Shown piece by piece: positions 1 through 53,119 of a DNA stretch of 53,119 nucleotides. Origin of the DNA: Nitrospirota bacterium (GTDB lineage: Bacteria; Nitrospirota; UBA9217); the NCBI GenBank assembly GCA_035516965.1, contig DATIZR010000118.1, positions 1-53,119 on the forward strand, written 5' to 3'. A program made the translations under genes and the position numbers. How positions within the stretch are numbered: the stretch's first letter is position 1; the number at the start of each line of letters is the position of its first letter. The notes beneath the pieces are model-generated. The model saw only the letters and a list, made by a program, of their open reading frames with translations. It was not told the DNA's origin and did not search any database.

Positions 1-35
1 GCTTGTCCGGGTCAGGCATTCAGGGGAGATCGCCG

Positions 36-563
36 GTGGCGGAAATTCAGGAAATACTGGTGACCGAAAAGGCCATTCAGGAGACGGTCCGGGAGCTGGC
101 AGCGCGGATATCCTCGGATTATGCGGGGAAGGACCCGGTGCTCATCTCCATCCTGAAAGGTGCGTTCATCTTCACCGCGGACCTGATGCGCCATATCCGC
201 CTTCCCGTCCTGCTGGATTTTGTGCACGCGTCCAGCTACGGAAAGGGAACCGAGTCGTCACGGGAGATCCGCATCAAGAAGGACATCGAAACGGACATCG
301 CGGGCAGGCATGTCCTGCTCGTGGACTGCATCATCGACACGGGAGAGACCATGGACTTCCTGGTGAAGCGGTATGCCGCGCGGGGCCCCGCCAGCCTGCG
401 GTCCGTTGTTCTCCTGGATAAACGGGAGCGCCGGCTCGTGGACGTGCCGCTTGCCTATGTGGGCCAGGTCATCCCCGACCGGTTCGTCGTGGGCTACGGC
501 GTGGACTGCGCAGAACAGTACCGCAACCTTGCCTATATCGCTGCGATCAGGACCGGCCCCTGA
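36..563 (+). CDS. hpt: Hypoxanthine phosphoribosyltransferase
   Basis: Type I phosphoribosyltransferase of purine salvage, making IMP or GMP from hypoxanthine or guanine and PRPP in the cytosol. The 175-residue length matches the family. Visible motifs are the PPi loop LKGAFIF (about residues 40-46), the flexible loop SSYG (about 67-70) and the PRPP motif VDCIIDTGET (about 96-105). The usual motif is VEDIIDTG, so the two acidic residues before IID are Asp and Cys here instead of Glu and Asp; the catalytic Asp of IIDTG is kept. The GTG at 36 follows an AGGGGAG ribosome-binding site and gives the usual N-terminus; an in-frame TTG at 3 is less likely. It converges with the next gene. Confidence 0.88.
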   Translation: MAEIQEILVTEKAIQETVRELAARISSDYAGKDPVLISILKGAFIFTADLMRHIRLPVLLDFVHASSYGKGTESSREIRIKKDIETDIAGRHVLLVDCIIDTGETMDFLVKRYAARGPASLRSVVLLDKRERRLVDVPLAYVGQVIPDRFVVGYGVDCAEQYRNLAYIAAIRTGP

Positions 564-589
564 GGCGCCATCGCAGCCGGCCGCGACTG

Positions 590-1219
590 CTATCCCTTCC
601 GAAGCAGTGGTAATTTCGGCACCAGCCTCGGAACCCTGTTCATGTATTCCCGGTACTGGTCACCAAAGATCCTCAGGAACCTCCGTTCCTCGATAAAAGC
701 CCCGAACAGAAAATAGCAATCGGCCAGGAGCGTCACCGTGAGCCCGTTTCTGGTGATGTTCGGCTCAAGGGTGAAGATGATGATACCCGCAAGATACATG
801 GGGTGGCGCACAATTCCGTAGACGCCGGTGGTAACGAGCTCCTTCTCGGTCAGCCCTTCCAGGTTCCCTGCGACCTCTCCGCGGGTCACATACCTCCAGA
901 CCTGCCTGATCCCCAGAAACTCCCCCGTATCGAGGTGCTCGAAGGCCCGGGTGCCGAAGACGAGGCCGCCGAGCTGGACCGCGTGGCAGCACCAGCGGAA
1001 CCAGAACGGCCCCTGCCAGAGGACCCTGTCGGGGACGCGGGCAATGAGAAAGAAAGCGAGAGCGGCGGTGACCGTGCTCACCGCATTGTACAGGAAGCGA
1101 TACCAGACGCGCATGAAGGTGTCGCCCAGGATGGTCCGGCAGAACCGCTTGAACCGGATGGACACGGTGATGCTGTGGAGAACGGCAAAGGACAGGAATA
1201 TGAGGATGATGAGGGTCAT
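590..1219 (-). CDS. ICMT/NnrU-like membrane methyltransferase
   Basis: A 209-residue integral membrane protein with hydrophobic helices near residues 1-20, 45-65, 75-95 and 135-175. The C-terminal signature is that of the isoprenylcysteine carboxyl methyltransferase / phospholipid methyltransferase superfamily: GVYGIVRHPMYLAGI (about 133-147), where RHP contacts S-adenosylmethionine, then EERRFLRIFGDQYREYMNRVPRLVP near the end. Bacterial members methylate small thiols, lipids or unknown acceptors; the substrate cannot be read from sequence. No clear ribosome-binding site precedes the ATG. It lies downstream of nagZ on the same strand with a 76-bp gap and may be co-transcribed. Confidence 0.75.
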   Translation of the reverse strand: MTLIILIFLSFAVLHSITVSIRFKRFCRTILGDTFMRVWYRFLYNAVSTVTAALAFFLIARVPDRVLWQGPFWFRWCCHAVQLGGLVFGTRAFEHLDTGEFLGIRQVWRYVTRGEVAGNLEGLTEKELVTTGVYGIVRHPMYLAGIIIFTLEPNITRNGLTVTLLADCYFLFGAFIEERRFLRIFGDQYREYMNRVPRLVPKLPLLRKG

Positions 1220-1295
1220 GACGAAATCGCCGCAGGACGTTCTGCAGAGGAAACCGGGTGAATCCTGTTCATGCCCGGCCGGGATCTGTTCTCAC

Positions 1296-2861
1296 TCAGG
1301 GTTCCCGCTTCCCCACGAGCATCTCCGCCGCAGCCTGCTGGATCTCGTCCATCCAGTCGTACCCCGCGATGCAGAGGTCGGCGTCCCTGAACCCGTCGAG
1401 CAGGTAGGGGCTGTCGAAGGAAATGACGACCGTGCGCTTCCCCGCCTCCTTCGCGGCCCTGATGACCGCATGCCCCATCTCTTCGAGCCCCGGTGCTATG
1501 CCGCAGCGTCCCTTCGACGCAGCTATCTTCGATACGATCGGAAGAACGACCCAGCCCGCCCGGGCGATACTCTCTTGAAGCTGCTCCGGGGACAGTCGGG
1601 AATCGGGAGTGAGGACCGTCGCGCCGAAATCGCTAATCCGTGCATGCAGCGCGCTGATGAACGTCCCGCCCCGCCCCGCCCCATCGTCATCGATCAGGAA
1701 ACATGCCGCCGTCTTCGGGGAAAGGGGCAGCAGAGATTTGCTGCCCGAGACGATCCTGAGCGCTTTCCGGCCTATCTCCCGCGCGATGGAGCGATGCAGT
1801 TCGTAGTCCGGAAGGACCTTCCCGTCCCCGGCGGGCTCGAACAGCCCCAGCCTTTTCTTGGCATCGAGGATCCGTTCCACCGATTCCTCGATCCGCTTCG
1901 ACGTCAGCCTTCCCTGCCCAACGGCGGCCGTTACCGCACCCGCGGTCAGGCGGGCGTCCTTGGGGTGGAGCAGGATGTCCATGCCTGCCTCTACGGCGCG
2001 CACGGCGATCTCCTCCTGGGAATAATCGGCAGCCAGCGCGAGCATGTCCAGGGCGTCGGACACGATCAGGCCGTCGAAGGCCATCCCCTCGCGCAGGAGC
2101 GCGGTGACCGTCTTTTTCGAGAAGGTCGTCGGCTTCCCCGGGTCGAGGGCCGGGACGAGCAGGTGCGCGACCATCACCATGCCCACGCCGTCCTTCACCG
2201 CCTCCCGGAACGGCGGCAGGTCCATGCTGTTCAGGCGGGGGCGGTCGGCGCTGATGACCGGGAGGGTGCTGTGGGAATCCTGGTCCGTGTCGCCGTGGCC
2301 CGGAAAATGCTTGGCGCATGCCAACAGATCGATCCAGCCGTTCGCGCGGGGCTTCTGCAGCTGCGTGATGTAGCGCCTGCCAAACCACTCGACGATCTCC
2401 GGCTCGCTCCCGAAGGCGCGGGTGCAGATGATCGGGTTGGCGGGGTTGCTGTTCACGTCGACGACGGGAGAAAATACGCCGTGGATGCCCGCGGCGCGGG
2501 TCTCGCTGCGGACCGCGTCGAGCATACTGTCCAGGAGGGCAACGTCCTGCTTCGAGTGCCGGCTGATGGCCGAGGCCACCGCCCGCTGGCTCGGGAACCG
2601 CGTGCCGCCCGTGAGCTGCTGGCCCAGCCCCCGCTCCACGTCGGACGTGATGAGGAGCGGGATCTCGGCCAGCTTCTGCAGATCCCGCAGCCGCGCGGGG
2701 GTCTTTTCGACGCTGCCCCGGAACAGGATAAAACCGCCGATGCCCTCGCGCACGAGGTCCTCGATCTCCCGGCGATAGGAAGGGTCCTCCAGGAATTCCC
2801 CGTCGATCCTCGGCATGACCAGCTGCCACACGTTTTTTCCAAGCCCCGTCATGATCGGCAT
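1296..2861 (-). CDS. nagZ: Beta-N-acetylhexosaminidase, GH3 family (NagZ)
   Basis: Glycoside hydrolase family 3 enzyme that removes GlcNAc from muropeptides during peptidoglycan recycling. The NagZ signature KHFPGHGDTDQDSH is at about residues 184-197, with the Asp-His acid/base dyad of the family, and the nucleophile Asp lies in IVSDALDM (about 267-273). At 521 residues it is longer than one-domain proteobacterial NagZ (about 340) and carries a C-terminal alpha/beta domain, as in Gram-positive two-domain NagZ. There is no signal peptide, so it is probably cytosolic. The ATG at 2861 has a GGGGGA ribosome-binding site; upstream in-frame codons encode no family-like sequence. It is divergent from the GGDEF/EAL gene. 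Confidence 0.88.
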   Translation of the reverse strand: MPIMTGLGKNVWQLVMPRIDGEFLEDPSYRREIEDLVREGIGGFILFRGSVEKTPARLRDLQKLAEIPLLITSDVERGLGQQLTGGTRFPSQRAVASAISRHSKQDVALLDSMLDAVRSETRAAGIHGVFSPVVDVNSNPANPIICTRAFGSEPEIVEWFGRRYITQLQKPRANGWIDLLACAKHFPGHGDTDQDSHSTLPVISADRPRLNSMDLPPFREAVKDGVGMVMVAHLLVPALDPGKPTTFSKKTVTALLREGMAFDGLIVSDALDMLALAADYSQEEIAVRAVEAGMDILLHPKDARLTAGAVTAAVGQGRLTSKRIEESVERILDAKKRLGLFEPAGDGKVLPDYELHRSIAREIGRKALRIVSGSKSLLPLSPKTAACFLIDDDGAGRGGTFISALHARISDFGATVLTPDSRLSPEQLQESIARAGWVVLPIVSKIAASKGRCGIAPGLEEMGHAVIRAAKEAGKRTVVISFDSPYLLDGFRDADLCIAGYDWMDEIQQAAAEMLVGKREP

Positions 2862-2926
2862 TTTCTCTTTTTCCCCCGGGCAATGCAAGCGTTTTCTGGA
2901 ACGAGGGCCCGGCGATGAGACATCAG

Positions 2927-2954
2927 TTGACAAACAGGAGAGGAAGTATATACT
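2927..2954 (+). promoter_or_regulatory. Sigma70-type promoter for the GGDEF/EAL gene
   Basis: TTGACA (2927-2932), a 16-bp spacer and TATACT (2949-2954) point toward the GGDEF/EAL gene. Transcription would start near 2961, leaving a leader of about 205 nt. Confidence 0.6.
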
Positions 2955-3000
2955 AATAGGCACAGGAAAAAGTCCTGCAACACTGTCATTACGCGCGACT

Positions 3001-3105
3001 GCACGGCTCGCGGCGGTTCCGCTGGAAAGAAGGAGGACTGCTTCGTCGCCGCACTCCCGCAATACGTCAACCTTTGAGGAGTCATCACCTGCCGTGCTTT
3101 TTTTT
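3001..3105 (+). promoter_or_regulatory. Possible attenuator in the GGDEF/EAL leader
   Basis: Within the leader, GCACGG (3001-3006) can pair with CCGTGC (3092-3097), which is followed directly by eight T residues (3098-3105), the layout of an intrinsic terminator closing an 85-nt insert. The insert matches no riboswitch class recognised by eye; in particular the GEMM c-di-GMP consensus was not found. Structure and function are inference. Confidence 0.25.
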
Positions 3106-3165
3106 CAGCACAAGAAAAAAGACCGCCTTATTGAATTCCAGTCACGCCTGCTGAAGGAGCTTACC

Positions 3166-4902
3166 ATGACAGCCGTTCCCGGCCGGAGCCAGGAATCGCC
3201 GGTCAGGAATATTGCACTGGCGGCCCGTGACGTGCTCGATGTCCATTTCCTGTTCACGTACCAGCGCGGAGATGACGAACGCCCGGTGCTCCACTTCTTC
3301 TGGTGCGGCACGCCTCCCGCCCCGCTTCAGGGTCGGGCTACGGCGATCGTCTCGAACGCGATATGCGCCGAGGTTTCCCTCCAGGCGCCCCCGGATTTCT
3401 CGATCGTGAATACGAACTTCATACCGGACTCCCCTCTCCCCGACATCGATCTGCCGCATCTGGACGTGCGGTCGAAGATATTTTCCCTCGAGGCCGTGAA
3501 CGGCAATGCCCTGGCGGGGATCGGCCTCGGGAATGCCAAAAGCCGCGGCCCGGAGGACGAGATCGCCGTGGAAAGCGTGCTGGTCGCCCTCATGAACAGC
3601 GTCAGGTCGGCAAGGGTGCTCGCCACCTATACCCGCGAGGTCGAGCGCTTCGCCACCCGGGACCCCCTGACCAACCTGTACAACGAGGTCGCTTTCCGGG
3701 ACCTCCTGAACTACGAGACCCACCGCTCCAATCGCCAGGGCTATAAGTTCACGCTGATGCTTGTCGATCTTGATAATTTCAAGGCCATCAATGACAGCTA
3801 CGGTCATGATACGGGCGACCTGTTCCTGAAGAAGATCGCGGATGTCCTGAAGAGCGCGCTGCGCAGCGGAGACGTCGCGGCACGGAACTCGGGCGACCAG
3901 TTTGCCGCCATCCTGCCCGTATGCGACGAGGGACAGGCGCATATTGCCGCTCGCCGCGTTCTGGAGAATGTGCGGGCGGCCTCGATGCAGACGCCCGACG
4001 GGAAGTCCATCCGGCAGACGGTCTCCATCGGCGTCGCGGTCTTTCCCGACCACGCCCGGGAAGAGAGGGACCTCTACCTCCTTGCGGACAGCATGCTTGC
4101 CCAGGCAAAGACCTTCGGCAAGGACCGCCTCAGCATGCCGAGCGAGCAGGACGACGTCGAGGTCCTGAAGAGCATGGGCGCCAGGAACATCCTTGTCCTC
4201 GAGGCCCTCGCCCAGCGGCGGATCGTTCCCTACTTCCAGCCCATCATGAACGTGCGGGACCGGAAGATCGGGGCCCATGAGGTATTGACGAGGATCGTGA
4301 TCGACGACCGCGTGATCCCAGCAGCCGAGTTCATCGAAACGGCGGAAAGCATGGGCGCCATCGGCAGGATCGATTACCAGCTGATCGAACAGACCCTGGC
4401 AAAGGTCAGGGACTGCGGATACCAGGGGGCCCTCTTTCTGAACCTGTCGCCCAGAGCACTTGTCCTGAACGAGTTCATCCCCACGGTCCGGAAACTGCTG
4501 CGGGACTACGGCATCGAGCCGTCGAAGATGGTATTCGAGATCACGGAGCGGGACACGGTCAAGGGGCTGGACGTCATCGGAAGATACATCGACGCGCTGA
4601 AGGATGACGGCTTCCGCTTCGCCATCGATGACTTCGGTGCGGGCTATTCGTCCTTCCAGTACCTCAGAACATTCAGCATCGATTTCCTGAAGGTCGATGG
4701 GGATTTCATCCGGCACTTGAACGGACAGGGCACCGTCGATAAGGCCATCGTCACCAGCATCGCCTCCCTGTCCGAACGACTGGGGATCAAGACCATCGCC
4801 GAATATGTCGAGTCCGAGGATATCCTGAGCCAGGTGTCGTCGGCCGGCATCGACTATGCCCAGGGGTTTTACATCGGGAAGCCCTCGCCCGACCTGCTCT
4901 GA
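3166..4902 (+). CDS. GGDEF-EAL protein, probable c-di-GMP phosphodiesterase
   Basis: A 578-residue cytosolic signalling protein. Residues 1-155 form a sensor-like domain, perhaps GAF. A GGDEF domain follows (about 160-325) with a degenerate active site, SGDQF (242-246) in place of GGDEF, although an RxxD I-site (233-236) remains. The EAL domain (about 345-578) has EVL (372-374), Asn in LFLNLSP (426), Glu in FEITE, the Asp pair in AIDDFGAGYS (488-489), Lys509, Glu546 and Gln566, so the phosphodiesterase should be active while cyclase activity is probably lost. The ATG at 3166 is preceded by AAGGAG with 6-nt spacing; a GTG at 3094 is an alternative start. Confidence 0.85.
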   Translation: MTAVPGRSQESPVRNIALAARDVLDVHFLFTYQRGDDERPVLHFFWCGTPPAPLQGRATAIVSNAICAEVSLQAPPDFSIVNTNFIPDSPLPDIDLPHLDVRSKIFSLEAVNGNALAGIGLGNAKSRGPEDEIAVESVLVALMNSVRSARVLATYTREVERFATRDPLTNLYNEVAFRDLLNYETHRSNRQGYKFTLMLVDLDNFKAINDSYGHDTGDLFLKKIADVLKSALRSGDVAARNSGDQFAAILPVCDEGQAHIAARRVLENVRAASMQTPDGKSIRQTVSIGVAVFPDHAREERDLYLLADSMLAQAKTFGKDRLSMPSEQDDVEVLKSMGARNILVLEALAQRRIVPYFQPIMNVRDRKIGAHEVLTRIVIDDRVIPAAEFIETAESMGAIGRIDYQLIEQTLAKVRDCGYQGALFLNLSPRALVLNEFIPTVRKLLRDYGIEPSKMVFEITERDTVKGLDVIGRYIDALKDDGFRFAIDDFGAGYSSFQYLRTFSIDFLKVDGDFIRHLNGQGTVDKAIVTSIASLSERLGIKTIAEYVESEDILSQVSSAGIDYAQGFYIGKPSPDLL

Positions 4903-4946
4903 CCCGGCCGTCATTGCAACTTCTGCTTCCTTCCCGCCCATGCCCA

Positions 4947-4955
4947 TGGTATACT
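4947..4955 (+). promoter_or_regulatory. Extended -10 promoter upstream of plsC-like gene
   Basis: TGG followed by TATACT forms an extended -10 element, 35 bp before the GTG start of the acyltransferase. No good -35 hexamer is seen. Confidence 0.35.
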
Positions 4956-4990
4956 TCGGCCTGCTGCGATCTTTCCCTCAGGAGCATGCC

Positions 4991-5788
4991 GTGGAGCAGA
5001 TCCCCTTTGCCCAGGACTCGTACCGCACCGAGCCCCGCCCCCTTTCCCTGGCGGCGCGGGCGCTGCCGTCGCTCACCTTCTACTCCCACGCGCTCATGAT
5101 CGTGCTCCGCGCGAGTTCCCGTGCCAAGCACGGCAGGTACGATACGGCGGACTGGTGCGGAAGCAGCCTCGAGACGCTCCGGGCGCTGGAGCGGGTCGGG
5201 GTCCGGGTCGAGGTCTCCGGCCTCGACTCCTTCCGGACGCTCGAAGGCCCCTGCGTCTTCATCGCGAACCACATGAGCACCCTCGAAACCTTCGTCCTCC
5301 CGGTGATCATTTCGTCCTTCAAGGAGTCGACCTTCGTCGTCAAGCAGAGCCTCGTGGATTATCCCGTTTTCAGGCACGTGATGCGCTCGCGCGATCCCAT
5401 TACCGTCGGCAGGGCAAATCCCCGCGACGACCTGAGGGCGGTGCTGGACGGCGGCGCCGAGCGGCTGAAGAAGGGAATTTCCATCGTCATCTTCCCCCAG
5501 ACCACGCGCACGCCCGTGTTCGACCCGGCCGCCTTCAATACCATCGGCGTCAAGCTCGCTAAGAAGGCGGGTGTGCCCGTCGTTCCGATAGCGCTCAAGA
5601 CCGATGCCTGGGGCAACGGAAAGTGGCTGAAGGATTATGGAAAGATCGTCCCGTCGAAGCCGGTTCACTTTGCCTTCGGGAAACCCTTGACGATCAGGGA
5701 CCGGGGCGGAGAAGAGCACGCTGCGATCATTGAGTTCATCACGGGCAAACTGAAGGAATGGGGTGGAAGGATCGTCGGGGAGGAATGA
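4991..5788 (+). CDS. PlsC-type lysophospholipid/glycerophosphate acyltransferase, divergent
   Basis: A 265-residue protein of the LPLAT superfamily, which acylates lysophosphatidic acid or related lipids at the inner membrane. Motif I, normally NHxSxxD, reads NHMSTLE (about 93-99), so the H(x4)D acid is Glu. The substrate motif, normally FPEGTR, reads FPQTTR (about 168-173). Residues VPVVPIALKTDAW (about 197-209) form the usual late hydrophobic motif. The paired substitutions suggest a divergent subfamily, and the acceptor lipid is uncertain. The GTG at 4991 follows AGGAG by 6 nt; upstream in-frame ATGs at 4940 and 4946 lack a ribosome-binding site and overlap the promoter-like element. Confidence 0.75.
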   Translation: MEQIPFAQDSYRTEPRPLSLAARALPSLTFYSHALMIVLRASSRAKHGRYDTADWCGSSLETLRALERVGVRVEVSGLDSFRTLEGPCVFIANHMSTLETFVLPVIISSFKESTFVVKQSLVDYPVFRHVMRSRDPITVGRANPRDDLRAVLDGGAERLKKGISIVIFPQTTRTPVFDPAAFNTIGVKLAKKAGVPVVPIALKTDAWGNGKWLKDYGKIVPSKPVHFAFGKPLTIRDRGGEEHAAIIEFITGKLKEWGGRIVGEE

Positions 5789-5854
5789 AGGGGGATGCCG
5801 GTGAGCCCGCTTGCAGAAGAAACTCTCCGGCAGGAGGCCGTTCGCCATCAAACA

Positions 5855-5882
5855 GAACGACCCCGCTGTGGCGGGGTCGTTC
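5855..5882. terminator. Bidirectional hairpin terminator
   Basis: A perfect 12-bp stem (GAACGACCCCGC with its complement) and a TGTG loop lie between the convergent acyltransferase and FKBP genes. T-tracts on both sides are weak, slightly better on the minus strand. Confidence 0.65.
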
Positions 5883-5891
5883 CTGAATTTC

Positions 5892-6584
5892 CTACTTCGT
5901 GCTTTTCGTGTTCACCGAGACCAGTTCAACATCGAAGACCAGGATCGAGTTCGGCGGGATCCCGGGCCTGCCCTGAGGTCCGTAGGCGAGGTCCGGCGGG
6001 ATGACGAGCTGCCACTTGGCCCCCTCCTTCATCAGCTGCAAGGCCTCGGTCCAGCCCCGGATCACGCCGTTCACCGGGAACGTTGCCGCCTGCCCGCGCT
6101 TGTAGGAGCTGTCGAACTCGGTGCCGTCGATCAACTTGCCCTCATAGTTCACGGTCACCGAATCCGTGGCCTTGGGCGACTTCCCTTTCCCCCTCGTGAT
6201 GACCTTGTACTGCAGCCCGCTGGCCAGGGTCACGACGCCGTCCTTCTTTTTGTTCGCGTCGAGGAAAGCCTTGTTCTTTTCCTCGTGCCGGGACTGCATA
6301 TCCTTCTGCAGGACCGTGATGGACTCCCGCATCTCCTGCTCCGTCATGAGCTGCTTGCCGCCCGAGAGGCCATCCTTGATCCCGCGGGTGAGGCTTTCTA
6401 TATCCACATCGATGTCATTTTTCTTCAGGCTGGACCCCATGTCGATGCCGATGGCGTAGCTGGCCTTTTCCCGCTGCGTCTTCAGGACCTGCGTCTCCTG
6501 CGGCTTTGAAGCCGGTTTCTCCTCGGCCAGCACCGGACCGGCGAGCAGCATGCAGCAGCACATCATTGACAATGCCAATTTCAT
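5892..6584 (-). CDS. FKBP-type peptidyl-prolyl isomerase (FkpA/Mip-like)
   Basis: A 230-residue exported cis-trans prolyl isomerase and folding helper of the periplasm or envelope. It begins with a Sec signal peptide (about residues 1-21, ending at VLAEE), followed by the helical FKBP_N dimerisation segment (REKASYAIGIDMGSSLKK) and a long helix, then the FKBP domain (about 130-225) with VTVNYEGKLIDGTEFDSSY, VIRGWTEALQLMKEGAKWQLVIPP and LAYGPQGRPGIPPNSILVFDVEL. This is the two-part layout of FkpA and Mip. The ATG at 6584 has AAGGAG at 8-nt spacing. It is divergent from nuoA, with a candidate promoter at 6707-6735. Confidence 0.9.
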   Translation of the reverse strand: MKLALSMMCCCMLLAGPVLAEEKPASKPQETQVLKTQREKASYAIGIDMGSSLKKNDIDVDIESLTRGIKDGLSGGKQLMTEQEMRESITVLQKDMQSRHEEKNKAFLDANKKKDGVVTLASGLQYKVITRGKGKSPKATDSVTVNYEGKLIDGTEFDSSYKRGQAATFPVNGVIRGWTEALQLMKEGAKWQLVIPPDLAYGPQGRPGIPPNSILVFDVELVSVNTKSTK

Positions 6585-6706
6585 CTCGAAGCTCCTTTCG
6601 ATATTCGTCGCTCCAAACGGCGTACCCGCCGTATCGGACAACACGACCGGAGAATGTATTCGCGTCAATGGCTCGTTTCTTCAAACGAGGTGACGACGGA
6701 TGCCGT

Positions 6707-6735
6707 AACTTATCAGTGTTGCCGGCATTTGTCAA
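6707..6735 (-). promoter_or_regulatory. Candidate promoter of the FKBP gene
   Basis: On the minus strand TTGACA (6735-6730), a 17-bp spacer and TAAGTT (6712-6707) face the FKBP gene, giving a leader of about 115 nt. The -10 box is weak. Confidence 0.4.
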
Positions 6736-6763
6736 TATTGAAATCCCCCGTTCTATCCGAAGC

Positions 6764-6791
6764 TTGACTTTCCTTGCCCCTATGCTATTCT
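6764..6791 (+). promoter_or_regulatory. Promoter of the nuo operon
   Basis: TTGACT (6764-6769), 16 bp, TATTCT (6786-6791). The -10 box ends 6 nt before the nuoA ATG at 6798, and no Shine-Dalgarno sequence is present, so the mRNA may start at or next to the start codon. Confidence 0.6.
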
Positions 6792-6797
6792 TTTACC

Positions 6798-7181
6798 ATG
6801 CTCGGCCAGAACAGCGCTTCGCCCGTCCTGTGGCCGCTTGCCGTCTACTCCGGCATCGTGCTCGCGCTCGTCTTCTCCATGATAACGTTCTCCTACTTCC
6901 TGGGCGAGCGGCACCGGAGGAAGCGGGCCGACGAACCCTATGAATCGGGAGCCGCCCCGACGGGGACCGCGCGGCTGAGATTCCACATCCGGTTCTACCT
7001 CGTCGCCATGTTCTTTGTGGTCTTCGATCTCGAAGCCCTGTTCGTGTATGCCTGGTCCGTATCGCTCAGGGAGAATGGCTGGTCCGGCTACCTCGAGATG
7101 CTCGTCTTCATCGGCATCCTCGCGGCCGCGCTTGTATACCTCTGGCGGACCGGGGCGCTGGACTGGAGCACGAAGCACTGA
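6798..7181 (+). CDS. nuoA: NADH-quinone oxidoreductase subunit A
   Basis: A 127-residue membrane subunit of respiratory complex I near the quinone-binding junction. Three transmembrane helices are visible (about 12-33, 63-85 and 94-115). The loop has the family motif PYESG followed by [22 protein letters not shown], including the conserved membrane Asp-Leu-Glu. The ATG at 6798 gives a normal N-terminus; a TTG at 6774 is in frame but falls between the promoter boxes. It is the first gene of the nuo operon, 94 bp before nuoB. Confidence 0.93.
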
Positions 7182-7275
7182 CAACCTGTCACGTTCACCT
7201 CGCGGCAGCGGTCGGGCCCCGCAGGGAACGGTCCCCGTTTACCATTTCCACCCTCGAGAAAAGGACGCTGCTCCT

Positions 7276-7896
7276 ATGGACTGGTCTCTGGTCAAGCCGG
7301 GTGATGCCGGCAGCGGCATGCAGGATGCCGTGAAGAAAAACGCTGCCCTGGCGCGGCTTCAGGACTTGATCGCCTGGGGCCGGAAGAACTCGATCTGGCC
7401 CTTCAATTTCGGCCTTTCCTGCTGCTACATCGAACTGGCCACGAGCCTCACGAGCAAGTATGACATCGCCCGGTTCGGCTCCGAAGTGCTCCGCAGCACG
7501 CCCCGCGAGGCCGACGTGATGATCGTCGCGGGCACGGTCTTCATCAAGGCCGCTCCCATGGTGAAGCTGCTGTACGAGCAGATGATGGAGCCGCGGTGGG
7601 TCATCTCCATGGGGTCCTGCTCGAACTCGGGCGGTATGTACGACATTTACAGCGTGGTCCAGGGCGTCGATTCCTTTCTCCCCGTCGATGTCTACATTCA
7701 GGGCTGCCCTCCGCGCCCCGAAACGGTCATGGAAGGCCTCCTGATGCTGCAGGACCTCGTGGGGAAAGAGCGCCGGCCGCTGAGCTGGGTCGTCGGGCCT
7801 CAGCAGGTGGAGCGGCCTTCGCTGCCCGTGATGCGCGACCGCAAGCGCGCCCGGAGGCTGCAGGTGACCGAGCTGCTCCCGCCCGAGGAGATATAG
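7276..7896 (+). CDS. nuoB: NADH-quinone oxidoreductase subunit B
   Basis: A 206-residue peripheral subunit that carries the terminal [4Fe-4S] cluster N2, the donor to quinone. The four ligand cysteines are visible: the CC pair in LSCCYIE (49-50), Cys115 in MGSCSNSGG and Cys144 in GCPPRPE. The core from [10 protein letters not shown] to [13 protein letters not shown] is typical of NuoB. The C-terminal extension ends in a basic segment (RDRKRARR). The ATG at 7276 is chosen because upstream codons encode no family-like sequence; nuoCD follows after 72 bp. Confidence 0.93.
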
Positions 7897-7968
7897 AGGC
7901 AGTAGCGCTCCACCCGGACCCTTCTCCGGTTCGTTTCTATCGGCACCTATACCCTGTGAAGAGGCTGC

Positions 7969-9705
7969 ATGAATATCATCGAGGAATTGAAGAACACTTT
8001 CGGGGACGCTTTTGTAACGCCGCAGACAACCTCCGATGATATCCCCACCTTCTGGACCTCCAAGGACAGGCTCCGCGATATTCTGCGATATCTCAAGACA
8101 CAGGCCGGGGAGCCCTACGCGATGCTGTACGATCTCACGGCGATCGACGAGCGCGTGCGCACTCATCGTCAGGGCCAGCCCGACAGCGATTTTACGGTCG
8201 TCTATCACCTTCTTTCCTTTGGCCGGAACCAGGACATCCGGATCAAGGTCCCGCTCGCGGGCGACCGCCCCTCGATCCCGAGCATCACCCCGCTCTGGCC
8301 CGCAGCGAACTGGTACGAATGCGAGTTGTGGGACATGTTCGGAATTCACGTCGAGGGGCATCCCCATCTCCGCCGGATCCTGATGCCGCCCACCTGGAAA
8401 GGCCATCCCCTGCGCAAGGAGCACCCCGCCCGCCGGACCGAGCTGGGCCGGTTCCTGCTGCCCGAAGAACGGGAGATCCGTGAAGAGGAGGCCATGAAGT
8501 TCCGGCCCGAGGAGTGGGGGCTTTCTCCCTCCGAGGACGGAACGGATTACATGTTCCTGAACCTGGGGCCGCACCACACCGGCACCCACGGCGTGCTGCG
8601 CATCATCCTGGAGCTCGACGGCGAAGAGATCGTGAACTCCCTCCTGGACATCGGCTACCATCACCGCGGCGCCGAGAAGATGGGCGAGCGCCAGACCTGG
8701 CATACCTACATTCCCTATACCGACCGGATCGACTACCTTGCCGGCGTTCTGAACGAGTTCCCCTACGTCCTTGCCGTGGAAAGGCTTGCCAACATCGACG
8801 TCCCTGCCAGGGCGCAGGTGATCCGCGTCATGCTCGCCGAGCTCTACCGGATCGCGAGCCACCTCGTCTGGTACGGGACGTTCGCCGCGGACCTGGGGCA
8901 GCTCTCCCCGGTCTTCTTCACGTTCAACGACCGGGAGCGCTTCTATGCCATCGTCGAGGCGATATGCGGATTTCGCATGCACCCGGGATGGTTCCGCATC
9001 GGCGGCGTGGCAGCGGACCTTCCCCAGGGATGGGACAAGCTGGTCCGCGACTTTCTCGACTATATGCCCGCCCGCCTGAAGGAATACGACACGCTCGTGA
9101 TGCGGAACCGGATCATCAAGGCGCGGACCAGGGGCGTCGGCGCTCTGACCAGGGACGAAGCCATCGAATGGGGCGTGACCGGGCCGAACCTGCGCGCCTG
9201 CGGTTTCGCCTGGGACTTCCGGAAGGTCCGCCCCTATTCCGGTTACGAGCGGTTCGAGTTCGATATCCCCACGGCGGAGCACGGCGACAGCTACGACCGG
9301 GCCCTTCTGCGGGTGGAGGAGATCCGGCAGAGTCTCCGCATCGTCGAACAGTGCCTGAACAACATGCCGCCGGGGCCGTACAAGTCCGGTCATCCTCTTG
9401 CGACGCCGCCCCGGAAGGACCGGACCATGCAGGACATCGAGACCCTGATCACGCATTTCCTGAACGTGAGCTGGGGCCCCGTCATTCCGCCCGGCGAGGC
9501 GGCCTTCGGGATCGAGTCCGCAAAGGGCAACAATACCTATTATGTGGTGAGTGACGGAGACGCCTGGTCCTACCGCACGCGCATCCGCACCCCCTCGTTC
9601 CCGCACCTGCAGGTGATGCCCCGAATGACGCGCGGACGGAACATCTCCGACCTGATCGCCGTGCTCGGGAGCATCGACTTCATCATGGGAGATGTTGACC
9701 GGTGA
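7969..9705 (+). CDS. nuoCD: NADH-quinone oxidoreductase fused subunits C and D
   Basis: A 578-residue fusion, close to the length of E. coli NuoCD. Residues 1 to about 170 are the NuoC (30-kDa) domain, with [26 protein letters not shown] as its signature. Residues from about 185 on are NuoD (49-kDa), related to hydrogenase large subunits, with [29 protein letters not shown] and PYTDRIDYL near the quinone pocket. The two form part of the hydrophilic quinone-reducing module. The start follows GAAGAGG. The gene ends with the typical DFIMGDVDR tail. A 407-bp repeat-bearing gap separates it from nuoE. Confidence 0.94.
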
Positions 9706-9714
9706 AATACTTCT

Positions 9715-10099
9715 AGACACCGAGGGAACTGACAAGAGCGAGAAAAGGCCGAATAGAGACTGCTGATCTCAGTGGAGCCCCCACGGGCAGGAGCCGGTAG
9801 CTCCCCTCAGGAACGCGACCTCCCGCGGACTACGACGCATTACCCCCGGCAGGAGCCGGGGGATTGCAAGTCGCGGGATTCAAAGTCCTCCTTGCTGTCA
9901 TTGCGAGGAGCGGAGCGACGCGGCAATCTCGAACTTTTGATTTATCTCACTGCGAGATTGCTTCGCTCCGCTCGCAAAGACGGCTTAAAGACTTCGTCAA
10001 CTACCTGTTAGACACTGACGGGCACTGACCAGAACAGGAAAAGAACGATTGAAGGCTGCTGGTCGGTGAAATGCATGACTCATAGCGAACATCAGTGTC
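9715..10099. repeat. Repeat-rich gap between nuoCD and nuoE
   Basis: No gene is seen. A degenerate direct repeat begins at 9714 (TAGACACCGAGGGAACTGA) and again at 10010 (TAGACACTGACGGGCACTGA), similarity continuing for about 60 bp. Another copy of the GACACTGA core is at 11946, and its complement TCAGTGTC occurs at 10092 and 12222. An 8-bp perfect hairpin (CCCCCGGC, loop AGGA) is at 9843-9862. Confidence 0.5.
9897..9981. repeat. REP/MITE-like palindrome (GTCATTGCGAGGAGC type)
   Basis: The left arm GTCATTGCGAGGAGCGGAGC (from 9897) through GGCAATCTC is answered by GAGATTGCTTCGCTCCGCTC to about 9981, so an 85-bp palindromic unit is present. Elements with this core recur in intergenic DNA of many bacterial genomes. 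It is non-coding and lies inside the nuo operon. Confidence 0.7.
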
Positions 10100-10112
10100 A
10101 ACTTTTTTCTTC

Positions 10113-10589
10113 ATGATTATGCTGACCGAACAGGAAAAAAAGGAAATCGATGAGGAGTTAAACCGCTCCGTGCACAAGCGCGCCGCCTGTGTGGACGCAC
10201 TCAAGATCGTCCAGCGCCGCCGCGGATGGGTGTCCGATGAGAGTCTGGCCGAGATCGCCGGGCTCCTGGACATGACAACGGAAGAACTGGACAGCGTGGC
10301 AACGTTCTATAATCTCATTTACCGCAGGCCCGTGGGCAGACACGTGGTCCTGCTCTGCGATTCCATCAGCTGCTGGATCGTGGGGCAGGAGGAGCTCTAT
10401 GCGCACCTGAAAAAGCGCCTGGGGATCGATTGGGGACAGACGACGCCGGACAACAAATTCACGCTCCTGCCCGTCGCCTGCCTCGGCGCATGCGATCTGG
10501 CGCCTGCCATGATGATCGATGATGAGCTCCATGGCGGCCTCACGCCGCAGAAGCTCGACGAGATACTGGATACCATGAAGCACTCGTAA
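10113..10589 (+). CDS. nuoE: NADH-quinone oxidoreductase subunit E
   Basis: A 158-residue thioredoxin-fold subunit of the NADH dehydrogenase module that binds [2Fe-2S] cluster N1a. The ligands are Cys82 and Cys87 (CDSISC, C-x4-C) and Cys123 and Cys127 (CLGAC, C-x3-C). The N-terminal helical domain contains CVDALKIVQRRRGWVSDE, typical of the family. Starts at 10095 (GTG), 10113 or 10119 are possible; none has a clear ribosome-binding site, and 10113 was taken. It pairs with NuoF to accept electrons from NADH. Confidence 0.92.
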   Translation: MIMLTEQEKKEIDEELNRSVHKRAACVDALKIVQRRRGWVSDESLAEIAGLLDMTTEELDSVATFYNLIYRRPVGRHVVLLCDSISCWIVGQEELYAHLKKRLGIDWGQTTPDNKFTLLPVACLGACDLAPAMMIDDELHGGLTPQKLDEILDTMKHS

Positions 10590-10665
10590 CGAACACGTTT
10601 TACCGCAGGGCGCACAGAGAATGCAGAAATCGTGCGGCGAACTCTGTTGTTCGCAGGAACAATGC

Positions 10666-11937
10666 ATGGAACGACCGCTGACCGGACATATGAAGTCAAA
10701 CGGGGATGCGCTGACCTTCAGCGAGTACCGTGAGACCGGAGGCTATGAGGCCGCTCGGAAGGCGGCTGCCATGGCTCCCCGGGATATCCAGGACCTGGTG
10801 AAGAACGCGAACCTGCGGGGCCGGGGCGGCGCGGGCTTCAATACCGGCATGAAGTGGAGCTTCGTGCCGCTCGGCGATGAAACGCCGGGGCCGACGTATC
10901 TTGTTGCCAATGCCGACGAGATGGAGCCCGGCACGTTCAAGGACAGGATGCTGCTCGAGCGAAATCCGCACCTGCTGATCGAGGGCATGGTCATCGCCGG
11001 CCTTGCCATCCGGGCTACCGTTGCCTATATATTCCTGCGCAGGGAATACACGGTCGCAGAGAAGAGAATCGCAGCCGCGATCCAGGAAGCATACGGGAAC
11101 AATTGTCTTGGCGGGAACATCTTTCAGTCCGGGCACGACCTGGAGCTTCATCTTCATGTCAGCGCCGGCCGGTACATGTGCGGCGAGGAGACCGCGCTGC
11201 TCAACGCGCTGGAGGGCAGGCGCGCGATGCCGCGTGCAAAGCCCCCCTTCCCCCAGGTCGTCGGCCTCTGGGGCAGGCCCACGGTCGTGAACAACGTGGA
11301 GACCCTGTGCAACGTGCCCCCGCTCGTCGCGAACGGGGCCGAGTGGTACAAGAAACTGAGCCGCACCGACGACGGCGGCACGAAGCTCTACGGCGTGAGC
11401 GGCCGGGTGAAGCGGCCCGGGCTGTGGGAGCTGCCGATGGGAACGACCATCGGGGAGATATTCGAAGAGCGCGCCGGAGGCATGCAGGACGGCTACGGCT
11501 TTCGCTGCCTGCTGCCGGGGGGAGCCTCGACCGAGTTCCTGACGAGGGACCATTTCGACGTGAAGATGGACTTCGATTCCGTGATGAAGGCGGGCAGCAG
11601 GATGGGCACCGGCACCATGATCGTGCTCGATGACAGAACCTGCCCCATCGGCGCCCTGCATAATCTATCCGCGTTCTTCGCCCGGGAGTCCTGCGGCTGG
11701 TGCACTCCCTGCCGCGAGGGACTGCCGTGGGTGACGAACATCCTCGAGGCCGTCGAGCAGGGAAAAGGCGAGATGGAGGACTTGGAGACACTGCAATCGC
11801 TCGGCGATTCGCTCTGGCTGGGCAAAACCTACTGCGCCCTTGCGCCGGGGGCCATGGAGCCCCTCCGGAGCGGGCTGACGCTGTTCAGGGACGAGTTCGA
11901 ACGGCATATAAGAGAGAAGAGATGTTCCTATAGATAA
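10666..11937 (+). CDS. nuoF: NADH-quinone oxidoreductase subunit F
   Basis: A 423-residue subunit that binds NADH and FMN and carries [4Fe-4S] cluster N3. The FMN/NADH glycine-rich stretch is GRGGAGFNTGMKW (about 52-64). N3 ligands are Cys343, Cys346 and Cys349 in ESCGWCTPCREG, and Cys390 in KTYCALAPGA. The ATG at 10666 has AGGA at 7-nt spacing, and the resulting N-terminus (MERPLTG, then FSEYRETGGYEAARKA) aligns with known NuoF; an in-frame ATG at 10621 would add a Cys-rich extension. It is followed by an inserted element before nuoG. Confidence 0.93.
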   Translation: MERPLTGHMKSNGDALTFSEYRETGGYEAARKAAAMAPRDIQDLVKNANLRGRGGAGFNTGMKWSFVPLGDETPGPTYLVANADEMEPGTFKDRMLLERNPHLLIEGMVIAGLAIRATVAYIFLRREYTVAEKRIAAAIQEAYGNNCLGGNIFQSGHDLELHLHVSAGRYMCGEETALLNALEGRRAMPRAKPPFPQVVGLWGRPTVVNNVETLCNVPPLVANGAEWYKKLSRTDDGGTKLYGVSGRVKRPGLWELPMGTTIGEIFEERAGGMQDGYGFRCLLPGGASTEFLTRDHFDVKMDFDSVMKAGSRMGTGTMIVLDDRTCPIGALHNLSAFFARESCGWCTPCREGLPWVTNILEAVEQGKGEMEDLETLQSLGDSLWLGKTYCALAPGAMEPLRSGLTLFRDEFERHIREKRCSYR

Positions 11938-11943
11938 CGATTC

Positions 11944-12241
11944 TTGACACTGAAGGACACTGAGCGCCTATGATAAGGTTTGATAAAAACTATGTACATT
12001 CTGAATTAACGGATCAAATTATCGGCTGTGCCTATGATGTATACAAACAACTGGGATTTGGATTTGCTGAGAAAGTATACGAGAATGCCATGGCGATAAA
12101 ACTTCTGCAGAAGGGGTTGAAAGCGTAAATTATCTTAAGGCCACGGGTATCAAGGTTGGCCTCTTGATCAATTTTGGGGAGAAAATAAGAATAATCAGAA
12201 GGGTTTTTTGATCATATAAAATCAGTGTCCGTCTGTGTCAA
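11944..12241. mobile_element. Inverted-repeat element (298 bp) carrying a GxxExxY remnant
   Basis: TTGACACTGAAGGACACTGA (11944-11963) and TCAGTGTCCGTCTGTGTCAA (12222-12241) are inverted repeats matching at 18 of 20 positions. They flank AT-rich DNA that holds a broken GxxExxY gene. The unit fills nearly the whole nuoF-nuoG gap and abuts the nuoG start, which suggests insertion of a small non-autonomous element. Related GACACTGA motifs occur in the nuoCD-nuoE gap. Confidence 0.6.
11970..12211 (+). pseudogene. GxxExxY family protein, internally deleted
   Basis: The first 52 codons from ATG 11970 encode the family N-terminus, including IIGCAYDVYKQLGFGFAEKV and YENAMAIKLLQKGLK, then stop at TAA 12126. 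Another frame starting at 12128 gives the family C-terminus, NYLKATGIKVGLLINFG then a basic end, stopping at 12211. The middle of about 40 residues, with the family's nuclease-like core, is missing, so the gene is dead. GxxExxY proteins have a PD-(D/E)xK-like fold of unknown role. Codon use is more AT-rich than in the nuo genes on either side. Confidence 0.75.
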
Positions 12242-12243
12242 AA

Positions 12244-14997
12244 ATGTTTACGATCAATATCGATAACAGAAACTATAAGGTCAAAGAGGGCCAGAACCTG
12301 CTCCAGGCGTGCCTCTCCCTGGGCTTCAACATCCCCTACTTCTGCTGGCACCCGGCCATGCACTCCGTGGGCGCCTGCCGCCAGTGCGCGGTCAAGGAGT
12401 TCAAGGACGAGAAGGACACACGCGGCAGGATCATCATGTCCTGCATGACCGCGGTGCGCGACGGCATGCGCATCTCGATCGAGGACCCCGAGGCGCGGTC
12501 GTTCCGGAAGAACATCATCGAGCTTCTCATGTTGAACCATCCCCACGACTGCCCGGTCTGCGATGAAGGCGGCGAGTGCCACCTGCAGGACATGACCCTC
12601 ATGACCGGCCACACGTACCGCAGGTCGCGCTTCAAAAAACGCACGCATTGGAACCAGGACCTCGGCCCCTTCGTTGCCCATGAGATGAACCGCTGCATCC
12701 AGTGCTACCGCTGCGTGCGCTATTACCGGGACTATGCCGGCGGCCGCGACCTCGACGTCTTCGCCGTCCATGACCATGTCTATTTCGGACGCCAGAAGGA
12801 CGGCGTGCTCCAGAGCGAGTTCAGCGGCAACCTCGTCGAGATCTGCCCCACCGGCGTGTTCACGGACAAGACCTTTCAGCACCAGTACTCGAGAAGCTGG
12901 GATTTGCAGACCGCGCCTTCCGTCTGCGTCCATTGCGGCGTCGGCTGCAACACCATCCCCGGGGAGCGGTACGGGCTGCTGCGCCGCATCCGAACCCGCT
13001 TCAACGGCGAGGTGAACCGATACTTTCTCTGCGACCGCGGCAGGTACGGGTACGGATTCGTGAACAGCGAGAAGAGGATCCTCCAGCCCCTGACAAGGGG
13101 TGACCGATCTCTTTCGGGAAAAGTTCCGGGAGAGTCGGAGGATGCGCAGCAGCCTGTGGACAGGGAGCCGGTCCTCAACAGGATCAGGGATATCCTGTCC
13201 CAAAGCAGGGGCATCATCGGGATCGGATCGCCGCGCGCCTCGCTGGAATCGAACTTCGCTCTCCGTACGCTCGTCGGGCCGGAGCATTTCCATATAGGCA
13301 TGGCCGACCAAGAGGCAGTCCTTGTTTCGCTCATTATCGATATCCTGCAGAACGGGCCCGTACGCTCGCCTTCGCTCCGGGAGGTTGAAGCCTGCGACGC
13401 GGTCCTGGTACTCGGGGAGGACGTGACCAACACGGCACCGATACTCGCCTTGTCTTTGCGTCAGGCGGCGCGCCGGAAACAGGTGGAAACGGCCGTGGAG
13501 CAGCATCTCCCTAGTTGGGACGATACGGCAATCCGGAACGCCACGCAGGACAGGGAGGGAGAATTTTTCATTGCAGCAACTTACAAGACAAAGCTCGATG
13601 ACGTTGCACGCAGTTCTTATTACGCAGCGCCGGACGATATAGCGCGGCTCGGCTTTGCTGTTGCCCATGCGCTGAACAGGGATCTGCCCGCGGTCTCCGG
13701 GCTGGATGAAAGAACGATGTTGCTCGCGGCTGAAATCGCCAAAGAGCTCGGCAATGCGCGGCGTCCCTTGATCGTTTCAGGCACGGGCTGCGGAAGCGAG
13801 AAGGTGATCCAGGCCGCGGCAAGCGTGGCATGGGCTTTGTCGGGAAAGGACAGGACTCCCTGCCTCGGCCTTGTAGTTCCCGAATGCAATACCCTGGGAT
13901 CGGGTCTTATGGGAGGCGGAAGCTTCGGGCAGGCGCGCGAGGCTGTCCAAGAAGGCAGGGCCGACACCGCCATCATCCTGGAGAACGATCTTTACCGGCG
14001 CATGGACAAGGACAAGGCAGACAGATTTCTTGCCGGCATCAAGCATGTTATTGTTATCGACCACCTCGGCACATCGACAACGCTGAAAGCTGAATGTATT
14101 CTGCCCGCCGCAACCTTTGCGGAAGCCGATGGCACGTTCGTCAGCAGCGAGGGGCGGGCGCAGCGCTTCTACCAGGTTTACGTTCCGGAGGGAGATGTTC
14201 AGGAGAGCTGGCGCTGGATAAGGGATATCATGGCTCTGCAGGGCAGTGCTGAAGGCCGTGAGTGGCAGGATCTGGATGACGTCGTAACGGCTCTCTCCCG
14301 GGCGCTGCCTGATCTGGCCGGTATACGGGACGCCGCTCCACCTGCAGCATTCCGCGCTGTTGACATGAAAATTCCGCGCAAGCCCCACCGCTACAGCGGC
14401 CGCACGGCCATGTTCGCCAATGTCACGGTCTTTGAACCGAAGCCTCCGAAAGACCCTGACTCGCCGCTCGCCTATTCCATGGAAGGGTTCAGCGGAAAGC
14501 CGCCATCGCCCTTGATCCCCCGTTTCTGGGCGCCGGGATGGAACTCGCCGCAGGCGATCAACAAGTTCCAGTCCGAGGTTGGGGGGCCGCTGCTGGGAGG
14601 AGATCCCGGCATCCGGCTGCTCGAGGCCGGGCAGAAGCACCATCCTCCATTCACCATTCCTGCTCCCTTTGCGCCGCGCCAGGACCAGGTGTTATTCGTC
14701 TCAAGTCATCATATCTTCGGGTCCGAGGAGATGAGCATCCATTCCCAAGGCATTGCTGAGCTGTCACCGAAACCCTATGTGGGGCTGGACCAGAAGGCGC
14801 TCGACAAAATCGGTCTGCGTGAAGGCGACGCTGTCTTGGTCCGTGTGAACGGGGCATCATTCCGCCTCCCGTCCAGACTGGTACCGGACCTTCCCGAGGA
14901 CGTCGGCGTGCTTCCCGTGGGCCTGCCGGGTATGTTTGCTGACCTGCCCGCGTGGGGCACGCTGTCAGCGGCGCCTTCTCCCGAGGTGAAGCGATGA
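12244..14997 (+). CDS. nuoG: NADH-quinone oxidoreductase subunit G
   Basis: A 917-residue Fe-S subunit of the NADH module. Cluster ligands are all present: N1b [2Fe-2S] Cys34, 45, 48 and 67; N5 His99, Cys103, 106 and 112; N4 Cys151, 154, 157 and 201; and the distal N7 cluster Cys228, 231, 235 and 263. The rest is a molybdopterin-oxidoreductase-like domain that has lost cofactor function in complex I. The ATG at 12244 lies next to the inverted-repeat element and has no ribosome-binding site. The stop overlaps nuoH by four bases (ATGA). Confidence 0.93.
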
Positions 14998-15947
14998 GCC
15001 CCGTTCTGATCCAGCTTGGCGTGATCGTCGCAATTCTGGCCGCGCTCACGATCGTCAGCGCCGGGCTTATCTGGCTCGAGCGCAGGCTGCTCGCGCTTTG
15101 GCAGGACCGCTACGGACCGAACCGGGTCGGGCCCTTCGGCCTGCTGCAGGTCGTTGCCGACATGATCAAGATCTTCTTCAAGGAGGACTGGGTCCCGCCC
15201 TTCGCGGACAAGCCCGTGTTCGTTCTCGCGCCGGCCGTCATCATGATCACGACCTTCCTGTCCTTTGCGGTCATCCCCTTCGCGCCCGGTGTGCGCGTGG
15301 TGGACCTCAACGTGGGCCTGCTGTTCTTCCTGGCCATGTCTTCCCTGGGGGTCTACAGCGTCGTGCTCGCGGGCTGGGCCTCGAACAGCAAGTACGCGCT
15401 GCTCGGCGGACTGCGCGGAGCGGCCCAGATGCTGAGCTACGAGGTGTTCATGGGCATCTCGCTCATGGGCGTCGTCATGCTCGCCGGTTCCTTCGACCTG
15501 GGCCAGATCGTCGATGCGCAGAGGGGCCTCTGGTTCGTCATCCCCCAATTTGCGGGCTTCGTGATCTTCCTGATCGCCGGCGTCGCCGAAACGCACCGCC
15601 TTCCCTTTGACCTGCCCGAGGCTGAGAACGAGCTCGTGGCGGGGTTCCACGCGGAATATTCGGGGCTCAAGTTCGGCATGTTCTTCGTTGGAGAATACCT
15701 GGGCATCACGCTCATCTCGGCCATGATCACGACGCTTTTCTTCGGCGGGTGGCTGGGGCCCTTCCTTCCGCCCCTGGCCTGGTTCATGGTGAAGACCTTT
15801 CTCTTCATCTGCCTGTTCATCCTGCTCCGCGCGTCGCTGCCGCGCCTCCGGTTCGACCAGCTGATGGCGTTCGGATGGAAGGTGATGCTGCCCCTGGTCC
15901 TGCTCAATCTGCTCGTGACGGGCGCGGTCCTTTTGGCGAGGGGATAA
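14994..15947 (+). CDS. nuoH: NADH-quinone oxidoreductase subunit H
   Basis: A 317-residue membrane subunit with about eight transmembrane helices that forms much of the quinone chamber and the entry to the proton path. Signatures are [24 protein letters not shown] near the N-terminus and [20 protein letters not shown] with its acidic residues, followed by [11 protein letters not shown]. The ATG overlaps the nuoG stop and has GAGGTG upstream. nuoI follows after 12 bp, so translation is probably coupled. Confidence 0.94.
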
Positions 15948-15959
15948 CGAGGTGAAACC

Positions 15960-16475
15960 ATGATCAGCATCATCAGAACGATCGGCGGCATCCTGATGCA
16001 CATGTTCCGGAAGCGGGTGACCATCCTGTATCCGGAAAAGCAGCAGCGGCTCCCGGCCCGGTGGCGCGGCCGGATCATCCTGTCCCGGGACGCCGCCGGC
16101 AACGAGCGCTGCGTCGCGTGCTATCTCTGCGCCGTCGCCTGCCCCGTTGACTGCATCTCTCTCCAGACCGCCGTCGATGAGACGGGCAGGCGGTATCCCG
16201 CGTTCTTCCGGATCAATTTCTCGCGCTGCATCTTCTGCGGATACTGCGAGGAGGCATGCCCGACTTACGCGATCCAGCTCACGCCGGACTACGAGATGTG
16301 CGAGTACCGCAGGCCCTCCCTCGTGTACGAGAAGGAGGACCTCCTGATCAGCGGCCAAGGCAAGTATCACGGGTATGATTTCTACGACGTTGCCGGCATC
16401 GGCATCAAGGGAAAGGACAAGGGCGAAGGCATCGAGGAGAAGCCCCCGGTGGACACCCGGTCGCTGCTGCCCTGA
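15960..16475 (+). CDS. nuoI: NADH-quinone oxidoreductase subunit I
   Basis: A 171-residue ferredoxin-like subunit carrying [4Fe-4S] clusters N6a and N6b, which pass electrons from the NADH module toward NuoB. Two eight-cysteine ferredoxin motifs are seen: [12 protein letters not shown] (about 51-62) and [12 protein letters not shown] (about 90-101). The start has GAGGTG at proper spacing. The C-terminal tail after the second motif (YEKEDLL onward) is typical of bacterial NuoI. Confidence 0.94.
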
Positions 16476-16485
16476 GGATGATCCC

Positions 16486-16980
16486 ATGATTGACCTGTTC
16501 TATCTGTCGGGCCTGGTGGCCGCCCTCTCTACGCTCCTGGTCATCATCCAGAAGAATGCGGTGCATGCCCTCCTGTACCTTATCGTGTCGCTGCTCGCCG
16601 TGGCGACGGCGTTCCTTTCCGCGGGAGCTCCCTTTGCAGCGGCCCTGGAGATCATCATCTACGCCGGGGCCATCATGGTGCTCTTCGTTTTCGTCATCAT
16701 GATGCTGAACATGGGGCCGGAGGCTGCTCTGCAGGAGTCCCAGTGGCTCAGGCCCTCAGCGTGGGCGGGGCCGTCGTTCCTTGCGCTCGTCCTGCTGGGA
16801 GAGCTCATCCTCACGATAACGAGCGGCCAGGCCGGGGTGTCCTCGAGCCGCGTCATGGGACCGAAGCAGGTCGGCATCGCCCTGTTCGGACCCTATGTGC
16901 TGGGCGTCGAGCTGGCGTCCATCCTGCTGCTTGCGGGACTGGTAGGCGCCTACCATCTCGGCAGGCCGCACAAGGATTGA
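16486..16980 (+). CDS. nuoJ: NADH-quinone oxidoreductase subunit J
   Basis: A 164-residue membrane subunit with five predicted helices. The conserved stretch AALEIIIYAGAIMVLFVFVIMML (about 46-68) is the third helix, which undergoes a structural change during turnover in complex I. The ATG at 16486 is 10 bp after nuoI. An 83-bp gap then precedes nuoK. Confidence 0.93.
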   Translation: MIDLFYLSGLVAALSTLLVIIQKNAVHALLYLIVSLLAVATAFLSAGAPFAAALEIIIYAGAIMVLFVFVIMMLNMGPEAALQESQWLRPSAWAGPSFLALVLLGELILTITSGQAGVSSSRVMGPKQVGIALFGPYVLGVELASILLLAGLVGAYHLGRPHKD

Positions 16981-17063
16981 TACTTTGCAACAGAGACAGG
17001 TCGTCACCGGGGACGGGATCATACACTTGCTTCGGTGACTCCGCGGAGAATTGAGGAGCTTCC

Positions 17064-17375
17064 ATGATCTCAACCATACCCTTGGAGCACGGCCTCATGC
17101 TGGCGTCACTGCTGTTCGCGCTCGGCCTCGTCGGCGTGCTCGTGAGAAGGAACATCGTCTTCATGCTCATGTCCATCGAGATCATGCTGAACGCGGCCGG
17201 CCTCGCCTTCGTCATGGCCGGGTCGCACTGGGGCCAGCCCGACGGCCAGGTCATGTTCATTTTCATTCTTGCCATGGCTGCCGCCGAGGTATCCGTGGGG
17301 CTGGCGCTCGTGCTGCAGCTCTACCACCGGTTCAACACGCTGGACAGCGATGCGGCAAGCAGGATGAAAGGATAG
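17064..17375 (+). CDS. nuoK: NADH-quinone oxidoreductase subunit K
   Basis: A 103-residue, three-helix membrane subunit. Its two membrane glutamates of the proton path lie in [14 protein letters not shown] (helix 2) and in [13 protein letters not shown] (helix 3). The ATG has a GAGGAG ribosome-binding site at 5-nt spacing. nuoL starts 25 bp after the stop. Confidence 0.94.
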
Positions 17376-17400
17376 CTGTTTTCAAGCTGAACTCCGAACC

Positions 17401-19296
17401 ATGCAAGATCTTCTCTTCCTCATACCCGCCCTGCCCTTCGCCGGGTTCCTCATCCTGGCGCTGGTCGGAGGCCGTCTGCCGAAAGCGGGGGTGACCGCAG
17501 TCGGCGTCGGCTCTGTCGCCTTGTCCGCATTGCTGTCCCTGCTGATCGGGGTGCGGTTCATGGTCTCGCCCTTTGCGGGCCATGTTCTGCGCCAAACAAT
17601 CCGGACGTGGGTGCCTCTCGACGGGTACGCCGGCGGTTTTTCATTCCTGCTCGACCCGCTCTCGCTCGTCATGGTCCTCGTGATCACCGTGGTCGGGTTC
17701 CTGATCCACCTCTATTCCTCGGAGTTCATGGACAACGAGGAGGGCTACAGCCGCTTCTTCGCCTACATGAACCTGTTCGTCGGCTCGATGCTCACGCTCG
17801 TGCTAGCCGACAACCTGCTGCTGCTCTACCTCGGATGGGAGGGCGTCGGGGTCTGCAGCTATCTTCTCATCGGCTTCTGGTACCGGGACCCCGCGAACGG
17901 AGCGGCCGCGCGCAAGGCCTTCATCGTGACCCGCATCGGGGACACGGCAATGGCGCTCGGGCTGTTCCTGCTGTTCAACGAGCTGGGCACGCTGGACATC
18001 CAGCCGCTGATGCAGGCCGCTTCTCAAAGGTGGCCCGTTGGCTCGCCTTCTGCAACGCTCGCCGCGGCGCTCCTGCTCGGCGGCGCGATCGGCAAGTCGG
18101 CGCAGCTCCCGCTCCAGACCTGGCTGCCGGACGCCATGGCCGGCCCCACCCCGGTCAGTGCCTTGATCCATGCCGCCACCATGGTAACCGCCGGCGTGTA
18201 TCTGATCGCCCGCACCCACGTGCTGTTCACGCTGGCGCCGCAGGTGCAGCATGCCGTCGCCGTGATCGGAGCGATCACGCTCCTGGTCGCCGGCTTCAGC
18301 GCCCTCGCCCAGAAGGACATCAAGCGGGTCCTGGCCTATTCCACGATCAGCCAGATCGGCTATATGTTCCTGGCCCTCGGCGTCGGCGCATGGTCGGCCG
18401 CCCTGTTCCACTTCATGACCCACGCGTTCTTCAAGGCACTGCTGTTCCTCGCTGCGGGCGTCGTGATCCTCGCCCAGCGCCATGAACACGACATGTTCAG
18501 TATGGGAGGTCTGGCAAAGAGGCTGCCGTTCACGTTCTGGACCTTCCTCGTCGGAGCGGCGTCGCTCTCGGCCCTGCCACTCGTCACCGCCGGCTTCTAC
18601 AGCAAGGACCTGATCCTGGGGGAGACCCTGTCCTCGCCCGCGGGCGGCACCTGGCTCTGGGCGGCAGGCCTTGCCGGCGCATTCATCACCGCCCTCTACG
18701 CCTTCCGCATGGTCTTCGTGACCTTCTTCGGCGAGGCGAAGATCGAGATCAGCCGCGTCCCGAAAATCCGGATGGCACTGCCGCTCGCGGTCCTCGCGGT
18801 GCTGTCGATCGTGGGCGGGTTCGTGAACCTTCCCGAAACGCTCGGCAATCTCCCGCTCTTTTCAACGTTCCTGGCGCCTGTCTTCGGGGACGTCGCTGCA
18901 GCGCACCATCCAGGCGGCACGGAGATCGCTTCCCAGATCGCTGCTTCAGCCGTGTCCCTCGCGGGAATCCTCGCTGCGATCGTCGTCTACCTCTGGATAC
19001 CGCGGTCCGCGGAACGCATCGCAAAGAACCAGGCTATGAGCGCGCTCCGCGCATTCTGGTTCTCGGGCTGGGGCTTCGATCGGCTCTATGACGCGGTCCT
19101 GGTCAGGCCCTTCCTCTGGGTCGCGCGCACGAACAGGAACGATTTCGTCGATTCCTGGTATTCCGCCGTGGCGTCTGTCAACCGGGAACTTCATGCCCTG
19201 TTGAGCCGCAGTCAAACGGGAAACATCCGCTGGTATGCGGCGGCCCTTGCAGCCGGCGCCGTAGTGTACCTGGGAATCGTCATCTTTTTGCGGTAA
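17401..19296 (+). CDS. nuoL: NADH-quinone oxidoreductase subunit L
   Basis: A 631-residue antiporter-like proton-pumping subunit at the distal end of the membrane arm. The proton_antipo_M core contains LYLGWEGVGVCSYLLIGFW with its key Glu, QLPLQTWLPDAMAGPTPVSALIHAATMV, and KRVLAYSTISQIGYMF. The long C-terminal amphipathic helix and final membrane anchor are present (end ...VYLGIVIFLR). A 262-bp gap with a palindromic repeat precedes nuoM. Confidence 0.94.
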   Translation: MQDLLFLIPALPFAGFLILALVGGRLPKAGVTAVGVGSVALSALLSLLIGVRFMVSPFAGHVLRQTIRTWVPLDGYAGGFSFLLDPLSLVMVLVITVVGFLIHLYSSEFMDNEEGYSRFFAYMNLFVGSMLTLVLADNLLLLYLGWEGVGVCSYLLIGFWYRDPANGAAARKAFIVTRIGDTAMALGLFLLFNELGTLDIQPLMQAASQRWPVGSPSATLAAALLLGGAIGKSAQLPLQTWLPDAMAGPTPVSALIHAATMVTAGVYLIARTHVLFTLAPQVQHAVAVIGAITLLVAGFSALAQKDIKRVLAYSTISQIGYMFLALGVGAWSAALFHFMTHAFFKALLFLAAGVVILAQRHEHDMFSMGGLAKRLPFTFWTFLVGAASLSALPLVTAGFYSKDLILGETLSSPAGGTWLWAAGLAGAFITALYAFRMVFVTFFGEAKIEISRVPKIRMALPLAVLAVLSIVGGFVNLPETLGNLPLFSTFLAPVFGDVAAAHHPGGTEIASQIAASAVSLAGILAAIVVYLWIPRSAERIAKNQAMSALRAFWFSGWGFDRLYDAVLVRPFLWVARTNRNDFVDSWYSAVASVNRELHALLSRSQTGNIRWYAAALAAGAVVYLGIVIFLR

Positions 19297-19391
19297 GCTG
19301 CGAAGCCGGCCCCTGCGGCCCGCTGAGCTTATCAACGGTCTCATAATAGAGCGGACATCGCCCTATCGTCTTCAACCTGTCCTCAAATGCG

Positions 19392-19508
19392 GTCATTCCG
19401 GGCTTGACCCGGAATCCAGCCTGCACCCGGCATTTACGAGTGCGGCAGCGCGAGTGCAGGGTGTGGTTTTTCGCTTAGATCCTGGATTCCTGCTTTCGCA
19501 GGAATGAC
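19392..19508. repeat. GTCATTCC-type palindromic repeat between nuoL and nuoM
   Basis: A left arm (GTCATTCCGGGCTTGACCCG to CCAG, 19392-19419) and a right arm (CTGGATTCC to GGAATGAC, 19482-19508) share their ends, and each arm is itself a hairpin around ATTCC...GGAAT. Such units are scattered in many proteobacterial and related genomes. The centre includes CGCGAGTGCAGGGTGTGG (from 19449), part of a 21-bp segment found inverted at 22681-22701. There is no coding content in 19297-19558. Confidence 0.65.
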
Positions 19509-19558
19509 GAACGAGAGGGTGCAGACTAATACGAGATCATTGATACAGAGTAAAAACT

Positions 19559-21124
19559 ATGATCCTTGCATGGTTGATCTTCATATTGGTTCTCGGCGGT
19601 CTTGCGGCATGGGTCCTGGGCCGCTGGAGCGGCATGGCCGCCCGGTGGGTTTCGCTCGCGGCGCTTGTCACAGATACGGTGCTGCTCGCGGTAGTCTGGC
19701 GTGATGCAACCGCATCGCTCACTCTTTCCGGGGGCGCGTGGCTCGTGGAGCTGTACGGCGCCTGGATCCCCCAGTTCGGCATCAACATCCACCTTGCCCT
19801 GGACGGCCTGAGCCTTGTCCTCGTCGCCCTCACGCTGTTCCTCGGCATCCTGTCCGTTCTCTGTTCCTGGACCGAGGTCCGCGAGCGCGTCGGCTTCTTC
19901 CATTTGAACCTGATGGCCATCCTGGCCGGCATCGTGGGCGTCTTTCTCTCCCTCGACCTGTTCCTGTTCTATTTCTTCTGGGAACTGATGCTCGTGCCCA
20001 TGTACTTTCTGATCAGCATCTGGGGCCACGAGAACCGGGTCTACGCCTCGCTCAAGTTCTTCATCTTTACGCAGGCAGGCGGACTGTTCATGCTGCTCTC
20101 CATCCTTGGCCTCTACTTCATCCACGGCAGTGCAACGGGCCTTTACACCTTTGATTATTCCCTGCTGGTCAAGTCTTCGCTCCCCCACGGGGCGTCGTTC
20201 CTGCTGATGCTGGGGTTCCTGGTCTCCTTCCTGGTCAAGCTTCCGGCATTCCCCTTCCATCCGTGGCTTCCCGACGCGCACACGGAAGCGCCCACGGCCG
20301 GCAGCGTGATCCTTGCGGGGCTGCTGCTCAAGACAGGGGCCTATGGCATGCTCCGCTTCGTGCTGCCGCTGTTCCCCCAAGCGGCCGTTGCCATCTCGCC
20401 GATCATGCTCGTCCTGGCCGTCATCGGCATTCTCTACGGCGCTGTCCTCGCCTTTGCGCAGAGCGACCTCAAGCGGCTCGTGGCCTACACCAGCGTCAGC
20501 CACATGGGCTTCGTGCTCCTGGGCATCTTCGCCGGGACCATGACCGCCCTGCAGGGCGTTGTCATGCAGATGCTCGCCCACGGCGTGAGCACGGGCGCCC
20601 TGTTCATCATCGTCGGCCTGATCCAGGAGCGCCTGCACACGCGCGACATGGATCGCATGGGCGGCCTCTGGACTCTGGCGCCGAGGCTGGGCGGCATGGC
20701 GCTCGTCTTCGGCCTGGCGTCGCTCGGCCTGCCCGGGTTCGGCAACTTCGTGGCCGAGTTCATGGTGCTGCTCGGGACGTTCCGGGCGGACCGCGTTGCA
20801 ACCGCTCTTGCCGCAGCCGGCCTGGTGCTCTCCGCTGTCTATGCGCTCTGGATGATCCAGCAAACGTTCCAGGGGGAGAGGCGGGGAACAGATGCCGTAC
20901 CCGACCTTTCCGTGCGTGAGACAGCGGTCCTCGGCGTCATGGTCATCGCCATATTCTGGCTCGGGCTTTCCCCCGGTCCTGTTCTCAAAACCGCGGGACC
21001 GGCCCTTCGCCCGGCTCAATACCTTCCTGCTCCCGGGCAGCCGATCGATGCGAGGCAGGACCTGCGGCAGGAGCGTCCCGATGGACCGCAACCGGCCGGA
21101 GAGAGAACGGGACGTATTCTATGA
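19559..21124 (+). CDS. nuoM: NADH-quinone oxidoreductase subunit M
   Basis: A 521-residue antiporter-like proton-pumping subunit of the membrane arm. It shows FYFFWELMLVPMYFLISIWG with the key Glu, KLPAFPFHPWLPDAHTEAPTAGSVILAG and KRLVAYTSVSHMGFVLLG, all standard for NuoM. It starts right after the palindromic repeat with no strong ribosome-binding site, so the repeat lies in its translation-initiation region. Its stop overlaps nuoN by four bases. Confidence 0.94.
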   Translation: MILAWLIFILVLGGLAAWVLGRWSGMAARWVSLAALVTDTVLLAVVWRDATASLTLSGGAWLVELYGAWIPQFGINIHLALDGLSLVLVALTLFLGILSVLCSWTEVRERVGFFHLNLMAILAGIVGVFLSLDLFLFYFFWELMLVPMYFLISIWGHENRVYASLKFFIFTQAGGLFMLLSILGLYFIHGSATGLYTFDYSLLVKSSLPHGASFLLMLGFLVSFLVKLPAFPFHPWLPDAHTEAPTAGSVILAGLLLKTGAYGMLRFVLPLFPQAAVAISPIMLVLAVIGILYGAVLAFAQSDLKRLVAYTSVSHMGFVLLGIFAGTMTALQGVVMQMLAHGVSTGALFIIVGLIQERLHTRDMDRMGGLWTLAPRLGGMALVFGLASLGLPGFGNFVAEFMVLLGTFRADRVATALAAAGLVLSAVYALWMIQQTFQGERRGTDAVPDLSVRETAVLGVMVIAIFWLGLSPGPVLKTAGPALRPAQYLPAPGQPIDARQDLRQERPDGPQPAGERTGRIL

Positions 21125-22551
21125 ACAGCCAGGACATCAAAGCGCTCATGCCGCTCCTCATCGTGCTGGCCACGGTTGTCATCGTGATGCTCGGCATCGC
21201 GTTCCGCCGCAGCCATCGGCTTGCCGCCGCCCTGACGCTCGGCGGGCTGGCCCTTGCCGCTGCGTCCCTCCCGCTCGTTGCGGTGATGGCGCCCCAACAG
21301 GTGGGCGACCTCATCATCGTGGACCGCTTTGCGCTCTTCCTCCTCGGTCTCATCTTGTGCTCCGGACTCGCAATCGCGGCCCTTTCCTATTCCTACCTGG
21401 AAATGCAGAGCGGGCCGCACGAGGAGTATTACCTGCTCCTCTTGACCGCCGTCATGGGGAGCGCGGTGCTGGCCGTGAGCACCCACTTCGCGTCCTTCTT
21501 CCTCGGGATCGAGATCCTGAGCGTCTCCCTCTATGCCCTCGCAGCCTACCAGCGCCACAACGAACGCGGCGTCGAAGCGGGCGTCAAGTACCTGATCCTC
21601 GCGGCCGTGTCTTCCGCGTTCATCCTTTTCGGCATGGCGCTCGTCTACGCGGCGGTCGGGATCATGGAGTTCTCGCAGATCGCGTACCGGGCATCAGAGC
21701 CCGGCGCGCACGGCCTGGTGGTGACGTCGGGCATCGTTCTGATCCTGGCCGGCCTTGGCTTCAAGCTCGCCGCTGTCCCCTTCCATCTCTGGACGCCCGA
21801 TGTGTACGAGGGCGCTCCGGCGCCGGTGACCGCCTTCATTGCCACGATCTCGAAGGGGGCCGTGTTCGCGCTGGTGCTCCGGTTTTTCAGCCATACTGGG
21901 TTCCGTCCCGGCAGCGCCCTGTTCACGGTGGTCACGATCATTGCAATCTCCTCCATGTTCGCCGGGAACCTCCTTGCCCTGCTCCAGCGGAATGTGAAGC
22001 GTCTCCTGGCGTACTCCTCCATATCCCACATGGGGTATCTCCTCGTCACGCTGCTGGCCGCGGGCCCGCTCGGGACCGGGGCCGCGTCCTTCTACCTTGC
22101 CGCCTATTTCGTCACGACTCTCGGCGCCTTTGGCGTTGTCACGATCCTTTCCACACGGGACAGGGACGCCGACCGTCTGGAAGACTATCAGGGCCTCGCG
22201 TGGCGCAGGCCGTGGCTTGCAGGCGTCTTCACGTTGATGCTCTTCTCGCTGGCCGGCATCCCTCTGACAGCCGGGTTCATCGGAAAATTTTACGTGGCCG
22301 CCGCGGGTGTGGGCTCCGGCCTCTGGCTTCTCGTTGTCGCTCTCGTGATCAACAGCGCGCTCGGCCTCTTTTATTACCTGAGGGTCATTGTAGCGCTCTA
22401 TTCCCAGGCAGACGCTTCGCAGCCATCGGGGGAGCCGGCCTCCCGGCTGGGCAATGCGGTGCTTGCCGTTCTTGCCGTACTGCTCGTCTGGCTGGGCGTG
22501 TATCCTGGGCCGCTGCTCGCGATCATTCAACGGGTCATCGGAAGAACGTAG
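21121..22551 (+). CDS. nuoN: NADH-quinone oxidoreductase subunit N
   Basis: A 476-residue third antiporter-like subunit, with about 14 transmembrane helices. Key segments are FLGIEILSVSLYALAAY, KLAAVPFHLWTPDVYEGAPAPVTAFIATISKGAVF and KRLLAYSSISHMGYLL. The ATGA overlap with nuoM implies coupled translation. It is the last nuo gene; no strong terminator hairpin was found right after it. Confidence 0.94.
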   Translation: MNSQDIKALMPLLIVLATVVIVMLGIAFRRSHRLAAALTLGGLALAAASLPLVAVMAPQQVGDLIIVDRFALFLLGLILCSGLAIAALSYSYLEMQSGPHEEYYLLLLTAVMGSAVLAVSTHFASFFLGIEILSVSLYALAAYQRHNERGVEAGVKYLILAAVSSAFILFGMALVYAAVGIMEFSQIAYRASEPGAHGLVVTSGIVLILAGLGFKLAAVPFHLWTPDVYEGAPAPVTAFIATISKGAVFALVLRFFSHTGFRPGSALFTVVTIIAISSMFAGNLLALLQRNVKRLLAYSSISHMGYLLVTLLAAGPLGTGAASFYLAAYFVTTLGAFGVVTILSTRDRDADRLEDYQGLAWRRPWLAGVFTLMLFSLAGIPLTAGFIGKFYVAAAGVGSGLWLLVVALVINSALGLFYYLRVIVALYSQADASQPSGEPASRLGNAVLAVLAVLLVWLGVYPGPLLAIIQRVIGRT

Positions 22552-22935
22552 ACACGACCGGAAGCCGCGCCTGCATACGGACGCAGCGGGATCGGCTGAC
22601 GGAGTGGTCCGGGGGCCGTGTTTCCGGTCGTGTTAAAATGGTAGTGTCAACAGTTTCATGAAAATGAAAGAGTGAAAATGAAACCACACCCTGCACTCGC
22701 GGTTCCACTCGTAGGCGCTGGGCGCAGGCAGAGCGCGCTGAGGAAGAAGGGGAAGAAACAGTCTCTGTGTTCTTAAGTAGTTTTGAAAAAACTCAAGATA
22801 AATAGCTAAGGAACCCGAAGAGGACGCAGAGCGGAAGTAAAGAAATACTCCCGAACTTACCAAGATCAAATGCATTTCTCTGCGTGCTCTGTGGTTAAAG
22901 TTTGACATAACGGTTAAAATCAATGGGAGGCAGCC
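22552..22935. other. Intergenic region with repeat fragments, nuoN to tkt
   Basis: No gene is seen in these 384 bp. It contains the 21-bp segment ending the nuo region (22681-22701), inverted relative to 19449-19469. Further on, ACGCAGAG (about 22824) and CTCTGCGT (about 22878) form an inverted repeat near CTCTGTGGTTAAAG, a wording common in dispersed bacterial repeats. TTGACA occurs about 30 bp before the transketolase ATG, but no matching -10 was found. Confidence 0.45.
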
Positions 22936-24777
22936 ATGAATAATCTTGAAGAAATAGCAAGACTCATCCGTTATTACAGCCTGGTCATGTCCACGGAGGC
23001 CGGTTCCGGCCATCCCACTTCCTCCCTGTCCGCCGCGGACCTCATGACCGGCCTCCTGTTCGGCGGGACGTTCCGATACGACCTCGACGATCCCCATAAC
23101 CCGAACAACGACCGCCTGATCTTTTCGAAAGGCCACGCGTCGCCGCTGTTCTACTCGCTCTGGGCCGCGGCCGGAGCAGTCACCGAAGAGGAGCTCATGA
23201 CCTTCAGGAAGTTTGGCAGCCCCCTCGAAGGCCACCCCACGCCGGCCTTCCGGTATACCGAGGCGGCGACGGGGTCGCTCGGGCAGGGTCTCTCCATCGG
23301 CGTGGGCATGGCGTTGAACGCGAAATACCTTGACCGGCTCCCGTACCGGACCTATGTCCTGCTGGGAGACAGCGAGATGGCTGAAGGTTCGCAATGGGAG
23401 GCCATGGAGATCGCCGCCTATTACAAGCTGGACAATCTCGTCGGGATCCTGGACGTGAACCGGCTCGGCCAGCGCGGCGAGACCATGTACGGCCACGATC
23501 TCTCCGTGTACCGGAACCGCGCAACATCCTTCGGCTGGGAGCCGATCGTGATCGACGGGCACCATCTTCCCCAGATCCTGACGGCGTACCGGCAGGCGCT
23601 GCAGGCCAGGGACAGGCCGGCCATGATCATCGCGAGAACGATCAAGGGCAAGGGAGTGCCGTTCATCGAGGACAAGAACGGCTGGCACGGGAAGCCGCTC
23701 AAAAAAGATGAACTCGTCCGGGCCCTGGAAGCCCTCGGACCCGTGGACAGAACGATACGCGGCCGGATCGAGAAACCCGAAGACCTGCGGCCGCAGACGG
23801 AGGAGCCGCGGGAAGCACGGGCACTGGCCTACGATCCCGCCGTCCCAATCGCGACCCGACGCGCCTACGGGAACGCGCTCGAACGGATCGCCCCGCTCCA
23901 CCCGGCCATGGTGGTCCTTGACGGGGAGGTCAGCAATTCGACCTATGCCGATATCTTCCAGAAAACGAACCCGCAGCGCTTCTTCGAGATGTTCATTGCC
24001 GAGCAGAACATGGTCGGGACCGGCCTCGGACTCTCCCTCCGCGGGAAGATCCCCTTCGTATCATCCTTTGCTGCCTTCCTTACCCGGGCCTGCGACCAGA
24101 TCCGCATGTGCCAGTACTCGCACGCCAACATCAAGTTCTGCGGCTCCCACGCAGGCGTGTCGATCGGCGAGGACGGGTCATCGCAGATGGGGCTGGAGGA
24201 CATCGCGCTCTTCCGGACGCTGAGGGACAGCGTGGTCTTCTATCCCTCCGATGCGGTATCGACGGAAAAGCTGGTCGAGATCATGGCCGGCCACCGGGGG
24301 ATCGTCTACCTCAGGACGACGAGAATGGAGACCCCCATCCTGTACCGGAACGATGAGGCGTTCCGGATCGGAGGCAGCAAGGTGCTGAAGTCAAGCGGGT
24401 CGGACAAAGCGGCGATCGTCGCCGCGGGGATCACCGTGCATGAGGCGCTCGCGGCCTATGAGGAACTGAAGGCAAAGGGGGTCATGGTCCGCGTGATCGA
24501 CCTGTACTGCATCAAGCCGCTCGACCTGGCGACGCTCACACAGGCGGCGGAAGAAACCGGGGCGCTCGTCACCGTCGAAGACCATTATCCGGAGGGCGGG
24601 ATCGGTGAGGCGGTGGCAGCGGCCCTTGCCGGGCATCCTGCTCCCGTGCACTCGCTCGCGGTGCGGGCCCTGCCGAAGAGCGGCAAGCCGGCCGAACTCC
24701 TGGAGTTTGAGGGGATCTCCCGTGCGGGCATTGTCCGGGCAGTGAAGGAAATCGTGAAGCGCGGGAAGAAACGATAA
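22936..24777 (+). CDS. tkt: Transketolase
   Basis: A 613-residue thiamine-diphosphate enzyme that transfers two-carbon ketol units in the pentose phosphate pathway. It is the short form, near the animal type (about 620), not the roughly 660-residue E. coli type. The N-terminal domain has GSGHPTSSLS, SKGHASPLFYSLWAAAG and the TPP motif GDSEMAEGSQWEA...DVN (about 146-178). The middle domain has the cofactor-activating Glu in AEQNMVGTGLGLS (about 355-367), followed by FCGSHAGVSIGEDG. The C-terminal domain starts near residue 475. GGGAGG precedes the ATG. It is monocistronic as far as can be seen, with foreign DNA downstream. Confidence 0.9.
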   Translation: MNNLEEIARLIRYYSLVMSTEAGSGHPTSSLSAADLMTGLLFGGTFRYDLDDPHNPNNDRLIFSKGHASPLFYSLWAAAGAVTEEELMTFRKFGSPLEGHPTPAFRYTEAATGSLGQGLSIGVGMALNAKYLDRLPYRTYVLLGDSEMAEGSQWEAMEIAAYYKLDNLVGILDVNRLGQRGETMYGHDLSVYRNRATSFGWEPIVIDGHHLPQILTAYRQALQARDRPAMIIARTIKGKGVPFIEDKNGWHGKPLKKDELVRALEALGPVDRTIRGRIEKPEDLRPQTEEPREARALAYDPAVPIATRRAYGNALERIAPLHPAMVVLDGEVSNSTYADIFQKTNPQRFFEMFIAEQNMVGTGLGLSLRGKIPFVSSFAAFLTRACDQIRMCQYSHANIKFCGSHAGVSIGEDGSSQMGLEDIALFRTLRDSVVFYPSDAVSTEKLVEIMAGHRGIVYLRTTRMETPILYRNDEAFRIGGSKVLKSSGSDKAAIVAAGITVHEALAAYEELKAKGVMVRVIDLYCIKPLDLATLTQAAEETGALVTVEDHYPEGGIGEAVAAALAGHPAPVHSLAVRALPKSGKPAELLEFEGISRAGIVRAVKEIVKRGKKR

Positions 24778-24903
24778 AATCGGAGACGCACTCAGGCGTA
24801 AAACGGAAGCAATCGTGCTTTCAGAGCTATGGCGATAAGAGCTTCTGCCCGAAACCAAATCGTAGTGGCATGATTGAAATTACGGATTACGCCTCGAAAA
24901 TAG

Positions 24904-24977
24904 CAATTGACTAATACCGTATTTGCATATTAGTTAATTTAAGATCAATTTGTGATAAATGGAATATTAGTCAATTG
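24904..24977. repeat. 13-bp perfect inverted repeat in AT-rich DNA
   Basis: CAATTGACTAATA (24904-24916) is answered by TATTAGTCAATTG (24965-24977), spacer 48 bp; a partial extra copy, TATTAGTTAATT, lies at 24928-24939. The interval 24778-25090 has no gene and is much more AT-rich than the flanking DNA. It may be an operator or the end of an acquired segment; no more can be said. Confidence 0.5.
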
Positions 24978-25090
24978 GCAATCACTCGGTTTTTCAATAT
25001 GGTATGTCTATTTCGTTTTGACGGCTCGAATAAAGTGGATTCAATATTGTCGTTTCGCTAATATCTTGTTAGTTCTGAGGAGGAGGCCCA

Positions 25091-25471
25091 ATGCACAGAA
25101 AATTTGTATCGATTTTACTTTCAATCCATCTCTTGCTAATCATGCTGGTCGTCACCTTCAATTCATTTAATCCTCAGAGTTCAAACGCTGATTTCTTTAG
25201 ACGTGGAATGATGCTTGTTGGAGCCCTTTTAACCTATACAATCTTCCTCTTTCTCTACTTCAGAAAGAAGGTGTTCTTTTCCATCGTTGGAATTGGAACT
25301 GCTTTATATTTTGTGCTGAACTTGGTTATCTATTTGCTGTTTGTTATCCGATCGCAACAAGAGAATTCGTTACTGATATTTTCAGCCACCTTTTTGCCCG
25401 GCATGTACGCCTCGCTTTCATATTTCATCTATTTAATGAAGGATCGCAAAGCAATAAAGGCAAGTGTATGA
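25091..25471 (+). CDS. Hypothetical four-helix membrane protein in a cassette-like unit
   Basis: A 126-residue protein with four hydrophobic helices (about 5-23, 38-58, 63-88 and 95-117), a positive N-terminus and a basic C-terminus; no family is recognised. Base composition is far lower in GC than neighbouring genes, indicating transfer. GAGGAGGAGG (25077-25086) is a strong ribosome-binding site just before the ATG. GTTAGTT (25068-25074) lies 16 nt upstream and an attC-like site 40 bp downstream, the layout of an integron gene cassette. Confidence 0.6.
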   Translation: MHRKFVSILLSIHLLLIMLVVTFNSFNPQSSNADFFRRGMMLVGALLTYTIFLFLYFRKKVFFSIVGIGTALYFVLNLVIYLLFVIRSQQENSLLIFSATFLPGMYASLSYFIYLMKDRKAIKASV

Positions 25472-25511
25472 GATTGTCATGCTATGTAATTCAATCAAAT
25501 CGGATGATTTA

Positions 25512-25568
25512 CTAACAAGTCGTTCGAGTCCCGCGCTCTGCGGCGCGGGGCTCAACTCGTCGTTAGAC
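25512..25568 (+). repeat. attC-like recombination site
   Basis: A 57-bp imperfect palindrome has the attC layout. CTAAC (25512) pairs with GTTAG, ending in the core GTTAGAC (25562-25568), which fits GTTRRRY. The inner arms GTTCGAGTCCCGCGC and GCGCGGGGCTCAAC pair with one unpaired base, matching the extrahelical base that gives attC sites their strand choice. It lies between two genes, 17 nt before the next start. Confidence 0.75.
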
Positions 25569-25585
25569 CGACACTGAGGATCGCC

Positions 25586-26761
25586 GTGAACATTGTCATT
25601 AATGGCCTTGGCGTCGCTGGGCCGACTCTTGCATACTGGCTGACGAAATCGGGGCATGACGTTGTCCTCGTCGAAAAAGCACCGTTGCTGCGTGCCGGCG
25701 GTTACGTCATCGACTTTTGGGGCATCGGCTACGACATCGCCGAAAAGATGGGTGTCATCGCCGATCTCCGACGCCTCGGCTATCAAGTGCGCGAGGTACG
25801 CTTCGTCGATGGTCGCGGTCTCAAGCGGGGCGGATTTCATGTCGATGTCTTCGGTCGCATGACCAACAATCGCTTCACCAGCCTGCCCCGCTCTGATGTC
25901 TCGGCGACGATGTATCGTGCCATTGAAGGCAAAGTTGAAACGATCTTCGGCGATTCGGTGGCTGCCATCGAAGAATACAACCACGGAGTTCACGTCGCCT
26001 TTGATCACGCGCAGCCGCGGGATGCCGACCTCGTCATCGGCGCTGACGGCCTTCATTCGCGGGTCCGTCAACTTGCGTTCGGACCGGAATCGGATTTCAA
26101 AGTCTCGCTCGATTACCATGTCGCGGCCTTTGAGGCGGAGGGCTACCGTCCGCGCGATGAGCTAATCTACCTCAGCCACGGCCTGCCTGGGAGGCAGATC
26201 TCACGATTCTCGATGCGTGACGACAAAACGATGTTCCTCTTCGTGTTTCGCGACGAGTACATGCGCGGCGACGATCCACAATCCATTCTCAGAAACGCTT
26301 TCGCCGACGCCGGCTGGGAGTGGCCCGGGATCGAAAAAGAGCTCGAATCCGCTAAGGATATCTACTTCGACACGGTCAGCCAGATCCGGATGGACCGATG
26401 GACGAAGGGACGGATCGCGCTGGTCGGCGACGCAGCAGCGTGCGTCTCGTTGATGGCCGGCGAAGGGACCGGCCTTGCGATCGCGGAAGCGTACGTCCTC
26501 GCCGGCGAGCTTCACGCCTGCGCCGACGATTTTGCTACAGCGTTCGCCCGCTACGAGCAGCGGTTGATGCCGTTCGTGAAGAGGAAGCAGGAATCGGCGG
26601 CGAGATTCGCTTCATCATTCGCCCCAAGGACTTCCGTAGGCATCACCTTCCGGAATGCAGTGACAAAGCTGATGGGAGTGCCGTTCATCGCCGAGTTCTT
26701 CGTCGGCCGCGGCCTTCACGACGACATCGAGCTACCGGATTATGACGTCACACCGGCCTGA
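25586..26761 (+). CDS. FAD-dependent monooxygenase, class A (cassette-borne)
   Basis: A 391-residue soluble flavoprotein of the PHBH/UbiH-like group that includes TetX-type and rifampicin monooxygenases. The Rossmann start is GLGVAGPTLAYWLTKSGHDVVLVEK (GxGxxG, about 7-31), the DG motif is DLVIGADGLHSRVR (about 147-160), and the FAD-phosphate motif is GRIALVGDAAACVSLMAGEGTGLAIAEA (about 276-303). It contains the stretch GYVIDFWGIGYDIAEKMG shared with uncharacterised homologues. The substrate is unknown, and a role in antibiotic or aromatic modification is only inference. The GTG at 25586 has GAGGA upstream. attC-like sites on both sides mark it as an integron cassette. Confidence 0.8.
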   Translation: MNIVINGLGVAGPTLAYWLTKSGHDVVLVEKAPLLRAGGYVIDFWGIGYDIAEKMGVIADLRRLGYQVREVRFVDGRGLKRGGFHVDVFGRMTNNRFTSLPRSDVSATMYRAIEGKVETIFGDSVAAIEEYNHGVHVAFDHAQPRDADLVIGADGLHSRVRQLAFGPESDFKVSLDYHVAAFEAEGYRPRDELIYLSHGLPGRQISRFSMRDDKTMFLFVFRDEYMRGDDPQSILRNAFADAGWEWPGIEKELESAKDIYFDTVSQIRMDRWTKGRIALVGDAAACVSLMAGEGTGLAIAEAYVLAGELHACADDFATAFARYEQRLMPFVKRKQESAARFASSFAPRTSVGITFRNAVTKLMGVPFIAEFFVGRGLHDDIELPDYDVTPA

Positions 26762-26801
26762 TCTCGCTGTCCCACGGACGGGCATGCACGGCCGCGTGGC
26801 G

Positions 26802-26867
26802 GTCTAACAAGCCGATGAAGATGGCGGTCGCCTGCGGCGCCCGCAGCGTATCGGCAGGGTGTTCACT
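26802..26867 (+). repeat. Second attC-like site, degenerate
   Basis: GTCTAAC (26802-26808) fits the inverse core RYYYAAC exactly. GCCGAT (26811-26816) pairs with ATCGGC (26850-26855), and CTGCGG/CCGCAG (26832-26846) forms an inner hairpin. The right-hand core is poor (GTTCACT, 26861-26867, with C instead of a purine), as expected if the last junction formed at a non-attI target or has decayed. Confidence 0.5.
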
Positions 26868-27023
26868 TGCAAATTACAACCAGTAAAGGAGAAGGCTGTT
26901 GACATAATATCCGCTACACACTAGTAAGTGAAACAGGCGATAAATGCCTTTAAAAAACCGCAGAATTAGCTTCGAGGGATATAAGAGGATTGAAACTATT
27001 GGGAGGAATGGCGACAGTAGCTA
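26868..27023. other. Gap after the cassette island
   Basis: No gene is recognised. It contains TTGACA (26899-26904) with a weak TAGTAA 17 bp on. The single sequence ending ATAAGAGGATTGAAAC (to 26996) resembles the 3' end of CRISPR repeats but is not repeated. Confidence 0.3.
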
Positions 27024-28436
27024 TCAGACGTTCGTCTTGATGCTGTCTTCCTGGATTCCGAGGACCTTCTCGACGATATCGGCAAGCACGCTGTCGTGGT
27101 CGTGGTTCAGCGTGAATACCCGGCACTGCACCACCCGGGCCGGGATGTAGTCGAAAAAATCCTTGAGCGGCTCTTTTTCGACCCTGCGCGTCAGGGGGTC
27201 GAACACATGGATCTGGCGCTCTCCCATCATGAGCGGGTTGATCGGCCTCGGGTCCTGGCTCGCCATGTCGACCCGGAATTGAAGGTCCTTGAGGCGCTGC
27301 GGCAGGTTCTTGCGGATCCGCTTGACCAGCTCGGCGGCATCTATGATCGTCTTCCCTTTTTCAAAGGCGCGCATCGAGAGCGTCACGTCGTAGGCCATCT
27401 TCCACTTGACCTCGCGCGACAGGATAGCCGCCCATTCCTGCCCGAGCTTTGCCGTGGCTCCGTTCTCCTTCGTGCCCCAGCGACGCACCGCTTCGAGCAG
27501 CGACCAGTCCGTCAGTTCGAGGTATTCCGGCAGGTTCTCTACGGGATTGTAGGGGAACAGCGCCGCCATCGTGTCCTTGAACAGCTCCTTCAAATGCTCG
27601 TCAATGGCCCGCGTGGTGCGGTGATAGTAGACATTGGTGTACATATAGAGCCGCGCGTTCAGGAACATGTTCAGCGCGCTGAGACCCGATTTGTGCAGCG
27701 TGAGCCCCTTATCCGTAAAGAAGGTGTAATACATGAGGCGGTCGATGTCCACGGCGCCGACGGCCACTCCGCACAGATAGGCGTCCCGGAGAACGTAATC
27801 GAGGTTGTCAACGGTATAGATGCCGGAGAGCAGCGGCTGGAGGAACTGGAGCCACCGGGGCTGTTTCCCCTGCTGCGTGACGACGCCTTTGCCGATCAGG
27901 AAGGCGATCTGGTCGGGGTTCAGCCGCTCCCCCTTGGAGAACTCTCCCGACGGACTGCGCCGGATGGCCCTGATCGCGTCACCCAACTCGGCCTTGATGA
28001 TGTGTTGCCCCAGCTTCTCATGGGTCAGCCCGAACTGGTCGAGATAATTGTCGTCGAAGAAATGGCCGAAGGGGCCGTGCCCCACATCATGGAGCAAGGC
28101 CGCGATGCGCAGCAGCTCTTCGATGTACTGCTCCGAGGGACAATCGGCTGCCGCCGCCTTCAGGGAAGGATAGAGGTGACGGGCGAACCTTCCGGCAAGG
28201 TGCATCGCACCGAGGGAGTGCTGGAACCTGCTGTGCTCGGCCGAGGGATACACCCACCGCGCGCTCTGGAGCTGGTAGATCTGGCGCAGCCGCTGCATCC
28301 ACGCGGTGTCGATCAGGTCCTTCTCTGTTTTTTCGCCTGCGCCGCGGGGCGTGGTGAACGAAATATACCCGTGAACCGGGTCTCCGAGCAGGGCGATGCC
28401 GTCATAAAATTCTTCCCCTCTGGTCAGTTCGCGCAT
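27024..28436 (-). CDS. HD-domain phosphohydrolase (dNTPase/SAMHD1-like)
   Basis: A 470-residue cytosolic metal-dependent phosphohydrolase related to dGTPase/SAMHD1/YwfO proteins. The HD metal site is visible as SRFQHSLG (His73), ALLHDVGHGPFGH (His116, Asp117) and a later Asp in VDNLDYVLRDA. The order H...HD...D and the phrase EHSRFQHSLGAMHLA are diagnostic. Such enzymes degrade dNTPs or related nucleotides; the exact substrate is unknown. The -10 box of its promoter ends 6 nt before the ATG and no ribosome-binding site is seen, so the mRNA may be leaderless. Confidence 0.85.
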   Translation of the reverse strand: MRELTRGEEFYDGIALLGDPVHGYISFTTPRGAGEKTEKDLIDTAWMQRLRQIYQLQSARWVYPSAEHSRFQHSLGAMHLAGRFARHLYPSLKAAAADCPSEQYIEELLRIAALLHDVGHGPFGHFFDDNYLDQFGLTHEKLGQHIIKAELGDAIRAIRRSPSGEFSKGERLNPDQIAFLIGKGVVTQQGKQPRWLQFLQPLLSGIYTVDNLDYVLRDAYLCGVAVGAVDIDRLMYYTFFTDKGLTLHKSGLSALNMFLNARLYMYTNVYYHRTTRAIDEHLKELFKDTMAALFPYNPVENLPEYLELTDWSLLEAVRRWGTKENGATAKLGQEWAAILSREVKWKMAYDVTLSMRAFEKGKTIIDAAELVKRIRKNLPQRLKDLQFRVDMASQDPRPINPLMMGERQIHVFDPLTRRVEKEPLKDFFDYIPARVVQCRVFTLNHDHDSVLADIVEKVLGIQEDSIKTNV

Positions 28437-28442
28437 GGTCGT

Positions 28443-28470
28443 ATTATACCGGGAACCGGGATTGAGTCAA
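28443..28470 (-). promoter_or_regulatory. Promoter of the HD hydrolase gene
   Basis: On the minus strand TTGACT (28470-28465), a 16-bp spacer and TATAAT (28448-28443) end six bases before the ATG at 28436, which fits a leaderless transcript. Confidence 0.65.
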
Positions 28471-28558
28471 CCCGAAAAGCTTGTCGCCGCACGCACGGGC
28501 TCAAAAAATCAAGCCGTCCCCCTCAAAATAAACTATAATTTAATCAGGAGGGGAAGGT

Positions 28559-29422
28559 ATGCGTATCATATTCCACACCCTGGGAAACCTCCCGAAATAC
28601 CAGCTACTCCTCCTGTCCGCCGCACTGGTCCTGTTCTTCGGGTTCATCGATTACGGCACCGGCCCCGACCTTTCCATTTTCATCTTCTATCTCATCCCCG
28701 TATTCCTGTCGACCTGGTTCGTCGGCATCAGCGCCGGCGTGCTCCTGTCCGTCGTGAGCGCGGCGGCCTGGTCGCTCGCCGATGTGCTGTCGCGCCGCAC
28801 CCCTTCCGATGTCGCCATCCCCTACGGGAACCTGATCGTGCAGATTCTTTTCTTTCTGATCGTCGTGTACACCCTCTCCGCGCTCAAGGCGTCGCTGGAG
28901 CAGGAAAAACAGCTTGCCAGGAGCGACTACCTCACGGGCGCCGTAAACAGCCGGTATTTCACGGAACTGGCAGCGGCCGAGATCAGCCGGTCGCGCAGGT
29001 ATTATCACCCCTTCACCGTCGTTTATATGGACGTCGACAATTTCAAGGCCGTGAATGACCGGTTCGGACACAGCATCGGCGACGCCCTGCTGCAGCAGAC
29101 GGTGAGGACCATCCGGGGGCAGATCCGCGCGACCGACACCATCGCACGGGTCGGCGGCGACGAGTTCATCCTGCTCCTCCCGGAGACGGGCATCAGGACG
29201 GCAATTACGGTGCTGGAAAAGATACGGGCGAGCCTGTTCGACGTCATGCAGGAGCGAAGCTGGCCGGTCACCTTCAGCTTCGGGATGGCAGCCTTTGATG
29301 ATCCGCCGGAATCGGTCGATACCATGATCAAGCTGGCGGACGACCTGATGTACGAGGGGAAGAATAACGGCAAGAACAGCATACGCTACCGGACATACCG
29401 GAATGCGCAGAGCACCGGTTGA
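28559..29422 (+). CDS. Membrane diguanylate cyclase (GGDEF)
   Basis: A 287-residue protein with about four N-terminal transmembrane helices (residues 15-108), a short coiled linker (110-122) and a GGDEF domain (about 123-280). The active site is intact: RVGGDEF (GGDEF at 199-203), with DVDNFKAVNDRFGH upstream. RATD (190-193) sits five residues before GGDEF and is the product-inhibition I-site. It should make c-di-GMP under feedback control. An AGGAGGGG ribosome-binding site precedes the ATG, and TATAAT is at 28534-28539. Confidence 0.9.
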   Translation: MRIIFHTLGNLPKYQLLLLSAALVLFFGFIDYGTGPDLSIFIFYLIPVFLSTWFVGISAGVLLSVVSAAAWSLADVLSRRTPSDVAIPYGNLIVQILFFLIVVYTLSALKASLEQEKQLARSDYLTGAVNSRYFTELAAAEISRSRRYYHPFTVVYMDVDNFKAVNDRFGHSIGDALLQQTVRTIRGQIRATDTIARVGGDEFILLLPETGIRTAITVLEKIRASLFDVMQERSWPVTFSFGMAAFDDPPESVDTMIKLADDLMYEGKNNGKNSIRYRTYRNAQSTG

Positions 29423-29441
29423 GAACGGCCGCGTCCGGTGA

Positions 29442-29957
29442 TCAGAGAAGAACGTATGCCATGGCGCCGTCCTCCAGTGCGTAGTAGAGAGCGGAGAAGT
29501 CCCTCTTCGTGAGCACGGCGCGGGGAATCGAGTCCTCCCGGTAGGGTGCCGCGCCGCGTGGCTGGAGGATGAGCGATCTGCCGAAAACCAGGGCGTAGCG
29601 CTGACGGGGGCCTTCGATCTTCTTGGTCAGCACGACCGCCTTCTGCGTGCGGGCGGGAGTCCCTTCCCGCTGCAGAATATGAAGGTCCTTCAGCGTCCGG
29701 TTCTTGTACCTGAGCTGACCCTTTGCGGCCCTCAGGTCCAGGACCAGGTACTTGGAATCCGAAGCCTGCATGGTCTTCAGGAAGACCAGCGAGTCCTGCT
29801 CCTGTCTGAGCTTCTCGACGGTTGCTGCCAGTTGTTTCCGCTGTTCCAGGAGCTTTTCCCGCTCCCCCTCCTCAGCCGCGGCAGCAACGCTCAAAGACGG
29901 TTGCGCCGGGAGAAGGAACAGGAGCAGCAGCCAGCCGTACCCTGCATTCTTTCGCAT
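29442..29957 (-). CDS. Secreted coiled-coil hypothetical protein
   Basis: A 171-residue protein with a Sec signal peptide (about 1-28), a charged coiled coil (about 30-57, EREKLLEQRKQLAATVEKLRQEQ) and a C-terminal beta-rich domain (about 68-171) with no recognised family. It starts 18 bp after the stop of the L,D-transpeptidase gene on the same strand. That protein also begins with a signal peptide and a coiled coil, so the two may act together at the cell wall (inference). Confidence 0.65.
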   Translation of the reverse strand: MRKNAGYGWLLLLFLLPAQPSLSVAAAAEEGEREKLLEQRKQLAATVEKLRQEQDSLVFLKTMQASDSKYLVLDLRAAKGQLRYKNRTLKDLHILQREGTPARTQKAVVLTKKIEGPRQRYALVFGRSLILQPRGAAPYREDSIPRAVLTKRDFSALYYALEDGAMAYVLL

Positions 29958-29975
29958 ACTCTGCCCCCGACCCCC

Positions 29976-30617
29976 TTAATAGATGTACACCTTGGTCCCG
30001 ATCTTCACGCTCCGGTACAGGCGTTCCAGGTCCCCATCCCCGACGGAGATGCATCCGTGCGTAAAATGCGTGCCGAGCAGTTCCGTATACTTGGTGCCGT
30101 GGATCTTGTAGCCGTTCCCGAGGATGAGCGCATATTTGCCGAGCACGCCCCGCACGATCCTGTCCGGATCGTTCTCGGCGGGCACGGGCATGTTCTCCTC
30201 TACATAAGACCAGTCGGGCCTGATCCAGACCGGGTTCCGCTCCTTGCCCAGGACCGAGAGCGATCCCGTCGGGCTCTCGAACAGCCAGTTCCGGCCTGTC
30301 TCCTCCTTCACGAACTGGCGGCTCCCGGTCCCGACCTTTGCTGCCAGCAGCACCTCGCCCCCGCGCCTCATCGTCAGCCGGTTGTTCTCCGTGTCCACGA
30401 CGAGGTAGATCTCGTTGTCGTCCGGGTCCTCCAGCATGCTCCTGAGCCCCTGGTTCTCCTCCTCGAGAAGCGCGGCCTCGTGCTGCAGGCCGTCGACCTG
30501 TTTTCTGATCTCTTCCAGCGAAGGAGACGATTTCTCGCCCGCCCTTCCCGCAGGCGCCGCGGCGAGGAAGCATGCGGCTGCCAGGATCAGGGTCAGTATG
30601 TTCCGTCCGATACGCAT
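29976..30617 (-). CDS. L,D-transpeptidase (YkuD domain)
   Basis: A 213-residue exported cell-wall enzyme that forms 3-3 peptidoglycan cross-links or attaches proteins to peptidoglycan. It has a signal peptide (about 1-26), a coiled coil (about 33-62) and a YkuD domain (about 70-213). The catalytic motif reads HGTKYTELLGTHFTHGCISV, with His at the start and the nucleophile Cys in HGC. The ATG at 30617 has GGAG at 8-nt spacing, better than the ATG two codons upstream. It lies 14 bp beyond the FAD oxidase stop. Confidence 0.87.
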   Translation of the reverse strand: MRIGRNILTLILAAACFLAAAPAGRAGEKSSPSLEEIRKQVDGLQHEAALLEEENQGLRSMLEDPDDNEIYLVVDTENNRLTMRRGGEVLLAAKVGTGSRQFVKEETGRNWLFESPTGSLSVLGKERNPVWIRPDWSYVEENMPVPAENDPDRIVRGVLGKYALILGNGYKIHGTKYTELLGTHFTHGCISVGDGDLERLYRSVKIGTKVYIY

Positions 30618-30631
30618 GTGCATGGCTCCGA

Positions 30632-31999
30632 CTAGAGAAATATCTTCCCCGGGTTCAGAACGTTGTTCGGATCGAGCGCCTGCTTGATCTTCTGCATGGC
30701 GTTGATCGTCGCAGGTCCCAGCTCCATCGGGAGATATTCCGACTTCGCAAGGCCGATTCCGTGCTCTCCGGAGATGCTGCCGCCGAGCCTCAGGGTCTCC
30801 TGGAAAATCTCCCGCACCGCCGCCCGGCCTTTCTCAAGCTCGGAATCGTCGACCATGACATTCGCGTGGATGTTCCCGTCGCCGGCATGGCCGAAGTTCA
30901 CGATCAGGAGGCCGTACTTTGCGGCGATACCGTTGATGGCGAGGAGGATGTCAGGGATCCTGCTTCTCGGCACGACGATGTCCTCGTTCAGCTTCTTCGG
31001 CTTGATCGTGTAGAGCGCCGGCGACAGGGACCGCCGGGCCTTCCATATCCGCTCCCGTTCGGCCTCCGTCCCGGCACGAACAATGCGCGTCGCCCCGCAC
31101 GCGTTCATCACCTGTTCCACGAGCGCTATCTCGCGTTCCGTCAACTCCGAAGGGCCGTCCACCTCCACGATCAGCATGGCAGCGGCGCCGCCCGAGAGGT
31201 CCTCCTTGAGATAGCCCTCGACGGCCCGCAGGGCCGCCTGGTCCACGAACTCCAGGGCTCGCGGCACGATTCGCTTTGCGATGACCGCGGACGCCGCCGA
31301 CGCGGCGCCTTCAACGGTACCGAAAAAGGCGGAAAGGGTCCGGACGCTCTCAGGCAGAGGGAGAAGCCGCAGAATGATCCTGGTCGCGATCCCGAGGGTC
31401 CCTTCGGACCCCACGATCAGCCTCGTCAGATCGTAGCCGGCCACGCTCTTCAGCGTCCGCGCGCCCGTGCGCACCAGTTCGCCCGTGGGCAGGACCACAT
31501 CGAGACCGAGGACATAGTCCCGGGTGACGCCGTACTTGACGGCGCGGAGTCCGCCCGCGCACTCGGCGATATTCCCCCCGATCGTACAGAACCGGTGGCT
31601 CGCGGGGTCGGGCGGATAGAAGAGTCCTCGCGATTCGACCTCTTGCTGCAGGTCGCCCGTGACGACGCCGGGCTCGACGACCGCGATAAGGTCCTGCTCG
31701 TCGATCTCGAGGATGCTGTTCATCCGCTCCAGGGAGAGGACCACCCCGGCCCGCACGGGTATCGACCCTCCTGACATGCCCGTTCCCGCGCCGCGGGGCA
31801 CCACGGGAAAGAGCTCCCGGTTGGCCAGGGCGAGAATGGCCGAGACCTCCGCTGCCGAGGCCGGCCGCGCCACGGCCCAGGGAAGCGATTCCCGGCGCGT
31901 AGCGTCGTAGGAGTAGACGATAAGCTCTTCGGGCGAGACCAGGAGATGGTCCGCTCCGACGATCTTCTTCAGTTCTTTGACAACGGACGGTTTAAGCAT
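30632..31999 (-). CDS. FAD-linked oxidase, GlcD/D-lactate dehydrogenase type
   Basis: A 455-residue flavoprotein of the VAO family (FAD_binding_4 plus FAD-oxidase_C), which oxidises glycolate, D-lactate or other 2-hydroxy acids. The FAD motif is VVPRGAGTGMSGGSIPV (about 69-85), followed by GGNIAECAGGLRAVKYGVTRDYVLGLDVVLPTG. The C-terminal end has NFGHAGDGNIHANV, SGEHGIGLAKSEYL and DPNNVLNPGKIF, typical of GlcD. The ATG at 31999 overlaps the stop of the upstream GH57 gene by eight bases, so the two are translationally coupled. No glcE/glcF partners are present. Confidence 0.85.
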   Translation of the reverse strand: MLKPSVVKELKKIVGADHLLVSPEELIVYSYDATRRESLPWAVARPASAAEVSAILALANRELFPVVPRGAGTGMSGGSIPVRAGVVLSLERMNSILEIDEQDLIAVVEPGVVTGDLQQEVESRGLFYPPDPASHRFCTIGGNIAECAGGLRAVKYGVTRDYVLGLDVVLPTGELVRTGARTLKSVAGYDLTRLIVGSEGTLGIATRIILRLLPLPESVRTLSAFFGTVEGAASAASAVIAKRIVPRALEFVDQAALRAVEGYLKEDLSGGAAAMLIVEVDGPSELTEREIALVEQVMNACGATRIVRAGTEAERERIWKARRSLSPALYTIKPKKLNEDIVVPRSRIPDILLAINGIAAKYGLLIVNFGHAGDGNIHANVMVDDSELEKGRAAVREIFQETLRLGGSISGEHGIGLAKSEYLPMELGPATINAMQKIKQALDPNNVLNPGKIFL

Positions 32000-33632
32000 A
32001 GACCCGGAAGTCGATATCGGGAAATATATTGTCACGGTATTCTATCGTCTGGAGCCACCCCTCGTCAATACGATTCGCCCGTATCTCGTCATAGAGCCTG
32101 GTGAACCGGAGCACGTGGTCGCGGGTCCTCTTGAGCGCGTAATCGACGTGGCTGCCCGTCTTGATGATGAAGGCCCAGTCCGAGCTCTGCGCCAGGAGCA
32201 GTTCCCGCGCCGCCTGGTTCAGGGCGCGCTTCACGAGGCCCTCTGCGCCGGCGTGGCCCCGTGCAAGCCCGGTCATCCGTTCGGCGGCCTTGTCGAGGTG
32301 CCGGTAGATCCAGTCGTTCGAATCATCGAGCCATACCTCGGAGTATCCGTTCATGCCCCAGCTCGACAGGGGCGGGTCCACGGTCTGGCAGGCCGGCGTC
32401 TCCGCGAGATATTCCGTGGGCGTGATCATCCTGACCGTCTTCCGGTCGCTGGCGAGCTTCCGGATCAGGAAGTTCAGCCAGTCGGGGCCCTCGAACCACC
32501 AGTGCCCGAACAGCTCTGCGTCATAGGGCGCGACAATGAGCGGCTTCCGGTCTTCGAAGCTGCTGGAGAGCGACTCGATCTGTTTTCCCCGGTTGAACAG
32601 GAAGTTCCCAGCGTGCTCCGCGGCCTTGTCGAGCGCCCGCCGCCTGTCGTAGGGCTCCTTCTGGTCCGTGTCGCCCGTAATGCGGTGATACTTGATCCCC
32701 AGGCTCACGCGCACGCCGTCCTGGTGCAGGTAGGGCCTGACGTACTCGTAATCCAGGTCGAAGCCCACGTCGCGGTAGAAGTCCCGGTAGTCAAAATCCC
32801 CGGGATAGCCTTCCCTGGTGCTCCAAACCTGCTTGGACGACTCCATGTCCCGGCCGAAGGCGGCGACCCCGGAACGGCAGCAGACGGGCGCGTACACGCC
32901 GTACCGGGGGCGGGGCGACGCGTGGTACACACCGTGGGAATCCAGGAAGAAAAAGCGGAGCCCCGCTTCCCTCAGGACTTCATCGAGCCCCGGGGCATAG
33001 CCGCACTCCGGAAGCCAGATGCCCTTTGGCTCCCTGCCCAGGTGTTTCCGGTGATGCTGCACGGCGACCATGATCTGCGCCCGGACAGCTTCCCTGCTGT
33101 TCAGGAGGGGCAGGAACGCGTGGGTCGCGGCGCAGGTGATGAGCTCCACCCTGCCCAGGTCCTGGAATTTCCGGAAGGCGGTGACAAGATTTCGTCCGTA
33201 CTTCTCCTCGAACACATGCCGGGCATTCCGGAACAGGTCACGGTACAGCAGGGCGAGGGAATGAAACCGCGGGTCACCCTTGGTCCGCTCCAGCTCGTGC
33301 TCGACGAACTCGGCCAACCGGCTGATATGCAGGATGTACCGCTGCTGCAGCAGGGGATCGGCGAGCATGGCGACGAGCGTCGGCGAGAGGCTCATGGTGA
33401 TCCGGAAATCAATGCCGTCGTCCACGAGGCCGTCGAACACGTTGATCAGGGGGATGTAGGTTTCGGTGATGGCCTCGAACAGCCAGTCCTCTTCGAGGAA
33501 CTGTTCATGTTCGGGATGCCGCACGAAGGGCAGGTGGCTGTGCAGCACCAGTGCGAGGGAGCCGCGCTCCCGGCCCGGCTTGTCCGGCCCGATGCTTTTT
33601 TCTGCTTCATCTCGTTCGGGGCGATTGGTCAT
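31992..33632 (-). CDS. GH57 1,4-alpha-glucan branching enzyme (DUF1957 type)
   Basis: A 546-residue glycoside hydrolase family 57 protein that makes alpha-1,6 branches in glycogen. It opens with SLALVLHSHLPFVRHPE, the GH57 His motif. The nucleophile Glu lies in GIWLPECGYAPGLDEVL and the acid/base Asp in VAPYDAELFGHWWFEGPDWL. The C-terminal helical domain with SSWGMNGYSEVWLDDSNDWIYRHL is typical of the branching-enzyme group. The ATG at 33632 is taken because the extra upstream codons look non-conserved. A DUF4912 gene lies upstream on the same strand, an association common with this enzyme. Confidence 0.88.
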   Translation of the reverse strand: MTNRPERDEAEKSIGPDKPGRERGSLALVLHSHLPFVRHPEHEQFLEEDWLFEAITETYIPLINVFDGLVDDGIDFRITMSLSPTLVAMLADPLLQQRYILHISRLAEFVEHELERTKGDPRFHSLALLYRDLFRNARHVFEEKYGRNLVTAFRKFQDLGRVELITCAATHAFLPLLNSREAVRAQIMVAVQHHRKHLGREPKGIWLPECGYAPGLDEVLREAGLRFFFLDSHGVYHASPRPRYGVYAPVCCRSGVAAFGRDMESSKQVWSTREGYPGDFDYRDFYRDVGFDLDYEYVRPYLHQDGVRVSLGIKYHRITGDTDQKEPYDRRRALDKAAEHAGNFLFNRGKQIESLSSSFEDRKPLIVAPYDAELFGHWWFEGPDWLNFLIRKLASDRKTVRMITPTEYLAETPACQTVDPPLSSWGMNGYSEVWLDDSNDWIYRHLDKAAERMTGLARGHAGAEGLVKRALNQAARELLLAQSSDWAFIIKTGSHVDYALKRTRDHVLRFTRLYDEIRANRIDEGWLQTIEYRDNIFPDIDFRVYA

Positions 33633-33868
33633 GGGTGCGGTTGGTTCCTGCACAGTGCCTGCCGGGGTTCGCGTCATCCAATCCCGGGAAATCCCCTCAC
33701 GCGGCCTGACACGGCGGGCGATGATGACGCTGCATCCCGTGCCGCTTCAGCGGAATAGCGTCAATGGGGACAGGCACCACGGGCCGGGAAGGGGCGGCGC
33801 CATCGTGGCAGGAAGAGGCAATCCTCCGGTCAGGGCGCTGCCGAAAGGCACGATAGCAGATTGCAAAA
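33633..33868. other. Gap between GH57 and DUF4912 genes
   Basis: This part of the gap holds no recognisable gene. It leads into the 13-bp hairpin at 33869-33900, so the GH57 gene probably has its own promoter here, although no convincing hexamers were found. Confidence 0.4.
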
Positions 33869-33900
33869 CAAAAGTCCATCCCGGTGAGGATGGACTTTTG
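33869..33900 (-). terminator. Rho-independent terminator of the DUF4912 gene
   Basis: A perfect 13-bp stem (CAAAAGTCCATCC with its complement), six-base loop, followed on the minus strand by TTTTGC. It lies 28 bp after the DUF4912 stop. Confidence 0.75.
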
Positions 33901-33927
33901 TATGAAAATGAGCACGAGGGCGGAGGA

Positions 33928-34872
33928 CTATTTCTTCCCCCGCGGGAACATCCCCGGTGACGTTACCTGCGGTCTCCGTTTCAGCCTTCCCTTCTCCTGG
34001 AGCTGCTGCGAGGAAGGGCCTCCCCGGAGCCCGTATATTTTCCAGTACTCCTCGTCCACGACGATCCATTCGCCGTCGACCACATCGGAGACCCCGTCCC
34101 TCGGCGTGATCACGCGGTTCGAACGGGCGAGGGTAAGAAATCTTCCCTCCGGAGACAGCAGTCCGATGTCCGCGATAAAGGAGTGGCCGGGCCTGCCCAG
34201 ATCGAAGTACCATTTGCCGACCAGTTCATCCACGTCCTGATCGAAGTACCCGACCGCGTTCCGGCCGTCGAACTGGACCCCGGTGACATCATAGATCCGG
34301 ATCGTCAGCTTGCCGTCCCATCCGAACCAGGCCTTTTCCCGCTGGAGCCGCTCCTGCGTAACCTCCCAATAGGCATAGGCGAGATAGGGATCGCGCACCA
34401 TGATGGCGATCTTCTCTTCGCCGTACCCCGCGGGAAGCTCGCCGTAGGCGGCCGCGGCCGTCGGCCTCCGTTCGGGCCCGGTGTAATATTTCGCGTCGGA
34501 CACGCGCTCCTGCGCCATGATAGGCTCCTCTACTCCGGGAGGGGTCTTCCATTCACGGCCCGAGGGAGGCATCTCGACGGACGGTTTGTCCGGACGCAGA
34601 GCCGGCTTCGTCAGCGATGCAGGACGGGCTGCCGCTTTCTTTCTTGCGATGGCGATCTTTGCGGGAGCTGCTTTCCTTTTTACCGATGCAACGGCGCGCT
34701 TGGCCCCGGCATTCTTTTTGACCGTTTTTGCTGCTGGCTTGCTCTTGAAAGCTGCGGACAAGAGTTTGATGATGTCTGCCTTCCTGGCCTCCGAAGGCAC
34801 TTGCACCTTCATCTTTCCGGCCAGAGCTTTGAGTTCACGGACGATCATGGTCTGCAGTTCCGGTTTTTTCAT
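33928..34872 (-). CDS. DUF4912 protein with Rho_N-like N-terminus
   Basis: A 314-residue protein. Residues 1-45 (LQTMIVRELKALAGKMKVQVPSEARKADIIKLL) resemble the Rho N-terminal/SAP-like fold. Residues 46-90 are a Lys/Ala-rich linker, and residues about 135-270 are DUF4912, with LPAGYGEEKIAIMVRDPYLAYAYWEVT and a C-terminal DEEYWKIYGL. The basic linker suggests nucleic-acid or polyanion binding. The function is unknown. Genes of this type often accompany GH57 branching enzymes, as here. The start ATG is preceded by GAAGGGGG. Confidence 0.75.
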   Translation of the reverse strand: MKKPELQTMIVRELKALAGKMKVQVPSEARKADIIKLLSAAFKSKPAAKTVKKNAGAKRAVASVKRKAAPAKIAIARKKAAARPASLTKPALRPDKPSVEMPPSGREWKTPPGVEEPIMAQERVSDAKYYTGPERRPTAAAAYGELPAGYGEEKIAIMVRDPYLAYAYWEVTQERLQREKAWFGWDGKLTIRIYDVTGVQFDGRNAVGYFDQDVDELVGKWYFDLGRPGHSFIADIGLLSPEGRFLTLARSNRVITPRDGVSDVVDGEWIVVDEEYWKIYGLRGGPSSQQLQEKGRLKRRPQVTSPGMFPRGKK

Positions 34873-34981
34873 CTCGGGCCCCCTTCCGCAATATCAGGAT
34901 GAGAAACAGTATTCGTCTGGCTCAACTATACCACAAACCAGGTCGTTGTCAAAGGTGAATACCTTGAAGGAACAGGGTCTT

Positions 34982-35010
34982 TTGACAAACCTGCCGAAAC
35001 CTTTTATACT
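34982..35010 (+). promoter_or_regulatory. Promoter of the FabF-type gene
   Basis: TTGACA (34982-34987), 17 bp, TATACT (35005-35010): near-perfect sigma70 promoter. The ATG lies seven bases after the -10 box with no ribosome-binding site, so a leaderless mRNA is likely. Confidence 0.75.
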
Positions 35011-35017
35011 GCGCAGC

Positions 35018-36262
35018 ATGACGCTGCGAATTGTGGTCACCGGGATCGGAATGCTCACACCCCTCGGGGTCAACAGGGAAACGACCTGGTCGTCCCTGCT
35101 CGAAGGCCGCTCGGGCGTCGGACGGATCACCCGCTTTGACGCCTCCGCCTTTCCCTGCCGCATTGCCGGCGAACTCACCGGCTTCGACCCGCGCGTGTTC
35201 ATGAACGCGAAAGAAGCGAACAGGACCGATCCCTGCATCCAATACGCGCTGGCCGCTGCTCTCATGGCTCGCGAAGACGCCGGTCTTCCCGCCGCAGGCG
35301 TCAGCCCCGAACGGACGGGCGTGCTCGTGGGGTCCGGCAGGGGCGGCGTCAGCACGACCGAGACCAACATGGCCGCGCTGCTCCAGCGGGGACCCCGGGC
35401 GGTGTCTGCCTTCTACACTCCCATGTCGCTGGTGAACATGGCATCAGCCTATATTTCGATGAAGACCGGCGCGAAGGGACCCTGTCTCGATGTCTCTACG
35501 GCCTGCGCCACGGGCACGCACGCCCTCGGAGAGGCCATGAAGATCATCCAGCGAGGCGACGCCGATGTGATGCTCGCCGGAGGGTCCGAAGCGTCCCTGA
35601 CTCCCCTGATCCTTGCGGGGTTCTGCCAGGCAAAAGCGCTCTCCCTGCGGAATTGCGAGCCGGAAAAGGCGAGCAGGCCCTTTGACCGCGAACGCGACGG
35701 GTTCGTGCTCGCCGAGGGCGCAACGGTCCTTGTCCTGGAGGAACGGGGCCACGCGGAGAAGCGGAACGCCCGGATCTACGCGGAGCTTGCCGGCTACGGA
35801 CTGACGTCCGATGCGTTCCACTATGCCCGTCCCGACGAGCACGGCGACGGTTCGGCGCGAGCCATGACGCTGGCCCTGAAGGACGCCGGCATGCGGCCCG
35901 AAGACGTCGATTACGTCAATGCCCACGGGACGGGGACGCAGTCCAATGACCGGATCGAGACGCTTGCCCTGAAAAAGGCTTTCGGGCCCCATGCGCGGAA
36001 AATCGCGGTCAGTTCATCCAAATCGATGCTCGGCCATATGCTCGGCGCAGCGGGAGCCGCGGAGGCCGCGATAACCGCCCTCGCGCTCCGTGATGGCATG
36101 GTCCCTCCCACGATCAACCTCGAGTACCCCGATCCTGGTTGCGACCTCGACTATGTGCCGCACAAAGCGCGCAGAATAGCGGTCCGGGCAGCGCTCTCCA
36201 ACTCTCTCGGCTTCGGAGGTGTTAATGGGGCCCTCGTTTTCCGGAAGTATGACCCGTCATAG
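35018..36262 (+). CDS. 3-oxoacyl-ACP synthase II-type ketosynthase (FabF family)
   Basis: A 414-residue condensing enzyme of fatty acid or related acyl chain elongation. The catalytic triad is intact: Cys163 in DVSTACATGTHAL, His303 in NAHGTGTQSND and His340 in SSSKSMLGHMLGAAG, with Lys335. No acyl carrier protein or other fab gene is adjacent, so it may serve a special lipid pathway or be a second FabF. The start lies directly behind a strong promoter. The gene is followed by a separate small transcription unit. Confidence 0.88.
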   Translation: MTLRIVVTGIGMLTPLGVNRETTWSSLLEGRSGVGRITRFDASAFPCRIAGELTGFDPRVFMNAKEANRTDPCIQYALAAALMAREDAGLPAAGVSPERTGVLVGSGRGGVSTTETNMAALLQRGPRAVSAFYTPMSLVNMASAYISMKTGAKGPCLDVSTACATGTHALGEAMKIIQRGDADVMLAGGSEASLTPLILAGFCQAKALSLRNCEPEKASRPFDRERDGFVLAEGATVLVLEERGHAEKRNARIYAELAGYGLTSDAFHYARPDEHGDGSARAMTLALKDAGMRPEDVDYVNAHGTGTQSNDRIETLALKKAFGPHARKIAVSSSKSMLGHMLGAAGAAEAAITALALRDGMVPPTINLEYPDPGCDLDYVPHKARRIAVRAALSNSLGFGGVNGALVFRKYDPS

Positions 36263-36297
36263 TTGCGCGACCGCGAAACGGTATGACCATTTTTTTA

Positions 36298-36326
36298 TTG
36301 ACAATATGTGCTATACTCATTACACT
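36298..36326 (+). promoter_or_regulatory. Promoter of a small transcription unit
   Basis: TTGACA (36298-36303) is followed 17 bp later by TACACT (36321-36326). An overlapping extended -10, TGC plus TATACT (36309-36317), is an alternative. Either would drive the 56-residue gene at 36378. Confidence 0.55.
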
Positions 36327-36377
36327 GAGTCTTCGCTCTGCAACATGCCCTTGTTCCATCCTTTCGGAGGTCCCTCC

Positions 36378-36548
36378 ATGAAAGCGATTGAAAGAAACAA
36401 CTCGAAGTCGGTTCATGAAACAACGGTCATCGCCCTCAAGCGCCACGCCAGCGGCGGCACCGTCGTTCAGGCGGCGGCCGCGTTGCGACATCTTTCCGAG
36501 CAGTATCGAATCAAAAAACAAAAAGCCTGTAAAACCGGCACGGCCTAA
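36378..36548 (+). CDS. Small protein of 56 residues, unknown
   Basis: A short gene with its own promoter, a GGAGG ribosome-binding site eight bases before the ATG and a terminator 16 bp after the stop. The product is basic and probably helical: SVHETTVIALKRHASGG then VVQAAAALRHLSEQYRIKKQ, with no signal peptide or membrane helix. The middle has the spacing of a small helix-turn-helix, but no family is recognised. The transcript might instead act as an RNA. Confidence 0.5.
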   Translation: MKAIERNNSKSVHETTVIALKRHASGGTVVQAAAALRHLSEQYRIKKQKACKTGTA

Positions 36549-36563
36549 GGACCGGTTCATGAC

Positions 36564-36599
36564 AGGGGGTTATTCCGAAGGGTGACCCCCCCTTTTTTT
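36564..36599 (+). terminator. Rho-independent terminator
   Basis: GGGGGTTA pairs with TGACCCCC across a 10-base loop and is followed by CC and seven T residues (36593-36599). It ends the small gene at 36378. Confidence 0.75.
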
Positions 36600-36743
36600 A
36601 CCCCACACATCAAATTCTAATCATCAGATATTATATTAGCCAGGGATAGGGTCGCAAGAAAGAGAACAAGGAACGCGAGGAATCGGTTCAGGCAGGAATA
36701 GAGTCAAGGGTAGTGTACAAAACAGCTTTTCCCGTTGCAGCAC
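36600..36743. other. Gap with no recognised gene, followed by an orphan terminator
   Basis: There is no coding sequence of note. TATTAT (about 36628) could be a -10 box. A plus-strand terminator directly downstream suggests that a short RNA could be made here. Confidence 0.3.
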
Positions 36744-36793
36744 GTGCCGGCGGTGTTCAGCCCTCCCCCCCACCTTCCCGCCGGCACTTTTTT
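36744..36793 (+). terminator. Orphan plus-strand terminator hairpin
   Basis: A ten-base perfect stem (GTGCCGGCGG with CCGCCGGCAC), a 24-base C-rich loop and six T residues (36788-36793). The T-tract is on the plus strand, so it does not obviously serve the minus-strand HDOD gene that ends at 36822. Confidence 0.55.
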
Positions 36794-36821
36794 GTCCAGG
36801 CGGTCGGAGCTTACCACGCAC

Positions 36822-37673
36822 TCAAGCCTTGGCAAACACCTGTTCGATGTCCGGCATGGCCTGCGTCAGCCTATTTCCCATTGAACTGATATCCTCTTCG
36901 GCGATCGAGTATGTGGACAGGAGCACATCGTGCTCACCGGTCCAGATGCTGTCGTTTCCCTTCCGGGGGCTGAACCTGCCCACGAGCCCCTCTGCCAGCG
37001 CCACCGCCGCGGTAATATCCTTCTGTTCCTTCGCAAGCGTCGGATGATGATGGTTATTCGTGATCTCCGCGAGGTCCTTCGGCATGCCGAGCGCCTCGAC
37101 GAACCATGCCCCCGCCTCTGCGTGGGTGCACCCGAAGATCGTCCGCTCCCAGTCCAGCATATCATCGTCCGGGCCGATTGCCATGAACTTCTTCTGGTCC
37201 ATGCTGCAGAAGACGACCCGGCCGAGGTCGTGCAGGAGGCCGGCAAGGAAGCACTCGCCCGGGATGGTGAGCGGAATGTAGTCGGTCAGGACCGAGGCGA
37301 GAAATCCCACCTCGTACCCGTGGATCCAGAGGTTCTCTATGGTAAAGGAGCCCTTCGTCGGCACCACGTTCATGACCGTCATGCCGATCGCGACGGAACG
37401 GATCCGCTCGAAGCCGAGAAACATGATAGCCTGCTCGATGTCCTTTATCTGGCCCGAACGGCCGAAATAGGCTGAATTGGCCATGCGCAGGACGCGCTGC
37501 GCCAGCGCCTGGTCGAACGTGATGAGTTTGTGGAGCTCGCTTGTGGAGGCGTTCTCGTCCTGGACCGTTCTCAGTATCTTGCCGAGAAGTACCGGGATGG
37601 TGGAGAGGTCGTGCAAACCCTTGATATACCGCCTGACGTCCTGCTCCGAAATGGACTGCGTTGTTTCAGCCAT
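36822..37673 (-). CDS. HDOD-domain signalling protein
   Basis: A 283-residue soluble protein whose main part (about 15-215) is an HDOD domain, an HD-related fold without full catalytic motif, found in bacterial signalling and motility regulators. Typical segments are STIPVLLGKILRTVQDENAS, LHKLITFDQALAQRVLRMANSAYFG, IKDIEQAIMFLGFERIRSVAIG and FLAGLLHDLGRVVF. It is likely to act in c-di-GMP or chemosensory circuits. The ATG at 37673 has AGGGGG upstream, preferred over the start eight codons earlier. Confidence 0.85.
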   Translation of the reverse strand: MAETTQSISEQDVRRYIKGLHDLSTIPVLLGKILRTVQDENASTSELHKLITFDQALAQRVLRMANSAYFGRSGQIKDIEQAIMFLGFERIRSVAIGMTVMNVVPTKGSFTIENLWIHGYEVGFLASVLTDYIPLTIPGECFLAGLLHDLGRVVFCSMDQKKFMAIGPDDDMLDWERTIFGCTHAEAGAWFVEALGMPKDLAEITNNHHHPTLAKEQKDITAAVALAEGLVGRFSPRKGNDSIWTGEHDVLLSTYSIAEEDISSMGNRLTQAMPDIEQVFAKA

Positions 37674-37728
37674 GCGATCCCCCTGATAAACGCGCATTTT
37701 CTTATTTTATCGGCAGGAAATTGCAGAA

Positions 37729-37744
37729 ACTTTAGGGCTAAAGT
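37729..37744. promoter_or_regulatory. Palindrome upstream of the HDOD gene
   Basis: ACTTTAG and CTAAAGT form a perfect 7-bp palindrome with a GG centre, next to TATACT on the minus strand, a plausible -10 box. It may be an operator. Confidence 0.35.
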
Positions 37745-38115
37745 ATAAATGGCCAAAAGTAAATCATCCCGGCAATTGACCGATTTTACAAGGCTTCGTT
37801 GCGGCATGCGAACTCCTCTCCGGGCTGCGAAAGAAAATATACCAATCATGTGATCTTCCGTACTATTTCGCTTTTCTGAATATCGAATGTCTTTATGTCG
37901 TTCGCCTGGTACGCTCATCTCCGCAATTTAAATGACCGAAAGGGTACGTAGCTGCCGAACTGAGCGAGCGATCGCACTGTTCGAGCATTTCTTTCAGGTG
38001 CAACCAACAGGATCCGCTACAGCCAGTACAACTTTGGCCAGCTGTAGATACTCCTGAAAGTTCATAACCCTGTCCATGCTCGCGCCCTTTGCGATGCTGT
38101 CCATACGCCAGCCGC
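37745..38115. other. Gene-poor, apparently decayed region
   Basis: No intact gene is recognised. On the minus strand, short readable stretches such as MDSIAKGASMDRVMNFQEYL (from 38104) run into stops. It adjoins the small minus-strand reading frames upstream and looks like decayed coding DNA. Confidence 0.35.
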
Positions 38116-38253
38116 TCAAACTGGACTTTCTTTGGGACGGACTCTGCACGGTCGGTGCGGTATTCGCTCACCCCCCAATGATTCCCTGTGCCAGACAAAC
38201 AGCTGAATAGGGATGATTTGCAGCGCTCGCAAGGAGTGTTGCAACTTAAGCAT
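38116..38253 (-). CDS. Small basic protein of 45 residues, doubtful
   Basis: ATG at 38253 has an excellent AAGGAGG ribosome-binding site at 7-nt spacing. The product starts MLKLQHSLRALQIIPIQLFV and continues with a basic tail; no family is recognised. Its ribosome-binding site overlaps the stop of an upstream open fragment (38266-38394), suggesting a former coupled gene pair. The surrounding DNA looks decayed, so it may not be functional. Confidence 0.3.
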   Translation of the reverse strand: MLKLQHSLRALQIIPIQLFVWHRESLGGERIPHRPCRVRPKESPV

Positions 38254-38265
38254 CAGCTTTCCTCC

Positions 38266-38394
38266 TTATTCCCGCCAATAGACGCGGTAAATTTTTGAGA
38301 TCAGCGTTACGCCACCGGACTCATCAATCAAAAGAAACAGGATCTCGTCAACTTCTTGAGTACTCTGGACACGTTGATTTAGGCAAAGAGTGGA
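38266..38394 (-). pseudogene. C-terminal gene fragment, unknown
   Basis: A 43-codon open stretch between stops has protein-like sequence (EVDEILFLLIDESGGVTLIS then KIYRVYWRE) but no start codon. It ends within the ribosome-binding site of the next small gene. It is read as the remnant of a truncated gene; the family is not recognised. Confidence 0.3.
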
Positions 38395-38585
38395 CTAGCC
38401 GCGCAGGTCCGCTTCCTGCGATCAACTGGAGCAACGCGCAGAGATGGCGTAGGCGCTTTTCATCACGACATCACCGGGAGCGAGGGGGAATATGAATATA
38501 TTGAAGGAAGAAGGGACTTCAGGTTCGTTGCGGTCCCGGTTATTATTATTCGGTACGACAGGGAGACGGCCGTATCACGCCATGG

Positions 38586-38594
38586 TGCTATAAT
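38586..38594 (+). promoter_or_regulatory. Extended -10 promoter for the 73-residue gene
   Basis: TGC followed by the perfect -10 TATAAT (38589-38594), 48 bp before the ATG at 38643. No -35 hexamer is evident. Confidence 0.5.
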
Positions 38595-38642
38595 TTACGC
38601 AAAGAGGGTTACGTGTTAGCTGCGAAGAAGGAGGTGACCGAT

Positions 38643-38864
38643 ATGTGGCTCAAGGTGGTCCCCGATATCGAGTTGAACATTGACGTACCGCTTCAGGGGG
38701 TTGATGAGAACATGCGCGATTACGATGTACAGCTCTATGAAAACGTTGTCCGCGATGCGCTGCGAGAGACGCTGAAAAAAGTGTTCACAGAAGAAGATAT
38801 AACGATCTATTCCGTTGATGTCGGCATAGCCCGCGAAAAATACATCAGGAGGAAAGCAGCCTGA
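38643..38864 (+). CDS. Hypothetical protein of 73 residues
   Basis: A small acidic-basic protein with predicted mixed alpha/beta structure: MWLKVVPDIELNIDVPLQGV, a helical centre (ENVVRDALRETLKKVFTEED) and a basic tail (REKYIRRKAA). No family is recognised. AAGGAGG lies 8 nt before the ATG, and an extended -10 promoter is 48 bp upstream, so it is probably expressed. The DNA after it (38880-39060) holds no gene. Confidence 0.6.
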   Translation: MWLKVVPDIELNIDVPLQGVDENMRDYDVQLYENVVRDALRETLKKVFTEEDITIYSVDVGIAREKYIRRKAA

Positions 38865-39067
38865 GTAAGCCCTGGGCCGGAAGTGGTTCCGCAGCATGAG
38901 CGGGCTGGACCGTACGGACTGCAGCAGTGGGGTACTGTCCGGAGATCATCGAAGCCGGGCCGGCAGCACCCCATCAGGTGCAGTGCCAGCGCATGTTTAC
39001 CCCATAATCCTATTCATAAGATCTATGGAAGTCCGATAATGCCCGTCCCATCGTTCTCACCGGATTT

Positions 39068-39380
39068 GATGAAATGAGTGAAGTGAAGCACGCATGTGCA
39101 GGCGTGGGCTGCAGCAACGTACACTCCTATATCCAGAGCGGGAACGTTCTTTTTGAGGCTCCGAAGGGGTGGGCTCAATGACCGGTTGACCAGTGACGCG
39201 ACTGTCCTCTTCAGAACGTTCAGCGTACTGAGAGGCATCGTGAGTGCGGCTCCCTTCCATGACGTTCGATGGGGCACAACGGTGAATCGGTACGTCTCTT
39301 TCCTGACCCGAAACGGCGCAGCAAGCCGGCGCTCCCCTTGAAATCACAAAAAGAATTCCTTGAGCTCAGAGCAACCCCGC
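39068..39380 (+). pseudogene. DUF1697 family protein, decayed
   Basis: Reading from 39074, MSEVKHACAGVGCSNV then the family hallmark SYIQSGNVLFE is seen, followed by a stop near 39179. Later pieces in other frames (NRYVSFL, KPALPLKSQKEFLEL) match the general run of the DUF1697 C-terminal half. The N-terminal LLRGINVGG segment is missing. At least one frameshift and internal loss have killed the gene. It ends next to the convergent HD-GYP gene. Confidence 0.6.
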
Positions 39381-39404
39381 TTCCTCCCGTGAGAAAGCCT
39401 CAGA

Positions 39405-41534
39405 TCAGCGGACCGTTTCTTCTTTCTTCCCGGAATGGGGCATGACCGGGCATACCTGATCATCCATGCGCAGGAACGCTTCCACGACCTTCGGGTCGAG
39501 GTGGTTGCCCGCGAGGCCGCGGATGTGATCACAGGCCTCGCTGCGGGAGAGCGGACGGCGGTAGGGCCTGTCAGCGGAAAAGATCGCGTCCCAGATGTCG
39601 GCGAGGGCGAATATCCTTGCCGCCAGCGGGATTTGTTCACCCTTGAGCCCGCGCGGGTAGCCATCGCCGTCCCACCGCTCGTGATGGCAGTAGGGAATAT
39701 CGAGCGCCGGCCTCAGGTAGGCTATGGGCTTGAGCATCTCAAAGGCGTAGACGGGATGCTGCCGCATGAGCTCCCGTTCATCATCGGTGAGCGGTCCCTC
39801 CTTCCGAAGAATGCTGTCGGGAATGCCGATCTTTCCGAGATCGTGAAGGAGCGCACCGCGGCGTATGTGGACGATGTCCTCCTCGCGCAGGTCCATGGCC
39901 CGTGCGATGCTGACGGTAAGCTCCGACACACGCTCGGTGTGCCGCTCGGTCACCCGGTCCCGGAGTTCCAGGGCCCGGGCCCAGCCCTCGAGCGTCGCGT
40001 CATAGGCGAGCATGAGCTCCATGTTCGAGCGCTGGAGCTCGTCAAAGAGCGATGCATTGTCGATAGCTATGGCCGCCTGGGAAGCGAGGGATTCGAGGAA
40101 CTCACGCTGCTCCTGGTCGAGGACGAGTGGCGAGCGATGCATGATCTCAAGCACGCCTTTTACGATGCCCTTCGCCACGAGGGGCACGGCATAATAGGCA
40201 ACGAACCCTTCTCCATCGATGAGATTCGGACGCAGAAATCCACTCGCCGGGTCCCGGAGATCGGGCGTGCTGATGACCCTCCGCTCGAGGGCGGCGATGC
40301 CGGCGAGGCCTTCCCCCATCCGCAGGCTCGAGCGGCGGATGCCCGCGGTGTGGAATCCCGTCTCCGCGGCGTATTCGAGCACAGGCGCATGGCGGTTCAC
40401 GAGCATCACGTCAGCTGCGTCCACGTGGAACTGGGCAACAACGAGGTCGAGGAACTGACGAAGGATGACGCGGAGGTCCTGGGTCGAGGTGATCATGAGG
40501 TCGATGGCGTGGAGGGCGGCGAGGTTGCCGAGCCTGCAGGAGGCCTGCTCTTCAGCCTGCTTGCGGTCCGTGATGTCCTCACCCGAGCTCAGGGCGGCGG
40601 TGACCCTGCCCGCCTCGTCCCGGATGAGCGTGTGGCGCCAGGCGATGGTACGCTCCCTGCCACTCTTCGCGAGCACGGGGCTCTCCGCGTAGCCGGCAGG
40701 CCCCGCTTCTCCGGAGAGCAGTTTCCGGAACCCGGCCCTCGCGCTGGCACGAAGGTCTTCGGGAACAAAGGAGTCGAACCAGTTCCTGCCGACGATCTCC
40801 TCCTCCGGAAGGCCCAGGATCTCTGCCCCTTTCCGGTTGATGAGCTTCACCAACTCATCGTCGCCAACGACTGCGAGAATGACGTCCGCCACGTCGAGAT
40901 ACATCCGGGCGCGCTCTTTTTCCCGCCTCAACCGTTCGTCTGCGGCCGCGTGCTCCGAAACGTCCCGGTAGATGCTCAGAACCACCTTTTTCCCGCCGAT
41001 ATCGATCACACCGGCGCTGATCTCCACGGGGATCTCGCTGCCCTCGCGGCGGGACATGCAGCGCGCGGTCTGGATCACGCCTCCGCTCCGGACCTGCTCG
41101 AACACCTCCCTGCAGTGCTGCCGGTCCTGGGCGGGATGGAGGTCGGGCTGACGCATCCCGATGAGCGACGAGATGGGGATTCCCGTGAGCTCGGCGGCCT
41201 TCCGGTTCGCGTCGATGATGACGCCCGTGTCCGCTTCGGCAACGATCACAGCATCGTTCGCCGCCTCGACCAGGGTCCGGTATTTCAGCTCTGACGCGGT
41301 GAGCCGCTGCTCCGTCTTTTCGCGGGCGAGCAGCTCACGACGGACCAGGAGAGCGAGAAGCAGGGCGCTCACGGCCACGAATGCCCAGCCTTTGTAAGTT
41401 TGCATGACGGTGATCCGGTGCGGATCGGCAACCAGGAATTCCAGAAGACGGTCCGACGAGGCGATCCACAGCCCGCCGAAGACCGCATACCATGCGGTGA
41501 TGCGGATGATAGATTTTGAGGTTGTTCGCTCCAT
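39405..41534 (-). CDS. PAS-PAS-GAF-HD-GYP sensor phosphodiesterase
   Basis: A 709-residue signalling protein. It has two N-terminal hydrophobic helices (about 10-30 and 48-66), PAS domain 1 (about 82-195, VEAANDAVIVAEADTGVIIDANRKAAELTG), PAS domain 2 (about 205-335), a GAF domain (about 350-500) and an HD-GYP domain (about 505-700). The HD-GYP motifs are RGALLHDLGKIGIPDSIL and HHERWDGDGYPRGLKG, all intact, so it should hydrolyse c-di-GMP. It is probably anchored in the inner membrane. GGGGGTAGCGC before the ATG is the likely ribosome-binding site. Confidence 0.88.
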   Translation of the reverse strand: MERTTSKSIIRITAWYAVFGGLWIASSDRLLEFLVADPHRITVMQTYKGWAFVAVSALLLALLVRRELLAREKTEQRLTASELKYRTLVEAANDAVIVAEADTGVIIDANRKAAELTGIPISSLIGMRQPDLHPAQDRQHCREVFEQVRSGGVIQTARCMSRREGSEIPVEISAGVIDIGGKKVVLSIYRDVSEHAAADERLRREKERARMYLDVADVILAVVGDDELVKLINRKGAEILGLPEEEIVGRNWFDSFVPEDLRASARAGFRKLLSGEAGPAGYAESPVLAKSGRERTIAWRHTLIRDEAGRVTAALSSGEDITDRKQAEEQASCRLGNLAALHAIDLMITSTQDLRVILRQFLDLVVAQFHVDAADVMLVNRHAPVLEYAAETGFHTAGIRRSSLRMGEGLAGIAALERRVISTPDLRDPASGFLRPNLIDGEGFVAYYAVPLVAKGIVKGVLEIMHRSPLVLDQEQREFLESLASQAAIAIDNASLFDELQRSNMELMLAYDATLEGWARALELRDRVTERHTERVSELTVSIARAMDLREEDIVHIRRGALLHDLGKIGIPDSILRKEGPLTDDERELMRQHPVYAFEMLKPIAYLRPALDIPYCHHERWDGDGYPRGLKGEQIPLAARIFALADIWDAIFSADRPYRRPLSRSEACDHIRGLAGNHLDPKVVEAFLRMDDQVCPVMPHSGKKEETVR

Positions 41535-41717
41535 GCGCTACCCCCGGCAATACAAGGGAAAAAGTGTCCCCATTTATATGATAGCACTTTCAGGGGTGAG
41601 AGAGCGCCCTCACGAATGGATGAAGCACAGGACGGCCCTTTGTCCAGCCTGACTCTGAGACACCGGCGCTCGAGGGAAAGGCTGCTTTTGTCCGGATTGG
41701 CCTATCCCCCGCTGCCC

Positions 41718-42653
41718 TCACCGCAAGATACCCTTTACGATCAGATCCACTGCCTCCTCCGGCGACAGCCCGTGTGCCATGAGCGTCTCCAGCTGCCGTT
41801 TGTCCACGCTTCCGATTGCGGCTTCGTGGGTGACCTTGGCGAGCGGGTTGTTCACCTGGACGAGCGGTATCGCCTTGGCCACGGCCCGGTCCTTCACGAT
41901 CTCCATGCAGTCCACGTGCCCCCTGCAACCCGCTGCGTTGCCCTCGGTGATGCCCGTGATCTCCGCGAATGCATCGTCCTCGATCGCCACGCGGGCCTTG
42001 ATCAGCCCCCGCGCGTTCTCGCCCGCGAGCACGACCTTTTCCCTGATCTTCACCTCGTCGTCGGCATGACCAAAAACGCGGGCGACCAGTTCGGCAACCG
42101 CCTGTTCCCCTGTGCTAACCTCGTAATCGATGGCGAGCTTCCCCACCCTGCCGTTCACGAGGGAAAATTCCGTAAAATACCTGCCGCCCTTTCCCACGTT
42201 TACCGAAAGCTTCGGCAGAACCTCGATGCCGCCGAAGAGCCCGTGGTAATGCGTTTCGGAGTACCGCATCTCCGCGCCCTCGCCGATCTCGACCTTCGCG
42301 TCCATCTTGTGCACGACCTTCTCCGCCTTCGGGAATATGCAATGCGCGATGAAGGTGGCCGAGGAGTTCTTCTCGAGCTTCACATCCATCCGGATCTCCT
42401 GCCTCCCCTTCTTGTGCAGGACGCCGAAGCAGAGATGTACGGGGTTCCGGAGGTTCACCCCTTCCCGGACGATGACGCGGGCCGATATACCGTTCCGCGT
42501 TTCCCGTGCGTCCACCTCGAGCCCCTCCACCAGGCGCGAGCTCAGGATGGAGTTCCCGCTCACACTCAGATGGGCGGTCTCCTGGTCCGCGAGAACCGCG
42601 GCATCGCCGCCCGCCTCTCCCAGTGCCTGCATGAGCTGATCCAGTTCAGACAT
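41718..42653 (-). CDS. SufB/SufD-family Fe-S scaffold protein
   Basis: A 311-residue beta-helix protein of the SufB/SufD family, shorter than E. coli SufB (495) or SufD (423). Typical features are SATFIAHCIFPKAEKVVHKM, MRYSETHYHGLFGGIEVLP, GCRGHVDCMEIVKD and the closing VTHEAAIGSVDKRQLETLMAHGLSPEEAVDLIVKGIL. With SufC immediately upstream and no sufA, sufS or sufE in view, it resembles the minimal SufBC systems of anaerobes and archaea. Its start overlaps the sufC stop by eight bases. Confidence 0.82.
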   Translation of the reverse strand: MSELDQLMQALGEAGGDAAVLADQETAHLSVSGNSILSSRLVEGLEVDARETRNGISARVIVREGVNLRNPVHLCFGVLHKKGRQEIRMDVKLEKNSSATFIAHCIFPKAEKVVHKMDAKVEIGEGAEMRYSETHYHGLFGGIEVLPKLSVNVGKGGRYFTEFSLVNGRVGKLAIDYEVSTGEQAVAELVARVFGHADDEVKIREKVVLAGENARGLIKARVAIEDDAFAEITGITEGNAAGCRGHVDCMEIVKDRAVAKAIPLVQVNNPLAKVTHEAAIGSVDKRQLETLMAHGLSPEEAVDLIVKGILR

Positions 42654-43371
42654 AGTGGCACTCCACGCCGTTGCATTCCAGGCAATGGCTGGACTTGTAA
42701 TGCCCGGCTACGTTCTCAGGCTTGCCGGAGCATATGATCCTGCCGTTGCAGAGCTGCGACGCACGATCGGCGACCTTGCAGATCTCCTCTCGGTGAGTCA
42801 CGAGCAGGACCGCGGTCCCGTTCTTCCGGAACGCGTTGATCACGTTGATGACGTCCTGGATCGAAAGCATGTCGATGCCGGAGTCGGGCTCATCGAGGAT
42901 GGCGAGCCGCGGGCTGAGCGCCAGGATCGATGCCAGCTCGATCCGCTTGCGCTCTCCGCCGCTCAGGCTCTTGTCAACCATGCGGGAGAGGTACGGGGCC
43001 GGGGAGAGGCCGACCAGTTCCAGACAGGAGGCCGCGTCCCCGGCCTGCGGCCGCAGACACAGGTAATCCCTCACCGCGATGCCCTCGAACCGGACGGGCT
43101 CCTGCCATGCCATGGTGATGCCGAGCCGGGCGCGCGCATGAATCGGGAGGTCGTTGATGATCTCGCCGTTGAACCGGATCTCGCCGCTCGCCGGGCGGTA
43201 TCCCTCGCACCCCATGATCAGGCACGCGAGGGTGCTCTTGCCGGTGCCGTTGGTGCCGAGCAGGGCATGCACCTCGCCCGCATCCATGGACAGGGAAAGC
43301 CCCGAAAGGATCGGGGTCTCGGCACGAGAACCCGCAGTAAACGAGATGTTATTGATTTCAAGAAGAGGCAT
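42646..43371 (-). CDS. sufC: SufC-type ATPase of Fe-S assembly
   Basis: A 241-residue ABC-type ATPase that powers Fe-S cluster assembly on its SufB-like partner. Walker A is LLGTNGTGKST, the signature is KSLSGGERKRIELASILALSPRLAILDEPDSGID with Walker B, and the H-loop is VTHREE. The C-terminal tail SSHCLECNGVECHYV carries three cysteines and two histidines, which E. coli SufC lacks, and could hold metal or a cluster. The ATG at 43371 is used rather than a GTG seven codons upstream. An extended -10 (TGCTAAAAT, minus strand) lies about 40 bp upstream. Confidence 0.85.
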   Translation of the reverse strand: MPLLEINNISFTAGSRAETPILSGLSLSMDAGEVHALLGTNGTGKSTLACLIMGCEGYRPASGEIRFNGEIINDLPIHARARLGITMAWQEPVRFEGIAVRDYLCLRPQAGDAASCLELVGLSPAPYLSRMVDKSLSGGERKRIELASILALSPRLAILDEPDSGIDMLSIQDVINVINAFRKNGTAVLLVTHREEICKVADRASQLCNGRIICSGKPENVAGHYKSSHCLECNGVECHYV

Positions 43372-43407
43372 ACCTGTATCCAAAGGCCGCACAACTGCCC
43401 CATCCCT

Positions 43408-43416
43408 ATTTTAGCA
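43408..43416 (-). promoter_or_regulatory. Extended -10 promoter of sufCB
   Basis: On the minus strand TGC plus TAAAAT (to 43408) lies 36 bp before the sufC ATG. No -35 is evident. Confidence 0.35.
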
Positions 43417-43442
43417 CCGGGCGGCTGCTCCCGCAGGTCAGC

Positions 43443-43845
43443 ATGAGCAATAAAATTCATATAATTGATACGAAACAATGCCGAATTGACATCGTTCCCC
43501 GTAAGCTTCCCGGTAAGCATGGGGCTTTCCGCATGAATGACTGCGTGAACATCGGGAGCATTTACGTCGAGCACGGCATGCCTGATGAAGGCATGCGGGA
43601 GTTCATGTTCGTCCCGCAACTCAGGAGCCTCGACGACATCGACACTGCCAGCCTCTTCGTCAACAGGGGGTTCTGTTATCTTAGAAAGTGCCTTCCGGAC
43701 CGGGCGATCGAGTTCTACTCTGAGACGGTCCCGGTGAACCCGAATGACGGATGGTCTATGACTACCTGGCCAGGGCATGGGGATGAGGGACAAGGCAGCG
43801 GAGTTCCTGGGCAAGGCCCACGGCCTGAACCCTGACAAGTATTGA
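43443..43845 (+). pseudogene. Tetratricopeptide-like protein, frameshifted
   Basis: The first frame (from ATG 43443) contains a TPR-like stretch, FVNRGFCYLRKCLPDRAIEF then YSETVPVNPNDG. It then shifts: VYDYLARAWG and finally MRDKAAEFLGKAHGLNPDKY, ending at TGA 43845, are read in other frames. Together they make tandem TPR-like units, so the gene appears disrupted by two small indels. An assembly error remains possible. Confidence 0.5.
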
Positions 43846-43877
43846 GCCTCCGGTCCGCCCTCAAGCCGCTCCAGGAC

Positions 43878-43910
43878 AAAAAAAACCGCTGTCTCAGTGA
43901 GACAGCGGTT
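43878..43910 (-). terminator. Rho-independent terminator of the hesB-like gene
   Basis: A perfect 12-bp stem (AACCGCTGTCTC with its complement) and 3-base loop, followed on the minus strand by eight T residues. It lies 30 bp beyond the stop of the hesB-like gene. Confidence 0.85.
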
Positions 43911-43939
43911 GCGGGAAGGCAAAAAAGATGGTCCGGTGA

Positions 43940-44242
43940 TCAGCAGCTGCTGCAAGAAGAGCCGCAGCTTGACTGCATCCCCGAAAGGATAAAACCCTGT
44001 TTATCGTTGAAATCGATGTTCGTGTTCTCAAGCATTATGTTGGCGCGCTCCTCAACGAACACCCTGAGTCCGCTCAATTCGAGCGTCGTATCGCCCCGCA
44101 GGGCTTCCTTGGCTATGTCCATAGCCAGTGACGGGCTTCAGCCGCCCGGCACGGTGAATATGCGCACCCCGTCGCCGGCCTTGCCCTGTGCCACAACAAT
44201 TTCCTTGAACTTCGTGACTGCATTGTCTGTCAGACTTACCAT
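43940..44242 (-). CDS. HesB/IscA-like protein, predicted selenoprotein (UGA at codon 35)
   Basis: A 100-residue A-type Fe-S carrier-like protein if TGA at 44140-44138 is read as selenocysteine. Before it stand MVSLTDNAVTKFKEIVVAQG and GVRIFTVPGG; after it SPSLAMDIAKEAL and LRVFVEERANIMLENTNIDF. The TGA occupies the position of the conserved first Cys in the family's GGC motif, and the C-terminal cysteines are present and expanded (SCGSSCSSC). A GGAGG ribosome-binding site precedes ATG 44242, and a terminator follows the true stop. HesB-like selenoproteins are a known bacterial family. The alternative is a pseudogene with a nonsense mutation, but both sides of the TGA remain well conserved. 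Confidence 0.75.
44111..44126 (-). promoter_or_regulatory. SECIS-like hairpin
   Basis: In the mRNA, GGCUAU-GGAC-AUAGCC forms a perfect 6-bp stem with a G-starting tetraloop. It begins 12 nt after the UGA, placing the loop about 18 nt downstream. This fits the bacterial SECIS rule: loop 16-37 nt from UGA, with G in the first two loop positions. Confidence 0.65.
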
Positions 44243-44344
44243 ACTTCCTCCCGATGAATTTCAATTCCTTCTAAAATTGTTCCGTATAGTACCAATATGT
44301 TCTCATTCCTGCAACTGTTTTTTTCTTCGTTCTGAGCTCCCCGC

Positions 44345-44779
44345 CTATACTTTTTTTCCGCCGCCGGACGGGACATCCTTGAGAAAAAGCTGTATTTTCC
44401 CCCTGATCTCGTCCCTCGCTCGCCTGAAATCATTCATGATCATTGCATCGGTGCCCCGCGCCAGGATCGGGTCCTTGATGGGCCAGTGAAGCCGTTTGAG
44501 AGAGGGAGGCGTCCAGGGGCAGGCCTCGGCGGCGTTGTCGCAAAGCGTGATGACGACATCCATGCTGCGCATGAGCACTGCGTCGATCTCCTTGGATGTC
44601 TGGCCGGAGATATCGATGCCGGCTTCCTTCATGACCGCCATGGCCCGGGCGTTCACTCCCGCGGCCATGAGTCCGGCGCTGAAGGCTTCGACCCTGCCTT
44701 TGCCGAGCTCGCGGGCGAACCCTTCCGCCATCTGGGAGCGGCAGGAATTGCCGGTGCACAGGAACATCACTTTCATCAT
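44345..44779 (-). CDS. arsC: Arsenate reductase, thioredoxin-coupled type
   Basis: A 144-residue low-molecular-weight phosphatase fold enzyme that reduces arsenate to arsenite. The P-loop is CTGNSCRS (Cys8 to Cys13), the redox pair is Cys80 and Cys87 in LCDNAAEACPW, and the Asp of the DP motif is in WPIKDP (about 103). These three features distinguish ArsC from ordinary LMW phosphatases. The ATG is four bases after the apbE stop, so the two are translated together. No arsR or efflux gene is nearby. Confidence 0.88.
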   Translation of the reverse strand: MMKVMFLCTGNSCRSQMAEGFARELGKGRVEAFSAGLMAAGVNARAMAVMKEAGIDISGQTSKEIDAVLMRSMDVVITLCDNAAEACPWTPPSLKRLHWPIKDPILARGTDAMIMNDFRRARDEIRGKIQLFLKDVPSGGGKKV

Positions 44780-44783
44780 ACGT

Positions 44784-45776
44784 TCACTTGCGGGCACCCG
44801 CCTCCATCGTCTTGATCCCGTCGGTCATGAAGGTCCGGCCTCCCTCATCCACGATGATCGCCTCGGCCCCCGCCTGTTTCACGATCTTCATGCCCTCTTC
44901 CGGACCCAGGATGAAGGGCGCCTTGGCAAGCGGATCGATCAGCGAGCCCTGGTCCCCGATCAGCGTGGCCGAGATGACGCCGGTAGACGGCTTGCCGGTC
45001 CTGGGGTCGATGATATGATGGTACCGCTTGTTCCCCCTGATGACGAAGCGTTCGTAATCGCCGGACGTGGTGATATATTTGTCGCTCAGCCCCAGCACGA
45101 TCAGCGTCTTGTCCCGCTCTCGGGGATGCTGGACGCCGATCCGCCACGGTGTTCCGTCCTCCCGGCGTCCCATCACCCAGATGTCCCCCGCCAGCGCGAT
45201 CACGGCATTGTCGATGCCGTGTGCCCTGAGCAGGTCCCTGACCCGGTCGGCGATGTAACCCTTCATGCCCCCCAGGTCCATGATCATGCCCGGTCTCTTC
45301 AGGAAGATGGTCGAGGCCTTGCGGTCGACGACGATGTTCCGGTAGTTCACAAGGGGCTTCACCCTGGCGATCTCCGAGTCGGTCGGGACCGTCCCCTCCT
45401 TGAGCCTCATCTGCCACAGCACCACGAGCGGGCCGATCGTGATGTCAAAAACGCCGCCCGACAGCTCCGAGACGCGGCGCGCGGATTCTACCGCATCGAT
45501 CATCTCGGGCGATACCACGACCGGGTGGCGGCCGGCGGCCTCGTTTACCTTCGATACCTCGCTGTCGATCTTGTAGAGCGACATCATCCGGTCGAAGCGC
45601 CGGACCTCGTCCATGGCGGCATCGATGGCGGCCCCGCCCCCCGCCCTGCTCTTCGCGACGACCGTGATGGTGACATCCGTGCCCATGATGGGCTCGGTCT
45701 TCTGGACCGTCCTGACACGGCTGCATCCCGCGACGGCAAGCGCGAGCAGCATGGCGAGGAGTATCGTCTGTTTCAT
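44784..45776 (-). CDS. apbE: FAD:protein FMN transferase (ApbE), lipoprotein
   Basis: A 330-residue enzyme that attaches FMN covalently to Thr of target flavoproteins (RnfG/NqrC-type). It has a lipoprotein signal with lipobox LAVAGC (lipid Cys18), so it is anchored on the periplasmic side. The family motifs are EPIMGTDVTITV, DLGGMKGYIADRV, ALAGDIWVMG and HHIIDPRTGKPSTG, with a metal-site Asp/Thr region near SLIDPLAKAPFILG. The ATG at 45776 has GGGGG upstream. No rnf or nqr target gene is present in the window. Confidence 0.9.
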   Translation of the reverse strand: MKQTILLAMLLALAVAGCSRVRTVQKTEPIMGTDVTITVVAKSRAGGGAAIDAAMDEVRRFDRMMSLYKIDSEVSKVNEAAGRHPVVVSPEMIDAVESARRVSELSGGVFDITIGPLVVLWQMRLKEGTVPTDSEIARVKPLVNYRNIVVDRKASTIFLKRPGMIMDLGGMKGYIADRVRDLLRAHGIDNAVIALAGDIWVMGRREDGTPWRIGVQHPRERDKTLIVLGLSDKYITTSGDYERFVIRGNKRYHHIIDPRTGKPSTGVISATLIGDQGSLIDPLAKAPFILGPEEGMKIVKQAGAEAIIVDEGGRTFMTDGIKTMEAGARK

Positions 45777-45845
45777 CGGAATTCCCCCGGGGAAATGAGC
45801 TGATAAAGGACAAGACGGCGGCGTGGATCGCAAGGAGATAATTGA

Positions 45846-46592
45846 CTAACCCTTGCCTACTTTTTTCCTGATCAGCATTCCGCGAGCTGCCGTGCGGACG
45901 CCCTCGGGTACGTTCTTGCTTTTTTCCAGGATTCCGAGATCACGCTCGGTCATGCGCGGAATGAACCCGAGCGAAACGCCGACGGGCGTCTTCGGGTTGA
46001 ACACCAGCGCGGCCGCGACCGAGTTCTTTCTCGTCCATTCCGTGTTGGCCCCGATCTTGCGCATCACGTCTTCGCTCAGATTCTGGGACTTGGCAAAGGA
46101 CTCCACCTCGGCTATCGTGACCCGGGGATTGTTCAGCACGGACAGGGATATCTGCTTGCTCGACTCCCGGATGAGGATCCCCCGCGCTTCCTTGGCGCCG
46201 GTCAGCGCGAGCTTGATCTTCTGGGACGGCTTCATCTTGAGGATGATCTGCGTCGTGTTCAGCTTCTTCCGCCCGCTCTCCGCTTCGGCCTCAGCGGTGA
46301 CCACATCGATCACCCGCGTGCCGCTGATGAAGCTCCTGATCTCATCGGATGCGGTAAGGGCGATGAAGGCCAGCGTCGTTTCGGAGAGGTTGGGGCACCG
46401 GACCAGCTCGCGCAGGACTTCCTCGTCATCGTAGTAGGTCTGGGCGATCTGCTCGAGGATCGAGTCCGGTGTGCGCACGTCGAGGATGATGCTGCGGAGC
46501 GAGATCGGCGAACAGTGGTCTATATCGAGCGGGAGCTGTTTTCTCCTCGCTGACCGGGCAAGGATCATGATCCACTTGGAACTGGCTTCCAT
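45846..46592 (-). CDS. Conserved helical-repeat protein of unknown function
   Basis: A 248-residue soluble protein made almost entirely of predicted helices in short repeats (for example SILEQIAQTYYDDEEVLREL, NLSETTLAFIAL, LSEDVMRKIGAN), similar to HEAT or leucine-rich-variant repeats. The C-terminal third contains NSVAAALVFNPKTPVGVSLG, a phrase shared by several pairs of helices. No catalytic motif is seen. GAGAGG precedes the ATG and a perfect consensus promoter lies 64 bp upstream. Confidence 0.6.
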   Translation of the reverse strand: MEASSKWIMILARSARRKQLPLDIDHCSPISLRSIILDVRTPDSILEQIAQTYYDDEEVLRELVRCPNLSETTLAFIALTASDEIRSFISGTRVIDVVTAEAEAESGRKKLNTTQIILKMKPSQKIKLALTGAKEARGILIRESSKQISLSVLNNPRVTIAEVESFAKSQNLSEDVMRKIGANTEWTRKNSVAAALVFNPKTPVGVSLGFIPRMTERDLGILEKSKNVPEGVRTAARGMLIRKKVGKG

Positions 46593-46655
46593 CTGCCGCC
46601 TCTCTTCGTCCCCCCACGATCGCGCGGCCGACGGCGCCGCGTAAAATACGGTGAA

Positions 46656-46684
46656 ATTATACTGATCGCACGGGATGTTGTCAA
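46656..46684 (-). promoter_or_regulatory. Consensus sigma70 promoter
   Basis: On the minus strand TTGACA (46684-46679), exactly 17 bp, TATAAT (46661-46656), with a leader of about 55 nt before the helical-repeat gene. It is the strongest promoter in the window. Confidence 0.8.
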
Positions 46685-46705
46685 GGAAAGGGGTCCGGAG
46701 GCTGC

Positions 46706-46912
46706 CTACGAGGTCTTATACCCCGCCTCGACGACCGCAGCGGAAAGCTTGTTCTTACCGGTCTTCGCGTCGTCATAGGTCACTACCGCCTCGGCCTTCT
46801 GCAGGTCGACCTGTGCGTCCTGCACGCCCGGAACCGCTTTGAGCGCCTTGGCTACGCGCATCACGCAATGATTGCAGGTCATTCCCTGGACCTTCAGCGT
46901 CGTCTTAGCCAT
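46706..46912 (-). CDS. CopZ-like heavy-metal-associated domain protein
   Basis: A 68-residue soluble ferredoxin-like metallochaperone. The metal-binding motif is GMTCNHC (Cys13 and Cys16), typical of Cu(I) or similar soft-metal binding proteins. The start has AGGAGGT at 7-nt spacing. No copper ATPase is in the window; a YtkA-like lipoprotein and a two-component system upstream may share the metal theme (inference). Confidence 0.88.
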   Translation of the reverse strand: MAKTTLKVQGMTCNHCVMRVAKALKAVPGVQDAQVDLQKAEAVVTYDDAKTGKNKLSAAVVEAGYKTS

Positions 46913-46957
46913 GTTCAGTACCTCCTGGGGGAGAAAGAGTTATGATAAAGTGCAACC

Positions 46958-46985
46958 ATAATACAGGAATTCGCCGCTGTTGCAA
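46958..46985 (-). promoter_or_regulatory. Promoter of the CopZ-like gene
   Basis: On the minus strand TTGCAA (46985-46980), 16 bp, TATTAT (46963-46958); leader about 40 nt. Confidence 0.55.
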
Positions 46986-47054
46986 AGACTTTTCTCGCGC
47001 GTCCCCTGTCCTGCCATGGGCAACCCCGCAGCCGCGGTTCATCCGGGGCTCGTG

Positions 47055-48407
47055 CTATTTTATCCCGTATTTCTCCAGGCGGTAAATAAGGGTTGGCCTC
47101 GTGATCCCCAGGTATTCGGCCGCGCGGGTCTGGTTGTTGTTGTGCTTTTCGAGGGCCTTGATTATCAGGTTCTTTTCCAGCTCTTCCAGTCGTATGCCCT
47201 CATCGGGGAGGTTCAGGATGATGCTCTCGACGCTCGTCTTTTCATTCTTGAGCTTGTCCGGCAGGTCCTCGGCCGTGATGATATCCCCCCGCCTGAGCAC
47301 CGATGCACGCTGGACGACGTTCTCCAGTTCGCGCACGTTGCCCGGCCAGCCGTAGTCCGTGAGCAGCGAGAGTGCGTCCTGGTCCAGCCGAACCGCGTCA
47401 GAGGGATTGAACTTTTTCAGAAAATGACCTGCCAGAAGCGGCACATCCTCCCGGCGTTCCCGGAGGGGCGGGATATGCAGGGTGACCACGCTCAGCCGGT
47501 AGTACAGGTCCTCGCGATAGCTGCCCTCCCGCACGGCGCGCTCGATGTCCCTGTTCGTGGCCGCTATGATGCGCACGTCCACGGGAACCGGGTGTCTGCC
47601 ACCCACGCGGTCCACCTGGCGCTCCTGGAGCGCCCGGAGGATCTTTGCCTGCAGGTCCACGCGCAGGTCTCCGATCTCGTCGAGGAACAGCGTTCCGCCC
47701 CCGGCAAGCTCGAATTTTCCCTCATGGTCCCTGACGGCGCCGGTGAACGCGCCCTTCGCGTGTCCGAACAGCTCGCTCTCGATCAGGTTCTCCGGGATCG
47801 CAGCGCAGTTGATCGCCACGAAAGGACCGTCGGAGCGGCCGCTGTTATAGTGGATGCCCTTTGCCAGGAGCTCCTTGCCGGTCCCGCTCTCGCCCGTGAT
47901 GAGCACGCTCGCGTCGCTCGCCGCGACCCGCCCGGCCATCTCGAGCACGTCCCTGATCCTGTTGCTCGTGCCGATGATTGCGTCGAAGCGGTACCGGTCG
48001 TTCACCGCCGTGCGCAGCTCCGCGTTCTGGCGCTCCAGGCGGCGCATTTTGAGCGCCTTGTCCAGGGTGATCCGGAGCTCATCGCGGTTGAACGGCTTCG
48101 TGATGTAGTCGAAGGCGCCTTGCCGCATCGCCTCGACCGCACTCTCGATCGTGCCGTAGGCGGTTATGACGATGACCGGGACCGCCTCGTCGCGCTCGCG
48201 GACCCTGGCGAGCACCTGCATGCCGTCCATGCCCGGCATCGTGATGTCCGTGATGACTGCGTCGAAAGAGCCCGCGTCAAGCAGCCGCAGACCTTCTTCG
48301 CCGCTCGCCGCGGCCTTGACCGAGTATCCCGCCTCGGCCAGGCTGAACTCCATGACCCGTCGCAAGCTGTCGTCATCGTCTATCAGGAGAATTGTGGTCT
48401 TTTTCAT
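47055..48407 (-). CDS. NtrC-family sigma54-dependent response regulator
   Basis: A 450-residue transcription factor. The receiver domain (about 5-118) has phospho-acceptor Asp54 in VITDITMPG, Thr84 and Lys104. The AAA+ domain (about 145-375) has Walker A GESGTGKE (172-179), the sigma54-contact loop GAFTGA (219-224) and GGTLFLDEIGDL. A Fis-type helix-turn-helix, NQTRAAEYLGITRPTLIYRL, ends the protein. It would activate sigma54 promoters after phosphorylation by the adjacent kinase. Targets are unknown. The two genes are 129 bp apart. Confidence 0.92.
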   Translation of the reverse strand: MKKTTILLIDDDDSLRRVMEFSLAEAGYSVKAAASGEEGLRLLDAGSFDAVITDITMPGMDGMQVLARVRERDEAVPVIVITAYGTIESAVEAMRQGAFDYITKPFNRDELRITLDKALKMRRLERQNAELRTAVNDRYRFDAIIGTSNRIRDVLEMAGRVAASDASVLITGESGTGKELLAKGIHYNSGRSDGPFVAINCAAIPENLIESELFGHAKGAFTGAVRDHEGKFELAGGGTLFLDEIGDLRVDLQAKILRALQERQVDRVGGRHPVPVDVRIIAATNRDIERAVREGSYREDLYYRLSVVTLHIPPLRERREDVPLLAGHFLKKFNPSDAVRLDQDALSLLTDYGWPGNVRELENVVQRASVLRRGDIITAEDLPDKLKNEKTSVESIILNLPDEGIRLEELEKNLIIKALEKHNNNQTRAAEYLGITRPTLIYRLEKYGIK

Positions 48408-48536
48408 TAATCCAGCCTTCAGTCGGCAGCGCCTACGCTGCCCGCTTCGCCCTGTGGTCGTTCCGTTCGCATTTCAGTGTCAGAGAAGAACCGTCTCACG
48501 ACAGGGTCCCCGGAACCGCGGCAGGCACCTCTCTTT

Positions 48537-49640
48537 TCACACCGGAATCCTCACCAGGAACGTCGTCCCCCTGCCCGGCTCGCTCGCCACGTCTATTGTT
48601 CCCCGGTGGTTCTCAATGATCCGGTACGTGATCGCGAGGCCCAGGCCGGTCCCGTTCTTCTTGGTCGTGAAGAAGGGGCTGAAGAGCTTCTTCCGGTTCT
48701 CCTCGGATATGCCGGTTCCCGTGTCCGTGACCCTGACCTCGACGGCGCCGGCCGAGAGGCTGCTCGAGACGGTCAGCACGCCTCCATCCGGCATAGCCTG
48801 GATCGCGTTCAGGATGAGGTTCAGGATGGCCTGCTTCAACAGGCCCGCATCGAGGTTTCTCTCCCCGATGGAAGGATCGAGCTTTTTTTGAACCTGCACG
48901 CGTGCTTTCCGTGCCTCCTGGGCAGTGAGCGTGAGAACGGATTCGATGGCTTCATTCAGGTCGACGAAATGGAACTCCGGGTTTTTGGGCTTGGCGAACC
49001 CGAGAAACTCCTGGACGATCTGGTTCAACCGGTCCGATTCCTTCAGCAGGATCTGGATGAATTCGTATTTCGCCTCCTCCGGCGAATAGTCGTCCTTGAT
49101 GATCTCCACGGCTCCCTTGATGGAACCGAGGGGGTTGCGGATCTCGTGGGCCATGCCCGCGGACAGCTCTCCCAGCGCCGACAGCCGGTCCGCCCTCCGG
49201 AGCTGTTCCTCGGTCTGGAACAGGATGTCCGTCTGCTCCTTGAGCTTCCGGTGGGAATCGTCGAGCCTGCCGATGGCCTCCTCGTAGCGCAGTCGCTGGT
49301 TCCGCTCCATCTGGCTCAGGACTCCGGTCACGCCGCCGATGAACAGGTACAGGAACAGCTCAACGTAGTTGTAAATATCGAGGAAGGGATCATGCCAGTG
49401 CAGGAACAGATGGGGCGAGAACAGGACGCAGGATGTAATGGAGACGATCACGCCTCCCTTGATGCCGTACCAGTAAGCGGCCAGGATGATCGGCAGAATG
49501 TACAGGTGTCCGAGCAGTCCATGCAGCATGCCCGCCTGAACGCCCCCTGCCAGAAAGTGGAACGTGGTGATCAGCCCGAGCATTGCTGCGAGCACGATCG
49601 TTTTGATCCCCCGGATACGTTTATTGAACAGTGCGATCAT
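48537..49640 (-). CDS. Membrane sensor histidine kinase
   Basis: A 367-residue kinase. The N-terminal 105 residues contain about four transmembrane helices with short loops; no large periplasmic sensor domain is seen, so it may sense within the membrane. A coiled coil (about 112-150) leads to HisKA with His165 in SAGMAHEIRNPLGSIKG, and HATPase_c (about 255-367) with the N-box NLILNAIQAMPDGG, DTGTGISEEN and GTGLGLAITYRIIENHRG. It is the partner of the NtrC-type regulator that follows. Confidence 0.9.
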   Translation of the reverse strand: MIALFNKRIRGIKTIVLAAMLGLITTFHFLAGGVQAGMLHGLLGHLYILPIILAAYWYGIKGGVIVSITSCVLFSPHLFLHWHDPFLDIYNYVELFLYLFIGGVTGVLSQMERNQRLRYEEAIGRLDDSHRKLKEQTDILFQTEEQLRRADRLSALGELSAGMAHEIRNPLGSIKGAVEIIKDDYSPEEAKYEFIQILLKESDRLNQIVQEFLGFAKPKNPEFHFVDLNEAIESVLTLTAQEARKARVQVQKKLDPSIGERNLDAGLLKQAILNLILNAIQAMPDGGVLTVSSSLSAGAVEVRVTDTGTGISEENRKKLFSPFFTTKKNGTGLGLAITYRIIENHRGTIDVASEPGRGTTFLVRIPV

Positions 49641-49724
49641 AATAAACGACAGATGCCTTCGATGAGTTCATCCATCGTTCTTCATCTCTCGATCCTCGTC
49701 GCTCTTCCCTGCTGAATCCGTATG

Positions 49725-50120
49725 TTACCGAGCGTCCAGATTGAAGGTCGCCAAGGATGCCGGCTTGCCCGGGCGGGTCACCGACACTTCAGCCTTCCAT
49801 CCGCCCTCCATTGCGATATTGGCCGTAAAAGAGTAGGCATCACCCTTGGATACGGCCTGGGTGTTGAATTCCATGGGAGCCATTCCCGGCATGGGAGGCA
49901 TGTAATAGCGCACGTTCACAATCGCGTCGGTCACGGGTTTGCCCGACTGATCAACCGCCTTGATGGTGATCGTATTGTCGCCCTTGACGAGCGGATATTG
50001 GCTGGCCGTGAGGGTCATCTTCACATCACCTGCCGTTGCCTGACGCTCATAGCCTTTGGTGCAGGCAGAGAGCACTGCGACCAGCAGGAAAATCACGACT
50101 GCAGAGAAGGTTTTTTTCAC
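49725..50120 (-). CDS. YtkA/FixH-like lipoprotein
   Basis: A 131-residue lipoprotein with signal peptide and lipobox VLSAC (Cys20). The mature part has an immunoglobulin-like YtkA-type fold with VKGDNTITIKAVDQSGKPVTDAIVNV, the Met-rich loop YYMPPMPGMAPM and EGGWKAEVSVTRPGKPA. Met-rich loops of this kind are found in periplasmic copper-handling domains; copper binding here is inference. The GTG start at 50120 has GAGGAG at 8-nt spacing. It is upstream of the kinase gene by 84 bp. Confidence 0.7.
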   Translation of the reverse strand: MKKTFSAVVIFLLVAVLSACTKGYERQATAGDVKMTLTASQYPLVKGDNTITIKAVDQSGKPVTDAIVNVRYYMPPMPGMAPMEFNTQAVSKGDAYSFTANIAMEGGWKAEVSVTRPGKPASLATFNLDAR

Positions 50121-50158
50121 TCTGAGGCTCCTCGGTCACGGGATTTTTAATTTTAGCC

Positions 50159-50187
50159 AATCTAAACCAATAACTCAGGTTTGTCAA
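50159..50187 (-). promoter_or_regulatory. Promoter of the YtkA-like gene
   Basis: On the minus strand TTGACA (50187-50182), 17 bp, TAGATT (50164-50159); leader about 30 nt. Confidence 0.5.
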
Positions 50188-50301
50188 GAAATGACGGTTT
50201 TTGACGGCCCCTCTGCAAAAACAAGCCTTCGTATGAATGCTCTTAACTTCACGAGCCTCTCGATGATCCACTCAAAATGGCCGGGAAGGAATCAGGGCCT
50301 T

Positions 50302-50505
50302 CTATCCTGCTATGTAGACACCGGGATTTGCCGTATCCACGACCACGGCCCATGCCCAGTCTCTTCTCCACTGATAGCCTGCGTTAAAATCCTGGGGTAA
50401 CACCTGAGGAATATTGCCGTTCCTAATACCTTTGTTCGCGTTGTTTTTCAACAGCTTTTATAGAACAATACTGCCCTTGAGCCTGACGCGAGACAGGCAT
50501 GCCAT
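50302..50505 (-). pseudogene. Small interrupted reading frame, doubtful
   Basis: ATG 50505 with AGGAGG at 6-nt spacing starts a frame of 67 codons that is interrupted by a TAA at codon 16 (50460-50458) and then continues with protein-like sequence (IRNGNIPQVLPQDFNAGYQW then AWAVVVDTANPGVY) to TAG 50304. No family is recognised. It could be a decayed gene or chance. The rest of 50188-50537 shows nothing else. Confidence 0.25.
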
Positions 50506-50537
50506 CATGCGCCTCCTGGGTTAGTCATTGATTATGC

Positions 50538-50566
50538 TTGACACTATGGGGAAAATCTGATAAATT
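50538..50566 (+). promoter_or_regulatory. Promoter of the Lys-rich peptide gene
   Basis: TTGACA (50538-50543), 17 bp, TAAATT (50561-50566); leader about 30 nt before ATG 50602. Confidence 0.55.
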
Positions 50567-50601
50567 TAACCATTCTAAAAACGGAAAGGGGGTGAAAATC
50601 A

Positions 50602-50823
50602 ATGAAGAAGATTATCGCGCTTTTCACGGCAATGGCATTTGCTCTGACCCTCGGCGTTGCTTTCGCAGAGGAGAAGGCAGCCCCGGCTGGCGAGATGAAG
50701 GACATGAAGAAGGAAGAGAAGGCGCCGGCAAAGAAGAAGAAGTCAGCTAAGAAAGAGAAGAAGAAGAAGGCCGACAAGAAGACCGAAATGAAGAAGGACG
50801 AAATGGCTCCGGCAGCAAAGTAA
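50602..50823 (+). CDS. Secreted Lys-rich small protein
   Basis: A 73-residue protein with a clear signal peptide (about 1-22, cut near AFAEE). The mature part of about 50 residues consists almost only of Lys, Glu, Ala, Met and Asp (for example KAPAKKKKSAKKEKKKKADK). It is intrinsically disordered, very basic and without cysteine. Own promoter, AGGGGGTG ribosome-binding site and terminator make it a single-gene unit. Such peptides may bind anionic envelope polymers or DNA; no function is assigned. Confidence 0.7.
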   Translation: MKKIIALFTAMAFALTLGVAFAEEKAAPAGEMKDMKKEEKAPAKKKKSAKKEKKKKADKKTEMKKDEMAPAAK

Positions 50824-50882
50824 GTTACCTATACCGCTAATTCATTATACCGAGCGGAAAAAAGGTTTCTTGAGTGACTTTA

Positions 50883-50913
50883 AGCAGGCGGTTCAAAACC
50901 GCCTGCTTTTTTT
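50883..50913 (+). terminator. Rho-independent terminator
   Basis: A perfect 11-bp stem (AGCAGGCGGTT with its complement), 3-base loop and six T residues (50908-50913), ending the Lys-rich peptide gene. Confidence 0.9.
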
Positions 50914-50947
50914 ATTCCCCTCCGACCTTTCCTTGATTCACTTATTG

Positions 50948-51613
50948 TCAATCCCACCACAGGAACAGCCTTTTCGTCTTCTGGATGTCCCGGGCAAGGT
51001 CGGCCGTGCTCCCCGGGCCCTGGTCCACGGCGTCGGGGCAGAAATCATACACTTCCTCGGCGAAAGCCTTCAGGTCCTGCGGCAGCGTTTTGAACTCGAT
51101 CTCGACCCAGTCGTTATCCGCGCCGATGACTTCGAAGGGAGCGGTCTTGCCCCATTCAGTGAGCCGGTCGATCACGTCCTGGTTTGAAATGTCGTACTGG
51201 TCCCCGTCGGTGTGCATGATCCGCAGGATCTCAAGCTGATCGGTCCCCTTGAGCACGCCGATCTTGTCCGTCCTGGTATTTGCATTCATCTCGATGACGA
51301 AAGCCATGTATTTTATCGGCGCGAGCCTCTTTTTCAGGGACTCAAGGACCACGTCCGTCTTGTCATTCGGAACGGATAGGTACACCCCGTCAACGATGAC
51401 CTGGAAATCATTTGCATCATAGCCGGACATCCGGTGGATTTCCCCGCCTCCCGATTCCTCCTGCATGATGGCCAGCACCTGTCGGTCGAAATTTACAGCC
51501 TTTGCGACCATTTCGGCATGCGGGGAAAGGACGACCGGCTGATTCCATGCAGCGAGCAGTGATGCGGCCAAAATCAGAGCGAAAATCAGCAGCAGCCTGG
51601 ATCGCATTACCAT
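50948..51613 (-). CDS. Membrane-anchored DUF4253 protein
   Basis: A 221-residue protein with one N-terminal hydrophobic helix (about 5-23), a signal anchor or signal peptide. The C-terminal domain (about 120-221) is DUF4253: YDISNQDVIDRLTEWGKTAP, FEVIGADNDWVEIEFKTLPQ, DFCPDAVDQGPGS and the closing KRLFLWWD. DUF4253 domains are usually cytosolic and without a known activity, so the N-terminal membrane segment is unusual. ATG 51613 has GGAGGGG upstream. An extended -10 (TGGTAAAAT, minus strand) lies at 51680-51688. Confidence 0.75.
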   Translation of the reverse strand: MVMRSRLLLIFALILAASLLAAWNQPVVLSPHAEMVAKAVNFDRQVLAIMQEESGGGEIHRMSGYDANDFQVIVDGVYLSVPNDKTDVVLESLKKRLAPIKYMAFVIEMNANTRTDKIGVLKGTDQLEILRIMHTDGDQYDISNQDVIDRLTEWGKTAPFEVIGADNDWVEIEFKTLPQDLKAFAEEVYDFCPDAVDQGPGSTADLARDIQKTKRLFLWWD

Positions 51614-51679
51614 ATTCACCAACCCCTCCGTACCGTCTTCATCACTTCCCTGGAGAGAAGCGCTCTGCAAAGGCCAGCT

Positions 51680-51688
51680 ATTTTACCA
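51680..51688 (-). promoter_or_regulatory. Extended -10 promoter of the DUF4253 gene
   Basis: On the minus strand TGG plus TAAAAT (ending at 51680), 66 bp before the ATG at 51613; TTGTTT lies 18 bp upstream as a weak -35. Confidence 0.35.
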
Positions 51689-51814
51689 TATTCGAAAAAT
51701 CAAAAACAATAAAATTCAGGCTTCCCGCGCCTGGACGCGGGCCTCTCGACTCCTCCATGGTCAGCACGAAGACGGCTATAATATAAGGAAGCGGGAACAC
51801 GCGCAGGGAGGCTT

Positions 51815-52426
51815 ATGATCAAAACCATTCTCTTTGACTTCGGAGGAGTCCTGGCTGAAGAAGGCTTCCGGGAAGGGCTCGAGGAGATTGCCAGGAAGAA
51901 CGGGGTCGATCCCGTGACCTTCTTCTCGCTCGCCGATGCGCTGATCGATGAGACGGGATATCTCATCGGGCGCGCCGGAGAGGCGGAGTACTGGAAGAGC
52001 GTCAGGGAGCGGGCGGGCGTACGCGGGACGGACCATGAACTTCGCGAGGAGATACTCAAGCGCTTCGTTCTCCGGCAGCCGATGCTCGCCTGCGTCGATC
52101 TTCTGCGGTCCTGCGGTCTTTCCGTGGCCATGCTGAGCGATCAGACGAACTGGCTCGAAGAGATCGACCGCGACAGCGGTCTCTTCTCACATTTCGACCG
52201 TGTCTTCAACTCGTTCCGGATTCACCGGAGCAAACGGGAGGCTTCAACATTCCAGTACGTTTGCAGCGAGCTCGGCGTCAAACCGGAAGAGATCCTGTTT
52301 ATCGACGACAATAAGGAGCACATCGGGCGGGCACGGGGTATCGGAATGCAGACGATCCTGTTCACGACGGCAGAAGATTTCGAGCGGCAGATACGCGAAT
52401 TGATGGACTGCAGGTGTACACCGTGA
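51815..52426 (+). CDS. HAD-family hydrolase (subfamily IA, YihX-like)
   Basis: A 203-residue haloacid-dehalogenase-fold phosphatase. Motif I is FDFGGVL with nucleophile Asp8 and Gly at the second acidic position, the form seen in YihX-type sugar-phosphate phosphatases. Motif II is VAMLSDQTNW, motif III the Lys in SKREASTFQYV, and motif IV LFIDDNKEHIGRARGIGMQTILF. A helical cap lies between residues 15 and 85. The substrate is unknown. GGGAGG precedes the ATG; TATAAT lies at 51777-51782. Confidence 0.82.
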   Translation: MIKTILFDFGGVLAEEGFREGLEEIARKNGVDPVTFFSLADALIDETGYLIGRAGEAEYWKSVRERAGVRGTDHELREEILKRFVLRQPMLACVDLLRSCGLSVAMLSDQTNWLEEIDRDSGLFSHFDRVFNSFRIHRSKREASTFQYVCSELGVKPEEILFIDDNKEHIGRARGIGMQTILFTTAEDFERQIRELMDCRCTP

Positions 52427-52979
52427 ACGGGGCGGGAATAATGATCAGGCATACATCGAAGGGATTCATACGGGAAGAGTCACGAATGGGGCCGCGATGG
52501 CAGTATCTGCAGATTCCGGTAGCCACCAGGCTTTCTGATAATCCTTCCGACTATTCCAATTCATTCCTCGCAGTAATTCTGGGCAATCCTCTAATCAGCG
52601 CTCTCCTGAAACTGTACTTATCGTCCGGCCGTACACACTTCAACCCGTAAATCAGTATCGTGTCGTAGAGATAGGTATCGTCACCTACACCTACTATCTT
52701 GCAGCCCCCTTGACGATTTATCTATGCGGAATACCGGTTGAAAATTATACATGAACGGCTCGGCTGAGGGGCGCGATTTTTGCGACCCTCTCGAGCCGAA
52801 TGGTTAGAACTGCTAGGCTTTGCTGGTAATACGGGCTGCGCCTTGAATTAGCGATTCAGTTGATTTGTTAGTCCTTGTTTTTCACTAACGGTAAGGTCAA
52901 CGGCAGCCAAACATAAGGCTATTGCTGCTTCGTAAAATAGAATTGGCGCAATGAAAAGAAGATCCACTCTTATTGGGAC
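52427..52979. other. Gene-poor region before an IS element
   Basis: No intact gene is recognised. A minus-strand open stretch (about 52551-52705) reads VRPDDKYSFRRALIRGLPRI near its end but has no start. A structured palindrome (CGGCTCG 52756 to CGAGCCG 52798, with inner AGGG/CCCT and CGC/GCG pairs) ends just before GTTAGAA (52803) and loosely resembles an attC site. Confidence 0.3.
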
Positions 52980-53119
52980 TGAACTGAACCCCTGTGATTG
53001 GACACTCGGGTTAGAGCGCCGGACAGGGGGTTAAGGTTTGGCTTCTCGCCTCGAACTTGTTCGGTGGCATATATCCGAGAGAGGCGTGAAGCCGTTTCCG
53101 ATTATACACATCTTCGATG
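52980..53119. mobile_element. IS3-family insertion sequence, end only
   Basis: The terminal sequence TGAACTGAACCCC (from 52980) resembles the IS3-family inverted repeat, with TG at the tip. The transposase C-terminus lies 31 bp inside it on the minus strand. The element continues beyond the window. Confidence 0.65.
53011..53118 (-). CDS. IS3-family transposase OrfB, C-terminal part
   Basis: The last 35 codons of an IS3-type integrase-core transposase, truncated by the window edge: IEDVYNRKRLHASLGYMPPN then KFEARSQTL, ending at TAA. The phrase YNRKRLHxSLGYxxP is the standard end of OrfB, just after the catalytic Glu helix of the DDE domain. The N-terminal part lies to the right of the window. 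Confidence 0.8.
   Translation of the reverse strand: MEDVYNRKRLHASLGYMPPNKFEARSQTLTPCPAL

Follow-up and report, generated by a model that had tools for sequence, protein, structure and literature searches.

How two gene cassettes came to be placed between the genes of a transketolase and an HD-domain protein in a Nitrospirota bacterium, with no integrase gene beside them, is the question raised by the stretch of DNA analysed here (the window, 53,119 bp, identical with contig C118, one of the 120 contigs of a 3.80 Mb draft genome that is 97.7% complete). A CALIN is defined in PMC9668308 and PMC9024848 as two or more attC sites separated by less than 4 kb, with no integrase gene in the vicinity, and off-target insertion, loss of intI and rearrangement are among the origins proposed for CALINs in PMC8618304. 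By considering the junctions of the cassettes, the DNA that precedes them and the related loci of the same genome and of its relatives, the locus is best explained (probability about 0.8) as a CALIN that still bears its attI, namely an integron platform that lost, or was parted from, its integrase.

Sites of the attC type were searched for with a covariance model (R1) built from 10 attC sites on intI-bearing contigs of relatives, none of them from the window. Home-made scans with strict or half-strict R boxes, which found few sites, were set aside in favour of R1; in integron-bearing plasmid stretches the strict attC pattern found no site except three in Gemmatirosa. A second model (R2) describes the last 71 bp of eight leaders, none of the window type. 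The features on which the discussion is based are the following.

22936..24777, + strand: transketolase gene, left chromosomal flank (NF004559, 897 bits)
24906..25070, + strand: integron leader without intI, ending at the attI cut point (homology to contig C53 of the same genome; profile of intI-adjacent leaders)
25018..25046, + strand: candidate cassette promoter, weak (-35 TTGACG, 17 bp, -10 TCAATA)
25057..25070, + strand: predicted attI core GCTAATATCTTG^TT, crossover between 25068 and 25069 (R2, motif)
25069..25562, + strand: cassette 1, GC 0.41, with G^TT at both limits
25091..25471, + strand: predicted membrane protein, 126 aa, of no family (membrane nature judged from sequence)
25510..25568, + strand: attC1 (full-length R1 match, 53.1 bits, E 7.3e-10)
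25563..26861, + strand: cassette 2, GC 0.60 (start GTTAGAC and own R'' GTCTAAC complementary at 7/7 bases)
25586..26761, + strand: FAD-dependent monooxygenase (PRK07588 type), 391 aa (NF005761, 538 bits, cut-off 454; PF01494)
26802..26867, + strand: attC2, accepted as a terminal site of foreign type (local shuffle test; weak with R1)
27024..28436, - strand: HD-domain gene, right chromosomal flank (PF01966; full-length family matches, 81-93% identity)
52750..52809, - strand: further attC at the right contig end, terminal R' GTTCATG (R1, 50.1 bits, E 3.6e-9)

The initial annotation had placed two attC-bounded cassettes without an integrase at 25068-26867, and these coordinates were found to be exact to the base, as given by three G^TT junctions (G^TTAGTT at 25068, G^TTAGAC at 25562 and G^TTCACT at 26861). 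The first palindrome had been described as having a GTTAGAC core and one extrahelical base, in full agreement with the parts of attC1 (R'' TACTAAC, an L'' with one extrahelical C, and R' GTTAGAC), which has the same orientation as both cassette genes and whose R'' is complemented by the start of cassette 1 at 6/7 bases. A near-identical counterpart is present on an intI-bearing contig of a relative (G003:C128, L071:5450-5508). Furthermore, attC1 is 94% identical, across some 50 bp, to two sites of an array on contig C50 of its own genome and to one site on an intI contig of G003, so that cassette 1 probably derives from the family's own pool.

The second site is of a different kind. The covariance-model search that had been recommended, so clear for attC1, gave attC2 only 5.8 bits (E 0.26 over 261 bases; the second-best of nine matches there). 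Its L box differs (GCCGAT, an extrahelical G, then AAG), and its R'' is complementary at every base to the beginning of the cassette that it closes. When the interval from the monooxygenase gene to the HD-domain gene (26762-27023, 262 bp) was shuffled 20,000 times with its dinucleotides preserved, R'', L box, extrahelical G and GTT never arose together. Thus, attC2 is accepted as an attC of foreign type, with the caveat that its R1 match is weak and that a relaxed attC pattern occurs across the window at chance level (three found, against a mean of 2.5 in 30 shuffles). Its R' side, GTTCACT, presumably belongs to the host. The two sites are 1.3 kb apart with no intI near them, so that the CALIN definition applies, and each gene has its attC, recognized by R1 in the first case and by the local test only in the second.

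The initial annotation had also noted a deviating base composition, which holds for cassette 1 only, cassette 2 being close in GC to most of the surrounding chromosome. The 126-residue protein encoded by cassette 1 had no match in Pfam, NCBIfam, PHROGs or PADLOC; within the phylum it was found convincingly in its own genome and in G009 (38% identity), with six more matches at E values between 0.001 and 0.01. For the monooxygenase, matches at E 1e-60 were confined to one of the 295 genomes of the phylum, that is, the genome under study, and its nearest relatives (66-68% identity) belong to Anaerolineae, Chloroflexales and Nitrococcus MAGs. Both genes are therefore absent from nearly all relatives and are not core genes. 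Homologues of the monooxygenase in other phyla were accompanied by no convincing attC, as judged with R1 at 4 of 21 loci (best match 15.6 bits) and by eye at six. The assignment of this protein to the superfamily that includes antibiotic-modifying enzymes stands at the superfamily level, and its best match among solved structures is Tet(50) (202 bits), but the step to an antibiotic-modifying enzyme fails, the tetracycline destructase model NF033476 giving 218.6 bits against a cut-off of 550. With the NF005761 cut-off passed and that of NF033476 missed, a role in resistance is possible but unsupported. Taken together with the non-core nature of the two proteins and with the local test of attC2, the E value of attC1 (7e-10) and its near-identical site on an intI-bearing contig refute the reading of two ordinary chromosomal genes with chance palindromes behind them, for all that attC2 fails R1 and that relaxed attC patterns are frequent by chance.

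Searched with TIGR02249, the assembly yielded no integron integrase above the cut-off of 265 bits, the best matches (86.7 bits at most) being distant tyrosine recombinases; a functional intI is thus lacking at the locus, which is not a complete integron. Among the 61 genomes searched (this one and its relatives), 10 contain an IntI above the cut-off, including the one same-genus relative. The draft state of the genome, its 120 contigs and its estimated completeness mean that an intI gene may simply be absent from the assembly, and several attC clusters of this genome do lie at contig ends. It could be argued, on these grounds, that an ordinary integron was split by the assembly, its integrase residing on an unassembled or unbinned contig. 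However, the locus is flanked left and right by conserved chromosomal genes inside a contig of 53 kb, and the distance from the stop codon of the transketolase gene to the start of the leader, 128 bp, leaves no room for intI, so that such a split is very unlikely here. A case at a contig end within the window is provided by the further attC at 52750-52809, which is 310 bp from the end of the contig and whose cassette extends towards that end and past it.

The evidence that bears most directly on the origin of the locus is the 165-bp leader. It contains TATTAGT repeats at 24907-24916 (inverted), 24928-24937 and 24965-24974, and it is 75% identical over 166 bp to a stretch of contig C53 of the same genome, where the copy stops at the same TTGTT, 0.9 kb upstream of a lone attC. 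A profile was built from four leaders located in relatives between intI and the first cassette (L069, L070, L072 and L074), with the genome under study excluded. With this profile the window leader scored 28.3 bits, a value reached by none of 1000 dinucleotide shuffles (best shuffle, 9.6), and it is thus related to the intI-adjacent leaders of G002, G003, G004 and G010. The same profile gave 13.1 bits for C53 (reached by 2 of 1000 shuffles), 7.5 for C15 (0), 6.3 for C50 (1) and nothing for C1; when one leader was added to it and the search was run across the loci collected, the window leader obtained only E 0.2. The R2 model found a single match in the window (25045-25072, E 0.0027), at the place where the first cassette begins. 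By homology and by the position of the junction, the first cassette is preceded by a predicted attI.

The leader probably also supplies the promoter of the cassettes, as suggested by consensus matches. In the intI-bearing leaders of one group of relatives (group A, see below) a sequence close to TTGACC-N17-TACTGT, a strong promoter by consensus, is followed by GATAATAACTTG^TT. The candidate promoter of the window aligns with this TTGACC-N17-TACTGT, with a conserved -35 element (TTGACG, at 25018) and a degenerate -10 element.

These properties of the insertion point are what decides against insertion at a secondary site, which the initial annotation had offered as one origin and by which an integrase would have placed the two cassettes in a chance attG-type site between the transketolase and HD-domain genes. 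Such an origin would agree with the absence of the cassettes from nearly all relatives and with the terminal R' GTTCACT, which is not of the GTTRRRY form (the attC at 52750 ends similarly in GTTCATG). However, the last attC of any array is expected to have a non-consensus right side, and the junction is preceded by a leader that is common to another cassette locus and related to leaders found between intI and attI; since the attI leader is still attached, off-target insertion is unlikely at this locus. Insertion at attG sites, which Loot et al. are said to have described in 2024, reportedly leaves cassettes at odd chromosomal places with precise G^TT junctions, and in both respects the window locus is similar; an attG site, however, is an unrelated chromosomal sequence, whereas the cassettes here follow a leader that ends in an attI core. 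Insertion of this type is also mentioned in the accessible text of PMC12444791.

The chromosomal surroundings were also compared. In relatives the transketolase gene is found near the HD-domain gene, and the two are separated by other genes or by a short gap, where the window has the two-cassette array at 25069-26861. An empty copy of the site was not seen among the five relatives with both flanking genes whole on the stretch examined (L054, L056, L058, L059 and L060): the interval differs from that of the window in all five and contains a PAS-GGDEF gene, an FKBP-type gene (names read from translations) or a short gap. Transketolase or HD-domain genes adjoined IntI at none of 17 loci in relatives. 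As a separate observation, the interval (L054-L067) is variable within the family and may be a preferred landing place.

The reading as a stranded, attI-bearing platform gains from comparison with the other loci of the genome and of the family. In this genome R1 recognized 26 attC sites at E 0.01 or better, on 14 contigs; at E 0.001 or better, 13 of the 14 genomes of the family had matches, as did 11 of 27 others, with fewer per genome in the latter. When the sequence upstream of 76 clusters from this genome and its relatives was scored for an attI motif (for six more, the upstream sequence was too short), a score of at least 13 was reached on the cassette strand at 16 of the 76 and on the opposite strand at none, counts that are biased towards the motif because it was written from loci among those scored. 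Leader homology sorts the loci into five groups.

Group A: three loci beside intI, plus C4 and C102 of this genome
Group B: one intI-adjacent locus, three further orphans, and C1 of this genome
Group C: two intI-adjacent loci, two further orphans, and C50 and C33 of this genome
Group D: the window locus and C53
Group E: C15 and C117 of this genome

Thus, at least nine loci with attI plus cassettes are found in this genome, none of them with intI (the attC of C117 being weak, with genome-wide E values of 0.015 and 0.018). A junction test, which like the leader profile is free of the circularity that affects the motif, compared the bases after G^TT at 24 leader loci with the complement of the R'' of the first attC. 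Agreement was found at 57 of 96 variable positions, where 38.0 were expected by permutation (0 of 10,000 permutations reached 57), and at 44 of 72 in the 18 loci without intI (27.0 by permutation; 0 of 10,000). The 24 loci were taken from 27 clusters with a motif score of at least 12, the doubtful L108, L217 and L235 having been excluded; with these restored, the values were 59 of 108 against 41.5 (1 of 10,000). The fit was poor at C53 (1 of 4 variable bases), C1, C102 and two of the six intI loci. The cassette starts at the leaders are therefore, on the whole, placed as they would be by an integrase.

Leaders of this kind are not always accompanied by cassettes. Places matched by R2 at E 1e-5 or better numbered 22 in the 14 genomes of the family and one in the 27 other genomes. 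Eight of the 22 are members of the R2 model itself, among them all four that adjoin intI; at the 14 places outside the model neither intI nor a remnant of it was detected, and only three have a recognized attC (E below 0.01). Thus, some leaders are solitary or stand upstream of genes without a recognized attC.

As for the fate of the integrase, remnants of intI were observed elsewhere. At C102 a stump corresponding to the last 33 residues (aa 276-308, 73% identity) adjoins the leader, at C64 a stretch corresponding to aa 218-274 does so (R1 recognizes no attC there), and G007:C2 retains the last 22 residues. The stumps at C102 and C64 favour loss of intI generally. However, no remnant was found beside the window leader, including the 128 bp upstream, which, as regards deletion at the window locus itself, is a point against the preferred explanation. 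From the window locus intI may have gone by deletion, or it may have acted in trans from elsewhere. As a side observation, L190 (G000:C64, 4638-4999) has a group A leader with an intI remnant that is both truncated and broken, a platform decayed beyond that of the window.

On these grounds, the following course of events may be proposed. An integron integrase would cut the attC of circular cassettes and the attI at G^TT and join them. New cassettes are inserted next to attI. From the position of the cassettes, that of the monooxygenase, with its foreign attC, would have entered first, from outside, and that of the membrane protein, with an attC of the family type, later; the candidate promoter of the leader would drive them. 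The integrase gene would then have been deleted, or would always have worked in trans. The latter version leads to a distributed integron, in which one or a few integrases of the family would serve in trans many attI sites scattered over the chromosome, the integrase having disappeared from some lineages that retain the attI sites. This arrangement is regarded as a doubtful possibility; were it correct, cassettes would reach many promoters rather than a single array, and integrases acting in trans could place them under many chromosomal promoters.

With respect to systems already described, the stranded platform shares with the CALINs of PMC8618304, as they appear in the accessible text, attC-bounded cassettes without a nearby integrase, whereas the definition in the corresponding text of PMC9024848 does not include attI and the window locus retains an attI leader, which indicates a platform origin for this CALIN. 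The order of leader, attI and cassettes is common to sedentary chromosomal integrons, from which the locus differs in having no intI and only two cassettes, one of them with a foreign attC. In Xanthomonas, according to the accessible part of PMC12444791, CALINs occupy seven chromosomal loci away from intI and are present in approximately half of the genomes, and intI has a single home at ilvD. The cassette clusters of the genome studied here are similarly dispersed on the chromosome, but many are accompanied by attI leaders, while attI is not mentioned in that part of PMC12444791. It should also be considered that IntegronFinder 2, as described in the available sections of PMC9024848, searches for attI of class 1 only and, in its default settings, lists a CALIN when it has two attC or more, so that, with single attC unreported, stranded platforms would be missed.

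In the portions of the literature that the searches covered, CALINs that keep a dispersed attI leader were not described, which is no proof that they are unpublished; for attI sites without an integrase, the only relevant item was a paper with the term 'attI-like site', and the searches on integrons in Nitrospirae or Nitrospirota did not match the pattern. Within these limits, CALINs and their proposed origins are known, and the CALIN that keeps its attI leader, with many such loci, appears to be new. An attached attI leader offers a means to ask the question of CALIN origin elsewhere.

A few minor observations may be added. Screening of the window for Rfam families at the gathering threshold and for tRNAs gave none, and a lysine-rich small protein, secreted-looking, is encoded at 50602-50823 (+ strand) in a stretch of lower GC. 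In G006:C196 two strong Pc-attI leaders (L238 and L239), oppositely oriented, are separated by 13 kb. The G006 genome gave no match to IntI at E 1e-50 and none to attC at E 0.001; these leaders are perhaps promoters retained after loss of the integron. Finally, the leaders of groups B, C and E have, upstream of the attI core, palindromic repeats peculiar to each group (L071, L195, L105, L106 and L216, and also L117, L119, L075, L204 and L181), those of group C containing several copies of a sequence close to AAGCATCTAATATTAGATGC.

Follow-up and report, generated by a model that had tools for sequence, protein, structure and literature searches.

A predicted selenocysteine-containing A-type carrier-like protein encoded beside arsenic resistance genes in Nitrospirota

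HesB-like selenoproteins belong to the A-type carrier superfamily and are covered by the models TIGR01911 (HesB_rel_seleno) and NF038090 (IscA_HesB_Se). They carry selenocysteine (Sec) in the conserved HesB Cys motif, the bacterial members feature a bacterial SECIS, and Sec-to-Cys conversions are known among them (PMC1794560, Genome Biol 2006 7:R94). Their published motif is UxGP; lists of selenoproteins have included them from the 2000s on, and their functions are still described as largely uncharacterised in a review of 2026 (PMC13188914). Sec is also used or implicated in the handling of arsenic and mercury, namely in SaoB/SaoC, UXX-star, arsenite methyltransferase selenoproteins, and Sec arsenate reductases (PMC13188914)—all of them families unrelated to the protein described here and none of them an A-type carrier. 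On the side of Fe–S cluster assembly, the archaeal SmsB2C2 complex was shown to assemble and transfer clusters (PMC12442378). A report of an IscA/HesB selenoprotein linked to ars operons was not found in the open-access literature.

The window—the whole stretch of 53,119 nucleotides analysed here—belongs to a Nitrospirota genome (G000) of 3.8 Mb that is 97.7% complete and has Nitrospirae bacterium GWC2_57_9 among its relatives. On its minus strand, the CDS 43940..44242 encodes a 100-aa A-type carrier-like protein with an IscA/HesB fold, as judged by translation, Pfam, and an AlphaFold model. The ORF, read from 44242 to 43940, translates as MVSLTDNAVTKFKEIVVAQGKAGDGVRIFTVPGG-U-SPSLAMDIAKEALRGDTTLELSGLRVFVEERANIMLENTNIDFNDKQGFILSGMQSSCGSSCSSC; it contains a single in-frame TGA at 44140-44138 (residue 35) and ends with the stop TGA at 43942-43940. 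A ribosome-binding site GGGAGG lies ahead of it (44247..44252, minus strand), of which GGAGG is retained among orthologues, and an intrinsic terminator-like hairpin with a T run follows the gene (43884..43910, minus strand). An earlier, sequence-only reading of this DNA had pointed out the in-frame TGA with its intact flanking frame, the good ribosome-binding site, the terminator, and the unusual SCGSSCSSC tail; re-translation returned the TGA at the same coordinates, and the other elements are present as it described them. From the sequence comparisons set out below, the protein is very probably made with Sec at UGA35.

The profile PF01521 (Fe-S_biosyn) matches the protein with 32 bits against a gathering score of 26.3. 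The AlphaFold model has a pLDDT of 86 and finds its best solved-structure matches in E. coli IscA (1r94, 1s98) and SufA (2d2a), so that profile and modelled fold both place the protein with the A-type carriers. Fold, length, and the position of the first ligand are like those of canonical IscA, SufA, and ErpA. However, these proteins have Cys and the motif GGCCGP where the window protein has Sec and one residue fewer, and their three-Cys site C...CGC is absent: Sec takes the place of the first Cys, and the variable tail reads CGSSCSSC, SCCG, or CSC, with no fixed CGC. The tail of the window protein (43943..43966, minus strand) carries the cluster CGSSCSSC with Cys93, Cys97, and Cys100, which may partner Sec35 as ligands; every Sec homologue has two or more tail Cys.

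The comparison set contains 14 genomes of the window's family, which are every genome of its class in the set. An orthologue is present in 12 of them—the two genomes without one are 74% complete—and the UGA form occurs at 15 further loci of other Nitrospirota families (f5, f13, f15, f23, f26, and f27), which gives 27 sequences from independent assemblies with UGA at the same codon. A strict peptide-pattern scan of genome contigs returned Nitrospirota records and a single record without NCBI classification (BMS3Bbin05, L050); the protein of this record and that of the Nitrospirota locus L058 are identical. A search of plasmids returned a single weak match, an ordinary IscA.

The sequence-only reading had named the protein a HesB/IscA-like selenoprotein. 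The IscA/HesB fold and the recoding of UGA hold, but the protein lies outside the two existing models and its motif is shorter. TIGR01911 gives no match to the window protein at E ≤ 1 and 17–32 bits to the other Sec members (cut-off 66.35), and no protein over its cut-off was found in 396 Nitrospirota genomes. NF038090 gives 37.2 bits to the window protein and 35–46 bits to the other Sec members (cut-off 85). The curated score of a selenoprotein model is reached by none of the seven Sec members scanned, and automatic annotation therefore probably truncates the gene at the UGA. As judged by these scores, which stay below both cut-offs, the window protein belongs to a separate branch of the A-type superfamily, apart from the existing HesB-like selenoprotein models. 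Superfamily, Sec at the conserved Cys motif, the bacterial SECIS, and Sec-to-Cys conversion are common to both, whereas UxGP is replaced in the window branch by GGU-x-P (GGU-[S/G/R]-P), which is one residue fewer. The Sec forms, GGU-GPSLAM, are likewise one residue shorter than the related Cys forms, GGCCGPSLAM. In a maximum-likelihood tree the Sec forms cluster, with 4 label changes compared with 16 in shuffles; three Cys members are nested in the Sec branch, one of which, L120_Cys2, sits on a long branch with unsure placement. In L117 and L088, the Cys paralogue next to the Sec gene retains a SECIS-like stem, GGCTAT GGAT ATAGTC, likely left over from an ancestor with Sec. Another, more divergent Sec branch with the motif SGGURP and 37–39% identity occurs at L123:6009-6308 and L124:7662-7946; it keeps the SECIS and has no ars genes nearby.

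The immediate upstream neighbour of the window gene is arsC (44345..44785, minus strand), a thioredoxin-type (pI258-like) arsenate reductase that scores 160.5 bits with TIGR02691, slightly below the cut-off of 174.3. In 10 class genomes, and at five loci of families f13 and f23, arsC neighbours the Sec gene; the layout is arsC-iscA-smsC-smsB in the class and iscA-arsC in the two families. Elsewhere the neighbours are ACR3 (263 bits), ArsD (127 bits, above cut-off), a two-domain ArsA, and ArsR, and a SaoE/ArsP-like permease lies near the Sec gene in three genomes of the class. Linkage was counted as arsC, acr3, arsA, arsD, or arsR in the available flanks, which are mostly ≤6–7 kb and differ in length. 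By this count, at least one ars gene lies near 19 of the 27 Sec loci (11/12 in the class, 8/15 outside it) compared with 0/10 ordinary IscA loci, and Fisher tests give p = 1.3e-4 for all loci and 0.006 outside the class—values that are indicative only, because the rows are related and the flank lengths differ. The link to arsenic, which had been suggested on the basis of one arsC neighbour, is thus much stronger than that neighbour alone and recurs in several layouts. The ordinary IscA paralogue (L005/L129), which served as control, has its own gene without ars neighbours beside hemD/cobA-like and hemB-like genes; at L129:4315-7572 (G000:C40) it lies, by sequence reading, between uroporphyrinogen-III methyltransferase/synthase-like and hemB-like genes and not beside Fe–S assembly genes.

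Downstream of the window gene lie, on the same strand, a smsC/sufC-like ATPase gene (42646..43392; SufC, 162 bits) and a smsB/sufB-like scaffold gene (41718..42653), and this smsC-smsB pair follows the Sec gene in nine of the 10 class genomes with a long enough contig. A SUF-like minimal system (SMS) would have adjacent smsC and smsB and no sufD. In G000 a sufC-like and a sufB-like gene are adjacent, and a PF01458 search finds the SmsB-like protein as its single match and hence as the only SUFBD-core protein; its score with SmsB NF052511, however, is just 73 bits compared with a cut-off of 650, far below it. In the window, the terminator-like site stands after the selenoprotein gene and ahead of smsC, which makes a joint transcript with smsCB doubtful. 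The same interval holds a 130-aa ORF on the opposite strand (43443-43835, plus strand) with no NCBIfam match. Through the window branch, HesB-like selenoproteins gain a genomic context that recurs, namely arsenic resistance, to which one class adds the only detected SUF-type scaffold; what Sec does at the site of an A-type carrier thereby becomes testable.

We propose with good confidence that the product of the gene is an A-type carrier-like protein with selenocysteine that acts within an arsenic-response module, where it would serve Fe–S assembly or the handling of As(III) while the cell is under arsenic stress. Recoding, SECIS, fold, and ars linkage are well supported by comparative evidence; from these we infer the binding of Fe–S or As(III) by Sec35 and the tail Cys as well as a benefit of Sec. 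SelB and tRNA-Sec would decode UGA35 as Sec because the SECIS with its GGAC loop follows. In the IscA/SufA-like fold, Sec35 would replace the first cluster-binding Cys, and the Cys-rich tail would provide its partner ligands. Most likely, an Fe–S cluster would be bound and handed on, in the window's class beside the SmsBC scaffold, and Sec may keep the cluster site working or recovering while arsenite competes for thiols.

We favour this reading of an Fe–S carrier that Sec makes more robust, or better adjusted, to arsenic stress; its main rival is an As(III) chaperone. According to this alternative, which we regard as possible if tentative, the protein is no longer an Fe–S carrier; Sec35 and two tail Cys would together bind As(III) in a three-coordinate site, and the protein would serve to chaperone or buffer arsenite alongside ArsD/ArsA or the ACR3 pump. 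The best hint comes from L114 (usp-arsD-iscA-arsA), where arsD and arsA directly flank the Sec gene. In L117 and L120, too, it lies between the ArsD and ArsA genes, the layout in L120 being acr3-usp-arsD-iscA(Cys)-iscA(Sec)-arsA. The three conserved chalcogen residues and the deviation of the tail from CGC point the same way. The ArsD metallochaperone, which neighbours the Sec gene in these three loci, is likewise a small ars-operon protein with clustered chalcogen ligands, but it belongs to a different family, and the likeness is a functional analogy only. On the other hand, the steady neighbours in the window's class are smsC-smsB and not arsD/arsA, and the modelled fold is that of Fe–S carriers. 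More specifically, the protein could be a new ars-operon selenoprotein in which an IscA fold has turned into a selenol/thiol arsenite-binding chaperone (Sec35 and two tail Cys), feeding ArsA or shielding the single SUF-type scaffold of the cell against As(III); this version we consider somewhat doubtful. In L117, a Cys copy (6515-6805, minus strand) and the Sec copy (8498-8779, minus strand) lie 2 kb apart in one arsenic operon, with the Cys copy directly before arsA.

The favoured carrier role under arsenic stress also has to be weighed against an Fe–S carrier selenoprotein whose proximity to ars genes is incidental. Eight of the 27 Sec loci have no ars gene in their available flanks, and L112 and L128 combine smsC/smsB-type neighbours with the lack of an ars gene. 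Yet ars neighbours occur in several layouts and several families and at none of the 10 control loci, which makes mere coincidence improbable.

The recoding itself is carried by the hairpin and the conservation around the UGA. The predicted SECIS is the stem-loop GGCTAT GGAC ATAGCC (44111..44126, minus strand), identified by its pairing, codon invariance, and single occurrence per genome. Its 6-bp stem, its G-first tetraloop, and its location where bacterial SECIS elements lie had been recognised in the sequence-only reading, which gave a distance of 12 nt from the UGA where 11 nt are found. The spacing from UGA to apical loop is 17 nt, and with a stem of 6–7 bp the fold has −7.5 to −9.8 kcal/mol. 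Spacing, G-first loop, and stability lie within the published constraints on bacterial SECIS elements (bSECIS) that were used as yardstick (PMC13188914). Taken from the single window sequence, the hairpin is weak evidence, because an equally stable one follows 3.4% of all TGAs in the window and its z-score is −1.3; it becomes compelling because UGA and stem are conserved, with all 27 sequences forming the stem. All 156 pair cells (26 distinct sequences) are paired, compared with 17–35% when the frame of pairing is slid. Codons 40, 42, and 44 in the stem show zero synonymous change among 12 orthologues, whereas the mean codon identity of other invariant residues is 56% (permutation p = 0.009 for the SECIS codons). 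Each of the 12 family genomes with the gene has exactly one such site, and the reversed control has none. One stem pair is doubly changed from G-C to A-U in L058, L067, and L070 together with the replacements A40T and A44V, which reads in the alignment as a compensatory change at the cost of two amino-acid replacements. An Rfam search of the window gave no match.

The in-frame UGA for the predicted Sec35 (44138..44140, minus strand) is kept at the same codon in 12/12 family orthologues, none of which has another in-frame stop. The homologues L069, L117, L071, and L072 have Cys at position 35; the UGA thus aligns with Cys in homologues and is kept in relatives, as expected of a bacterial selenoprotein gene. 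This bears out the suggestion that the UGA replaces the first conserved Cys of A-type carriers, and the nonsense decay in close relatives that would have spoken against it is absent, with UGA or Cys conserved instead. An ATG-started 60-aa ORF follows the UGA, and its Met41 (ATG 44122) is invariant, so that termination at UGA35 and a restart at this Met could be imagined to yield two proteins. This is very improbable: pN/pS is 0.20 upstream of the UGA, 0.30 downstream, and falls to 0.04 over the four codons that separate the UGA from the stem, so that these codons are selected for their amino acids and their third positions vary freely. Purifying selection on either side, together with the low value in between, speaks for translation that runs on through the UGA and against a restart. 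Moreover, no Shine-Dalgarno sequence precedes ATG 44122, and the Cys homologues are single proteins. A pseudogene, a sequencing error, or a code in which UGA is always sense—suggested by nothing but a UGA inside a coding frame—has a negligible chance, given that 27 sequences of independent assemblies share the UGA, that there is no further in-frame stop and purifying selection throughout, and that UGA terminates the same gene in 7/12 orthologues and hence also serves as stop. Split gene, pseudogene, and alternative code were accordingly rejected.

The genome carries the machinery that the sequence-only reading had asked for, with selA, selB, tRNA-Sec, and selD all present. selA and selB each occur twice, and the tRNA-Sec with anticodon UCA lies on the same contig as one selA-selB pair (C42). 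The second pair (L001, L029) lies on a 4.9-kb contig (C71) and is a genuine duplicate or else a contaminant from binning. The selD gene has an in-frame UGA of its own in the motif CAGUASK, the usual Sec site of SelD. At this locus (L032, G000:C86:4133-5059) the UGA is followed by the hairpin GUCCCAG-GUC-CUGGGAC, and by its sequence SelD is a further predicted selenoprotein of this genome, independent of the window protein.
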